Of a DNA stretch of 40,231 nucleotides, positions 1 to 40,231 are shown piece by piece. The notes under the pieces were generated by a model, which worked only from the letters and a program-made list of their open reading frames with translations, made no database searches and had not been told where the DNA came from. The position numbers and the translations under genes were made by a program. This stretch comes from Akkermansiaceae bacterium (GTDB taxonomy: Bacteria; Verrucomicrobiota; Verrucomicrobiia; Verrucomicrobiales; Akkermansiaceae), in the NCBI GenBank assembly GCA_013041925.1, contig JABDRB010000004.1, positions 1 through 40,231 of the forward strand, written 5' to 3'. How positions within the stretch are numbered: position 1 is the first letter of the stretch; each line of letters starts with the position of its first letter.

Positions 1-2
1 AC

Positions 3-143
3 TGGATTGCCAATGAGTTGCACATGGGAGTGCGAAGCGGCGTGACACGGGCTGAGCAGATGCTTAAAACGAAGTTGAAGAATAACCGGCAGGTTAAGAG
101 GATGTGGAAGAAGATGGACAAGATGCAGCATTTCTATGCCTGA
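3..143 (+). CDS. C-terminal end of a REP-associated (Y1-type) transposase-like protein, partial
   Basis: An open frame enters from the left window edge and ends at the TGA at 141-143, giving 46 residues. It begins with WIANELHMGVRSGV and ends in a Lys/Met-rich helix. The WIA-x-x-LHMG-x-RS pattern resembles the C-terminal helix-turn-helix-like end of IS200/REP-associated tyrosine transposases as I know them from Verrucomicrobiota and Planctomycetota; this is recognition by eye. The catalytic HUH and Tyr residues would lie outside the window. The stop codon is the first three bases of a TGACCCCTTTT repeat, as if the repeat array and the gene end evolved together. It could also be the end of an unrelated basic protein. 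Confidence 0.5.
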   Translation, partial: WIANELHMGVRSGVTRAEQMLKTKLKNNRQVKRMWKKMDKMQHFYA

Positions 144-178
144 CCCCTTTTCTGACCCCTTTTCCACTGACCCCTTTT
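141..178. repeat. Three TGACCCCTTTT direct repeats
   Basis: TGACCCCTTTT occurs at 141-151, 153-163 and 168-178, separated by 1 and 4 bases. The first copy starts at the stop codon of the transposase-like frame. The array sits just 3' of a mobile-element gene, so it may be the element's end or a recognition site; that role is inferred. Confidence 0.75.
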
Positions 179-472
179 CCAACTCCCGCTCGCAGTCAGC
201 CAGCAAAGCTGGGGCAACGCTTGTGTCGCTCTCGGACGGACAGGAGCCGCACTCTGTTTACTCCTCACCGACCATGCCGCTTTGCGGACGAGCGACCCAG
301 TGACAAAGCCAGCCGGATAGTTCAGGGCATTGATCAAGCGGGCTGAAACCGGGAATTTTCACCTTCACCGATCCATTTTCGGCATTCTGGAGCGCGAAAG
401 TGGTGCATAGATGGGCTTGCTATAAACCACAATGATCTCTAATGTGGTTCATAGAACAGGAGTTTATCACCC
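144..472. other. Intergenic stretch with repeats and short palindromes before the Fic gene
   Basis: No convincing gene is seen in these 329 bases. Beyond the TGACCCC repeats there are two compact hairpins: CCAGC-AAA-GCTGG at 200-212 and CCGC-TTT-GCGG at 277-287. Both have the small GC-stem form of REP sequences, which suits the neighbouring transposase tail. The 3' end holds the Fic promoter region with its palindrome. Open frames on either strand here are short, with skewed composition, and are not believed. Confidence 0.5.
421..453. promoter_or_regulatory. Operator-like palindrome upstream of the Fic gene
   Basis: AACCACA at 425-431 and TGTGGTT at 443-449 form a perfect 7-bp inverted repeat with an 11-base spacer. 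Outer TAT (421-423) and ATA (451-453) extend it with one mismatch. It ends 20 bases before the Fic start codon, where an operator or promoter-overlapping site would lie. The Fic protein has a C-terminal winged-helix-like region, so autoregulation is possible but not shown. Confidence 0.5.
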
Positions 473-1579
473 ATGATTTGGAACTGGCAACAGGCAGACT
501 GGCCACATTTCACCTACGACCGCAAGGCTTTGGACGGTCTGGAGGCGCAATTTCTGCGCAATGCGGGCGAGAGCTTCGGTGCCTTCAAGCACGTCTCTGA
601 GGACGACAAGAATCGACTCAAGGTTGAGCTAATCAGTGAGGAGGCTCTGCAAACCTCCAAGATCGAGGGAGAAATTCTCGACCGCGACAGCTTGCAGTCT
701 TCCATCGGCAAGCAATTCGGTATTCAGGCCGACCACCGCCGGATTCCCCCGGCGGAGCAGGGAGTCGCTGCGATGATGGTCGATCTCTACAACAGCTTCG
801 ACACTCCGCTCTCCCGCGACACCCTTTTCGAGTGGCACCGCAGGTTGATGAATGGCCGTCAGGATCTCCGCAGCATCGGCGCGTATCGCACCCATGCCGA
901 CCCGATGCAGGTTGTGTCCGGGCCGGTGCATGACCCCACCGTCTATTTCGAGGCTCCACCCTCTTCCCGCATGGCGGAGGAAATGGAGGCCTTTATCCAG
1001 TTTTTTGAGCAAAGCCGCGAAGGTGGCCAGCAAGCCTTCCCCGCCCTCGCTCGCGCCGGAATCGCGCACTTGTATTTCGTTTCCATTCACCCCTTTGAGG
1101 ATGGTAACGGGCGGATCGGACGCGCCGTTGCAGAGAAGTCACTCGCCCAAAATCTCGGACACCCGACACTGATCGCACTGGCCTACACCATCGAGCGAAA
1201 CCGAAAGACCTATTACGAAAAACTCGAACGCTACAACAAGGACACCGATGTCACGGGCTGGCTAGTCTATTTCGCCGAAACCATTCTGGAGGCTCAGGAC
1301 AACACCCAGAAACGCATCGATTTTATTATCGAGAAAGCCAAGCTCTACCACCGCTTGCGCGGCAAGCTGAACGAGCGGCAGGAGAAAGTCATCGAGCGCA
1401 TGTTCCGCGATGGCATCGACGGCTTCAAAGGAGGTCTCAGTGCGGAGAATTACATTTCAATCACGGGCGCACCGCGCACCACCGCCACCCGCGACCTCAA
1501 CGATCTTGTCGCCAAGGGCGCACTGACCAAAACCGGCCAGCTTAAATACACCCGCTACGCTTTGAACATTGCCGGGTAG
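473..1579 (+). CDS. Fic family AMP-transferase with N-terminal DUF4172-type domain
   Basis: Fic proteins usually transfer AMP from ATP to a hydroxyl side chain of a target protein. The 368-residue product has the core motif HPFEDGNGRIGR at 206-217, with catalytic His206, the phosphate-binding GNG and both Arg residues, so it looks active. An inhibitory-helix motif TSKIEG at 61-66 fits (S/T)xxxE(G/N) and lies N-terminal to the core, marking a self-inhibited class II Fic protein. Residues 1-90, opening MIWNWQQADWPHF, match the DUF4172 type, and residues about 296-365 look like a winged helix. The start ATG has AGGAG ten bases upstream. The gene stands alone, with no antitoxin-sized partner. The target is unknown. 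It may act as a toxin or as a regulator. Confidence 0.93.
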   Translation: MIWNWQQADWPHFTYDRKALDGLEAQFLRNAGESFGAFKHVSEDDKNRLKVELISEEALQTSKIEGEILDRDSLQSSIGKQFGIQADHRRIPPAEQGVAAMMVDLYNSFDTPLSRDTLFEWHRRLMNGRQDLRSIGAYRTHADPMQVVSGPVHDPTVYFEAPPSSRMAEEMEAFIQFFEQSREGGQQAFPALARAGIAHLYFVSIHPFEDGNGRIGRAVAEKSLAQNLGHPTLIALAYTIERNRKTYYEKLERYNKDTDVTGWLVYFAETILEAQDNTQKRIDFIIEKAKLYHRLRGKLNERQEKVIERMFRDGIDGFKGGLSAENYISITGAPRTTATRDLNDLVAKGALTKTGQLKYTRYALNIAG

Positions 1580-1849
1580 CAATACTCTCCACTCCGCCTT
1601 TCAATTCCTCATCAAGCGCATATTCACCATCCCATGACCTATTGCACTTTTTCTTTAAAGTCGCAAAAAGCGACAACCAAAGTCCGAGTTCCCGAAGTCA
1701 CACCTAAGTAATTGTTTGCTCAGGACATGCTCATTTTTTTCTGCTGAAAGATGTTGATACAACTTTACCATCCGCACAGCAAAGGCGTATGATTTTTGTT
1801 GAACGATATTGTCTTGTTTCATGATCTAAGCATTCCTAATTTGTCATTC

Positions 1850-3016
1850 TTAACTCCTCATGAAAAAGTTGGGGAGACTAATGGCGTTGATGGAATCTGA
1901 GAGTGGATAGGTTTCGCCTTCTGGGATGAGGTAGGTGCCTTGGGTGGCACCGAGGGTTTTCATGCTTTCGAGAAAGGAGGGGGTGAGCTTCGGGGAGAGG
2001 GTGCGTTTGATCTCAATAGCGTGGATGTCTCCGTTTGGGTGCTCAAGCACGAGATCGATCTCGGCTCCGGCTTGGGTGCGGTAGTGGCTGGCGAGGGTGC
2101 CGGCGGGTAGTCGGGTGAGGATTTGCTCCATGCAGTAGCCCTCCCATGAGTGGCCGCAGAGTGGGTGGCCTAGAAGGTTTTCCATATCAGTTAGCCCTGC
2201 AAGGCTGTGTAGTAGTCCGGTATCACGCCAGTAGGTTTTGGGTGCTTTGACCAAGCGTTTTCCGGCATTGTTACTCCACGCGGGCAGGGTGCGCATGAGG
2301 TAGAGTCCTTCGAGTAGGTCGAGGTAGTGGCGCACGGTCTTGGCATCGATACCGAGTGAGCCGCCTATCTTAGAGAGGTTCAATGTGCTGCCCTGCTGGT
2401 GGGCCAGCATGGTGCAGAAGCGGCGTAGCTGGAGTGGTGTGGAACGGACCCCGAGCTGAGGCAGGTAGCGTTCTACATAGCTGGTGATAAAATCCGCGCT
2501 CCACTGCATGGCGGTGTCGTCATCGTCGGCGAGATAGCTGTCGGGGTAGCCGCCTCGGAACCAGTGTTGCTCGCGAGTGGCACGGTCTGGATCGGGATCG
2601 AGTTCGGTGAGATGTAGAGGATGGAGTTCGAGGTAACTGATCCTGCCCGCCAGAGTTTCGGAGCTTTGCTGCAGTAACTCGGGCGAGGCTGAGCCAAGTA
2701 AGAGGAACTGAGCGGACTTCTCACCAGCGCGGCGGCGTTCGTCCACCAGGCTGCGCAGGACGGGAAAAAGGTCCGGCACGCGTTGGATTTCATCCAAGAT
2801 AATGAGATGGTCGCTGAATTTACCGAGATAGAGCTCTGGGTCGGCAAGCTTGGCGAGATCAGAGGGGCGTTCGAGATCGAGATAATGGCAGGGTTTTTCC
2901 AGCTCGAGAGACCGTGCTAGCGTGGTTTTCCCAACCTGCCTAGACCCCAGAAGCACCACTACAGGGGACGTTGAAAGGCGTTTAATTAAGCTAGAATGGA
3001 GGTTACGATCAATCAT
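1850..3016 (-). CDS. AAA ATPase with C-terminal DUF4143 (AAA_14 type)
   Basis: This 388-residue protein has a Walker A motif GSRQVGKT at 24-31, a Walker B LIILDE at 71-76 and a sensor-like LLLGSAS near 115. The second half, with KTYWRDTGLLHSLAG and later AEIDLVLEHPNG and AIEIKRT, matches DUF4143. The AEIDLVLE...AIEIK arrangement resembles the restriction-endonuclease-like fold of that family. These ATPases are common in accessory regions of bacteria and archaea and their role is unclear. Full length and intact. It is transcribed leftward, 192 bases downstream of the helicase gene on the same strand, so co-transcription is possible. The first ATG is used, as MIDRNL is a typical family start. 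Confidence 0.9.
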   Translation of the reverse strand: MIDRNLHSSLIKRLSTSPVVVLLGSRQVGKTTLARSLELEKPCHYLDLERPSDLAKLADPELYLGKFSDHLIILDEIQRVPDLFPVLRSLVDERRRAGEKSAQFLLLGSASPELLQQSSETLAGRISYLELHPLHLTELDPDPDRATREQHWFRGGYPDSYLADDDDTAMQWSADFITSYVERYLPQLGVRSTPLQLRRFCTMLAHQQGSTLNLSKIGGSLGIDAKTVRHYLDLLEGLYLMRTLPAWSNNAGKRLVKAPKTYWRDTGLLHSLAGLTDMENLLGHPLCGHSWEGYCMEQILTRLPAGTLASHYRTQAGAEIDLVLEHPNGDIHAIEIKRTLSPKLTPSFLESMKTLGATQGTYLIPEGETYPLSDSINAISLPNFFMRS

Positions 3017-3208
3017 TTGCCTTGTAAATAGGGAACGTGATCCTGATTTTCAAGGTGAAAATACTTAAAATCAAGCTGCATAGAGGGCTTATAAAAGTAG
3101 GAGTCGGGCTGTTGATGGGTAGTTGCAGCCATTGAAATTGACACTGATGCTTGCTCTGGGATTAGATGATTGGGATGGTTGTCCGTGTTGTGGGTTCGAT
3201 GCAATCCA

Positions 3209-6200
3209 CTATCCGACCGCTAACTTTGCTGCATCATGCCAGAGGTAGGGGGGAAGGGCTTCATGAAGCTTCCATGTGATGTTCATCGGTTTATGATCAT
3301 TGTGAGAGTCTATTTGGACGGGGCCAATGTTAACAAAGCCCATAGCGCGACCATATGCATCTTTGCTTTTTTCACGAATAAACAACAGCACCTGTTTATT
3401 GAGTTCGAGATGTTTGACGTATTCGAGCCCTTTTCCTTTATCGGGGCGGGCCGAGTTTTGCGTCTGCCAGTGAAAAAGCCATTCGTTCACGGCGTAATCA
3501 TGGTAGGACGTCGAAGGAGAGAATTTTTTATCTGATTTGTCCAGGGTAACAAAAAGCAACTCCGTATTGATAGACTTAATATCTAATACCCCTTCTCGAC
3601 TGCTCGACTTTTTATCAAATCGATGTTCACCAAAGGCGGCTAAGATTTGATCCCTGCTATACCGAGCATGTAAATGAAGCGCGAGAGGGATGCCAATTTT
3701 CATGGGGATTTCCTGAATCTCAATGCGATCGAGAGCTAGATCCAACACGGCCTCTAGCTCTTCACATAAAACGTCATCTTGCCCTAATGCTCGCAAACTT
3801 TCCTCGAGGGAGTTGTAACCGAAGTGTAGCCCAGGCTTTTGCCAAAAATCATAATGCACCATCATCGCCATTTGATTCTCAATTTCACTGGACGGCTCCC
3901 ATAGAAACTTGTTGCGAACTAAGTTGAGAACAAATTGTAAATATTCCCGTGAGGAACACTGTAGCAATCGATTCGATATGGCTCGAAACATTGATTTCTC
4001 AATTTCCTTATTCAGTTCTTTATTAGTCAACCCAGCCTTGATGCATAGTCGTGACCACCCACCGCCGCCATCAATTTTTGTGCGATAAATATGTTCTAGG
4101 GAGACGTTGGGGTTTAACTTCACAAAGTTTTTGAGCGTCAATGGCAAATTGCTTTGCTCCGGATATGAACGAACCATACCCAACAATCGTCGCTGATTGA
4201 TCACCGCATTTTTGATGTTATTTAGAATGACCTCCTTCGCTTGCTTTTGTAACACAATCGAGCAGCCGACAGGTAAATGCGGAAAATCTTGCTCAACTTC
4301 ATCAAGAGTCGAAATGTGATTTTTTCCGGTAAGAGCTCTAAACTTTGATGCGAAATCATAGTTGGCATGGGCGTTGCCGACAAAATCAAGGACCGTTAAA
4401 CAGTCTTTGTCATCGGCTAGTCGTAATCCCCGTCCTAACTGCTGAAGGAATATTGTCAGACTTTCCGTCGGTCTCAGAAATAATACAGTATCAATTTCAG
4501 GGATATCAACACCTTCATTAAAAATATCGACCACACAGAGCACATTGATTTCCCCGTGTACCAGTTGGTTACGTAAGGCTGTACGATCTTGTCCATTTCT
4601 ACTGGTTAAGACCGCCGCTTTCACTCCGCGGGAAATAAATTCACTCTTCATGTAATCGGCATGATCTTGGGTGACACAAAAAGCTAATGCTCTGATCGAT
4701 GATGTGTCACCGATGATGTCCTGCATATTCCTCAAGATATGGTCTACTCGGGCATCGTTGGCCGTGTAGACTCGGGTCAGTTCGGAGCGATCATATCGCC
4801 CGGACTGCCATGATGTTCGAGAAAGATCCACAGGGTCATCGACCCCAAAATACTGAAATGGGCACAGATAGCGCTCGTTGATAGCGTCAGGTAAACGTAA
4901 CTCTGCGGCGATCACGCCGCAAAAATCATCCAAAATATTCGCTCCGTCTTGACGTTCAGGCGTTGCGGTTAGTCCCAATAAAATGTCTGGTGAGAGGTTA
5001 TTTAAAATCGGTCGGTAACTACTTGCTGAAATATGGTGTACCTCATCGATGATGATAAAGTCGTAAAAATCGCTAGAAAATTGAAGTTCGGATAATTTGT
5101 TTTTCAGTGTCTGCACCGACACAAAAAGTTGATCGTAGTGTTCCGGTTGATGATTGCCGACCCATAGTTCTCCAAAAGAAGGATCTCGTAGCACTGCTCG
5201 GAACGTTTGTCGGGATTGTTTGAGTATCTCTTCTCGGTGGGCGACAAACAGGAGTTTCGCTTGTGGGTTCTTTTTCTGAAATCGTTTGAAATCAAATGCG
5301 GCCACCATCGTTTTTCCTGTTCCTGTTGCAGCAACAACAAGGTTGTTGAATCGCCCATGTGTATTTCTCTCAACCTCCAGCTTCTCAAGAATCTCCTTTT
5401 GATGGATCCTAGGTTCCAAATCAAAAAAGAGCATGGGTTCATTCGCTCCACGTTCACCTCGAGCTTGTTTAAGCGCTTTCTCTAGCCTTTTATAAGATAC
5501 AGAGTCCTCCATTTTATACTGTTCAAACTCTGGAGAATTCCAATAAGTTTCAAAGGTGGATTTAAATTTCTCGATGATGTGCGGAATCTCTTGCGTGGTA
5601 ACTTTCAGGTTCCACTCCAAGCCATTGGTCAACGCTGAACGAGAAATGTTGGATGATCCAATGTAAGCGGTATCAAATCCACTGCATCGTTGGAATATAT
5701 AGGTCTTGGCATGTAATCTCTCTTGCCCGGTGTTGTAACTCAGTTTGACCGAGCAGTTGGGGATTTTGGAAAGGAATTCAACGGCCTTGAGGTCAGTGGC
5801 TCCCATGTAGGAGGTTGTGATGATTTTTAGTTTTTTTCCAGATTTTCCAAACTGCATTAAATCCTCGGCGAAAATACGAATCCCGGTCCATTTGATAAAA
5901 GATACCAACCAACAAATTTCATCAGAAGATCGAATCTCTCGCTTGATTTCACTTTCCAACGAAAGTCCAAGATTTGACCCTGTAAATAGCTCGCTTTGAG
6001 CGAGACCGGTCAAAGGGCTGACTTTTGCTACATAATTCTTCAAATCCGCGGCCACTGGATTTTGAGTTTGGTAGAGAGCCATTAAAAGCTCTCCTTTAGC
6101 ATCGATTAACTGCTCAGATATATCTTCTTCTTGTAAATAATCTTTGAGCCATAGAATGAGAGCATTTGAGAGGGTGATTTGCTGTTGTAGTTTGTCGGGC

Positions 6201-6376
6201 CCTTTCATGGATCCGTCTAAAACCGAATGCATCACATTTTGTAGAAACCGGGAGAGATACAAAGCGGCATCAGATGCTTGTAATGTTTGGCTCTCAACAT
6301 AATAACGACCCTCAACTTGTTCTAATTTATCCTGAAGTAGTTGAGTGATTAATTGCTCATAAATTCCGTTTTCCAT
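3209..6376 (-). CDS. PLD-like / DEAD-box SF2 helicase / DUF3427 fusion protein
   Basis: A multidomain protein of about 1055 residues. Numbered from an in-frame start 21 codons upstream (6439), it has a phospholipase-D-like HxK at 243-245 (RLHAKTYIF) followed by GSSN at 261-264. The SF2 motor has Walker A ATGTGKT at 371-377, DEVH at 465-468, TATPER at 491-496 and later QQLGRGLRL (motif VI). A long C-terminal part of about 350 residues matches the DUF3427 type. The start at 6376 (MENGIYEQL) is preferred because family members begin that way; the upstream extension is unlike the family. The gene is visibly richer in A+T than its neighbours, suggesting recent acquisition. One HKD half per chain implies a dimeric PLD site. 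A nuclease-helicase role in defence or repair is inferred. Confidence 0.88.
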   Translation of the reverse strand: MENGIYEQLITQLLQDKLEQVEGRYYVESQTLQASDAALYLSRFLQNVMHSVLDGSMKGPDKLQQQITLSNALILWLKDYLQEEDISEQLIDAKGELLMALYQTQNPVAADLKNYVAKVSPLTGLAQSELFTGSNLGLSLESEIKREIRSSDEICWLVSFIKWTGIRIFAEDLMQFGKSGKKLKIITTSYMGATDLKAVEFLSKIPNCSVKLSYNTGQERLHAKTYIFQRCSGFDTAYIGSSNISRSALTNGLEWNLKVTTQEIPHIIEKFKSTFETYWNSPEFEQYKMEDSVSYKRLEKALKQARGERGANEPMLFFDLEPRIHQKEILEKLEVERNTHGRFNNLVVAATGTGKTMVAAFDFKRFQKKNPQAKLLFVAHREEILKQSRQTFRAVLRDPSFGELWVGNHQPEHYDQLFVSVQTLKNKLSELQFSSDFYDFIIIDEVHHISASSYRPILNNLSPDILLGLTATPERQDGANILDDFCGVIAAELRLPDAINERYLCPFQYFGVDDPVDLSRTSWQSGRYDRSELTRVYTANDARVDHILRNMQDIIGDTSSIRALAFCVTQDHADYMKSEFISRGVKAAVLTSRNGQDRTALRNQLVHGEINVLCVVDIFNEGVDIPEIDTVLFLRPTESLTIFLQQLGRGLRLADDKDCLTVLDFVGNAHANYDFASKFRALTGKNHISTLDEVEQDFPHLPVGCSIVLQKQAKEVILNNIKNAVINQRRLLGMVRSYPEQSNLPLTLKNFVKLNPNVSLEHIYRTKIDGGGGWSRLCIKAGLTNKELNKEIEKSMFRAISNRLLQCSSREYLQFVLNLVRNKFLWEPSSEIENQMAMMVHYDFWQKPGLHFGYNSLEESLRALGQDDVLCEELEAVLDLALDRIEIQEIPMKIGIPLALHLHARYSRDQILAAFGEHRFDKKSSSREGVLDIKSINTELLFVTLDKSDKKFSPSTSYHDYAVNEWLFHWQTQNSARPDKGKGLEYVKHLELNKQVLLFIREKSKDAYGRAMGFVNIGPVQIDSHNDHKPMNITWKLHEALPPYLWHDAAKLAVG

Positions 6377-6505
6377 ATATTTTAAAGCTGCCTTCTCAAA
6401 ATGCCTTTTTTGTCTGGAACAACCAGGAAAAAAGATCAACAGCCATTACTCTTGAGTCATCTATCAGGATGGTTGATTGAAGCTCTGGGAACTTACAGTT
6501 GAATT

Positions 6506-6560
6506 AGCTAATGCGGGGCAGGGGGCATTTCCACATACACGGATCTGCCCCACATTAGCT
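6506..6560. repeat. 16-bp imperfect inverted repeat between the vWA and helicase genes
   Basis: AGCTAATGCGGGGCAG (6506-6521) and CTGCCCCACATTAGCT (6545-6560) are reverse complements at 15 of 16 positions, with a 23-base loop. The repeat lies 3' of the vWA gene and 5' of the helicase, both on the minus strand. No T-run follows on either strand, so a simple intrinsic terminator is unlikely. A processed hairpin, a protein site or a small mobile palindrome are alternatives. Confidence 0.75.
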
Positions 6561-6619
6561 ACTCACCTTGGAGGGGGACTGAGGTGAGAGAATTCAACCC
6601 ATCCAAAGAGGATGGGAGA

Positions 6620-7306
6620 TTAGTTTTTCCGGTAGCCGTGTTTTTCGGTCTCTTCTTCGACGATGGAGGAGAGGTCAGCTTCGGCGTCTTGGTGTTCTGC
6701 TGGGCTGGCGCATTCCTGCATGATGTTGCGACTGCTCCTGACTTTGCGGGAGAAACTTGCGGATGAGCTGTTAACTCCGTCTTCGCTGAGGTCAACCTGT
6801 GAGGCGTTTTTGTGGTCGATGCCGTAACTGGCAGCTGTGGCTATGGCGTCTTCGTTGGCGGCGAGGAAGAGGAATTCCCATTGGTAGTTGTCGGTTTGGT
6901 GGCGGATCATCTTGGCGATCTTGTTGGCCGTATAGTCGGTGGAGGCGTTTTCGTAGCCGTCTGTGTAGATAGCGACAATGACCTTGCCTGGACGTTTTTT
7001 CTCCGGTGTCTTGGCAAGTTGTTTGCCGATGTTGTCGATGGTGCGGCCAATGGCATCGAGCAGGGCTGTGCAGCCTCGGGGAACGTAGGTCGAGGCGTCG
7101 AGCTGTCTAACTTCCTGAATAGGTGAGCGGTCGGCGTGTAGGAGGTCTTCGTCATCAAAGAGCACGAGCGTCAGGTTGGCGTCTCCCGGTGTTTCTTGTT
7201 GATCTTTGAGGAAGGAGTTGAATCCTGAGATGGCTGATTCCTTGAGGTGGTCCATCGAGCCGGAGCGGTCGAGGATGTAGGCGATTTCGGTGAGGTTCTT
7301 GTTCAT
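6620..7306 (-). CDS. von Willebrand factor type A domain protein
   Basis: The 228-residue product is a single cytoplasmic vWA domain with a complete metal-ion-dependent adhesion site: DRSGSM near the N-terminus, a Thr in the PRGCTALLDAIG segment and Asp in IYTDGYEN. It has no signal peptide or membrane segment. Such domains bind partner proteins through Mg2+ and often act with AAA or kinase partners. The start at 7306 (MNKNLTEIAYILD) is chosen because the vWA fold begins at once; a start 30 bases upstream is also possible. It is the last gene of a minus-strand run with four small proteins (8385 to 7366), 59 bases after the 60-residue gene. The C-terminal 40 residues are acidic and probably disordered. 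Confidence 0.85.
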   Translation of the reverse strand: MNKNLTEIAYILDRSGSMDHLKESAISGFNSFLKDQQETPGDANLTLVLFDDEDLLHADRSPIQEVRQLDASTYVPRGCTALLDAIGRTIDNIGKQLAKTPEKKRPGKVIVAIYTDGYENASTDYTANKIAKMIRHQTDNYQWEFLFLAANEDAIATAASYGIDHKNASQVDLSEDGVNSSSASFSRKVRSSRNIMQECASPAEHQDAEADLSSIVEEETEKHGYRKN

Positions 7307-7365
7307 GGCTTGATATTGGCAGTGTGTATGGGACATTTGGTGGGTGATGCATCAATCGGGGTTAT

Positions 7366-7548
7366 TTATGTGGGGTAATAAGGAGGGTCAGGGCGTCGGA
7401 GCTCCTGCTTCGCCTGGTTCTCTCGCCGAGAACTCGTCGCAGGCTCCTTGCGCAGGGGGGCTGGGCCTATCGTCCAGCCTTGTGAGTAGATAGGGTGGTC
7501 CGGTGCTAGGACCTTGATCTTTAATTTGCCTTTTATTGTCTTTGCCAT
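7366..7548 (-). CDS. Small basic hypothetical protein (60 aa)
   Basis: This begins MAKTIKGKLKIKVLAPDHP and has a second half rich in Arg, Glu and Pro. I recognise no family. It is credited as real because its start lies 3 bases after the stop of the 59-residue gene, on the same strand, inside a compact run that ends in the vWA gene. The first half could form a short beta hairpin and the tail is probably disordered. It could be a partner or adaptor of the vWA protein; that is inference from position. Confidence 0.5.
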   Translation of the reverse strand: MAKTIKGKLKIKVLAPDHPIYSQGWTIGPAPLRKEPATSSRRENQAKQELRRPDPPYYPT

Positions 7549-7551
7549 TTT

Positions 7552-7731
7552 TTAAATTAGTTCGTTATAGTTTTTTTCTCTTTTCGTTGCGCGTTTAGCT
7601 TTCTTTGTTTGCTGTTTCATTTTACGGAACTGTTGGCCGTTCCATGAGATCTCGATTCGGCCTAAAAATATCGGTTTGCCGGCTGGCCATTCACGTATTT
7701 CGATCAGGCGGTCCACCGGTTCGGTGCTCAT
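7552..7731 (-). CDS. Small basic hypothetical protein (59 aa)
   Basis: Translating leftward from the ATG at 7731 gives a 59-residue protein starting MSTEPVDRLIEIREWPAG and ending KNYNELI at a TAA (7552-7554). The middle (KPIFLGRIEISWNGQQF) looks like beta strands. The C-terminal third is a Lys/Arg-rich helix (KMKQQTKKAKRATKREKN), which may bind nucleic acid. No family is recognised. It follows the 114-residue gene by 33 bases and precedes the 60-residue gene by 3 bases, so translation of the pair is probably coupled. Confidence 0.5.
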   Translation of the reverse strand: MSTEPVDRLIEIREWPAGKPIFLGRIEISWNGQQFRKMKQQTKKAKRATKREKNYNELI

Positions 7732-7764
7732 GGTTTTTTTGTTAGTAGTTTGATGGGCTTGTTC

Positions 7765-8109
7765 TTAGTTGTCGTCGGTAGGCTCAGTCTTTGCTGGAGT
7801 GATGCTTTCGATCTCATGGGTGGCCAGGATACATGGCGAAAGATTGGCATTTTTGATCACAAGCCAGCCGTTGTCATCACTGACAATTTTACCAGTGTGG
7901 GTATTCCCGGACCTTAAGGTGAAATCATAGGGGCGATTGGCTCGGAGCTGATCGCAGGCATGTTTGGGAAGTTGTCCCTGACTGGTGTGATACGTTTCGA
8001 TATGCTTGAGTAATTTGTCCAGGGCGGCACCTGTATTCCAGATGCCGGAGGCCTGGATGTCGGTGGATGAAGTTCCTTCTGAGGGGAGCTGAAAATAGGA
8101 TAAGCTCAT
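7765..8109 (-). CDS. Hypothetical protein with a possible small beta-barrel C-terminus (114 aa)
   Basis: An intact frame of 114 residues in the minus-strand run, 33 bases after the 80-residue gene. The N-terminal 60 residues look helical (ALDKLLKHIETYH). Residues about 62-107 alternate as short strands (FTLRSGNTHTGKIVSDDNG, WLVIKN, ILATHEIESI). This pattern recalls Sm/LSm-like or other small RNA-binding barrels, but that is only a guess from shape. No signal peptide. Function unknown; it presumably works with its operon neighbours. Confidence 0.6.
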   Translation of the reverse strand: MSLSYFQLPSEGTSSTDIQASGIWNTGAALDKLLKHIETYHTSQGQLPKHACDQLRANRPYDFTLRSGNTHTGKIVSDDNGWLVIKNANLSPCILATHEIESITPAKTEPTDDN

Positions 8110-8142
8110 GGTCGTTGACTGGGTTGTTTAGTGATGGGTTGA

Positions 8143-8385
8143 TTATTGAGCAGCGATGCTTTTGGCGGGAGAAATGCGGGCAAACAACAAGTCGCGTTTG
8201 CGTATGGCTTTGGAGGAGTCGTTTGTTCCCAAGGACATTCGGACCCGCTGCTTTTGGTAGCTGTCGTTGTGCAGCGTGAAATGACACCACCAGGTGCCAT
8301 TGTTGTTCCAAAGGTGGTGGAGGGGATTGGCAGCGTCGATGCGGACGGCCAACTGGATGTTCTGTTTTTCGGTTGTAGTGCTCAT
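8143..8385 (-). CDS. Small protein resembling an integrase Arm-type DNA-binding domain (80 aa)
   Basis: The start at 8385 (MSTTTEKQNIQLAVRID) follows 165 bases after the structured leader at 8551-8636. The central part, GTWWCHFTLHNDSYQKQRVR then MSLGTNDSSKAIRKRDLL, reads as three strands followed by a helix. SLGT-x-D-x-x-x-A-x-x-x-R-D is the pattern at the end of the N-terminal Arm domains of tyrosine recombinases. No catalytic recombinase domain follows: the frame stops at 8143 and the next frame is unrelated. It is therefore either a stand-alone DNA-binding protein (excisionase- or repressor-like) or a fragment of an integrase. It is the first gene of the run that leads to the vWA gene. Confidence 0.6.
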   Translation of the reverse strand: MSTTTEKQNIQLAVRIDAANPLHHLWNNNGTWWCHFTLHNDSYQKQRVRMSLGTNDSSKAIRKRDLLFARISPAKSIAAQ

Positions 8386-8509
8386 GATGGTTGTTATCGG
8401 GTTAACAAGATCAAGCACAACGCTTCAAGGGTCTGGACAGAGTCCCTAGGCAAAGCCCTCCGAGTGATTGGGTGAGAGATGCCAGGGTATGTCTTGGAAT
8501 ATTTCGATT

Positions 8510-8546
8510 CGCGACAGAGATTAGTTTTGAGCTAAACTTTGTCGCG
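8510..8546. repeat. Hairpin downstream of the first structured leader
   Basis: CGCGACA at 8510-8516 on the plus strand pairs perfectly with TGTCGCG at 8540-8546. An inner pair (AGTTTTGAGCTAAACT region) lengthens the stem. No T-run follows on the minus strand. It lies between the leader element and the 80-residue gene, where an expression platform would be expected. Confidence 0.5.
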
Positions 8547-8550
8547 CACA

Positions 8551-8636
8551 GTGTAAGCCGGGGTTAACCAGCCACTACACCTTACGCGTTCCAACCGCTA
8601 AGGTTGTCAGACCTGTGAAGGTCGTCCTTGATGTTG
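8551..8636 (-). ncRNA. Structured leader, copy 1 (related to 10127-10221; SAM-I/IV-like core)
   Basis: Read on the minus strand, this shares an ordered series of words with the element at 10127-10221: CAACATCA, CGACCTT, a C-x-G-x-CAACCT segment and AAGGTG. Predicted helices are GACCT-TCAC-AGGTC, a P3-like ACCTTA-GCG / CGCG-TAAGGT, and a P4-like GTGTA...GCTGG / CCGGC...TACAC. The P3 arms differ from copy 2 but still pair, which is covariation-like support for an RNA. I could not find a closing P1 helix, so this copy may be degenerate or may close differently. It sits 5' of the small-protein/vWA operon. Ligand and function are not established. Confidence 0.5.
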
Positions 8637-8709
8637 ATTGTTATTTTATGGGTGAAATAGGTTTGTGCAATGCTGCTGTAACTTGCGGTGTCATAGATGT
8701 TTGGTTAGA

Positions 8710-8874
8710 ATGAATCAGCATGAATCTGAGATTGATGGAGAATGGCGATGGACCTCAGTCTCAGTTCATAAAATAGGCGAATGGCTCGCCATCATATTCA
8801 ATTTCACTAAGAATCATGATTTGGTGATTGAGTGTGTGGATGACTCTTCCTCAAAGCGTGGTGGGACGGCATGA
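8710..8874 (+). CDS. Doubtful small plus-strand open frame (54 aa)
   Basis: Starts MNQHESEIDGEWRWTSVS and contains a hydrophobic stretch (IGEWLAIIFNFT). It is the only plus-strand frame of any promise in the stretch between the minus-strand leader and the secreted-protein gene at 8985. There is no clear ribosome site, no partner and no recognised family. The rest of 8637-8984 holds nothing else I can support. Confidence 0.2.
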   Translation: MNQHESEIDGEWRWTSVSVHKIGEWLAIIFNFTKNHDLVIECVDDSSSKRGGTA

Positions 8875-8984
8875 TTGGCATGGGTCGGTGCGGTTGTGAG
8901 TTGATGATTTTTTCGATGTTGGATAGTAGTCTTGAGGCATGGGACATTCTGAGGGTGAGTCTTGAATGAGATAGGCTCGGTTGG

Positions 8985-9644
8985 TTAATGTTGACCAATG
9001 ACCACTTGCATACCTGTTTTTAATTCGTTCAAGCGGTGTTGTATCGCGGCGATCGATTCCGCTCCATATGCTTCGCAGTAGGTCAGGTTTGAGCCAGGCT
9101 GATCCCCTTCGACGAAAGAAAGTTCGCCCAACACGTCATGATTATGTTCATCAAATTCACCGGAAGAGAGAGGTAGATTTTCCATGAAGTGGTAAGCTTG
9201 AGCCATGGGGCTTTCGTGCATTTCATAATCCCAGTCGAGCCAATGCGATCGTTCGCTGCCTTCGATGGGGGTGTCAAATTCTGTGCGTAATTGTCGCAAA
9301 TGCTCTTTGGTTACGGTCTCGCCTTCGTCTAATTCAGATTCTCGCCATTCGAGGAAAAACTTTTTGAGGGCGGCGTCTTCGCGTGAATCATATCCCTTCA
9401 TTTCAATGAAGTCCTCAAGGGTGGGGTAATCGGGTTCTGCACTTGGATGGCCCATATAAAGCGTGTAGGCAGAGTCTGAATAGTTTTGGATTGCGTAGAT
9501 CGATCCACAGGGGTTTTCCGGAGATAAGATGCCTGGTTGGGCGAGGCCCGAACCGATCTGTTTAATACGCTGAGCAACGGATGGAGGGATCAGGCATGCT
9601 CCTGAAAACAATCCTGTAATGGATAAAAAGTAACGTCGTTTCAT
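8985..9644 (-). CDS. Secreted hypothetical protein (219 aa)
   Basis: The ATG at 9644 gives MKRRYFLSITGLFSGACLIP, a typical export signal with a basic start and hydrophobic core. Cleavage is likely near SVA, or lipidation at the Cys of SGAC is possible. The mature part is acidic and rich in Glu, Asp and aromatic residues, with no recognised motif. An upstream in-frame TTG would extend it by ten residues but would bury the signal peptide. It begins 30 bases after the 100-residue gene on the same strand, so the two form a pair behind the riboswitch-like leader and terminator at 10042-10221. Function unknown. Confidence 0.7.
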   Translation of the reverse strand: MKRRYFLSITGLFSGACLIPPSVAQRIKQIGSGLAQPGILSPENPCGSIYAIQNYSDSAYTLYMGHPSAEPDYPTLEDFIEMKGYDSREDAALKKFFLEWRESELDEGETVTKEHLRQLRTEFDTPIEGSERSHWLDWDYEMHESPMAQAYHFMENLPLSSGEFDEHNHDVLGELSFVEGDQPGSNLTYCEAYGAESIAAIQHRLNELKTGMQVVIGQH

Positions 9645-9674
9645 GGTAAGATTAAGTTGAGGTGTCGTGTTCAA

Positions 9675-9977
9675 TTATTGGGTTGAGCTGTTCTCTTGAG
9701 GGAGAAGGCCTAAATCATCGAAAACCTCTGTCATAAAGGCGTCCATATAGGCCATGTTGGCATACCTCGCTCTGCCATGAGCAAGTTTCTCTTCGGCCTC
9801 TTTCCGTTGTTGAGCGAGGTTGAGCAGTTGGCCTGAATGCAAATTAAGTTGATCCAGTTCGGCTAGGAACTGTCCGTTGCGATCACGGTGTTCCTGATAC
9901 GAAATGTTGATGGGTTCTGAGTCCGTATCGAGCGCGATTGTGCCTTGGGCGAGGCTTCCTTTATCTGGTTGTGTCAT
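9675..9977 (-). CDS. Hypothetical protein, first gene after the riboswitch-like leader (100 aa)
   Basis: From the ATG at 9977 the product starts MTQPDKGSLAQGTIALDTDS. It has a helical, probably coiled-coil middle (LDQLNLHSGQLLNLAQQRKE) and an acidic end. It has no signal peptide and no recognised family. A GTG at 10040 would extend the frame by 21 codons, but that lies directly at the base of the terminator-like hairpin and is less likely. The gene is the first one downstream of the leader at 10127-10221 and is followed by the secreted-protein gene. Confidence 0.6.
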   Translation of the reverse strand: MTQPDKGSLAQGTIALDTDSEPINISYQEHRDRNGQFLAELDQLNLHSGQLLNLAQQRKEAEEKLAHGRARYANMAYMDAFMTEVFDDLGLLPQENSSTQ

Positions 9978-10041
9978 GATGTGTAATTCGTGGATAAACA
10001 CATCAGGAGATAGGACTGCTTTTACGGCAGTCCCGAACACA

Positions 10042-10074
10042 AACGACCCGACCTGAACATCAGGCCGGGTCGTT
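10042..10074 (-). terminator. Strong hairpin between the leader and the 100-aa gene
   Basis: On the minus strand AACGACCCGGCCTGA pairs with TCAGGTCGGGTCGTT: a 15-bp stem with one G-T wobble and a TGT loop. Only a weak T-rich tail (TTTGTGTT) follows. It lies 52 bases downstream of the leader and 64 bases before the ATG at 9977. That is where a conditional terminator of a riboswitch would be. The arms are symmetric enough to work on the plus strand too, but no plus-strand gene ends here. Confidence 0.7.
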
Positions 10075-10126
10075 GAAATCCGGTTGGAAAAATTGCTGTT
10101 CGATCCAGATGTTTAGTCTGTTTCGC

Positions 10127-10221
10127 ACATCGTGACTCTGAACCGGAGTTCATTGTCATCTAGGCACCTTGGCTTTTCCACTGCCAGGTTGCCGGGCCCC
10201 GAAAGGTCGCTCCTGATGTTG
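10127..10221 (-). ncRNA. Riboswitch-like leader, copy 2 (SAM-I/IV-like architecture)
   Basis: On the minus strand the element is closed by P1 ACATC (10219-10215) with GATGT (10131-10127). Inside are a short P2 region (CGACC...), the word CCCGGCAACC, P3 ACCT-GGC / GCCA-AGGT, the word AAGGTGCCTA, and P4 GAC..TGAAC-TCCG-GTTCA..GTC with a UNCG loop. The order P1-P2-P3-P4 and the words CGGCAACC and AAGGTGC are those of the SAM-I/SAM-IV riboswitch clan. The P2 part is much shorter than in SAM-I, as in SAM-IV and SAM-I/IV variants. It precedes hypothetical genes rather than methionine genes, so ligand identity is uncertain. Confidence 0.55.
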
Positions 10222-10684
10222 TAACGAAGATGACACAAAATGTTTTAGATATCAAGGAGCAAACATATTCCGGTGTGTCATAGACGATTGAAGTTGGAAA
10301 TACTCAAAGAAAGAAGATCTTTGGAATTCTATTAAGTCTTGCAAGGAGATGCGTAAGTTCACGTCCTCTGCTGATTGTGTAAAAGTCCTAGATAAAGATG
10401 CGTCTCAGAAGTGATTAGGCATATCCTACCCCTTCCAGAATAGGAGGGGGCAATGGAGTTAATGGGTAATCGATCAACGTATACCCTTTTGAACCTGACG
10501 CTGAGATGCGACTGAGCCTATTTTCTCTGGGAATCTCCCCTCATGCCCCGTCAGGTAAGAGTTCAATACGAAGATGCGATTTAACCTATGAGGGCGCGCG
10601 GTAACCGCTTGGACAAGATCGTGCGTAGTGGAGCTGGCAGTGAAGCATTTGAAATTGCGCTTGAGGATCTCCTTGGCATCGATC
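10222..10684. other. Stretch without a supported gene; hairpin at 10429-10449
   Basis: No credible gene is seen. A compact hairpin is present: CCCC-T-TCC (10429-10436) with GGA-GGGG (10443-10449), loop AGAATA, and no T-run on either side. A minus-strand frame from about 10702 down to 10482 is open for about 70 codons without a good start. It may be decayed DNA of the insertion sequence whose fragment lies at 10685-10897. Confidence 0.4.
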
Positions 10685-10897
10685 TTACTGCGATAGCGCG
10701 TTCTTCATCGTGACCCTTCTAAGGGCAGAGGTGTGGGTAGTTCGACCTCCTGTCCAAGGGAGGGGATCAAGCTGTATATGGTGTAGTTTTACGCTATTAT
10801 CGTTAGCCCATGAAGCTAGTGTGAGTGAGATAAATACAGGTCCGTTATCGGCGTAGATCTGCTTGGGGGGGGCATCTGGGCCACTAGGGGTGGGCAT
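10685..10897 (-). pseudogene. Fragment of an IS3-type transposase (integrase core)
   Basis: The minus-strand frame contains KQIYADNGPVFISLTLASWA followed by NDNSVKLHHIQ. This matches the DDE integrase-core segment of IS3-family OrfB proteins (DNGPEF...L..WA...GV.L..I), including the second catalytic Asp. The sequence after it no longer fits the family (the expected PGKP-x-x-N-x-x-x-E-S-F-N is missing), and upstream catalytic parts are absent. It is a decayed remnant. It overlaps the last 14 bases of the sulfatase gene, so an insertion near that 3' end may have replaced the original end of the sulfatase. Confidence 0.65.
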
Positions 10898-13010
10898 TTA
10901 CCAGAATGCTGGTGGAATCGTAATCTCTGGCCGCGCCACCTTGGCCGGCAGGTTGATCGGGGAAGACCACATGCGCTGATGGGTAGGTTCCGTTGGCGGG
11001 TGCGATCCTGACCTTGACCCAGTAGCGGGCGGTGACGTCATCGGATTCATCCGTTTGCGAGGCACCTGGCCCTACACGGCCGATGACCGTTGCGGCATTG
11101 CCGTCGAGGGTGACGGAGGTGACGCTGATGTCGGTGCCATTGGTTTTGGTGAGATTAGGAACCTCGGGTGATACCCCCGAGGAAGGAAGCTCAATGTAGA
11201 GTGTGTCAAACCCAGTTGTTGGCTCATCACTGTAGTAGCCACCCATGGCGAGATCTTTGGCGATGCATGCATTATACGCAGCGAGAGCCTCACCCGTTAG
11301 GCTTGCGATGTTGAGTGGGGCTTGCTCATTGGCATCCGACCCCGTGTGGTAAAATTCGATGACGGGGGAGTCGAGCACCTCGTCGAGGTCATTAAAGATG
11401 AAGAGTCGGTAATCCGGGTAATCATCCACAATGAGCGCGCGGCCAGATGCGTTTTCACCGTGGCTTTCCACGATCACACAGCGGTCGGCGGTATCGGTGC
11501 CCGATAAAATTGGCACGATGCTCGTGGATGTCACATTCTGAGCCGCGAGGTCGGGAACGGCGGGCTCGGCAATCCCGCTGAGCTCGAGAATGGTCGAGAA
11601 GAGGTCAACACAGTGAACCAGCTTGTCTGTGGTGCTGCCGGCGCTGACGGTGACCGCAGGGCCTTTCACAATCAGGGGGACATGATTGCCGCCGCTGTAG
11701 AGTGACCCCTTTGCGTGTCCATTCCCGTAGGGTGCTTGCACGACGGATCCTGGGGTTCCGTTGTCGCCGATGATGATGATGTGGGTTTGTGCTGGGTCCA
11801 CGGATGCGAGGAGCCTACCTATCTCAGTATCAAGCGCCTCTAGCATTGTTCGATAATAATGGGAGTCGGTGGACTCAGTCGCCCCGATGGTGGAGTAGCC
11901 ACCAGCAGGTGCCAAGTCCGCGGGCGGGGCGTGAAACGGATCATGTGGGGCATTGAATGCGACCCAGGTGAACCACGGCGTCCCGGTCGCCGCTTGTGAC
12001 TGAATAAATGATGTGGCCTCGTTCACTTGGTCCGTGGTGGTGTAGACCAATGAGGTGGCAGATGTGCCGTTGCTGTTTTTGTTCCAGTTGCTGTAGTTTT
12101 GGACGGCCCCGCCGGTGATCCCGTAGAACTCAGGCCAGCCGCCGCGTGTGCTGAAGCCGTCATCGCCACCACCGAGGTGCCATTTCCCGACGGTAAGCAT
12201 CTTGTGTGGTGCCTCCATGGTGGTGAAAATTTCTGGCAGCGTGATTTCTGAGCTTGAAAAGCTTTCGGCCTTCTCGGGCACCCCAACGTCATGCTGCCAC
12301 GGCTGACGGCCCGTAAGAATCGTCGCCCGTGTGGGTGAGCACGTTGGTTGTGCGTAGGCGCGGGTGAAGCGTAGCCCTTCCGATGCGAGGCTTGATAGGT
12401 GAGGCATGTTGGCGAGCAAGGCACTGGGCAGCGCATTATCCACGGGGCTCGCATCTACTCCCCAATCATCGACAATCATCAGTAAGGTATTGGCATGGAT
12501 GGTATGTGTTCCCGTTTGCAGGCCCGACGCAAAGACGGCTTCAACGGTATAATCCCCAGGCGCTAACCCGTAGATGACATAATCCAAATCAAGTGTCTGC
12601 TGGCTCGAGCGGCTGACGTTGCCGAGATCGACATCCACTCCGTTGAAGGATACTGAAACGGGTAATTCGCTGAGGTCGCTGGGTGCGGCGCTGCTGCCAG
12701 TGAGGGTGACCGACAAGCTTGCTTCATTGAACTTATCGGCGTCGTATGCGATACGGTAAAAGAGCTTGGTGCTGGCCGTGATGGTTTCCACGTAGGGTGA
12801 CACGCTATTTCCTACGGTTACCCAATCGGCATTGAGCGTGTTGCTTCCATAGAGTGTCCCTTGCCCCTGCCATGCAATCGTAAGGGTGGTCCCCGTGACA
12901 TGAATCTGAGGAGTCGGCATTTCCCCAGACTGCGATCTAACCAGGCTCAATAAAAAAACCATGCCTAGGCAGGAAAGCAGAAACGTGTTGTGTGCGCGTA
13001 GTGTGGTCAT
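10884..13010 (-). CDS. Secreted type I sulfatase with an N-terminal beta domain
   Basis: Sulfatases hydrolyse sulfate esters, often on algal polysaccharides in marine bacteria. The 708-residue protein starts with a signal-like segment (FLLSCLGMVFLLSLVRS), then about 140 residues of beta-rich sequence, then the alkaline-phosphatase-like catalytic domain. The metal-binding start is MIVDDWG (Asp181, Asp182). The formylglycine signature CSPTR is at 224-228 followed by TILTGRQ, and GDNGTPG carries further metal ligands. Cys224 must be converted to formylglycine by FGE or anSME; neither enzyme is in the window. The beta domain before the catalytic domain is less usual. The far C-terminus overlaps an IS3 remnant and may be altered. 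Confidence 0.9.
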   Translation of the reverse strand: MTTLRAHNTFLLSCLGMVFLLSLVRSQSGEMPTPQIHVTGTTLTIAWQGQGTLYGSNTLNADWVTVGNSVSPYVETITASTKLFYRIAYDADKFNEASLSVTLTGSSAAPSDLSELPVSVSFNGVDVDLGNVSRSSQQTLDLDYVIYGLAPGDYTVEAVFASGLQTGTHTIHANTLLMIVDDWGVDASPVDNALPSALLANMPHLSSLASEGLRFTRAYAQPTCSPTRATILTGRQPWQHDVGVPEKAESFSSSEITLPEIFTTMEAPHKMLTVGKWHLGGGDDGFSTRGGWPEFYGITGGAVQNYSNWNKNSNGTSATSLVYTTTDQVNEATSFIQSQAATGTPWFTWVAFNAPHDPFHAPPADLAPAGGYSTIGATESTDSHYYRTMLEALDTEIGRLLASVDPAQTHIIIIGDNGTPGSVVQAPYGNGHAKGSLYSGGNHVPLIVKGPAVTVSAGSTTDKLVHCVDLFSTILELSGIAEPAVPDLAAQNVTSTSIVPILSGTDTADRCVIVESHGENASGRALIVDDYPDYRLFIFNDLDEVLDSPVIEFYHTGSDANEQAPLNIASLTGEALAAYNACIAKDLAMGGYYSDEPTTGFDTLYIELPSSGVSPEVPNLTKTNGTDISVTSVTLDGNAATVIGRVGPGASQTDESDDVTARYWVKVRIAPANGTYPSAHVVFPDQPAGQGGAARDYDSTSILVNAHP

Positions 13011-13034
13011 CGAGAGATAGGCGGGTATGGCATC

Positions 13035-13051
13035 GGTTACGGAATGTAACC
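13035..13051. other. Hairpin in the sulfatase 5' region
   Basis: GGTTAC at 13035-13040 and GTAACC at 13046-13051 form a perfect 6-bp stem with a 5-base loop, 24 bases upstream of the sulfatase ATG on the minus strand. It could be an operator or an mRNA hairpin affecting translation. No test of either is possible from sequence alone. Confidence 0.4.
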
Positions 13052-13162
13052 CGCGAACGACGAGATAGTTTCACCCTAGGACAAGCTAAGTGTGATTATC
13101 TGTCCCCTAAGTGGTGACGGATGGGGGGTGACACAGGAAGCGATGGCAGGGGATTCGACCAC

Positions 13163-16100
13163 TTAGCCATCATGGCCGACGAGATGGCGCACTTGGCGGA
13201 GCGGTGGGAACCGGCGAACAATTTGTTTTTTCTCGGTGATCTCAATGAGTATGTCGGCGCTGTTGGGGCCGGCAGAACGGTTGATGAGGATCATGTTGTT
13301 GTTGTCACGCATCTGGATGCTCCGGATGTCGGTTTGGCCGAGTTCTGGAAGGTCTTCGATCGACATACTCCAAGTGAGTTTGTTTTCCGTAGAATAGCGA
13401 CGCAGGCCGAAGCCTCCGCCGACGGTGATATCACCTGCGTAGTTCATGGCCATGGCGGATACCTGACTGGGGCAGCGGATTTGACGCACGACTGAGCCGT
13501 TGTGATTGTATTCCCTCAGGGTGGATTCACCACCGAGGGAAACAACGAGTCCGTGGCGGCTCTCTCTGACAATACCGGATTGTATGGGCGACGGCTCATC
13601 GTGTTGCAGGGCAATGGTGGTGAGCTCTTTCAGGGTGGCATCGAGCAGGACGAGGCGGGTTTGACCGGCGTCAAGAATGACGGTCTGGCCATTGGTGAGG
13701 CGTCGGCATGAGAGGATGTCCCCCTTTCCTGTGTAGGACCGGATGACAGCCCCGCGGCTGTTGATTTCCTTGAGTGTGTTCTCTGAGGAAAAGAGGAGAT
13801 TTCCATGGGGAAGCGATTGGATATCATGGCAGGTGCCGGTGTTGATCTGCTCGAGAACCTTGCCGTCGGCTGAAAATTTGATGACGGCATGCTGGTTGGC
13901 GACGATGTAGTCACCGTTTGACGGCATGCCACTGGGGACACCCGTGAGGTTAGCGCAGGCTGGAGAGAGCGGGTTCTTGGCGTATGGGAACCGTCGCGTA
14001 ATTTGTTTCTTGCGGTTGATTTCCACGAGCGCGCTGGGCACGAGGATATTTCCATTCGGGAGTAATCTGACCCCCTGTGCGTGGTCGACGTTCACGCCGG
14101 GGATATCCTGACTGGTGAGTGACCAAGTGATTTTGTTCTGGGGGTCAACGATCTGGATACCGCCGTCACCCCCGATGAGGATGTTTCCATTTTCTAGGGC
14201 GGCAACGCTGTGCACCTCACCAGGGAAATTGATGGTGCGCCGTTTTTTACCATTTTTATCGTATTCACTGACCAGGTGGTCGGCTTGCTGGGCGACCAAG
14301 TAGGTGCCACGTGGGCCGCGGCAAGCGCGGAGGATGCCTTTGTTTTTGACGCTGACGGGGATTCGGATCACTGGTTGCATGGATCGATTCAGGATGATGA
14401 GGCAACTCGCCGCGCTGTCGGTGATCAGAGTAAAGCCGTTCTCGAGACGTTCGCAGGAATGGATGGGTCCGGTCGCCTTGTAGCGATAAATGACGCGACC
14501 CTTGCGGTTCATTTCCTTGATGAGATCACCATCGGTAAAGAGGATGTGACCCGACTCCAGAACGTGCAGATCGTGACAATGTTTGGCGGGGTGGGACCAA
14601 GTGACTTTGCCCGTTTCACTGTAACGGAGGATTTCCCCCTGTGTCGGGTCGGCAACGATGAGTGTGGTTTCTGCCGTCGGCTGGGTAGGCGTCCCTGCGA
14701 ATGCGGGGGTCTTGGTGACCTTCCATGGGTCGGGCCAATTGTAATTTTCTCTGCGGGGCAGCGAGCCGTCGGCTGGGTTTTTATTGATCAGCTTACCATG
14801 GTAGACGCAGTTGAAATCGACCCAAGTGACTAGGGCATACCACTCCTCGTTGCTGAGTTGAATGTCATGATGGCCATTTTTGAGGGTGGTGATCAGCTTG
14901 CTGGCATGGGAGCCAAAGGCCATCGCTTCGGTAACGCTTGAGCTGCTGAAGCGGTCGGCCAGGGTGACCTGTGATTGTTTCCCGATGCCGAGCAAGGTGG
15001 GGCCAAGCAGGGAGTGGTAGGACTGGTTGAATCGCCCTTGGCCCTTGGACTCCACCTTGGTCGCGGTGAGGTCGATGGGTGTTTCTTTGTTGGTTCCGGA
15101 GTGGCAACTGACACAATGCCGGTCAAGGACGGGCTGGACGTGCGTTTCGTAATCAAAGGCATTGTATCCCCACGGTGCTTTTTCCGGCATGGTTGCGGGG
15201 CGGCTCAGGGCGATGCCTTGTTGATAGGTGGGCGCAGCATGGCTTCGGGTCTCGTGACAGCCCGTGCAGCTGCGGACTTCGCCAGGCTGGAAGGAAACAG
15301 ACGATCGCATACGTTTGACCTCCATGAAATCCTTGTCGAGTGCCTGGAAATAAACGGAGGCGTTCGAAGCCGTGGGCACCTTGAAATGCGCCGATCCGTC
15401 ATGCTCGACAGGAACCAGGCCGATCTCACGGACCGATGTCCAGCGGGTGGCGCCTGGGAGCTTGGTCCATTTGTTTCCATAGGCAAATTTGCGTGCTCGA
15501 CCACTTGCGTCGAGAGGTGTGGGGAGGTGTTGTGCGATACGGAGGTGTTTGATGGTGCCTGGCGTGATGTCCTTGGCCATTCCTTCGTAGATATTGGAAA
15601 TGATGCAGGTGGCGTAGTTTTTTTCCGGTGACGTCGCGTCCGGCATGGTGTGTGGTCGGTGTCGTTTTTTTAAGGGGGCGACATCCACCGAGCAGAGGAG
15701 AGGGTCACGGAAAATGAGTTCCTTATTCCCGAAGGCGTCGATGAGATAGAGGCCAAAGCCATTGGATGGGGTGCCGGGTGAGGCGGACGTGGTATGCCGG
15801 TTGCAGTAGGCGGAGGCATACGTGTATGAGCTGAGCATGACCGTTTCCGAGATCGGGTAGGGGTTGCGGTAATAGCCACGGTGATCCGTGACGCCACCGA
15901 ACTCCACAGGGCCGGTGGCCTCGTTCATTTTTCCCTCCTGAGGCAGGATGCCGGCGGTCATCAGTGACATGGCGGCCGGGTTGTTGCCGCCTTGGTCGGG
16001 GTCGATGACCACGATGGGGCCGCGGGAATAACAGTGGTGGCCGGCGGCAATGGCAACGATTTTGTTTGTGTCTGGGATGGAACGCACCTCGCGCAGTGCC

Positions 16101-17428
16101 CATGGGTAGGGGATGTGGGATTTGTAATAGGCGTCCGCATTGGTGCCATCGGGTCGGATGGTCCAGATCGAGTGGGTCTCGTTAAAATGTCGTTCTTGGT
16201 ATTCCCAGTGGAGGTAGGCGATCAGTCCGTTGTTGAGGAGCCGAGGTGTCATGTCGACATCGCGGTGATTGGTCAGCCGTCTGATGCTTTCACTGTTTCG
16301 CTGGTAGAGGTAGAGGTTGGTGTCGGTGATGTCATTGTTTTCTGAATCGCAGGGTGGCGAGTGTTTGGAGCGCTCCGAGGTGAAGGCAATATCATCGTTA
16401 GGGCAGTAGATCGGTTCGGTATCTGACCAGACCGGGTGGCTGGTCAGTCGTTTCAGGCCGGTGCCATCGGTATGGATTTCGTAGAGCCCGACGCCCTCGA
16501 GGTCCTGGCGCAGGTCGAGTGCCCAGTTGGCATTCCATGGTTGTGGGAAATGGGCCTCGCGTTTCGGGGGCCAAATGAGCTGTTTGCCATAGCCGAAGAC
16601 GATTTTTTCCCCATTGAAATGGAGGTCCATGCCGTGGATATGCCCTTGTGGGAGTTGGTCACCGATAACATCCTGGATGTCGTGGGCGGTTTCCAGCCCG
16701 TGTAAGATGGTGATCGCGCCACCAGGTTTATAGGTGCCGTTGTGCTGGATACCGCAGACGTTGGCTTTGTGATGCGGTGCGTGCCGAGTATAAAATATGA
16801 GGGAGTCGAAATCGATGGCTTTGTGCTGAAAGACAAAGGGCCGGAGGATGCGACGAGCAGCGAGCCAGCTGTCGCGCACCTCGCGCTGAGTCTTCAACCC
16901 TTTGGCGATCCGGGCGAGCGATTTGAGTCGGGTGACAGCTTGTTTGGCTCCCAAATCGGCGGCAGGTTTGAGTGCATGAGATGTGATCTGCTGTTGCAGC
17001 CTGGTCGTCATCACCTCGATTTCGGTGATCAGTTTTTGCGGGCTCCGGCTGATGCCTGCGGCGATCGCTTGTCGGCACCAGTCCATCTCGATGCGTTTTG
17101 TCAGCGGGATGTCATACCATTGGATAAACCAATCGGGATTGGACACCATCGGCCATTTTGCTTGGTCGAGCATATTCTCGTTCCCGACTTTGAGTGACAG
17201 TGCCCACTCGGCGGTGGCTTGGACAAAAAGATCATCGTGGCTAAGTAGCCGACCTGCCTCAGCGGCCAGGGTATCCGAGAGCCGTGTGCGGTCAGAAACC
17301 GCGAGGATTTTTTCGGCGCTCGTCAGTGCGGGTGGTAAGGAAGAATCTTTCGCTGCGATTGGAGACTCTTGTGCGTGTGTGCTGCTGGCAGTGAGCGCCG
17401 CCGATAAAATGATGAGGAACGATTTCAT
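13163..17428 (-). CDS. Large secreted diheme protein, HzsA-like with C-terminal beta-propeller repeats
   Basis: The start at 17428 gives a clear signal peptide (MKSFLIILSAALTASSTHAQ) and a 1421-residue protein; a 50-codon upstream extension is rejected. Residues about 200-640 carry Asp- and Trp-rich propeller-like blades (DGTGLKRLTSHPVWSDTEPI, IAFTSERS) of the kind annotated in PVC bacteria as hydrazine-synthase-alpha-like. Two heme-binding motifs follow: CTGCH at 721-725 and CVSCH at 772-776. From about 890 on there are repeated GNILI-GGDGG / LPNGNILVPS blades of a second propeller. It is probably periplasmic and redox-active. True hydrazine synthesis is not implied, since no HzsB/C-like genes are near. 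The gene lies upstream of the sulfatase on the same strand. Confidence 0.8.
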   Translation of the reverse strand: MKSFLIILSAALTASSTHAQESPIAAKDSSLPPALTSAEKILAVSDRTRLSDTLAAEAGRLLSHDDLFVQATAEWALSLKVGNENMLDQAKWPMVSNPDWFIQWYDIPLTKRIEMDWCRQAIAAGISRSPQKLITEIEVMTTRLQQQITSHALKPAADLGAKQAVTRLKSLARIAKGLKTQREVRDSWLAARRILRPFVFQHKAIDFDSLIFYTRHAPHHKANVCGIQHNGTYKPGGAITILHGLETAHDIQDVIGDQLPQGHIHGMDLHFNGEKIVFGYGKQLIWPPKREAHFPQPWNANWALDLRQDLEGVGLYEIHTDGTGLKRLTSHPVWSDTEPIYCPNDDIAFTSERSKHSPPCDSENNDITDTNLYLYQRNSESIRRLTNHRDVDMTPRLLNNGLIAYLHWEYQERHFNETHSIWTIRPDGTNADAYYKSHIPYPWALREVRSIPDTNKIVAIAAGHHCYSRGPIVVIDPDQGGNNPAAMSLMTAGILPQEGKMNEATGPVEFGGVTDHRGYYRNPYPISETVMLSSYTYASAYCNRHTTSASPGTPSNGFGLYLIDAFGNKELIFRDPLLCSVDVAPLKKRHRPHTMPDATSPEKNYATCIISNIYEGMAKDITPGTIKHLRIAQHLPTPLDASGRARKFAYGNKWTKLPGATRWTSVREIGLVPVEHDGSAHFKVPTASNASVYFQALDKDFMEVKRMRSSVSFQPGEVRSCTGCHETRSHAAPTYQQGIALSRPATMPEKAPWGYNAFDYETHVQPVLDRHCVSCHSGTNKETPIDLTATKVESKGQGRFNQSYHSLLGPTLLGIGKQSQVTLADRFSSSSVTEAMAFGSHASKLITTLKNGHHDIQLSNEEWYALVTWVDFNCVYHGKLINKNPADGSLPRRENYNWPDPWKVTKTPAFAGTPTQPTAETTLIVADPTQGEILRYSETGKVTWSHPAKHCHDLHVLESGHILFTDGDLIKEMNRKGRVIYRYKATGPIHSCERLENGFTLITDSAASCLIILNRSMQPVIRIPVSVKNKGILRACRGPRGTYLVAQQADHLVSEYDKNGKKRRTINFPGEVHSVAALENGNILIGGDGGIQIVDPQNKITWSLTSQDIPGVNVDHAQGVRLLPNGNILVPSALVEINRKKQITRRFPYAKNPLSPACANLTGVPSGMPSNGDYIVANQHAVIKFSADGKVLEQINTGTCHDIQSLPHGNLLFSSENTLKEINSRGAVIRSYTGKGDILSCRRLTNGQTVILDAGQTRLVLLDATLKELTTIALQHDEPSPIQSGIVRESRHGLVVSLGGESTLREYNHNGSVVRQIRCPSQVSAMAMNYAGDITVGGGFGLRRYSTENKLTWSMSIEDLPELGQTDIRSIQMRDNNNMILINRSAGPNSADILIEITEKKQIVRRFPPLRQVRHLVGHDG

Positions 17429-17567
17429 GAGGTTGAGATCAAGCCGATTGCCCCAACCGTATGCCATTTCGGGTGGCAGAACAAGACCCATCCCATCTGT
17501 GCTGGTCTGAGATTTCCTTTCTTGCGGTGGTGGGCGTGTGCTGCATGATGGCGGCCAGGCTTGAAAG

Positions 17568-18869
17568 ATGTCTGCCACGACTATGGAACTCCTTGATGCA
17601 TCCGCTATTTTACTGACCTTGGCAGCCTTGTTCTCCTATGTGAACCATCGCTGGATCAAGCTGCCGACGACGATCGGCATCATGCTGATTAGTTTGGTCA
17701 TGAGTCTGATGTTGATCGGGGTGGGGCAGTTTCTCCCGGATATGCAGGAGGCGGTGGATCGATTCGTGACCGAGATCGACTTCAACAAGGCGCTGATGAA
17801 TGGGATGCTGAGTTTTCTGCTGTTTGCTGGGGCGCTGCATGTGAACCTGCATGAGCTGAAGAAGCAGAGGCGTATCGTTGGTATCATGGCGAGTGCGGGC
17901 GTGGTGCTTTCGACGTTGCTGATCGGTTCAGCATCTTACGGGTTGTTTCAGCTGCTCGGCATTGAGGTGCCGTGGATCTGGTGCCTCGTCTTTGGCGCGC
18001 TGATCTCACCGACGGATCCAGTGGCTGTTTTAGGTATCCTCAAGCGTGTCGGTGCGCCCAAGTCGCTGGAGACGAAGATTACGGGAGAGTCGTTGTTTAA
18101 TGATGGTGTGGGCGTGGTGGTTTATCTTTCCTTGTTGGGGATGGCGGGTGTCGGTGGTCACGGATCGGGTCACCATGGAGCGGGGGATATTGCGATGCTT
18201 TTTGTTAAGGAAGCGGGTGGCGGGATTGTATTAGGTGGGGTGCTTGGATGGCTCTGTTACACGTTGTTAAAATCGATCGACCACTACCATGTGGAGATAC
18301 TGCTGACCCTGGCTCTGGTGCTGGGCGGGTATCGATTAGCGATGATGCTCCACCTCAGCGGGCCGCTGGCGATGGTGGTGGCCGGCCTGATGATAGGGAA
18401 CCACGCGCGTGAGGATGCCATGAGCGAGAAGACGCGGCTTCAGGTCGATACATTCTGGGAGCTGATTGATGAGATCCTCAACGCGCTGCTTTTTTTGCTG
18501 ATTGGGCTGGAGATTTTTGTGTTGGATTTTTCGGGTCCGGTATTGGTTGCTGGGTTGCTTTTGATTCCCGTGACCTTGATGGCACGTTTTATTGCGGTCT
18601 CGATCCCGGTGACGATTCTGCGGCGATGGCGTGTGTTTACCCCGGGAGTTTCCAAGATCCTGACATGGGGTGGGATTCGTGGTGGAATTTCTGTGGCGCT
18701 CGCACTCGCGATCCCCACGAGCATGGGAGAGGTGCGGGATGCCATTCTGTTGGTGACCTATGTGATCGTGATATTCTCGATTGCGGTGCAGGGGATGACA
18801 TTGAAGCCGATGATCGCTAGGGCGATTCGGCGAGGCCAATCGGGAGAGGCGGGGGGGGCGACGGAGTAA
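17568..18869 (+). CDS. CPA1-family Na+/H+ antiporter (NhaP type)
   Basis: A 433-residue membrane protein with about 12 hydrophobic segments. It carries the diagnostic motifs of monovalent cation/proton antiporters: SPTDPVAVL at 148-156 (the TD pair of the unwound helix) and GESLFNDGVGVVVY at 173-186 with the ion-binding Asn-Asp at 178-179. It exchanges cytoplasmic Na+ (or K+) for protons at the inner membrane for salt and pH homeostasis. A His/Gly-rich loop (GVGGHGSGHHGAGD) follows the ND helix. The ATG at 17568 is used; the ATG five codons later is also possible. It is divergent from the diheme gene with 139 bases between the starts and is followed after 4 bases by a small basic protein. Confidence 0.92.
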   Translation: MSATTMELLDASAILLTLAALFSYVNHRWIKLPTTIGIMLISLVMSLMLIGVGQFLPDMQEAVDRFVTEIDFNKALMNGMLSFLLFAGALHVNLHELKKQRRIVGIMASAGVVLSTLLIGSASYGLFQLLGIEVPWIWCLVFGALISPTDPVAVLGILKRVGAPKSLETKITGESLFNDGVGVVVYLSLLGMAGVGGHGSGHHGAGDIAMLFVKEAGGGIVLGGVLGWLCYTLLKSIDHYHVEILLTLALVLGGYRLAMMLHLSGPLAMVVAGLMIGNHAREDAMSEKTRLQVDTFWELIDEILNALLFLLIGLEIFVLDFSGPVLVAGLLLIPVTLMARFIAVSIPVTILRRWRVFTPGVSKILTWGGIRGGISVALALAIPTSMGEVRDAILLVTYVIVIFSIAVQGMTLKPMIARAIRRGQSGEAGGATE

Positions 18870-18873
18870 GAAA

Positions 18874-19143
18874 ATGCCCGCCAAGAAAAAATCATCTGAC
18901 AAGCCGCTCGTTGGCAAGGCCTTGATCAAGGAGGTGAACCGCCGTATCCGTGCCGCGCGTAGCTACTGGGACGCCCATAATAACCGGGCATGCCGTGGTG
19001 AGCGAGAGAAGGCGATGGCTCTGTATGAAACGTTGACCAAGGAGCAGCGTGATCAAGTGCCGCAATCGCTGCGGGTCTGGCTACGTTACCGCAGTGAGAA
19101 ATACTTTGGTGAGCACCGGACCAAGCCGGGACGGAAGAAGTGA
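18874..19143 (+). CDS. Small basic hypothetical protein (89 aa)
   Basis: The product is Lys-rich at both ends (MPAKKKSSDKP, TKPGRKK) with a helical centre (ALIKEVNRRIRAARSYWDAH, KAMALYETLTKEQRDQVP). I do not recognise a family. The start lies 4 bases after the antiporter stop, with AGTAAGAAA before the ATG, so it is probably co-transcribed and translationally coupled. Composition suggests nucleic-acid or ribosome binding, but that is a guess. Confidence 0.65.
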   Translation: MPAKKKSSDKPLVGKALIKEVNRRIRAARSYWDAHNNRACRGEREKAMALYETLTKEQRDQVPQSLRVWLRYRSEKYFGEHRTKPGRKK

Positions 19144-19260
19144 TGGGGCAATCTCTGATTTTTTTTGGGGGGGGGATGAAAAAGGCGTTATCATGGATCG
19201 GAGTGGCTTCATGACGAAGATAAAAAACTTTATCTGGTCATCCTGACGGCTGAAGCTTAA

Positions 19261-21846
19261 ATGATCGGCATGGTGCAACCGCAAATCGATGGGATGGAGA
19301 TCCTCGGTCTTATTGGCGAGGGGGCCTGCGGTGCTATTTATATCGCACGGGACAGCCCAGGGAGCCCGCCCGCCCTTCCGGATACGCGTTGGTATGCGGT
19401 TCGGGTTTTTAACTCCCTCTCCGTGAACCGTCCCCTGATGGAAAGCATGGTCAAGCGGCTAGACGGCGGCACTCACCCAGACGGGGTCATCCCGGTTACC
19501 TGGAAGGAATCGACGCAAGGCGGCCGCTGCATGATCATGCCGATGCTTGCCGAGATTGACGAGGAGGAAGGCACGATCGCGCCTCGATCACTTCAAGAAC
19601 GCCTTGGCGATTATCCTGAAAATGGTACCTGGGGGGTCATCGAAAAAATCGCTCATGCCCTCGCTAGCATGCATCGCCAACGGATCCCGCACGGCAACCT
19701 GAAGCCAGGGAACATTTTTTTTGACGACCGAGGAGAGGTTCACTTGGCGGACTTCGCGATGGGTCATATGCCAGGTGTTGGCATGCTTCCCTACACGGAC
19801 GCCCTGCTCTACGCGCCGCCCGAGCAACTTCGGGAACCCGGAGGCTATCTTCTAGGAAAGGGATACAGGTGGGATACTTACGCCTTTGCCGTGCTCGCCT
19901 TCCGCTTGCTCACGCAAAAGTTTCCCCGCTGCGAAGCCACCTTCAGTAAGGTAGCGCCGTTACCGGGGGAATCGCACGTCACTGATATTCAAGCGGATGT
20001 CATTAAACTGGCGGAGCGGCTCGAGCACCGCGAGTTAGGTAACTGGACGGAGGAGGCTGCGGATGAGCGCGAGTGCAAACGGCGCGAAGTGATCAAGCGT
20101 TGTCTCTCCCTCAACCCAGAAGAACGGTATGGCGACCTCAACGAGGTTGTCCTGGCTTGGGATCGCATCGACATCGAAGCGAAAGCGGCCGATGAAAAAG
20201 CCCGTCTGCGAAAAAAAGTCATCCAGAGTAGGCTCAAGATGTTTGCCGCCCTGGTCGTGGCAGGCGCTGGGATTACTGGCTGCATCATCCTCTCCAGTTT
20301 GCTGACGTTAGAAAAAATTGGACGCGGCACGGATAATCAAACGCTGTCTGATACGATTGTGGCTCTCGAAGTCGAGCGCGACGATGCGCAATCATCCGAG
20401 GCCATTGCCCTTACCGAAAAAAAGAACGCGGAAAACCGTGAACAAGCCGCCGCGCAAGCCGCCGCTGCTCGCGAGGCATTACTTCGCACTCAGTTGCTTG
20501 CCCTTGGGGTCAGCCATGACCACCTACTGGCATGGATGATACGGAATGAAAGCACGGACCTTCCTGAACTTAAAAATGCCGACCCCGGCCGTGACATCAT
20601 GGTCCGCGAGCTTCAGCAATTTCTCAAACTTACCGAGGGAGACGACACGTTTCAACCGATCCGTGCCCGTATTGCCATGCAACTTGCCGAGCTTGCCCTG
20701 CACGGTAACAACCCAGAAGAGGCGGACCGGTTGTTGGATCGGGCTGTGGCCGCTTGGGATCAGGCTGGCATCGATGAACCCGATCATGCATCGCGCAAAG
20801 CGCGTGCCCGTCTCGTTGCTCTTTTGCAGTCGCTCGATCAAAACGACCCCGAGCTCACTGCGCGTCTCTTGCCCAAAGCCCGAAAGGAAATTCAGGCGAT
20901 CACGGCAGGTGATGAGACCGAGACGCGCCGTATCAATGCTGTGATGCAGGTGATTGATGGGCGGATGATTCAGGGGGCCAACCCGGCCAAGGCACTTGAG
21001 CATTTCCAGCTTGCGCTCAGGGACTTGCAAGGTGTGCACAAAGCGTTGCCAGATCATGTGGTTGTCCGCTCGGATCTCGCCCGATTCAGTCTGCACTCGG
21101 CTGCGCTCTCAGAAAGTCTCGACCGCGTCGATGACGCCACCCGGTTACGTGGAGAAGCCGCGACGCATCTCCGGTGGTTATTGGAAAAAAACCCAGAACT
21201 TAAGCTGGCCAAGGTGAAGCTGGCCGAGATTGAGATCATGGCGGCGGAGTCTGACATGCGCGCAGGCAATGACAGCCAAGGTGCGGCCAGGCTGACGGCT
21301 GCGGAAAAATTGCTTTCTGGGTTACCGGCGGACGACACCACCCCCGATGGGGTTTCCATGCAGATTGCCACGGCGAAGGGTCTGCGCACGGTGCTTTTGC
21401 GTGACCAAGGGAGGACAACGAGTGCGGCGAAATCCCTGGATGATGCGATCCTGCTCACCGAAAAGATTGTTGAGGCGCATCCCGATGCCAGTGAACCGCT
21501 CTATCGACTTGCCGTTTTTAAATGGCAGCGTGCGGGGCTCTCGGGTGATGCCGGTGATACCAGCGGCGAGCTTAACCAAGGCAAGCAGGCGGCCAGTCTG
21601 ATGCAGCGGCTGCTCAAGATCGGTGCCGGGAAACGCGACACCGAACTGCGTCGATCCCTCGCCTACCTCTATGGTGACCTCGGCCACACGGCGTCATCCA
21701 AAGGGAAAAAATCTGAGGCCGCCACCTACTTCAAGAGCGCTGCCAGCATGTGGCAAAGCCTGATTAGCAAAAATGGCAAGCTGGAGGAATACACCGAGGG
21801 GCTCAAGTGGAGCCAGTCGCGCTTCAGGGAAGTGGGTGGACGCTAA
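19261..21846 (+). CDS. Membrane-anchored pseudokinase with C-terminal TPR-like repeats
   Basis: The 861-residue protein has a Ser/Thr-kinase fold at about 11-300. The glycine loop GEGACG (19-24) is present, but the VAIK Lys is Arg48 (YAVRVF). The catalytic HRD loop reads HGNLKPGN (144-151) with Asn for Asp, and DFG reads DFA (164-166). With two essential residues replaced it is probably inactive or noncanonical. APPEQL (185-190) matches the APE motif. A transmembrane segment lies at about 327-350, then a Glu/Ala-rich coiled coil (360-410) and about 450 residues of TPR-like helices, presumably outside the cytoplasm. It likely works as a signalling scaffold. It ends in CGC-TAA-CGC, part of an inverted repeat shared with the next gene. 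Confidence 0.85.
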   Translation: MIGMVQPQIDGMEILGLIGEGACGAIYIARDSPGSPPALPDTRWYAVRVFNSLSVNRPLMESMVKRLDGGTHPDGVIPVTWKESTQGGRCMIMPMLAEIDEEEGTIAPRSLQERLGDYPENGTWGVIEKIAHALASMHRQRIPHGNLKPGNIFFDDRGEVHLADFAMGHMPGVGMLPYTDALLYAPPEQLREPGGYLLGKGYRWDTYAFAVLAFRLLTQKFPRCEATFSKVAPLPGESHVTDIQADVIKLAERLEHRELGNWTEEAADERECKRREVIKRCLSLNPEERYGDLNEVVLAWDRIDIEAKAADEKARLRKKVIQSRLKMFAALVVAGAGITGCIILSSLLTLEKIGRGTDNQTLSDTIVALEVERDDAQSSEAIALTEKKNAENREQAAAQAAAAREALLRTQLLALGVSHDHLLAWMIRNESTDLPELKNADPGRDIMVRELQQFLKLTEGDDTFQPIRARIAMQLAELALHGNNPEEADRLLDRAVAAWDQAGIDEPDHASRKARARLVALLQSLDQNDPELTARLLPKARKEIQAITAGDETETRRINAVMQVIDGRMIQGANPAKALEHFQLALRDLQGVHKALPDHVVVRSDLARFSLHSAALSESLDRVDDATRLRGEAATHLRWLLEKNPELKLAKVKLAEIEIMAAESDMRAGNDSQGAARLTAAEKLLSGLPADDTTPDGVSMQIATAKGLRTVLLRDQGRTTSAAKSLDDAILLTEKIVEAHPDASEPLYRLAVFKWQRAGLSGDAGDTSGELNQGKQAASLMQRLLKIGAGKRDTELRRSLAYLYGDLGHTASSKGKKSEAATYFKSAASMWQSLISKNGKLEEYTEGLKWSQSRFREVGGR

Positions 21847-21890
21847 CGCGCCCACAGTATGGTTCTCAGGGTGTAAAATATGCGTTAGCG
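21841..21890. terminator. Inverted repeat made by two convergent gene ends
   Basis: CGCTAACGC (21841-21849) and GCGTTAGCG (21882-21890) are perfect 9-bp reverse complements with a 32-base loop. The pseudokinase and the peptidase both end CGC-TAA, and each stop is followed by CGC, so the two stop codons lie in the arms. It may act as a bidirectional terminator, although no T-run follows. Confidence 0.5.
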
Positions 21891-23402
21891 GAGAAACTTG
21901 ACCAGATCCTCCCGCATTTTTTTCAGGTCTGGCTCGTTGAGGTAAAACATGTGGCCGGCTTCGTACCAAGCGACGCTGATATTTTTTCGTTGAGGTGCGG
22001 GGACATGCATGTGGGCGAGGCTGTGCAGGATGCCACCGGCAGGTGTCGCAAGGTCGGCGTGGCCGCACTGGACGAGGACCCGTAAATACGGGTTATCGCG
22101 CATGGCGGTGGCGAGGCGAGAGGAGACGTTGACGTAGCCGCGTTTATTCCCCCAGTTCCAGTTTCCGATCCGTGCGATAATTTCGTATGGTCGCTCTTCG
22201 ATCCAGCCGAGATCATCGGCCATGTAATCGAGTAATGCGGAAGAGATCGGGCCTTTGATCGCGGACATGGATGGGTCATACTGAGGATGTTCCCCTGCCT
22301 TTGCCACCTCTGGCCATGCGGTGCGGGCATCAAAGCGTCCTAACACCTTGCCGTCTGCTCGCAGCAACTCCTTGCGGAATTGGGATGGCCCGACACGCAG
22401 ATTGTATCGGAGAACGACCTGCTCCGGCAGTCCGGTCAGCTTGGCGAGTTGGGCGGCCACCTGGCTCCTTGCCGTGCCGTCCAGCGTGAACCCCTTGAGC
22501 AAGGCGGTGGCGTAATCTCCGGCCGCGTAATCTCTGGCCTGCTGGACCAGCGTATCGCGGTTGCCCTTAATTTTGCCATGGTAGTGTGCCATCGCGGTGA
22601 AAGCTGGGAGGAAAGCCACATAGGCGAGGTCGTTGCCAGCGCTTGGGCTGAGGGGGCGAAAGTCCATGAGGCTGGAAAGGAGCACCACGCCATTGAGGTT
22701 CATGCCAAACCGGTGCTGCAGATGATTGGCCAGACCCGCGGCACGGACGCCGCCGTAGCTTTCGCCGAGTAAATACTTCGGTGACGACCAGCGTTGATGC
22801 TGCGTCACCCACCGACGGATAAAATCTCCAACACTCTCGATGTCTTCATCCACGCCATGAAACTTCTCCTTCTTGTCCTCGGGGCGCGAATACCCAGTCG
22901 AGACCGGATCAATAAACACAAGGTCGGCGACATCAAGGAGGGAGAATGGGTTTTCTTTGGCCTTGTAGGGTGGCTTCAATGCCTGGGTGCCATCCTCAGA
23001 CGTGGGCAAGATTCTTGGTCCGAGTGCCCCCATATGCAGCCACACCGCCGACGAGCCTGGGCCGCCGTTAAATGCAAACAACACGGGCCGCTTGGCAAGA
23101 TCCTTCACCCCATTACGGGTGTAAGCGACATGAAACACGGACGCTCTGGCCTTGCCGTCGTCCTTTTTGATTACTAAGCGGGACGTCCGCACGGTGTAGT
23201 CGATTTTTTTGCCATCAATGGTCACGCTTGCTTGCTTTTCCACCATTTTGGTGGGTTTTTCCCGTATGTCCCCTTTGGGTGGCTTCTTTTCTTTGTTTGT
23301 CTCCTGAGCGGGTGCAGCGGTCAGTTGGCCACACATCAGCGCCGCCGTGAGGCAGGCAGCTCCTTTTCTCAGTCGTTGAAGATACAGCATAGAATGGTTC
23401 AT
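21885..23402 (-). CDS. Secreted peptidase S10 (serine carboxypeptidase-like)
   Basis: Serine carboxypeptidases remove C-terminal residues from peptides at acid pH. From the ATG at 23402 (MNHSMLYLQRLRKGAACLTA) the 505-residue product has an export signal ending near APAQ and then a Lys-rich linker. Catalytic features are NGGPGSS at 112-118 (oxyanion hole), GESYGG with nucleophile Ser215, Asp450 in HADLATPAGG and His484 in YEAGHMFY. All three triad residues are present and length is normal. The frame is open 13 codons further up, but that extension would bury the signal. Likely periplasmic. It is convergent with the pseudokinase gene and divergent from the deacetylase gene. Confidence 0.92.
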   Translation of the reverse strand: MNHSMLYLQRLRKGAACLTAALMCGQLTAAPAQETNKEKKPPKGDIREKPTKMVEKQASVTIDGKKIDYTVRTSRLVIKKDDGKARASVFHVAYTRNGVKDLAKRPVLFAFNGGPGSSAVWLHMGALGPRILPTSEDGTQALKPPYKAKENPFSLLDVADLVFIDPVSTGYSRPEDKKEKFHGVDEDIESVGDFIRRWVTQHQRWSSPKYLLGESYGGVRAAGLANHLQHRFGMNLNGVVLLSSLMDFRPLSPSAGNDLAYVAFLPAFTAMAHYHGKIKGNRDTLVQQARDYAAGDYATALLKGFTLDGTARSQVAAQLAKLTGLPEQVVLRYNLRVGPSQFRKELLRADGKVLGRFDARTAWPEVAKAGEHPQYDPSMSAIKGPISSALLDYMADDLGWIEERPYEIIARIGNWNWGNKRGYVNVSSRLATAMRDNPYLRVLVQCGHADLATPAGGILHSLAHMHVPAPQRKNISVAWYEAGHMFYLNEPDLKKMREDLVKFLR

Positions 23403-23514
23403 TGTAGGGATAGCGTTGTTTCGCCCTCTTTTTATCTCCACTTCTGTTTTCTTCCAACTTCAAACTTCCCAGTTCCGCCATTCCCCCCTATGGCTTGATT
23501 TATAACATTTGATT

Positions 23515-24438
23515 ATGCGCTGCTTCTACTCATCTGACCTCGACCTAAAAATGGATTTACCTGACGGGCATCCGTTTCCTGGGGATAAATTCTCGGCCAG
23601 TCGCGAGATGCTGCTTCAGGATGGAACTTTAAGACCCGAGGAAATCATCGATGTCAGACAAACTGACCTCCACGTGCTCAAACGCGTGCACGATGGCGCT
23701 TATCTTTCGAAAATCTACCACGGCGCGCTCGATACTCGCGAACAACTCACGCTCGGCCTGCCTGTTACCCCTGGGCTATTTGCCCGATGTGCTACGGAGG
23801 CCGAGGCTACCCGGCAGACGTGTCATGCGGCACTTGCCGAAGGTGTGGCGGTCTGTCTTGCTGGCGGCACCCACCACGCGTTTAAAGGACGAGGTGAAGC
23901 ATTCTGTGTTTTTAACGATGTGGCCATTGCCGTGCGAGACCTTCAGGAAAAGCGCCCTGGCATCCGGATCATGATTGTCGATACCGATGCCCATCAGGGA
24001 AATGGCACCAACAGCATCCTCCACAACGACCCTCGTGTGTTTACCTACTCGATCCACGTCGGGAAGTCCGCCCGTACCACCACTGGGGTGGAAGGGTCGA
24101 TGGATGTCGAAACGGTGCGATATGTCGAAGGCGAGATGTATTTGAAACAACTCTTCCAATCGCTGGCCGGCGCCCTTGACGTCTTTGACCCAGATCTTGT
24201 CATCTGGGTCGCCGGTGCCGATAACCACTCCAACGACCTGCTTGGGAAAATGATGCTCAGCGTCAACGACATGCAACGCCGCGACGATGTCATCATCCGC
24301 GCCTTTATCAAAAATCGCATCCCACTCGCCATCCTCTACGGCGGTGGCTACAATCGACACGCTGAGCTCACCGCCAAACTCCACCGCAACACGGTGGCAT
24401 CCGTGAAAAAAATTGCCGTTGAATTTGGGAAAGGCTAA
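23515..24438 (+). CDS. Histone deacetylase family (AcuC/acetoin-utilisation-like) amidohydrolase
   Basis: These Zn-dependent enzymes remove acetyl groups from lysines, polyamines or small amides. The 307-residue protein has the full active site: the His pair in GGTHHAF (120-121), Zn ligands Asp158 and His160 in DTDAHQGNG, Asp236 in GADNHSND, and YGGGYNR near 275-281. The ATG at 23515 is used (MRCFYSSDLDLKMDLPDGHP); a TTG two codons earlier is not needed. No signal peptide, so cytoplasmic. It starts 112 bases from the divergent peptidase gene. The true substrate cannot be told from sequence. Confidence 0.92.
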   Translation: MRCFYSSDLDLKMDLPDGHPFPGDKFSASREMLLQDGTLRPEEIIDVRQTDLHVLKRVHDGAYLSKIYHGALDTREQLTLGLPVTPGLFARCATEAEATRQTCHAALAEGVAVCLAGGTHHAFKGRGEAFCVFNDVAIAVRDLQEKRPGIRIMIVDTDAHQGNGTNSILHNDPRVFTYSIHVGKSARTTTGVEGSMDVETVRYVEGEMYLKQLFQSLAGALDVFDPDLVIWVAGADNHSNDLLGKMMLSVNDMQRRDDVIIRAFIKNRIPLAILYGGGYNRHAELTAKLHRNTVASVKKIAVEFGKG

Positions 24439-24522
24439 GGGGGGAGGCTTTGACGGGCTTGATGGGCTCACCGATCCATCAGGCTGGCGCGGGCCAAGCT
24501 GCGATGACCTACCGCTATCGTT

Positions 24523-25128
24523 ATGAATCCCCGCCACCACCTTGAGGGCCGCGAGTGTTGCCCCTACTTACCGTCGGCCCCCAAGGTCATCTGTGCGGCG
24601 GAAACCCGCCCCCTACGCAACGGTGCGGATCAAGCCGCCTACTACATCGCTTGCCTGAGCTGTGCGCAATCGCTATGGCTGGAGGGGAAACCGGCTCAAG
24701 CATTGCTTCAGCTTAACCACGCGCTTGCGGTTGATCTCCCGATTGACTCTGCTGCCGCCGACCAGTGGCCACTTCCCTATCAGGCGAAAATCTGGATTTT
24801 GACACGTCACCAGGAACCTGGCTTTTTGGGAAACCCGGTGCGTCACTACCAACATCTGGCGACCCGTGTCAGCGGTCCGCTGCGGGAGATCCGCAGCTGG
24901 CGCGCATGGGCATGTTTCCATCTGGCGGAGGGCATCTTGCCGCACGATGCCTTCCCACGTGATCAACGCCAAATCATACAAGAAAACCTGATCCTCCCGA
25001 CATGGGAGGAAGTTTTATCGGGCTTCCATGCTGACAAGAAGTCTTTCGAAGCGGCACAACTCAATCGGTTGATGTTGGAGTCATGCAGCCACGGAACGCA
25101 TCTTGATCGTGGTGATCGGCACGGGTGA
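24523..25128 (+). CDS. Hypothetical helical protein (201 aa)
   Basis: An intact frame 84 bases after the deacetylase gene on the same strand. The centre, with YYIACLSCAQSLWLEGKPAQ then ALLQLNHALAVDLP, reads like one TPR-type helix pair. The rest is helical with many Trp residues (IRSWRAWACFHLAEGILP). It has no signal peptide and no membrane segment. I do not recognise the family. It is convergent with nrdJ, whose stop lies 14 bases away. Confidence 0.65.
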   Translation: MNPRHHLEGRECCPYLPSAPKVICAAETRPLRNGADQAAYYIACLSCAQSLWLEGKPAQALLQLNHALAVDLPIDSAAADQWPLPYQAKIWILTRHQEPGFLGNPVRHYQHLATRVSGPLREIRSWRAWACFHLAEGILPHDAFPRDQRQIIQENLILPTWEEVLSGFHADKKSFEAAQLNRLMLESCSHGTHLDRGDRHG

Positions 25129-25142
25129 GACGATGGCTACCT

Positions 25143-28100
25143 CTAGCTGCACCCTTGGCTGGTTCCGCACTCGGTGCAGCAGCCGCAGGCGCCGGCACGG
25201 ATCACCTTTTCGCTACCGCAGTGTGAGCATGGTGTTTCCATGTAGGCGCTGCCGAGGGCGATGTTGACGCGTTGGCTGGCATCTTGCACCTGGGCGACGG
25301 GTTGGGTGTTGCGGGTGAGCTCGGGAACGGGGCGGTTGACGGCTTCTTTCTCCATGTTCTCGATCTCGGGCATGGGGAGCTCGGCTTGGTTGTGGTTCGG
25401 TGAGGTGCTTTCTCGGTATCCAGGGATGAAGGCGCAGCCCATCCAGCGGAAGACGTAATCGGTGAGTGAGAAGGCATTGCGGATATCCGGATTTTTGGTA
25501 AAGCCGCTGGGTTCGAAGCGTTGGTAGGCGAACTTCTGGACGAGCTGCTCTAAGGGCATACCGTATTGCAGTGCCATGGATGTGAGGGTGGCGGTGGTGT
25601 CCATGAGTCCGCCGATGGTGCTTCCCTCCTTGGCCATTTGAATGAAGAGCTCACCTGGGCTGCCATCGGGGTAGAGGCCTACGGTGATGTAACCTTCGTG
25701 GCCGGCGACCTCGAACTTGTGTGTTTTTGAGTCTCGGGTTTCGGGCATGAATTTACGCACAGGCTGGTCTGCTTGATGCTTGAGTTTTTCATTTTCCATG
25801 GCGAGTTGAGCAAAGCTTTCCTCGAGTTTGGCGATGTGATCGGCATCGACGCTGACGGTTTCGACTTTGCCGCCCATACCATCGGTTTTTTTGGTATTGA
25901 GTGGGGCGCTGCGTTTTGATCCATCGCGGTAGATGGCGATGGCTTTGAGTCCAAGCTCCCAGCCCTCGATGTAGGTATTCATGATTTCCTCGACGGTGGC
26001 CTCCTCTGGCATGTTGACGGTTTTGGAAATGGCGCCGCTGAGGAACGGTTGCACGGCGGCCATCATGCGGATGTGGCCGCGGTAGTGGAGGCTGCGCTTG
26101 CCATGGTGGGCTTTGAAAGCGCAGTCGAATATATCGAGGTGTTCGGGTTTGAGTCCGCTGGTGATTGTCTGTCCTGTTTGTTCATCGACGACGTCCTCGA
26201 TGGTGTCGAGTTTCTCGATGTGAGCGAGGATGGAGCTGATTTGTTCTGAACTGTATCCGAGGTATTGCAGGGCGGGGGTGACGGTTTGGTTGACGATTTT
26301 GAGCATACCGCCGCCAGCGAGGAGTTTGTATTTGACCAAGGCGATGTCGGGTTCGATGCCGGTGGTATCGCAGTCCATGAGGAAGCCGATGGTGCCGGTG
26401 GGCGCGAGCACGGTGACCTGAGCGTTGCGGTAGCCGTGACGACGGCCTTTTTCGGAGGCGGCCAGCCAGGATTTTTTGGCGGCCTGCTGGATATTGGCGA
26501 ATCGTTCGGATGGTTCGATGTGTTCGAGCATGGTTGAATGGCGGTCGATCACCTCAAGCATCGGTTTTTTGTTCGAGGGGGCGTCGGGTGTCATGTTGCC
26601 GCCGTAGCGCGCGTCATGATACCCAGGAAAGGGTGCAATGGCGGCGGCGAGCTCGGCGCTTTGCTCGTAGGATGTGCCGGCCATGACCGCGGTGATGGAG
26701 GCGGCAAGGGTGCGGGCTTCATCCGAGTCATAGGACATGCCGTAGCTCATGATCAGGGCGCCGAGGTTGGCGTATCCGAGGCCGAGGGTGCGGAAGACGT
26801 GTGAGTTTTCCGCGATTTTTTTGATCGGGTAGCTGGCGCGGTCGACAATGATTTCTTGGGCGGTGATAAAGATTCTAACGGCAGCCTGGAAGCGTTCTAC
26901 ATCAAACACGCCGTCGGATTTTTTGAACCGCATGAGGTTGAGGGAGGCGAGGTTGCAGGCGGTGTCGTTGAGGAAGAGGTATTCCGAACATGGGTTGGTT
27001 GAGTTTTGGCGGCCGGATGATTTGCAGGTGTGCCAGTTGTGGATGGTGGTATCAAACTGCATACCGGGGTCGCCACAGACATGGGTGCCCTCGGCAATTT
27101 TCATCAGGACATCACGGGCGCTTTTTTTCTCGCAAGGTTGGCCGTCGCTGACGTTGCGGGTCCAGTATTCCTTGTTGTCGATGGCGGCCTGCATGAATTC
27201 ATCACTGGCGCGCACGGTGAGGTTTTCGTTTTGGTACATGACGGAGCCGTATGCGTCGCCGTTGTAGCTGCCGTCGTAGCCTTGCTCGATAAGTGCCCAA
27301 GCTTTTTTTTCTTCGATGGTTTTGGCCTCGATGAACTCCTCGATGTCGGGGTGCCAGTCTTTGAGGGTGTTCATCTTGGCGGCGCGTCGGGTTTTGCCAC
27401 CTGACTTAACGACGTTGGCGACCTGGTCGTAGACGCGGAGGAACGAGAGGGGTCCTGATGGGGCGCCGCCACCTGAGAGCTTTTCACGGGTGGAGCGTAG
27501 GGTGGAGAGGTCGGAGCCGGTGCCTGAGCCATACTTGAAAAGCATCGCCTCGGAGCAGGCGAGCTGCATGATATCTTCCATGTTGTCCTCGACGCCTTGG
27601 ATGAAGCAGGCGCTGCCTTGCGGGTATTCATACTGGGTGGAGGCACGCACGGCCTCGCCATGGGTATCGCTCCAGTGCCATCCGCCTATGCCGCTGTCCT
27701 TGCCGACGCCGTATTCCTGATAGAGTCCGACGTTGAACCATACGGGTGAGTTGAATGCGCCGTGTTGGTTGAGGCAGAGCCAGGTGAGGTCGTTGTAAAA
27801 TGCCTCGGCTGATTCTGAGTCGGTGAAGTATCCGTCCTCTTTTCCCCAGTCGGTCACGGTGCGTGTGACTCGGTGGATCATTTGGCGGATTGAGTTTTCG
27901 CGTCCGCCGTTTGTGGGGTCGGTCCCTTGGGTGATATCGCCGTAGAAGTACTTGGAAACGGCGATTTTTGCGGAGAGTTCACTCCATGATGCGGGGACTT
28001 GCACGTTTTCTTGGCGGAACATGATGGCGCCGGAATCATCGGTGATCTCGGAGGTGCGTTCTGACCATTCGATTTCATCAAAGGGTGAGGTTCCTGGAGT

Positions 28101-28205
28101 GGAAAACGTGGCTTTGAAGCTGAGGCCTTGGGTGGTTGAGTCAGCCGTTGCAGGCATGGATACAGAGGGTTTTGGCGTGGTGGCGGTGGCGGGAGGAACG
28201 GACAT
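25143..28205 (-). CDS. nrdJ: Adenosylcobalamin-dependent (class II) ribonucleoside-diphosphate reductase
   Basis: This enzyme makes deoxyribonucleotides with a thiyl radical generated from adenosylcobalamin, so it works with or without oxygen. The 1020-residue protein has the redox Cys200 (GSACFIQG), the radical Cys406 in NPCSEYLFLND and Cys417 in DTACNLASLNL, matching class II spacing. GSGTGSDLSTLRSTREKL and APTGTIGFLMDCDTTGIEPD mark the barrel. A TSCPD-type domain (about 855-950) and a C-terminal Cys cluster (993-1019; CSHC...CGCCTEC) complete it; the cluster probably re-reduces the active site. The first 45 residues are low-complexity. No class I or III reductase is in the window. Half-sites 75 to 112 bases upstream may be its operator. 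Confidence 0.96.
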   Translation of the reverse strand: MSVPPATATTPKPSVSMPATADSTTQGLSFKATFSTPGTSPFDEIEWSERTSEITDDSGAIMFRQENVQVPASWSELSAKIAVSKYFYGDITQGTDPTNGGRENSIRQMIHRVTRTVTDWGKEDGYFTDSESAEAFYNDLTWLCLNQHGAFNSPVWFNVGLYQEYGVGKDSGIGGWHWSDTHGEAVRASTQYEYPQGSACFIQGVEDNMEDIMQLACSEAMLFKYGSGTGSDLSTLRSTREKLSGGGAPSGPLSFLRVYDQVANVVKSGGKTRRAAKMNTLKDWHPDIEEFIEAKTIEEKKAWALIEQGYDGSYNGDAYGSVMYQNENLTVRASDEFMQAAIDNKEYWTRNVSDGQPCEKKSARDVLMKIAEGTHVCGDPGMQFDTTIHNWHTCKSSGRQNSTNPCSEYLFLNDTACNLASLNLMRFKKSDGVFDVERFQAAVRIFITAQEIIVDRASYPIKKIAENSHVFRTLGLGYANLGALIMSYGMSYDSDEARTLAASITAVMAGTSYEQSAELAAAIAPFPGYHDARYGGNMTPDAPSNKKPMLEVIDRHSTMLEHIEPSERFANIQQAAKKSWLAASEKGRRHGYRNAQVTVLAPTGTIGFLMDCDTTGIEPDIALVKYKLLAGGGMLKIVNQTVTPALQYLGYSSEQISSILAHIEKLDTIEDVVDEQTGQTITSGLKPEHLDIFDCAFKAHHGKRSLHYRGHIRMMAAVQPFLSGAISKTVNMPEEATVEEIMNTYIEGWELGLKAIAIYRDGSKRSAPLNTKKTDGMGGKVETVSVDADHIAKLEESFAQLAMENEKLKHQADQPVRKFMPETRDSKTHKFEVAGHEGYITVGLYPDGSPGELFIQMAKEGSTIGGLMDTTATLTSMALQYGMPLEQLVQKFAYQRFEPSGFTKNPDIRNAFSLTDYVFRWMGCAFIPGYRESTSPNHNQAELPMPEIENMEKEAVNRPVPELTRNTQPVAQVQDASQRVNIALGSAYMETPCSHCGSEKVIRAGACGCCTECGTSQGCS

Positions 28206-28279
28206 TTTTGCGTATGGGTTTGGTGTTTTTAGAGGAAATTAAGTGGTTAATACAAAGAACAAATCTTCCTGATATTTGT

Positions 28280-28317
28280 CAACATGTGGTATGTTGTATT
28301 GTTTACTGGCACAACAT
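28280..28317. promoter_or_regulatory. Three CAACAT/ATGTTG half-sites upstream of nrdJ
   Basis: CAACAT (28280-28285) and ATGTTG (28291-28296) form a perfect palindrome with a 5-base spacer. ATGTTGT (28291-28297) also pairs with ACAACAT (28311-28317) across 13 bases. The sites lie 75-112 bases upstream of the nrdJ ATG on the minus strand. They do not clearly match the NrdR box, so the binding protein is unknown. Confidence 0.45.
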
Positions 28318-28435
28318 ATGGCTCGACTTCAAGAAAAAAGGATTAAATTTTGAGAAAAGCGATGAAGTTATAGGGCTCAATCGGTGTGGCGAGAGCGTGA
28401 GTGGGTTCGCGGAGGAGAGGCGGGAAGATCCTTGG

Positions 28436-29146
28436 CTACCAGTGAAAGACAACGGGTGCGGGGATGATGCGAACTTTACCGGGGCCGTCATTGGTTTTGC
28501 GTGTGACGGAAGTGATGACGTTGTCTTCGAATTCGACGGTGATCCTTGATTTTTCCTCGGTGGTGATGTGGGAAAGTTGGCGGTAGGCACGGCCTGTGAA
28601 CGGGTCGATCACGGTGCGGTAGTGTTTTTGTTCCTTACTGACGACGTAGGCCCACTTGCCTGATTCGCCTTTGCGGTTTTGTTTGACCTCGGTTTCGGTG
28701 GGTTTTCCGAGGGATTGTTCGACTTCCTTGAGGGTCATGCCGATGGCGATATCATGGTTAGCGATGAGCTCTTTGACGATCATTTGGCGATTGTAGAGGG
28801 TTTTGAGGTTGGCGATGAAGTCTTTGTCTTTGGATGCGAGCAGCTGGGGGTCCACCCATCCGGTGACGCCAGCGTGGCTGGCCTGACCTTTGACTCGGTA
28901 AGCTTTTTCGGTCATGGCGAGGAGTTCGACTTGGGTGTTGATATTGAACGTGCCGAGGCGACGGCCACCATTTTTTGTGGCATAAATGGTGGTGGGTTTG
29001 GCGACGAGGAGTTGGACGGCGTGCTCGACGTGTTCGTTGAGATAAATGACGTCGGGGTCATTATTGAGCAGGGATCTTTTAGGGGCCGCCGACAAGGGGG
29101 ATATGAGTGAGATGGCGAGGGCGAGGAGGGTGGCAGCGAGTTTCAT
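28436..29146 (-). CDS. Secreted protein with SH3-like and SmpA/OmlA-like regions
   Basis: The ATG at 29146 gives MKLAATLLALAISLISPLSA, a clear signal peptide, and 236 residues in all; a 41-codon upstream extension is rejected. Residues about 45-110 (LVAKPTTIYATKNGGRRLGT, YRVKGQ, GVTGWVDPQLL) look like a bacterial SH3 domain. Residues about 140-200 (IGMTLKEVEQSLGKPTETEV, KWAYVV) look like the SmpA/BamE-type fold. A periplasmic envelope role is likely. It lies between the sensor kinase and nrdJ on the same strand, with 119 bases before it and 230 after it. Confidence 0.75.
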   Translation of the reverse strand: MKLAATLLALAISLISPLSAAPKRSLLNNDPDVIYLNEHVEHAVQLLVAKPTTIYATKNGGRRLGTFNINTQVELLAMTEKAYRVKGQASHAGVTGWVDPQLLASKDKDFIANLKTLYNRQMIVKELIANHDIAIGMTLKEVEQSLGKPTETEVKQNRKGESGKWAYVVSKEQKHYRTVIDPFTGRAYRQLSHITTEEKSRITVEFEDNVITSVTRKTNDGPGKVRIIPAPVVFHW

Positions 29147-29265
29147 GATGATGGCTGAGTGTGGATGGGGGGATCTGGCTGAATGTAAATTACGGTAGTT
29201 TGGTGGATTGATCCAATGGGAAAGTGGTGAAACCATGGCTTCGACGTGCCCGAGGGCTATTCTAT

Positions 29266-30720
29266 TCAACTCATGGAGGAATATTCGCAGGTGGGTAGCC
29301 TGAGGGTAGCCCGGCAGCCATGGTTGGGGAGGTTGACGAGGCTAGCGGAACCCTCGTGGAGTTTAACGGCTTCGTGGACAAGAGGGAGTCCGAGTCCGGT
29401 GCCTTTGTGGTCGCTACCCGGGCGGGGCAGCGAGTAGAAGTGCTCGAAGACCCGATCCATGGCATAGTGCGGTAGGCCTGGGCCTTGGTCGTCGATATGG
29501 AGGACGGCTTCCTTATGGTTCTCGGTGTTGAGAAGGAGGTCAATGTTTCCGCCATCGGGTGAAAATGCGATGGCGTTCTCGAGTAGGTTTGCGATGGCCA
29601 ATTTTAGGATCATGGCATCGCCTGTGAGTGAGATATTGTTTTGGATTTGAGCGTTGAGGGTGAGTTTTTTTTCATGGAGACGTGGTTGGGATTCATCGAC
29701 CATGTGCTGACAGAGTTTTGAGAGGTTGAGCTGACGTCGGTTTTCAAGGTGGGGTTGACGTTCGAGTTCGGTGAGTTGGAGGAGGTTGCGGACGAGTTCT
29801 TCGCTGCGTGCCGTTTCGCGGCGGATATTATCGAGAAACTGCTTTCTTTGTTCTGTGGGCATATGTTCATCGAGAAGTTCGGCGGCTCCTTTGATGGCGG
29901 CGAGTGGGCTTTTAAGTGCGTGGGTGAGGGAGGAGACGTAGTTTTCGACATAGCGGCGGCCCTCGAGGGTTTCTCGCATGTCGTGTAGTGCCTTACCTAG
30001 GGTATTGACCTCGCGTCCCTTACCGAGGTTGGGGATGGATGTGCGTTCACCTCGGCTAATGGATTGTGCATAGTTGGTGAGTCGTCCGACCGGTTGGAAA
30101 AGCCAGATGAAGACAGCCCCGGTGAGCAGGATGATGCCGCTGCCGATCAGGATGGTGGCGGTGAGGATGTCGCGTCGTCTGTCTGCGATGAAATTGAGGA
30201 CATCGGCTTGGGGTTTGTAAACGGTGAGGACGGCAATGATTTTACCATTTGAATGAACGGGGGCGGCGACGTAGAGGATGGAGCTGTCTGGGTTTTTTTC
30301 ATCCTCACGTGACGAGCGAGCACCGTATTTTCCGGCGAGGGTGAGCTGGACGTCGTTGTAGCGGGACATGTCTTGGCCTTCGCGCCGGGCGTTGTTGGAA
30401 TCGAAAATCACGATACCTTGGGCGTTGGTGAGGTAGGCATGAAGGCCGATGCTTGTTTTAGTATGATGATGGATTGTTGCCTTGAGGGTGTGTTGTTGCG
30501 CGTTGGCAAAGGCACTCCGCAGTGATTTGGGGTCGGGTTTCCCGTCTTCGACCTGGCTTTCGATGATGCCGGCCATGACGTGGGCGGTATCGACCATGAC
30601 CTCCTCGGTGGCTTGGAATGTCTGGGCGTCGACATCATTGAGAAGGTAGACGATCAGTCGGTAGAAGCCGAAGCTGATGATCAGGGCGAGAAAAAAGAGG
30701 GTGACACGAGTTAATCGCAT
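29266..30720 (-). CDS. CreC-like sensor histidine kinase
   Basis: The 484-residue protein has transmembrane helices at about 8-28 and 186-208 around a periplasmic sensor, then HAMP, HisKA and HATPase domains. The H-box is SLTHALKSPLAAIKGAAELL (phospho-acceptor His267), the N-box is NLLENAIAFSP, G1 is DDQGPGLP and G2 is GTGLGLPLVHEA. The SPLAAIKGAAELL form is that of CreC, which with CreB responds to carbon metabolism in enterobacteria. The residue after His is Ala268 instead of the usual Glu/Asp, which may reduce kinase or phosphatase activity. It starts 24 bases after the regulator gene on the same strand. The CreC name rests on similarity by eye. Confidence 0.85.
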   Translation of the reverse strand: MRLTRVTLFFLALIISFGFYRLIVYLLNDVDAQTFQATEEVMVDTAHVMAGIIESQVEDGKPDPKSLRSAFANAQQHTLKATIHHHTKTSIGLHAYLTNAQGIVIFDSNNARREGQDMSRYNDVQLTLAGKYGARSSREDEKNPDSSILYVAAPVHSNGKIIAVLTVYKPQADVLNFIADRRRDILTATILIGSGIILLTGAVFIWLFQPVGRLTNYAQSISRGERTSIPNLGKGREVNTLGKALHDMRETLEGRRYVENYVSSLTHALKSPLAAIKGAAELLDEHMPTEQRKQFLDNIRRETARSEELVRNLLQLTELERQPHLENRRQLNLSKLCQHMVDESQPRLHEKKLTLNAQIQNNISLTGDAMILKLAIANLLENAIAFSPDGGNIDLLLNTENHKEAVLHIDDQGPGLPHYAMDRVFEHFYSLPRPGSDHKGTGLGLPLVHEAVKLHEGSASLVNLPNHGCRATLRLPTCEYSSMS

Positions 30721-30744
30721 GTCTTTGTTTGAGGGGGTGGCGGG

Positions 30745-31428
30745 TTAGAGGGAATCCGGGTTGAGGGTGTATCCAAGGCCGCGGCGAGTTTCGATGGGGT
30801 CTTTACCCTCAGGCGTTTGTGCGCGGATTTTTGCGCGCAGTGATTTGATATGGGCGTCTACGGTGCGGTCCATGGCGGATCCAGGGTCGTCCCATGCTTT
30901 GATGAGGATTTGTTCGCGGGTAAAAATGCGGCCAGGCTGGCTCATTAGAGCGGCGAGCAATTTATACTCGTGAGCGGTTAGGTTCAGCGGCTTGCCGTGA
31001 CAACTGATGGTCATGGCCGATGGGTTGTGGTTGAGCGTGCTGGGCTCTGAGGTTGGTGGGGGTGGCGGGTTGCCCATACGGCGGAGGATGGCGCGCACGC
31101 GGGCGGCCACCTCGCGTGGGCTGAAAGGTTTGGTAACGTAGTCATCACCGCCGAGTTCGAGTCCGAGGATGCGGTCGATTTCAGAGTCCCTGGCCGTGAG
31201 GAAGAGCACGGGGAGGGAGGAGGATTTTCTGATTTCGCTGCAGAGGTCGAACCCTGACATGTCGGGTAGGCCGACGTCGAGGATGGCGAGATCGAAGTGG
31301 TGATGAAGTTTCTCCAGCGCTTCCCCTGCGGTGGTGGTATGACAGACCTCGAAGTGTTCTGTTTCCAAGGCGTAGACGAGGGTGTCGGCGATGGAGGTTT
31401 CATCCTCTACTAGTAGAATGCGTGGCAT
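30745..31428 (-). CDS. CreB-like OmpR-family response regulator
   Basis: The ATG at 31428 gives MPRILLVEDETSIADTLVYA, the normal start of a receiver domain, and 227 residues; the long open extension upstream is rejected. The receiver has acidic VEDE at 7-10, phospho-acceptor Asp51 in LDVGLPDMSG and Lys in VTKPFSPRE. A Pro-rich linker (PPPPPTSEP) leads to a winged-helix DNA-binding domain (LTAHEYKLLAALMSQPGRIF). It precedes its kinase in an operon and is divergent from the FKBP gene, with starts 114 bases apart. The target genes are unknown. Confidence 0.9.
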   Translation of the reverse strand: MPRILLVEDETSIADTLVYALETEHFEVCHTTTAGEALEKLHHHFDLAILDVGLPDMSGFDLCSEIRKSSSLPVLFLTARDSEIDRILGLELGGDDYVTKPFSPREVAARVRAILRRMGNPPPPPTSEPSTLNHNPSAMTISCHGKPLNLTAHEYKLLAALMSQPGRIFTREQILIKAWDDPGSAMDRTVDAHIKSLRAKIRAQTPEGKDPIETRRGLGYTLNPDSL

Positions 31429-31542
31429 AGTGGGAGTGTAGGATTGAAACAAGCAATTCCCAACCCCAAATATGAGATAAACCGCTGGACAGGAGTGAAG
31501 TTGACCCCTACTTTGCCGGCGAATTACCAGAGTAAACAACTT

Positions 31543-32415
31543 ATGAAAAACAACAATATCACCTCCTATCTTGGAGTTATCGGGTTTGCCGGCCTTGCTA
31601 GTTTTGCCGGTGTCGTCACACTCAGTGCCCAGGCACCTGCGCCTGGTGCTCCTCCTGCAGCACCTGCTGGTCCCAAGCTGACGGCCGCTGAAGTGAAGAA
31701 TATCAGTTCGTATGTGCTGGGTCTTCAATCGTCCAGCCGTTTTGCGGGTGCGGGGCTTACTGTCGATGACATTGACTCTGCTGCCGTGATCAAGGGGTTT
31801 CTTGCAGGACTTAAGGGTGAGAAGCCTGAGTATCCAGAAGCAAAACTCCGTGCCGCCATGGAGGCACTTGGAAAAATGGTTCAAGGCCGAGAGGCTAAAA
31901 AGGGAGAAGCCAACCTTGCCGCAGGGAATGCATTTCTTGCGGAAAACGCAAAGAAGAAGGGCGTGATTACCAACCCCAGCGGCTTGCAGTATGAAGTGAT
32001 CAACAAGGGAACGGACCAGAAATATGTGGCTCCAGCGAATGGGGCGCCCGATGGCGGCACCCAGTTCATGGTTCATTACCGTGGAACTTTGATCGATGGT
32101 TCGGAGTTTGACAAATCACCAGAAGGTCAGGCATTTCCAATGACACTCCAGGTCATCCCTGGTTTTAAAGAGGCGCTAACCACCATGCCTGTCGGCGCTA
32201 AGTGGAGGTTGTTCCTTCCTGCCGCTCTTGCCTACGGTCCCCGTGCTGCAGGTCCCAAGATTGGTCCTAATAGCGCATTGATTTTCGAGCTTGAACTTGT
32301 GGAGATCAAGGCCGCTCCGGCACCAGTTCCTGCGCCGCCAGTTCCTGCGCCGCGCCCTAGAGCCAGTGCTGTTACCCCACCTGTGCAGGTTCCTGCACCT
32401 GCTCCTGCCAAGTAG
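31543..32415 (+). CDS. Secreted FKBP-type peptidyl-prolyl isomerase
   Basis: The ATG at 31543 gives MKNNNITSYLGVIGFAGLAS with a hydrophobic export signal, followed by a Pro/Ala linker; an in-frame TTG 33 codons earlier is rejected. The 290-residue product has an FKBP N-terminal helical domain (YVLGLQSSSRFAGAG...) and the FKBP core (FMVHYRGTLIDGSEFDKS, IPGFKEALTTMPVGAKWRLF, LAYGPRAAG, LIFELELVEI). It speeds proline isomerisation during folding of exported proteins. The C-terminus is a repetitive Pro/Ala tail (about 260-290). A clear intrinsic terminator follows, so it is probably monocistronic. Confidence 0.92.
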   Translation: MKNNNITSYLGVIGFAGLASFAGVVTLSAQAPAPGAPPAAPAGPKLTAAEVKNISSYVLGLQSSSRFAGAGLTVDDIDSAAVIKGFLAGLKGEKPEYPEAKLRAAMEALGKMVQGREAKKGEANLAAGNAFLAENAKKKGVITNPSGLQYEVINKGTDQKYVAPANGAPDGGTQFMVHYRGTLIDGSEFDKSPEGQAFPMTLQVIPGFKEALTTMPVGAKWRLFLPAALAYGPRAAGPKIGPNSALIFELELVEIKAAPAPVPAPPVPAPRPRASAVTPPVQVPAPAPAK

Positions 32416-32455
32416 GCGGAGTAATCGAGGGTTGCAACTCAACTCATTTTCCACA

Positions 32456-32488
32456 AGGCTGTCGGGCACAATCCGGCAGCCTTTTTTT
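32456..32488 (+). terminator. Intrinsic terminator of the FKBP gene
   Basis: AGGCTGTCGG (32456-32465) pairs with CCGGCAGCCT (32473-32482) with one T-G wobble and a 7-base loop. A run of seven T follows at 32482-32488. It lies 41 bases after the FKBP stop. Confidence 0.92.
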
Positions 32489-32523
32489 GTCTGCTTGTTT
32501 GCTCAACCACGCACCATTGACTC

Positions 32524-33219
32524 ATGACGCCTCTTACTTTCTATGGCCATTCTTGTTTTTCCGTTGAAATTGCGGGGAAGAAGATCCTTTTTGATCCATT
32601 TATCTCGCCCAACCCATTGGCGCAGGAGGTGGATATCGATACGATTGAGGCGGATTATATCCTCATTTCACACGGGCATGAAGACCACGTGGCGGATGCT
32701 GCAGAGATCTTGAAACGAACGGGTGCTATGCTGATATCCAATTTTGAAATTGTCACGTGGTTCGGTCAGCAGGGGATTGAGAATGCACACCCGCTGAACC
32801 ATGGTGGATGTGTTGAGCTTCCTTTTGGTAAGGTGAAGTATGTCAATGCAGTGCATTCATCGGTTTTGCCAGACGGGACGTATGGTGGGAACCCAGGTGG
32901 CTTTGTCATCGAGTCTGCGCAGACGAATTTTTATTTTTCCGGTGACACGGCGCTGACGTATGATATGAAGTTGTTAGGAGAGTTTCATGATCTCGATTGG
33001 GCGGTGCTCTGTGTCGGTGATAACTTTACGATGGGTTATGCGGATGCGGCGATCTGTGCCGAATGGATTGGCGTGAAACAAGTTATCGGAACCCATTTTG
33101 ATAGTTTTCCATATATAGAGATTGATCATGTAGCAGCCAAGGCGACATTTGCTGAGAAGGGAGTGGCCCTTTATCTTCCGGCCGTTGGTGACATACTTGA
33201 ATTGAAAACCACCCACTAA
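32524..33219 (+). CDS. UPF0173-type metal-dependent hydrolase (metallo-beta-lactamase fold)
   Basis: The 231-residue protein opens MTPLTFYGHSCFSVEIAGKK, typical of the UPF0173 group, and has the metal-binding HGHEDH motif at 50-55. Later conserved parts are FSGDTALTYDMKLLGE and IGTHFDSFPYIEID. The exact substrate of this group is not known. It is cytoplasmic and of normal length. ispF begins 4 bases after its stop, so the two are probably co-transcribed. Confidence 0.92.
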   Translation: MTPLTFYGHSCFSVEIAGKKILFDPFISPNPLAQEVDIDTIEADYILISHGHEDHVADAAEILKRTGAMLISNFEIVTWFGQQGIENAHPLNHGGCVELPFGKVKYVNAVHSSVLPDGTYGGNPGGFVIESAQTNFYFSGDTALTYDMKLLGEFHDLDWAVLCVGDNFTMGYADAAICAEWIGVKQVIGTHFDSFPYIEIDHVAAKATFAEKGVALYLPAVGDILELKTTH

Positions 33220-33223
33220 AAAT

Positions 33224-33703
33224 ATGTATCGCACAGGAATAGGATATGATGTCCACCAGTTTGCCGAAGGCCGCCCGTTGATTCTGGGGGGGGTAGAGAT
33301 TGCACATAGTCATGGTCTTGCGGGGCACTCAGATGCTGACGTTTTATGTCATGCGATTGCTGATTCTTTGTTAGGGTGTATGGGTTTACCTGATATTGGT
33401 CATTATTTCCCCCCTGAGGACGACAGCATTGAGGGGATTTCCTCGTTGAAAATTCTTGAGAAATGTCGTCAGCTGGGTGACGAACGAGGAGCGGTGATTC
33501 AGAATGTAGATTCGTCCATGATTGCGGAAGCTCCGAAGGTATTACCTCATGCGGAAGCGATGAAAAAGAACATCGCGGCAGCGCTTGGGATCACGACGGG
33601 GCAAATCGGGATTAAGGCGACGACCAATGAGACCATGGGATTTGTGGGGCGAAAGGAAGGGATTGCGGCGCTTGCGTCTGCGATGATCTACCTGCCGGAT
33701 TAA
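33224..33703 (+). CDS. ispF: 2-C-methyl-D-erythritol 2,4-cyclodiphosphate synthase
   Basis: IspF cyclises CDP-methylerythritol phosphate and releases CMP, the fifth step of the non-mevalonate isoprenoid pathway. The 159-residue length is normal. Zn ligands Asp9 and His11 (YDVHQF) and the GHSDADV motif (34-40, metal ligand His near 43) are present, as are LPDIGHYFPPED and a C-terminal KATTNETMGFVGRKEGIAAL. Other pathway genes are not in the window. It lies between the UPF0173 gene and radC on the same strand with gaps of 4 and 13 bases. Confidence 0.97.
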   Translation: MYRTGIGYDVHQFAEGRPLILGGVEIAHSHGLAGHSDADVLCHAIADSLLGCMGLPDIGHYFPPEDDSIEGISSLKILEKCRQLGDERGAVIQNVDSSMIAEAPKVLPHAEAMKKNIAAALGITTGQIGIKATTNETMGFVGRKEGIAALASAMIYLPD

Positions 33704-33716
33704 TCCTAAATCCTGC

Positions 33717-34415
33717 ATGATGACCAAAATCCCTGACCTGCCTGAAGATGAGCGGCCCCGCGAGCGGCTTGCCCGGCTTGGTGCCGCCGCCATCAGCGAT
33801 GCCGAGCTGCTGGCCATCTTTCTGCGTGTCGGGGTGAAGGGAGCCAGCGCCATTGAAGTCGGGAGACAACTGATCCGTAAACACGGCAGCCTCACCGAGT
33901 TGGGCGGGCTCAGTGTGAACGAGCTTTCCAGAGAACATGGACTTGGCCCAGCCAAGGCCGCTCAGCTGATGGCCGCATTCGAGTTGGGTGCGCGCTGTGC
34001 TAACGAGAAAATGACCCGGGTGCCGATGAATAGCGCCGAGTCGATCTATGAAGTGATGGCACCACGCCTGGCCCATGAAAGTATCGAGTATGTGCTGATT
34101 ATCTTGTTAGATAGTAAGCTGCGAGCCACGCGCACCATTGAGCTGAGTAAGGGGAATATCGATACCGCACTGTGCGAGCCGCGCGATGTGCTGCATCATG
34201 TGATCATCAACCAAGCGTCTTCGTTTGTGTTGGTGCACAACCATCCATCAGGTGATCCGAGCCCGAGTCGGCAAGACATTGTGTTAACCCGAAAAATACG
34301 CGAAGCGAGTGATATGATGCGAGTTCGATTTGTCGACCACATGATCATTGGTCGGCCATCGGATGCGTATAAGAGCCCCTATTACTCGTTTGCGGGTGCT
34401 GGGGTTTTATCTTGA
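33717..34415 (+). CDS. radC: RadC-like JAB-domain protein
   Basis: The 232-residue protein has an N-terminal helix-hairpin-helix-like part (DERPRERLARLGAAAISDAE, LSREHGLGPAKAAQLMAA) and a JAB/MPN domain with VHNHPSGDPSPSRQD (His174, His176, Asp187), the metal-binding JAMM motif. RadC was once linked to DNA repair, but its actual activity is unclear, and the domain may be a protease or nuclease regulator. Intact. Two Met codons stand at the start, the second equally possible. It ends 6 bases from the convergent rhodanese gene. Confidence 0.93.
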   Translation: MMTKIPDLPEDERPRERLARLGAAAISDAELLAIFLRVGVKGASAIEVGRQLIRKHGSLTELGGLSVNELSREHGLGPAKAAQLMAAFELGARCANEKMTRVPMNSAESIYEVMAPRLAHESIEYVLIILLDSKLRATRTIELSKGNIDTALCEPRDVLHHVIINQASSFVLVHNHPSGDPSPSRQDIVLTRKIREASDMMRVRFVDHMIIGRPSDAYKSPYYSFAGAGVLS

Positions 34416-34421
34416 GGGTCA

Positions 34422-34853
34422 CTATTTTTCCACGGGGTTTCCAGAGGCTTGCCAGGCGTTGAATCCTCCTTCGAGGTGATAGATCGTGCCGAAGGGGTGT
34501 TTTTTGAATGTTTCAAGCGACTTGCGGCTGCGATTACCGCTGCGGCAGTAGAGGATGTATGCAGGGCGTTTATCGAGTTTGTCGATGTTGTCGGCAAAAC
34601 GAGGTGATTTAAAATCGATGTTGGTCGAGCCTTTGATGTGGCCTGCTGCAAACTCGGCGGGTGTGCGCAGATCTAGAATTTGGATGTTGGAGGTTTGGGT
34701 GATGAGTTCCATCATCGCGGTGGCATCGACGGGTTTGACCGTCGATCCCAAGGGTGGCTGGTCCGCTTGAGATGTGTTTTTTGGCAGGGATGGATTTTTG
34801 CATGCGCTGAGAAAAACCAGAGGCATGAGGGCGATGATGGTGAAAATACGCAT
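34422..34853 (-). CDS. Rhodanese-domain lipoprotein
   Basis: The 143-residue product begins MRIFTIIALMPLVFLSACKN with the lipobox LSAC, so Cys18 is the likely lipid anchor. After a linker comes one rhodanese domain with ILDLRTPAEFAAGHIKGSTN and the active-site loop YCRSGNRS, catalytic Cys103. It probably transfers or binds sulfane sulfur in the periplasm; the acceptor is unknown. It is divergent from lpxA with an inverted repeat between them. Confidence 0.9.
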   Translation of the reverse strand: MRIFTIIALMPLVFLSACKNPSLPKNTSQADQPPLGSTVKPVDATAMMELITQTSNIQILDLRTPAEFAAGHIKGSTNIDFKSPRFADNIDKLDKRPAYILYCRSGNRSRKSLETFKKHPFGTIYHLEGGFNAWQASGNPVEK

Positions 34854-34882
34854 AGGGTAAGTCTAGGTGAGAACTGATTTAA

Positions 34883-34910
34883 GATCAAGATAAAGAATTG
34901 GATCTTGATC
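34883..34910. promoter_or_regulatory. Inverted repeat between the rhodanese gene and lpxA
   Basis: GATCAAGAT (34883-34891) and ATCTTGATC (34902-34910) are perfect 9-bp reverse complements with a 10-base spacer. They lie centrally in the 120-base divergent region, 30 bases from the rhodanese start and 64 from the lpxA start. An operator for one or both promoters is likely; a hairpin is the alternative. Confidence 0.5.
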
Positions 34911-34973
34911 GAGGTGACATGGTAGTGGCTATTTAGCGTTGGAAATTCTCATTGGGGTCGTTATGGTTTTTTT

Positions 34974-35750
34974 ATGCCTGAGATACATGCGACTGCGATT
35001 GTTAGCGAGAGTGCCCGCCTTGCGGAGGATGTGACGGTGGGGCCGTTTGCGATGATCGATGCTGGGGTGGAAATAGGCCGCGGGTGCACGGTGGGTGGTC
35101 ATGCGTGGATTACGGGAGGCACGGTGATGGGGACGGGTAATGCGATTGGCTATGGAACGATCATTGGCGCGGACCCGCAAGATAACTCGTTTGACCCTGC
35201 GACAAAATGTAACGTGGTGATTGGAAAAGATAACCGGATTCGTGAGTATGTGACGATTCACCGGAGTGCCTCTGCTGGTGGTAGCACCACGGTGGGTGAT
35301 TCAAATTTTTTGATGACGGGTGTGCATTTGGGGCACGATGTGCAGATGGGTAACCATAATAATTTGGCCAACAACGTTTTGCTGGCGGGTCATATTGTAT
35401 TAGGGGATTATATTTTTCTCGGTGGCGGTGGTGGTTTCCATCAATTTATCCAGATTGGGGATTATGCGATTGTGCAAGGTAATGCGGTGGTGAGCCGTGA
35501 CGTCCCGCCGTTTTGTATGGCGCATGGTCGCAATGCATTGGCTGGGCTCAATGTGATTGGTCTTCGGCGTGGTGGGTTTACCGCTGAGGAGAGAAGGGAT
35601 ATCAAGCGTGCCTATCAATTGCTTTTTCGTGGCGGCGGTAACCTGTCCGAGGCATTGATTGAATCTGGCCAAAGAGAGTGGTCGGACGGGGCACGGAAAT
35701 TATTGGACGCGGCAAGGTTGCCATCTCGTAAGGGGATGATGACGGGATAG
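34974..35750 (+). CDS. lpxA: UDP-N-acetylglucosamine O-acyltransferase
   Basis: LpxA attaches a hydroxyacyl chain from ACP to UDP-GlcNAc, the first step of lipid A synthesis, in the cytoplasm. The 258-residue protein shows left-handed beta-helix hexapeptide repeats (VTVGPF, VEIGRG, IVLGDY and others). Catalytic His121 is in VHLGHDVQMGNHNNLANN, matching His125 of the E. coli enzyme. FCMAHGRNALAGLNVIGLRR and the C-terminal helices are typical. Length is normal. No other lpx gene is adjacent, unlike the proteobacterial lpxD-fabZ-lpxA-lpxB order. It shows that the organism has an outer membrane with lipid A. Confidence 0.95.
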   Translation: MPEIHATAIVSESARLAEDVTVGPFAMIDAGVEIGRGCTVGGHAWITGGTVMGTGNAIGYGTIIGADPQDNSFDPATKCNVVIGKDNRIREYVTIHRSASAGGSTTVGDSNFLMTGVHLGHDVQMGNHNNLANNVLLAGHIVLGDYIFLGGGGGFHQFIQIGDYAIVQGNAVVSRDVPPFCMAHGRNALAGLNVIGLRRGGFTAEERRDIKRAYQLLFRGGGNLSEALIESGQREWSDGARKLLDAARLPSRKGMMTG

Positions 35751-35792
35751 CCAGCTATTTGGCGGCGAAGATATCAAACTGCTGGTGACAAA

Positions 35793-36407
35793 CTACCAGG
35801 AGCGTTTGTAGTTCAAGATCCCCTCGCCAATACCTTCTGCGATCGATTGGCGAAACCAGGCTTTTTTCATGCGGCTTCGTTCGCGGCGGTTGGTGACAAA
35901 GCCGCATTCAACGAGGATGGAGGGATGTTTTGAGTGACGGATGACGTAGAACTTTGCGTGTTTCACACCACGGTTTGGGGTGCGGAGTTTACGCATCATG
36001 GAAGATTGCACATGGGTGGCGAGTTTTTTGCTTTTGCTGCTGTAATAATAGGTTTCGAGCCCCAGGGTGTCACGTTTCCACGTGCTGTTGTAGTGGACGC
36101 TGACGAAGATTGATTTGCTGTAGCGGTTTCCGTAGCTGGCGCGGCCGGGCAGGGAGATGAAGACGTCGCTACGGCGTGTCATCTTGGTGCGAATGCCCTT
36201 GGATTTGAGGTAGTGTTCGAGTCTGAGTGCGGTATCGAGTGCGAGGTGTTTTTCGTAGACCAAGCCGTGGTGGCCACCTCGGTCGTGCCCGCCGTGTCCG
36301 GGGTCGATGATGACGTAGCGGAAACTCTTGGCCTGCAGTGCCCCGGTCAGGACGGTCAGCGTCAGGGTGACCGCGATGAGAAGCCGGTGCGATAAGGGGA
36401 AAGTCAT
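35793..36407 (-). CDS. N-acetylmuramoyl-L-alanine amidase (Amidase_3)
   Basis: This Zn enzyme cuts the bond between MurNAc and the peptide stem. The 204-residue protein has a signal peptide (MTFPLSHRLLIAVTLTLTVL ending near LQA) and the catalytic set: His38 in DPGHGG, Glu52 in YEKHLAL, His105 in FVSVHYN and Glu167 in ILVECGFVTN. It has no AMIN or cell-wall-binding domain, so it is a minimal form. It closes a minus-strand cluster that includes the beta-sandwich protein 87 bases upstream. Confidence 0.93.
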   Translation of the reverse strand: MTFPLSHRLLIAVTLTLTVLTGALQAKSFRYVIIDPGHGGHDRGGHHGLVYEKHLALDTALRLEHYLKSKGIRTKMTRRSDVFISLPGRASYGNRYSKSIFVSVHYNSTWKRDTLGLETYYYSSKSKKLATHVQSSMMRKLRTPNRGVKHAKFYVIRHSKHPSILVECGFVTNRRERSRMKKAWFRQSIAEGIGEGILNYKRSW

Positions 36408-36494
36408 TCGTGGGTGTGGTTGGCTAGGTGTGTGTGTGGCTGACGGTGGCGGGCGCTGCTGGGTTATTGAGGGGTTGAGTGACTGCTAGATGGA

Positions 36495-37400
36495 TTACCG
36501 ATAGACAAAGGGAGGCCTTTCGGAAATGTTGTGGATTTTTTTGCGTTGAGCGGCTTCGGCGCTTGGGTTGTAGGGGATACTACCTGCGACGCGGACTTCG
36601 CCGTTTCCGAAGGTGATGAGGCGCGGGTCACCGGTCGCGCCACGTTTGTGGTGGTCGATGGAGATGATCTTGCCGCTGGGTGAGATGCAGGTGTGGGTGA
36701 AGAAGTTGGGTTTGACCTGATAGATTGCGTGCATATTATTGACGCGGTCGAGGGTGCCGGTGGGTTTACGGAATGTGAGGATTTTCCCTAGTGGGATGGT
36801 CGCGATATTTCGGCCATTGTTGGCGGATGACACCTGGGCGAAGAGTTCCATGGATCGGTTGGCTGAGAAGGTGAGGAGTTTGTATTCGCGGATTTCTCCT
36901 GGTGCGTTGGGGACGCCAGCGCGTTGGAGCCAAGCGGTTCTGCCGTTGGTGATGGTGAATCGAGAGCGATTTGAGCTGAAGCCGTTGCGGGTGGGGCCGG
37001 GCATATTGACGGAGGCGGTGCAAACGTAGTTCCCCATATTACCGAGCGAGTAGGTGCTGCTCAGGGAGATCGTGCGAGCGACGGTTTGTCCTGCGGGGAT
37101 GACGACGGCTTTGTAGTTGATGCTGCGGGCGGTGGGGATGACGCGGCCGCTGGCTGTGAGGTGGAAGTTAAGCCATGCGCGTTGGTTATTGCCTTTTAAG
37201 ATGAGTTCACGGCCGGCGTGATTGGTGATGTAGACGGTGGCGCTGACGGGCTCGTTGAGGATGTAGTTGGATTTATTCATCTGCATGCGGACCGCGACTT
37301 GGGCGTGTGCCTGAGTCAGGCCGAGGGTGATCATTGCCAGTAGTGCCCAGAGTGCGAGGAGGTGCTGGTGATTTGGCTGGAATCGTTGGTGGTGGTTCAT
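36495..37400 (-). CDS. Secreted beta-sandwich hypothetical protein (301 aa)
   Basis: The ATG at 37400 gives MNHHQRFQPNHQHLLALWAL, a signal anchor with cleavage likely after AHAQ; a longer frame upstream overlaps the preceding gene and is rejected. Residues about 35-135 (VRMQMNKSNYILNEPVSATV, YITNHAGRELIL) resemble an Ig-like intracellular proteinase inhibitor (BsuPI-like) domain. The rest is strands with no motif I know. It lies 31 bases after the kinase-SUMF1 gene and before the amidase gene, so it is presumably an envelope protein in the same operon. Confidence 0.7.
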   Translation of the reverse strand: MNHHQRFQPNHQHLLALWALLAMITLGLTQAHAQVAVRMQMNKSNYILNEPVSATVYITNHAGRELILKGNNQRAWLNFHLTASGRVIPTARSINYKAVVIPAGQTVARTISLSSTYSLGNMGNYVCTASVNMPGPTRNGFSSNRSRFTITNGRTAWLQRAGVPNAPGEIREYKLLTFSANRSMELFAQVSSANNGRNIATIPLGKILTFRKPTGTLDRVNNMHAIYQVKPNFFTHTCISPSGKIISIDHHKRGATGDPRLITFGNGEVRVAGSIPYNPSAEAAQRKKIHNISERPPFVYR

Positions 37401-37431
37401 AGGTGATGGTCTTTTGAGAGGTGAGGAGGAA

Positions 37432-38949
37432 TTAATTCTCTTGGGGAGAGGTGCTGAAGGTGCGGAATCCGAGATCAGCTCTGCGCAGGTTACGGCTTTC
37501 GACCCATTCGCGGGCGCGGGCACCGTGTTGGGGGCGCAGGTAGGATGCGCCGCTGATGATGTAGCGGGCGGGCATGGATGGGGTGGCGGGGTCGAGGGTT
37601 CGCTTGCGCATCCACTCGCTGACGTTTCCGGCTAACCCGAAGATGCCGAGATTCGTTTGCTCAGCTTGATCGACGGGTAACCAGGCGGTGCCGACGAGTT
37701 TGCTGGGGTCGCTACCTGCTGAGCAGGCGGCATACCACTCATCTCGGGTGGGGAGTCGACGTCCTTTCCACTCGGCGTAGGCGTAAGCGTCCCACCAGTC
37801 GACGCCTACCACGGGGTAGTTGAGATCGACATCGAGCTGATGCCATAAGTGTCCATCTTTGGCGGCGGCGTAGAGGTTGTCCCAGTCGTCCGGGTGATGG
37901 GAGGGTTTATTGTTTGGTTGGTCCTCGTGTTGGTAGGCGGTTTTTCGATCGTCGCTGAGGATGTTGAGGGCTTGAAGGAACTTTGCGTATTCTCCGATGG
38001 TTACCTCATGGGCGTCGATCCAGCATTCACGTAGCTTGATGGGAACTCCGTCGGGGCCTGGGTAATGGCCTGCGGGGACTCGGACCATGTCGGAGATTTT
38101 ACGTTCCTTGGGCACGGTTTTTTGTGAGGAAAAGTAATAGATGAGGGCAACTAGGGTGCAGGAGATGGCGATGGCGGAGACGGTTTTGGCGATGCCTGCG
38201 GATGAGATGGCGGACGGCATCCGCATGGTCGGGCTTTGGATTTGGTTGTGATCTTTGGGTTCGGTGAGTTGCCGTTCCACCTCGTCGGAGAGATTATAGA
38301 TTTGTGTCCAAGTGAGTGGGATATCCCGCTCAAGGTCCGCCATGAAATCGAGCAGGGACCCGGTGCGTGTCGAGCCAGGTTGGCCAGGTTCGAGGAGGTC
38401 ATGGAGGAGATGGCCGATGAGGTGTTTGTCTTGGGTGGCGATTTGGGGGTTGGCCTCGCCGCTGATGGCAATATTGGTTAGTCGGCAGTGGAAATTGTCA
38501 TCGATAAAAACGTGGTGGGATTGGAGAGGGTGGGTGGCGATCTTCTGGCTTTCAAGGTAGGTGAAGGCGCCGGCGATATTGCGGATGATGCGGACGGCAT
38601 GGAGGGGAGAGAGACTTGACCCTTGATGATGGATGCTTTCGAGGGTGGTACCATGGAGCTTTTCCATGGCGGAGAAACACTCAGTGTCATTGATGACGGC
38701 CTCCAAGACGGAGCCGATGAGAGGGTGGTCGACGGAGGCTTTGACGCGGACGTCGTTGGTGAATTGTGTTCTTAATGGGATATCTGCCTTGAGATGGTGG
38801 GCGAGGCTGCAGAGAACGACCTCACGTTGGACGGAAACCTGCGTCGCTGAGTAGCTCAGGGTGCGGGCTCCCTCGGCGATGATGTCGCCAATGAGGTAGT
38901 CCCCGGTTTGAGATCCTTTGATGAAAGGTTGATGCGTTTCCTCTGGCAT
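37432..38949 (-). CDS. Degenerate kinase domain fused through a membrane segment to a SUMF1 domain
   Basis: The 505-residue protein has a kinase-fold region at about 16-230 with no functional motifs. No conserved VAIK Lys is visible, the HRD-loop position reads THPLQSHHVFID (139-150) and the DFG position reads LTNIA. One transmembrane helix lies at about 254-273. A SUMF1/FGE-sulfatase domain follows (285-498: VRVPAGHYPGPDG, GVDWWDAYAYAEWKGRRLPT, LAGNVSEW, ISGASYL). The paired Cys of active aerobic FGE near the C-terminus are absent, so it should not make formylglycine. It probably binds ligands in the periplasm. It lies 101 bases after the TPR-like gene and 31 bases before the beta-sandwich gene. 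Confidence 0.85.
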   Translation of the reverse strand: MPEETHQPFIKGSQTGDYLIGDIIAEGARTLSYSATQVSVQREVVLCSLAHHLKADIPLRTQFTNDVRVKASVDHPLIGSVLEAVINDTECFSAMEKLHGTTLESIHHQGSSLSPLHAVRIIRNIAGAFTYLESQKIATHPLQSHHVFIDDNFHCRLTNIAISGEANPQIATQDKHLIGHLLHDLLEPGQPGSTRTGSLLDFMADLERDIPLTWTQIYNLSDEVERQLTEPKDHNQIQSPTMRMPSAISSAGIAKTVSAIAISCTLVALIYYFSSQKTVPKERKISDMVRVPAGHYPGPDGVPIKLRECWIDAHEVTIGEYAKFLQALNILSDDRKTAYQHEDQPNNKPSHHPDDWDNLYAAAKDGHLWHQLDVDLNYPVVGVDWWDAYAYAEWKGRRLPTRDEWYAACSAGSDPSKLVGTAWLPVDQAEQTNLGIFGLAGNVSEWMRKRTLDPATPSMPARYIISGASYLRPQHGARAREWVESRNLRRADLGFRTFSTSPQEN

Positions 38950-39050
38950 GATGGATGGTGATGCTACGCGTGATATGTAGCGTAAATGGGTCGGCAGGCA
39001 ATGGGATTACCTAGGAATTTTGATGATGGGGAAAGTGATTTTCAGGAATG

Positions 39051-40231
39051 CTAGCGTTCGGGTAACGGCGGGAGTGACGGGTTGTTGCCGTAGCCGTGGT
39101 CCTTGCTGGGAAGGAGCGTATCATGTTGATCCGGTAGCCATGGAAGCGGGTTGCTGTCCTGCGGAATGGGACTGAATTTACTGCCGTGCACACTGTGAAG
39201 TCGGCGTGGGTGTGCCTGTTGGTCGATGACTTCCCCTTTATAGAGGAGTTCGACGACGTAGCCATAGAATTCACGTCTGCCGAGCAGATGTTCATCGGCG
39301 AGGTCGGAGGTTGGGACCGTGTAGGAGACATGGAGGCATTCCTCGTTACCGGCATCTTTCCAATCGAGTTTGGGGTCGGCCCAAGACGAATCGATGGTGG
39401 CGCTGGCCGTTGCTTTTTTGATCTCGCCGCCATTGACTTTATCGTAGAAATGGATCTGCACATGCACGTCTGACGGGTTGATGGGTTGGTCGGGGCGGGC
39501 GAGGATGGTGATGGCGACATCGGCTTGCTTGACACCCTCTGGCCCTCTCGACTTGCGAGTTTGCATGGGGCCAATGGAGATGACATTGCGTCTGGCCACT
39601 GCGGTATCCATGCCTTGGGTGAGTTTTGCGGCGGCGAGTTTGAAATATGTCCCTGCGTTGTTGCCCATTTGCTGGATTTTCTGATAATGATCGGCCGCTT
39701 TGATATAGATCCCCATGTCTTCAAAGAGCATGGCTTTTTGATAAGTGACGGCGGGCTCGGTGGGGTCGATACGTTCTGCTTCGTCAAGCTTGAGCATGGC
39801 TCGCATCATATCGCCATCCATGTGCAGGCTGCGGGATTCCTGGACGAGGCGTTCCACGCGAGGGTCCGCGATGGCGGGTAAGTGGTGGGCGGGGGGGGGC
39901 GCGATGATCGCAGGTGAGACCGCTGGATGTGCTGGGATTTGAACGGGTGTGTGATGGTTGGTTGGGGGAGGAAGCGGATTGCCCCCCACACTTGCGAGAA
40001 TTTGAGCCAATGTGCGCGGCTGGATGGGTTTTTGGGGTGGGGTGACCGTGGCTAGCGTGGGTTGTTGTGGAGGTAGTGTGTTGCGGGTGGTGAGTGCGGT
40101 GCCTACGGTGATGAGCTGGGCAAATGCTATGAGCGCCATCAGCCAGCAGGTGATGGTGAAGGTGGGGCGGACGTGCTGAGGTTTGACGGTTGATGGTCCA
40201 TCGGATGGTGCCTGATATGGGGGGGGGGGGG
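39051..40231 (-). CDS. Membrane-anchored TPR-like protein, 5' end cut by window
   Basis: The frame is open from the ATG at 40139 and also through to the window edge. The upstream part (SDGPSTVKPQHVRPTFTITC then WLMALIAF) completes the membrane helix, so the real start is probably beyond 40231. After the helix comes a Pro-rich linker, then TPR-like helices (SRSLHMDGDMMRAMLKLDEA, MLFEDMGIYIKAADHYQKIQ). A beta-rich C-terminal part (HVSYTVPTSDLADEH) may be carbohydrate- or protein-binding. It is the first visible gene of the kinase-SUMF1 / beta-sandwich / amidase cluster. No family name is assigned. Confidence 0.75.
   Translation of the reverse strand, partial: PPPPYQAPSDGPSTVKPQHVRPTFTITCWLMALIAFAQLITVGTALTTRNTLPPQQPTLATVTPPQKPIQPRTLAQILASVGGNPLPPPTNHHTPVQIPAHPAVSPAIIAPPPAHHLPAIADPRVERLVQESRSLHMDGDMMRAMLKLDEAERIDPTEPAVTYQKAMLFEDMGIYIKAADHYQKIQQMGNNAGTYFKLAAAKLTQGMDTAVARRNVISIGPMQTRKSRGPEGVKQADVAITILARPDQPINPSDVHVQIHFYDKVNGGEIKKATASATIDSSWADPKLDWKDAGNEECLHVSYTVPTSDLADEHLLGRREFYGYVVELLYKGEVIDQQAHPRRLHSVHGSKFSPIPQDSNPLPWLPDQHDTLLPSKDHGYGNNPSLPPLPER
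40219..40231. repeat. Run of 13 G at the window end
   Basis: The last 13 bases are all G and fall in the open frame of the TPR-like gene (a run of Pro codons on the minus strand). The window ending exactly in the run suggests a contig end caused by sequencing or assembly failure. A phase-variable tract is the less likely alternative. Confidence 0.6.

Follow-up and report, generated by a model that had tools for sequence, protein, structure and literature searches.

A probable SAM-I/IV riboswitch and a worn relative in an Akkermansiaceae contig, from a Verrucomicrobiota group found mostly before one orphan gene family

Two minus-strand leaders in a contig of an Akkermansiaceae bacterium look like riboswitches, and the genes behind them are not textbook methionine genes. 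What are these RNAs, how might they switch, and what would they control? We addressed these questions in a window (the whole stretch of DNA analysed, 40,231 nucleotides) that comprises positions 1-40,231 of the forward strand of JABDRB010000004.1 (assembly GCA_013041925.1). The window includes a low-GC stretch.

Two related leader elements

The two leaders share ordered words, as an earlier note on this DNA had pointed out: in the whole 3.28-Mb genome, CAACATCA-N4-CGACCTT occurs with zero mismatches solely at 8618-8636 (copy 1) and 10203-10221 (copy 2), both on the minus strand, and nowhere with one mismatch. Both copies contain a P2 hairpin, P3 arms of the form CAACC...AAGGTG, and P4. The P1 and UNCG-capped P4 that had been described for copy 2 were found as a five-pair helix and a UCCG cap. 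Including the downstream expression platforms, the elements run from approximately 10223 to 9977 (copy 2) and from approximately 8638 to 8386 (copy 1), and are thus longer than first described. The features of copy 2 and its genes are as follows.

10121..10223, minus: predicted SAM-I/IV aptamer of copy 2 (RF01725 and model R1)
10219-10215 and 10131-10127, minus: 5' and 3' strands of copy 2 P1, 5 pairs; P2, P3 and the capped P4 accompany it
10173..10180, minus: P3-loop side of the copy 2 pseudoknot, TGGAAAAG, an 8-pair complement to 10085-10092
10085..10092, minus: 3' strand of the copy 2 pseudoknot, TTTTTCCA, 3' of a conserved GAAC
9675..9977, minus: 100-aa protein behind copy 2, no family assigned; a relative lies behind RNA and HHLW gene in locus L033
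8985..9644, minus: secreted-looking protein (MKRRYFLS..., TAT-like by eye); relatives lie behind RNA and HHLW gene in L045, L060, L241, L251 and the viral contig L314

Copy 2 matches the SAM-I/IV family RF01725 at 39.4 bits (E 2.6e-4; 2.2 kb searched against 4227 families), just under the gathering cut-off of 41.1 bits, and it matches R1, a model of relatives that contains no window sequences, at 67.1 bits (E 1.4e-15 over the window). On these two E-values we rejected chance resemblance for copy 2. R1 was built from 27 of 37 trimmed RNAs from the order, after exclusion of near-duplicates and one mis-trimmed row; L049-L052 and L061, which belong to a different group, had been dropped earlier. 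A second model, R2, was built from 71 RNAs. Copy 2 has the four-helix core with GGCAACC and AAGGUGC, and its helices covary among relatives. Its P2 aligns as a single short hairpin without an internal loop, both in the model alignments and by eye; according to PMC2864571, SAM-I/IV RNAs lack the internal loop that P2 has in SAM-I and SAM-IV. RF00162 (SAM-I) gave 0 matches in the genome at E<=10, and a SAM-I riboswitch was rejected on that basis; the Rfam comparison that the earlier note had proposed thus placed copy 2 near RF01725, below cut-off, and left copy 1 without a match. Because copy 2 keeps both the layout of RF01725 and the core positions that were mapped, the suggestion of a new riboswitch variant does not hold in the sense of a new class, and the assignment to the SAM-I/IV clan does. 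Copy 2 is, on this comparative evidence, a SAM-I/IV riboswitch aptamer. Matches to PYLIS_5, SNORD98, mir-2013, isrD and bxd_5 in the same Rfam scan were sub-threshold noise.

The better-than-chance case is strong for copy 2 and modest for copy 1, the features of which are listed next.

8540..8638, minus: worn SAM-I/IV-like aptamer of copy 1; P2, P3 and P4 recognisable, P1 reduced to 3 of 5 pairs
8494..8499, minus: 3' strand of the copy 1 pseudoknot, TTCCAA, pairing with P3-loop TTGGAA (8594-8589), 6 pairs
8386..8415, minus: platform remnant of copy 1, CTTGAT (complement of ATCAAG) and a weak hairpin whose end falls at the start codon of HHLW
8143..8385, minus: HHLW gene behind copy 1, 80 aa, motif NHHLWNN-GTWW, DUF6538/Arm-DNA-binding-like

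In unfiltered searches copy 1 scored 14.5 bits with R2 (E 0.015), the second-best place in 8 kb on both strands, and 10.8 bits with R1; it was missed by a search with default filters, and RF01725 gave no match at E<=10. We give little credence to the idea that copy 1 resembles the family by chance. Its low score, its broken P1 and its platform hairpin (-5.4 kcal/mol, equalled in 59 of 200 shuffles) speak for that idea; against it stand the 15 ordered bases that copy 1 has in common with copy 2 and with no other place in the genome, its rank in the 8-kb search, and a spacing of 221 nt from its end to the HHLW motif, inside the 105-298 range seen elsewhere. We regard copy 1 as a homologue also because it is positioned before an HHLW gene and has its own pseudoknot pair, TTGGAA/TTCCAA. 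A pseudoknot search limited to 75 nt picked a different pair for copy 1.

A large group of related aptamers

Further copies in other genomes, which the earlier note had named as a test, proved abundant: covariance-model searches recovered many relatives across Verrucomicrobiota, with helices that covary. Among the 71 aligned RNAs, in an alignment that was fitted to the model, 352 cells changed on both sides of a pair, a count that none of 500 shuffles reached (124 when shuffled), and 19 of 26 pairs showed two-sided change versus 15.8 when shuffled (5 of 500 as high). Fifteen core columns could be mapped to the pocket or to the pairs that close it. All 71 RNAs agree at 14 of them and 69 agree at the last, in a set found by a model that rewards those columns. 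The invariant columns include U's that we take to face the sulfonium in SAM-I. A pseudoknot between the P3 loop and a strand 3' of P5 is present in both copies, with 8 pairs in copy 2 and 6 in copy 1, and it covaries in relatives: when 3' sides were swapped between leaders (n=714), the own side paired better in 421 cases and worse in 104.

In a sample of 20 loci with these RNAs, most scored below the Rfam threshold: 16 did not reach the gathering score of RF01725. Within the order, 25 of 288 genomes have a match that passes it, and so do relatives L101, L103, L242, L272, L276 and L300.

The genes behind the RNAs

The gene context of these RNAs is not random, and is largely a single protein family, which we call HHLW. 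Outside the window's own family, 46 of 64 HHLW places have an RNA directly upstream, although many of the 71 RNAs in R2 come from places later counted, so that detection there is not independent; within that family an RNA was detected at 1 of 39 places, and the 38 others were searched with default filters that overlook weak RNAs such as copy 1. These 103 places leave out matches under 70 bits; four weak matches in long frames, when inspected, looked like tyrosine recombinases. Among the best 80 HHLW matches in titled genomes, 67 have the RNA in front. A contig or stored-sequence end lies within ~130 nt at 2 of the 64 places and at at least 5 of the 13 misses among the best 80. A search of literature titles and abstract starts turned up no earlier account of the RNA-HHLW link; Additional File 1 of PMC2864571, a paper on these variants, may list gene contexts.

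Neighbouring genes were called with a simple ORF script at 65 loci, two of them left out. In the window's own family, the gene immediately ahead of HHLW encodes a PLP enzyme akin to those of Cys/Met metabolism in 11 of 15 loci examined; in 3 other loci an mtnA-like gene is nearby. Fifteen neighbour clusters were common to at least three loci, and both of the two that were scanned are methionine-related, the other 13 being unscanned. In one lineage (L101) the same aptamer precedes metY, identified by TIGR01326 above its cut-off. Within the window, the intact copy 2 precedes the 100-aa and secreted-looking proteins, and the worn copy 1 precedes HHLW, in agreement with the earlier description of small hypothetical proteins and a secreted protein.

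HHLW proteins are mostly 70-100 aa in length. At E<=0.1, 25 of 27 members match DUF6538 (best E 1.9e-5); the window member scores 17.9 bits against DUF6538 (PF20172), under the Pfam gathering cut-off of 27. Its AF2 model (pLDDT 78) has a beta3-alpha fold. A Foldseek search of the PDB with this model returned nothing at E<=0.001, and the top row in VIA, 3jtz (Z 4.2, rmsd 2.2, 50 aligned), is a weak match tied with an unrelated next row. PDB sequence matches to trehalase and CgnE (E 0.46 and 0.98 only) were taken as chance, and no paper in the literature searched mentioned DUF6538. HHLW may bind DNA and serve methionine/SAM homeostasis.

A recurrent, likely switching strand

Downstream of the aptamer, copy 2 has two sites that could read the state of P1.

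10042..10074, minus: 15-pair hairpin resembling an intrinsic terminator (-27.2 kcal/mol), with TTTGTGTT after it
10064-10056, minus: CCTGATGTT inside this terminator, complement of the P1 5' strand AACATCAGG
9977..10009, minus: second platform, in which CTCCTGATGT (10009-10000) is a 10-nt complement of ACATCAGGAG
ending at start codon 9977, minus: start-codon hairpin TGATGTGT...ACACATCA

In folding calculations, a copy 2 transcript that ends at the first site favours the antiterminator (-54.7 vs -49.9 kcal/mol for P1), and the full-length transcript favours P1 with both hairpins (-101.4 vs -99.0 kcal/mol). The anti-strand reaches just the upper third of the very stable terminator.

To follow this arrangement across relatives, 79 leaders were listed by hand from the model matches, with DUF2637-, sigma- and metY-type RNAs and duplicates excluded; 76 gave a P3 loop for the pseudoknot analysis and 73 a start codon for the platform analysis. 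In 57 of the 73 leaders the P1 5' strand (NCATCAGG) has its complement within a terminator, at the start codon or in both places, versus ~4 of 73 with shuffled strands. It lies at both in 23 leaders, copy 2 included, and there are signs that such relatives could stop both transcription and translation; 16 of 73, copy 1 among them, have neither platform. The base immediately 5' of CATC changes together with its partner, being paired at 72 of 80 sites (0 of 2000 shuffles as high). At the two positions preceding that base, pairing was no better than in shuffles, and an extension of the switch helix beyond it was therefore set aside. Evidence for compensation inside CATCAGG is mixed: in the 21 leaders whose P1 5' strand departs from this consensus, the strand's own downstream complement was longer than the consensus strand's in 6 and shorter in 9.

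Discussion

The sequences themselves show the predicted aptamer, with its conserved core and pseudoknot, and both copy 2 hairpins; they also show that the complement recurs and that the RNA is associated with one gene family. We consider it probable that copy 2 works as a SAM-I/IV riboswitch and that copy 1 is a decayed one, both from a large Verrucomicrobiota group that is mostly seen before HHLW and acts as a SAM-dependent OFF switch. The likeliest reading is that such a switch would control HHLW, an arm-type DNA-binding-like protein, perhaps in methionine control, with SAM as the presumed ligand and OFF as the presumed direction. At low SAM, the P1 5' strand (NCATCAGG) would pair with one or two downstream complements (CCTGATGN'), hindering the terminator and/or freeing the start codon, and the gene would therefore be on. 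With SAM bound, P1 and the P3-loop pseudoknot would lock and the complement would be released, allowing the terminator and the start-codon hairpin to form; the gene would therefore be off. Several findings speak against this reading: within the window the intact copy precedes other genes and the worn one precedes HHLW; 38 of 39 HHLW places in the window's own family yielded no RNA; compensation inside CATCAGG is mixed, and pairing before the covarying base is no better than in shuffles; the anti-strand reaches just the upper third of copy 2's terminator; 16 of 73 leaders have neither platform; and the fold match of HHLW is weak.

Because the gene behind the aptamer is not a methionine gene, the RNA might instead have drifted to a different ligand, such as SAH or a further relative of SAM. 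The context does differ from classical SAM regulons, and the Rfam model misses most sampled loci at its gathering score. We nevertheless find this drift very improbable, given the near-complete invariance of the mapped core columns, among them the U's that face the sulfonium in SAM-I, the presence of metY behind the same aptamer, and the PLP enzyme and mtnA-like genes beside or near HHLW.

Somewhat less improbable, though still unlikely, is that the RNA belongs to a mobile cassette and travels with its island genes (HHLW, the secreted protein and a vWA protein), without a role in metabolism; the earlier note had likewise raised spread with these cassettes. The window's low-GC stretch and two copies fit such a history, as do the several HHLW copies in some genomes. 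Relatives of the secreted protein occur in 2 of 387 genomes (one being the window's own) and yet lie behind RNA and HHLW in 5 fetched loci, one of them an IMG/VR contig, in a set picked for RNA or HHLW; of the fetched RNA or HHLW loci, three (L057, L077, L253) contain vWA relatives. Against this, most genomes of the phylum sample that carry HHLW have a single match, some clades retain a constant HHLW neighbour, and the window HHLW had no tblastn match in plasmid or phage collections. Spread with cassettes may apply to the island seen here and to one of the two HHLW-bearing contigs in IMG/VR, which are a minority of cases in a context made up largely of one protein family.

Returning to the SAM-dependent OFF switch, the analysis exposes a large SAM-I/IV set that the Rfam cut-off misses at most of the loci sampled, ties it to one conserved orphan gene family in many members of the phylum, and lays bare its likely switching strand. 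This offers a handle on the orphan family, that is, on what these bacteria make or stop making at low SAM, and the possible double gate, in which one strand would serve both termination and start-codon masking, is of interest for riboswitch mechanics. A bolder extension, which we hold to be possible but doubtful, is a two-tier SAM circuit. In it the riboswitch would use one P1 strand to work a transcriptional and a translational gate together, and would thereby set the level of HHLW, a free-standing, recombinase-arm-like DNA-binding regulator of methionine genes. If true, the outcome would be MetJ-like, but RNA rather than protein would act as the sensor.

Among known systems, these RNAs stand closest to SAM-I/IV (RF01725; 4L81). 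They share the order and words of P1, P2, P3 (GGCAACC...AAGGUGCC), P4 and P5, the core positions that were mapped, and a pseudoknot that joins the P3 loop to the 3' end; the published 4L81 sequence (PMC5393176) has the same element order. Unlike typical members, copy 2 falls just below the cut-off, HHLW or its neighbours lie behind the aptamer in place of a methionine enzyme, and the terminator and start-codon platforms reuse the P1 5' strand. With SAM-I (RF00162) they have the binding core in common, to which they add the pseudoknot from P3 loop to 3' end. For HHLW, the nearest known relation is the arm-type DNA-binding domain of tyrosine recombinases (DUF6538 PF20172, Arm-DNA-bind_3 PF13356, 3jtz), with which it shares the G-x-W...R-x-SL-x-T...AR-x-x-RD pattern and perhaps the beta3-alpha fold of its model; unlike those domains it is free-standing and small, with its own NHHLWNN motif and a window member below the Pfam cut-off. 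Control of methionine genes by MetJ is a known system built on a small DNA-binding protein. The end use may be shared, in that SAM level would be read out through such a protein; here, unlike in MetJ, SAM would be sensed by the protein's mRNA and not by the protein itself.

Copy 2 is a SAM-I/IV riboswitch and copy 1 probably a worn homologue

The earlier note had drawn attention to two leader RNAs sharing the same ordered words, and genome-wide they stand alone: CAACATCA-N4-CGACCTT occurs exactly twice in 3.28 Mb, at 8618-8636 and 10203-10221, both on the minus strand. At gathering scores Rfam detects no family in the window. When 8300-10500 is scanned permissively, RF01725 (SAM-I/IV) matches copy 2 at 10108-10224 with 39.4 bits, below the cut-off of 41.1 (E = 2.6e-4, computed for all 4227 families), and copy 2 is the sole match of a whole-genome RF01725 search at E ≤ 10. 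R1, a covariance model built on 27 aligned RNAs from RF01725 matches in the order, without window sequences, gives copy 2 67.1 bits (E = 1.4e-15). The suspected likeness to the SAM-I/IV clan is borne out for copy 2; of the Rfam models proposed for checking, RF01725 is positive but under its cut-off, and RF00162 (SAM-I) matches nowhere in the window's genome at E ≤ 10.

With default filters and E ≤ 10, R1 finds nothing in the window besides copy 2. Unfiltered, it places copy 1 at the top of 1 kb (10.8 bits, E = 0.016). Under R2, a broader model of 71 RNAs without any from the window's genome, copy 1 ranks second in 8 kb, behind copy 2 alone (14.5 bits, E = 0.015), and keeps 3 of 5 P1 pairs in the R2 alignment. 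Judged by sequence, we take copy 1 to be a worn homologue of copy 2, which is itself a real riboswitch of an already known class.

Further copies exist in other genomes, as the note had asked: RF01725 has matches in 17 of 98 genomes at E ≤ 0.1, the window's own counted, and in 60 of 288 genomes of the window's order at E ≤ 0.05. Base-pair covariation is likewise found, with a score of 0.519 over 71 RNAs, in an alignment that had been fitted to the covariance model, against 0.177 when shuffled and at most 0.125 when slid. Changes on both sides affect 19 of 26 pairs, where shuffles give 15.8 and come as high in 5 of 500; such changes fill 352 cells, against 124 when shuffled (0 of 500 as high).

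Copy 2 carries a putative OFF-switch platform

Downstream of copy 2 lie a 15-pair hairpin (-27.2 kcal/mol; equalled by 0 of 200 shuffles) and TTTGTGTT, and beyond them a second hairpin (-9.2 kcal/mol; again equalled by 0 of 200) whose end falls in the start codon of the gene for the 100-aa protein. The first contains CCTGATGTT and the second CTCCTGATGT, each complementary to the P1 5' strand ACAACATCAGGAG. Among relatives, such a complement of at least 8 bases is present in 61 of 79 leaders versus 12 of 395 shuffles. At a threshold of at least 7 bases, 73 leaders divide into start codon only (23), terminator only (11), both positions (23) and neither (16), and shuffled strands give any complement in about 4 of 73. 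The base before CATC is paired in 72 of 80 sites (G-C, A-T, T-A, G-T; 0 of 2000 shuffles as high); at the same sites, pairing at the next two positions is not above shuffles. For the 21 leaders whose strands depart from CATCAGG, the result is mixed, the own complement being better in 6 and worse in 9.

Fold energies of copy 2, computed without pseudoknot and without ligand, favour the antiterminator when the RNA is folded only to site 1 (-54.7 versus -49.9 kcal/mol), and favour P1 with both hairpins closed in the full leader (-101.4 versus -99.0 kcal/mol with an open start codon). This balance would be the one expected of an OFF switch.

The RNA and the HHLW protein form a widely conserved pairing

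The window places these RNAs among the following genes:

473-1579, Fic/DUF4172 protein, beside the riboswitch genes
1850-3016, AAA_14/DUF4143 ATPase, beside the riboswitch genes
3209-6439, ResIII/PLDc/DUF3427 helicase-nuclease-like protein, beside the riboswitch genes; looks defence-like
6620-7336, vWA-like protein, with a match to the phage protein family phrog_7371 (E = 2.8e-55)
8143-8385, minus strand, HHLW, an 80-aa protein
8540-8638, minus strand, copy 1
8985-9644, minus strand, secreted-looking protein
9675-9977, minus strand, 100-aa protein
10121-10223, minus strand, copy 2
13163-17578, 1471-aa protein, matching the hydrazine synthase alpha middle domain (E = 7.6e-21), also with arylsulfotransferase-like and SGL-like stretches

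Relatives of the vWA-like protein lie in RNA or HHLW loci L057, L077 and L253. The window's RNA and HHLW genes sit on a low-GC stretch, at about 3-11 kb.

Copy 1 lies upstream of the HHLW gene; the genes for the 100-aa and the secreted-looking protein come behind copy 2. Elsewhere RNA, HHLW and secreted protein stand in a row (L045, L060, L241, L251, L314), as do RNA, HHLW and 100-aa protein in L033; the window looks as though such a unit had been doubled and taken apart. On contig C10 of the same genome is a further HHLW gene without a detected RNA.

In the order, HHLW lies behind the RNA in 33 of 43 loci; the ten others include the window's copy 2 and one contig-end locus. A phylum search, G347 included, found it there in 23 of 29 loci with sequence, from 43 places. 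HHLW matches at E ≤ 0.001, weak ones counted, occur in 96 of 387 phylum genomes. Places of at least 70 bits number 103. In the window's own family the RNA accompanies 1 of 39, namely as copy 1; of the other 64, 46 have it upstream (44 by script within 700 nt, 2 from separate searches), covering 42 of 47 genomes, and two RNA-less places lie at contig ends. Among the best 80 of 546 relatives in genome_contigs, the RNA is at 67, and 74 carry titles that name Verrucomicrobiota or Lentisphaerae groups; Rfam at its cut-off reports 4 of 20 sampled loci of this collection carrying RNA and an HHLW relative. Together RNA and HHLW are a widely conserved regulatory pairing, of which our literature searches, covering search listings and passages, found no earlier description. 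Close HHLW gene pairs occur in some genomes (L053, L137, L139, L230), with five genes in G373 and four in G451.

Across 27 aligned members the protein reads NHHLWNN-GTWW...R-x-R-x-SL-x-T...AR-x-RRD. DUF6538 (Pfam) matches 25 of the 27 at E ≤ 0.1, the window's member falling below the cut-off; NCBIfam gave nothing meaningful. An AF2 model has three strands and one helix (pLDDT 78), and its top VIA-align row is the arm-type domain 3jtz, weak and tied (Z 4.2). At the weak end of the phylum search, many matches fall within 350-460-aa frames, and the four of these that were read look like tyrosine recombinases. The window's HHLW matches no plasmid or phage record; two viral contigs match HHLW, one with the RNA. 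A tRNA gene sits just behind HHLW in L154, L158 and L161, all from the window's family, and might be an integration site.

Neighbouring genes point to SAM and methionine control

In one lineage metY lies behind the same aptamer (L101; the L101 and L103 aptamers exceed the Rfam cut-off). In 11 of 15 own-family loci examined, including the second HHLW gene of the window's genome, a related PLP enzyme is directly upstream of HHLW, and the one from the window's genome matches Cys_Met_Meta_PP. Genes resembling mtnA lie near HHLW in three other loci, one confirmed; of 15 neighbour clusters shared by three or more loci, the scan covered these two. These neighbours point to SAM and methionine control, in which HHLW may have a part.

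In L100 an aptamer of this group directly precedes a sigma-70-family factor gene. In L050, L051 and L061, RF01725 matches (61.3, 58.6 and 44 bits) directly precede the gene of a DUF2637-like membrane protein, which is followed by a RadC-like gene; both are of mobile-element type (Pfam check: L050 only), and the start codon comes soon after P1. At these loci the aptamer has a second use, distinct from the one before HHLW.

Comparison with known SAM-I/IV RNAs

The SAM-I/IV family is described as lacking the P2 internal loop and as typical of metagenomes (PMC2864571). In the window's leaders the P3 loop forms a pseudoknot with a strand that follows GAAC, with 8 base pairs in copy 2 and 6 in copy 1; across 76 leaders the own partner is better in 421 of 714 swaps and worse in 104. 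Fifteen core columns were mapped to the pocket and closing pairs of the solved SAM-I/IV RNA (PMC5393176); of these, 14 show no variation in 71 of 71 RNAs, and the remaining one is constant in 69. Copy 2 belongs to a known class and not to a new one, on its RF01725 layout and these core columns. The P3-loop pseudoknot, too, matches the SAM-I/IV RNA with a solved structure, whose sequence is given in PMC5393176.
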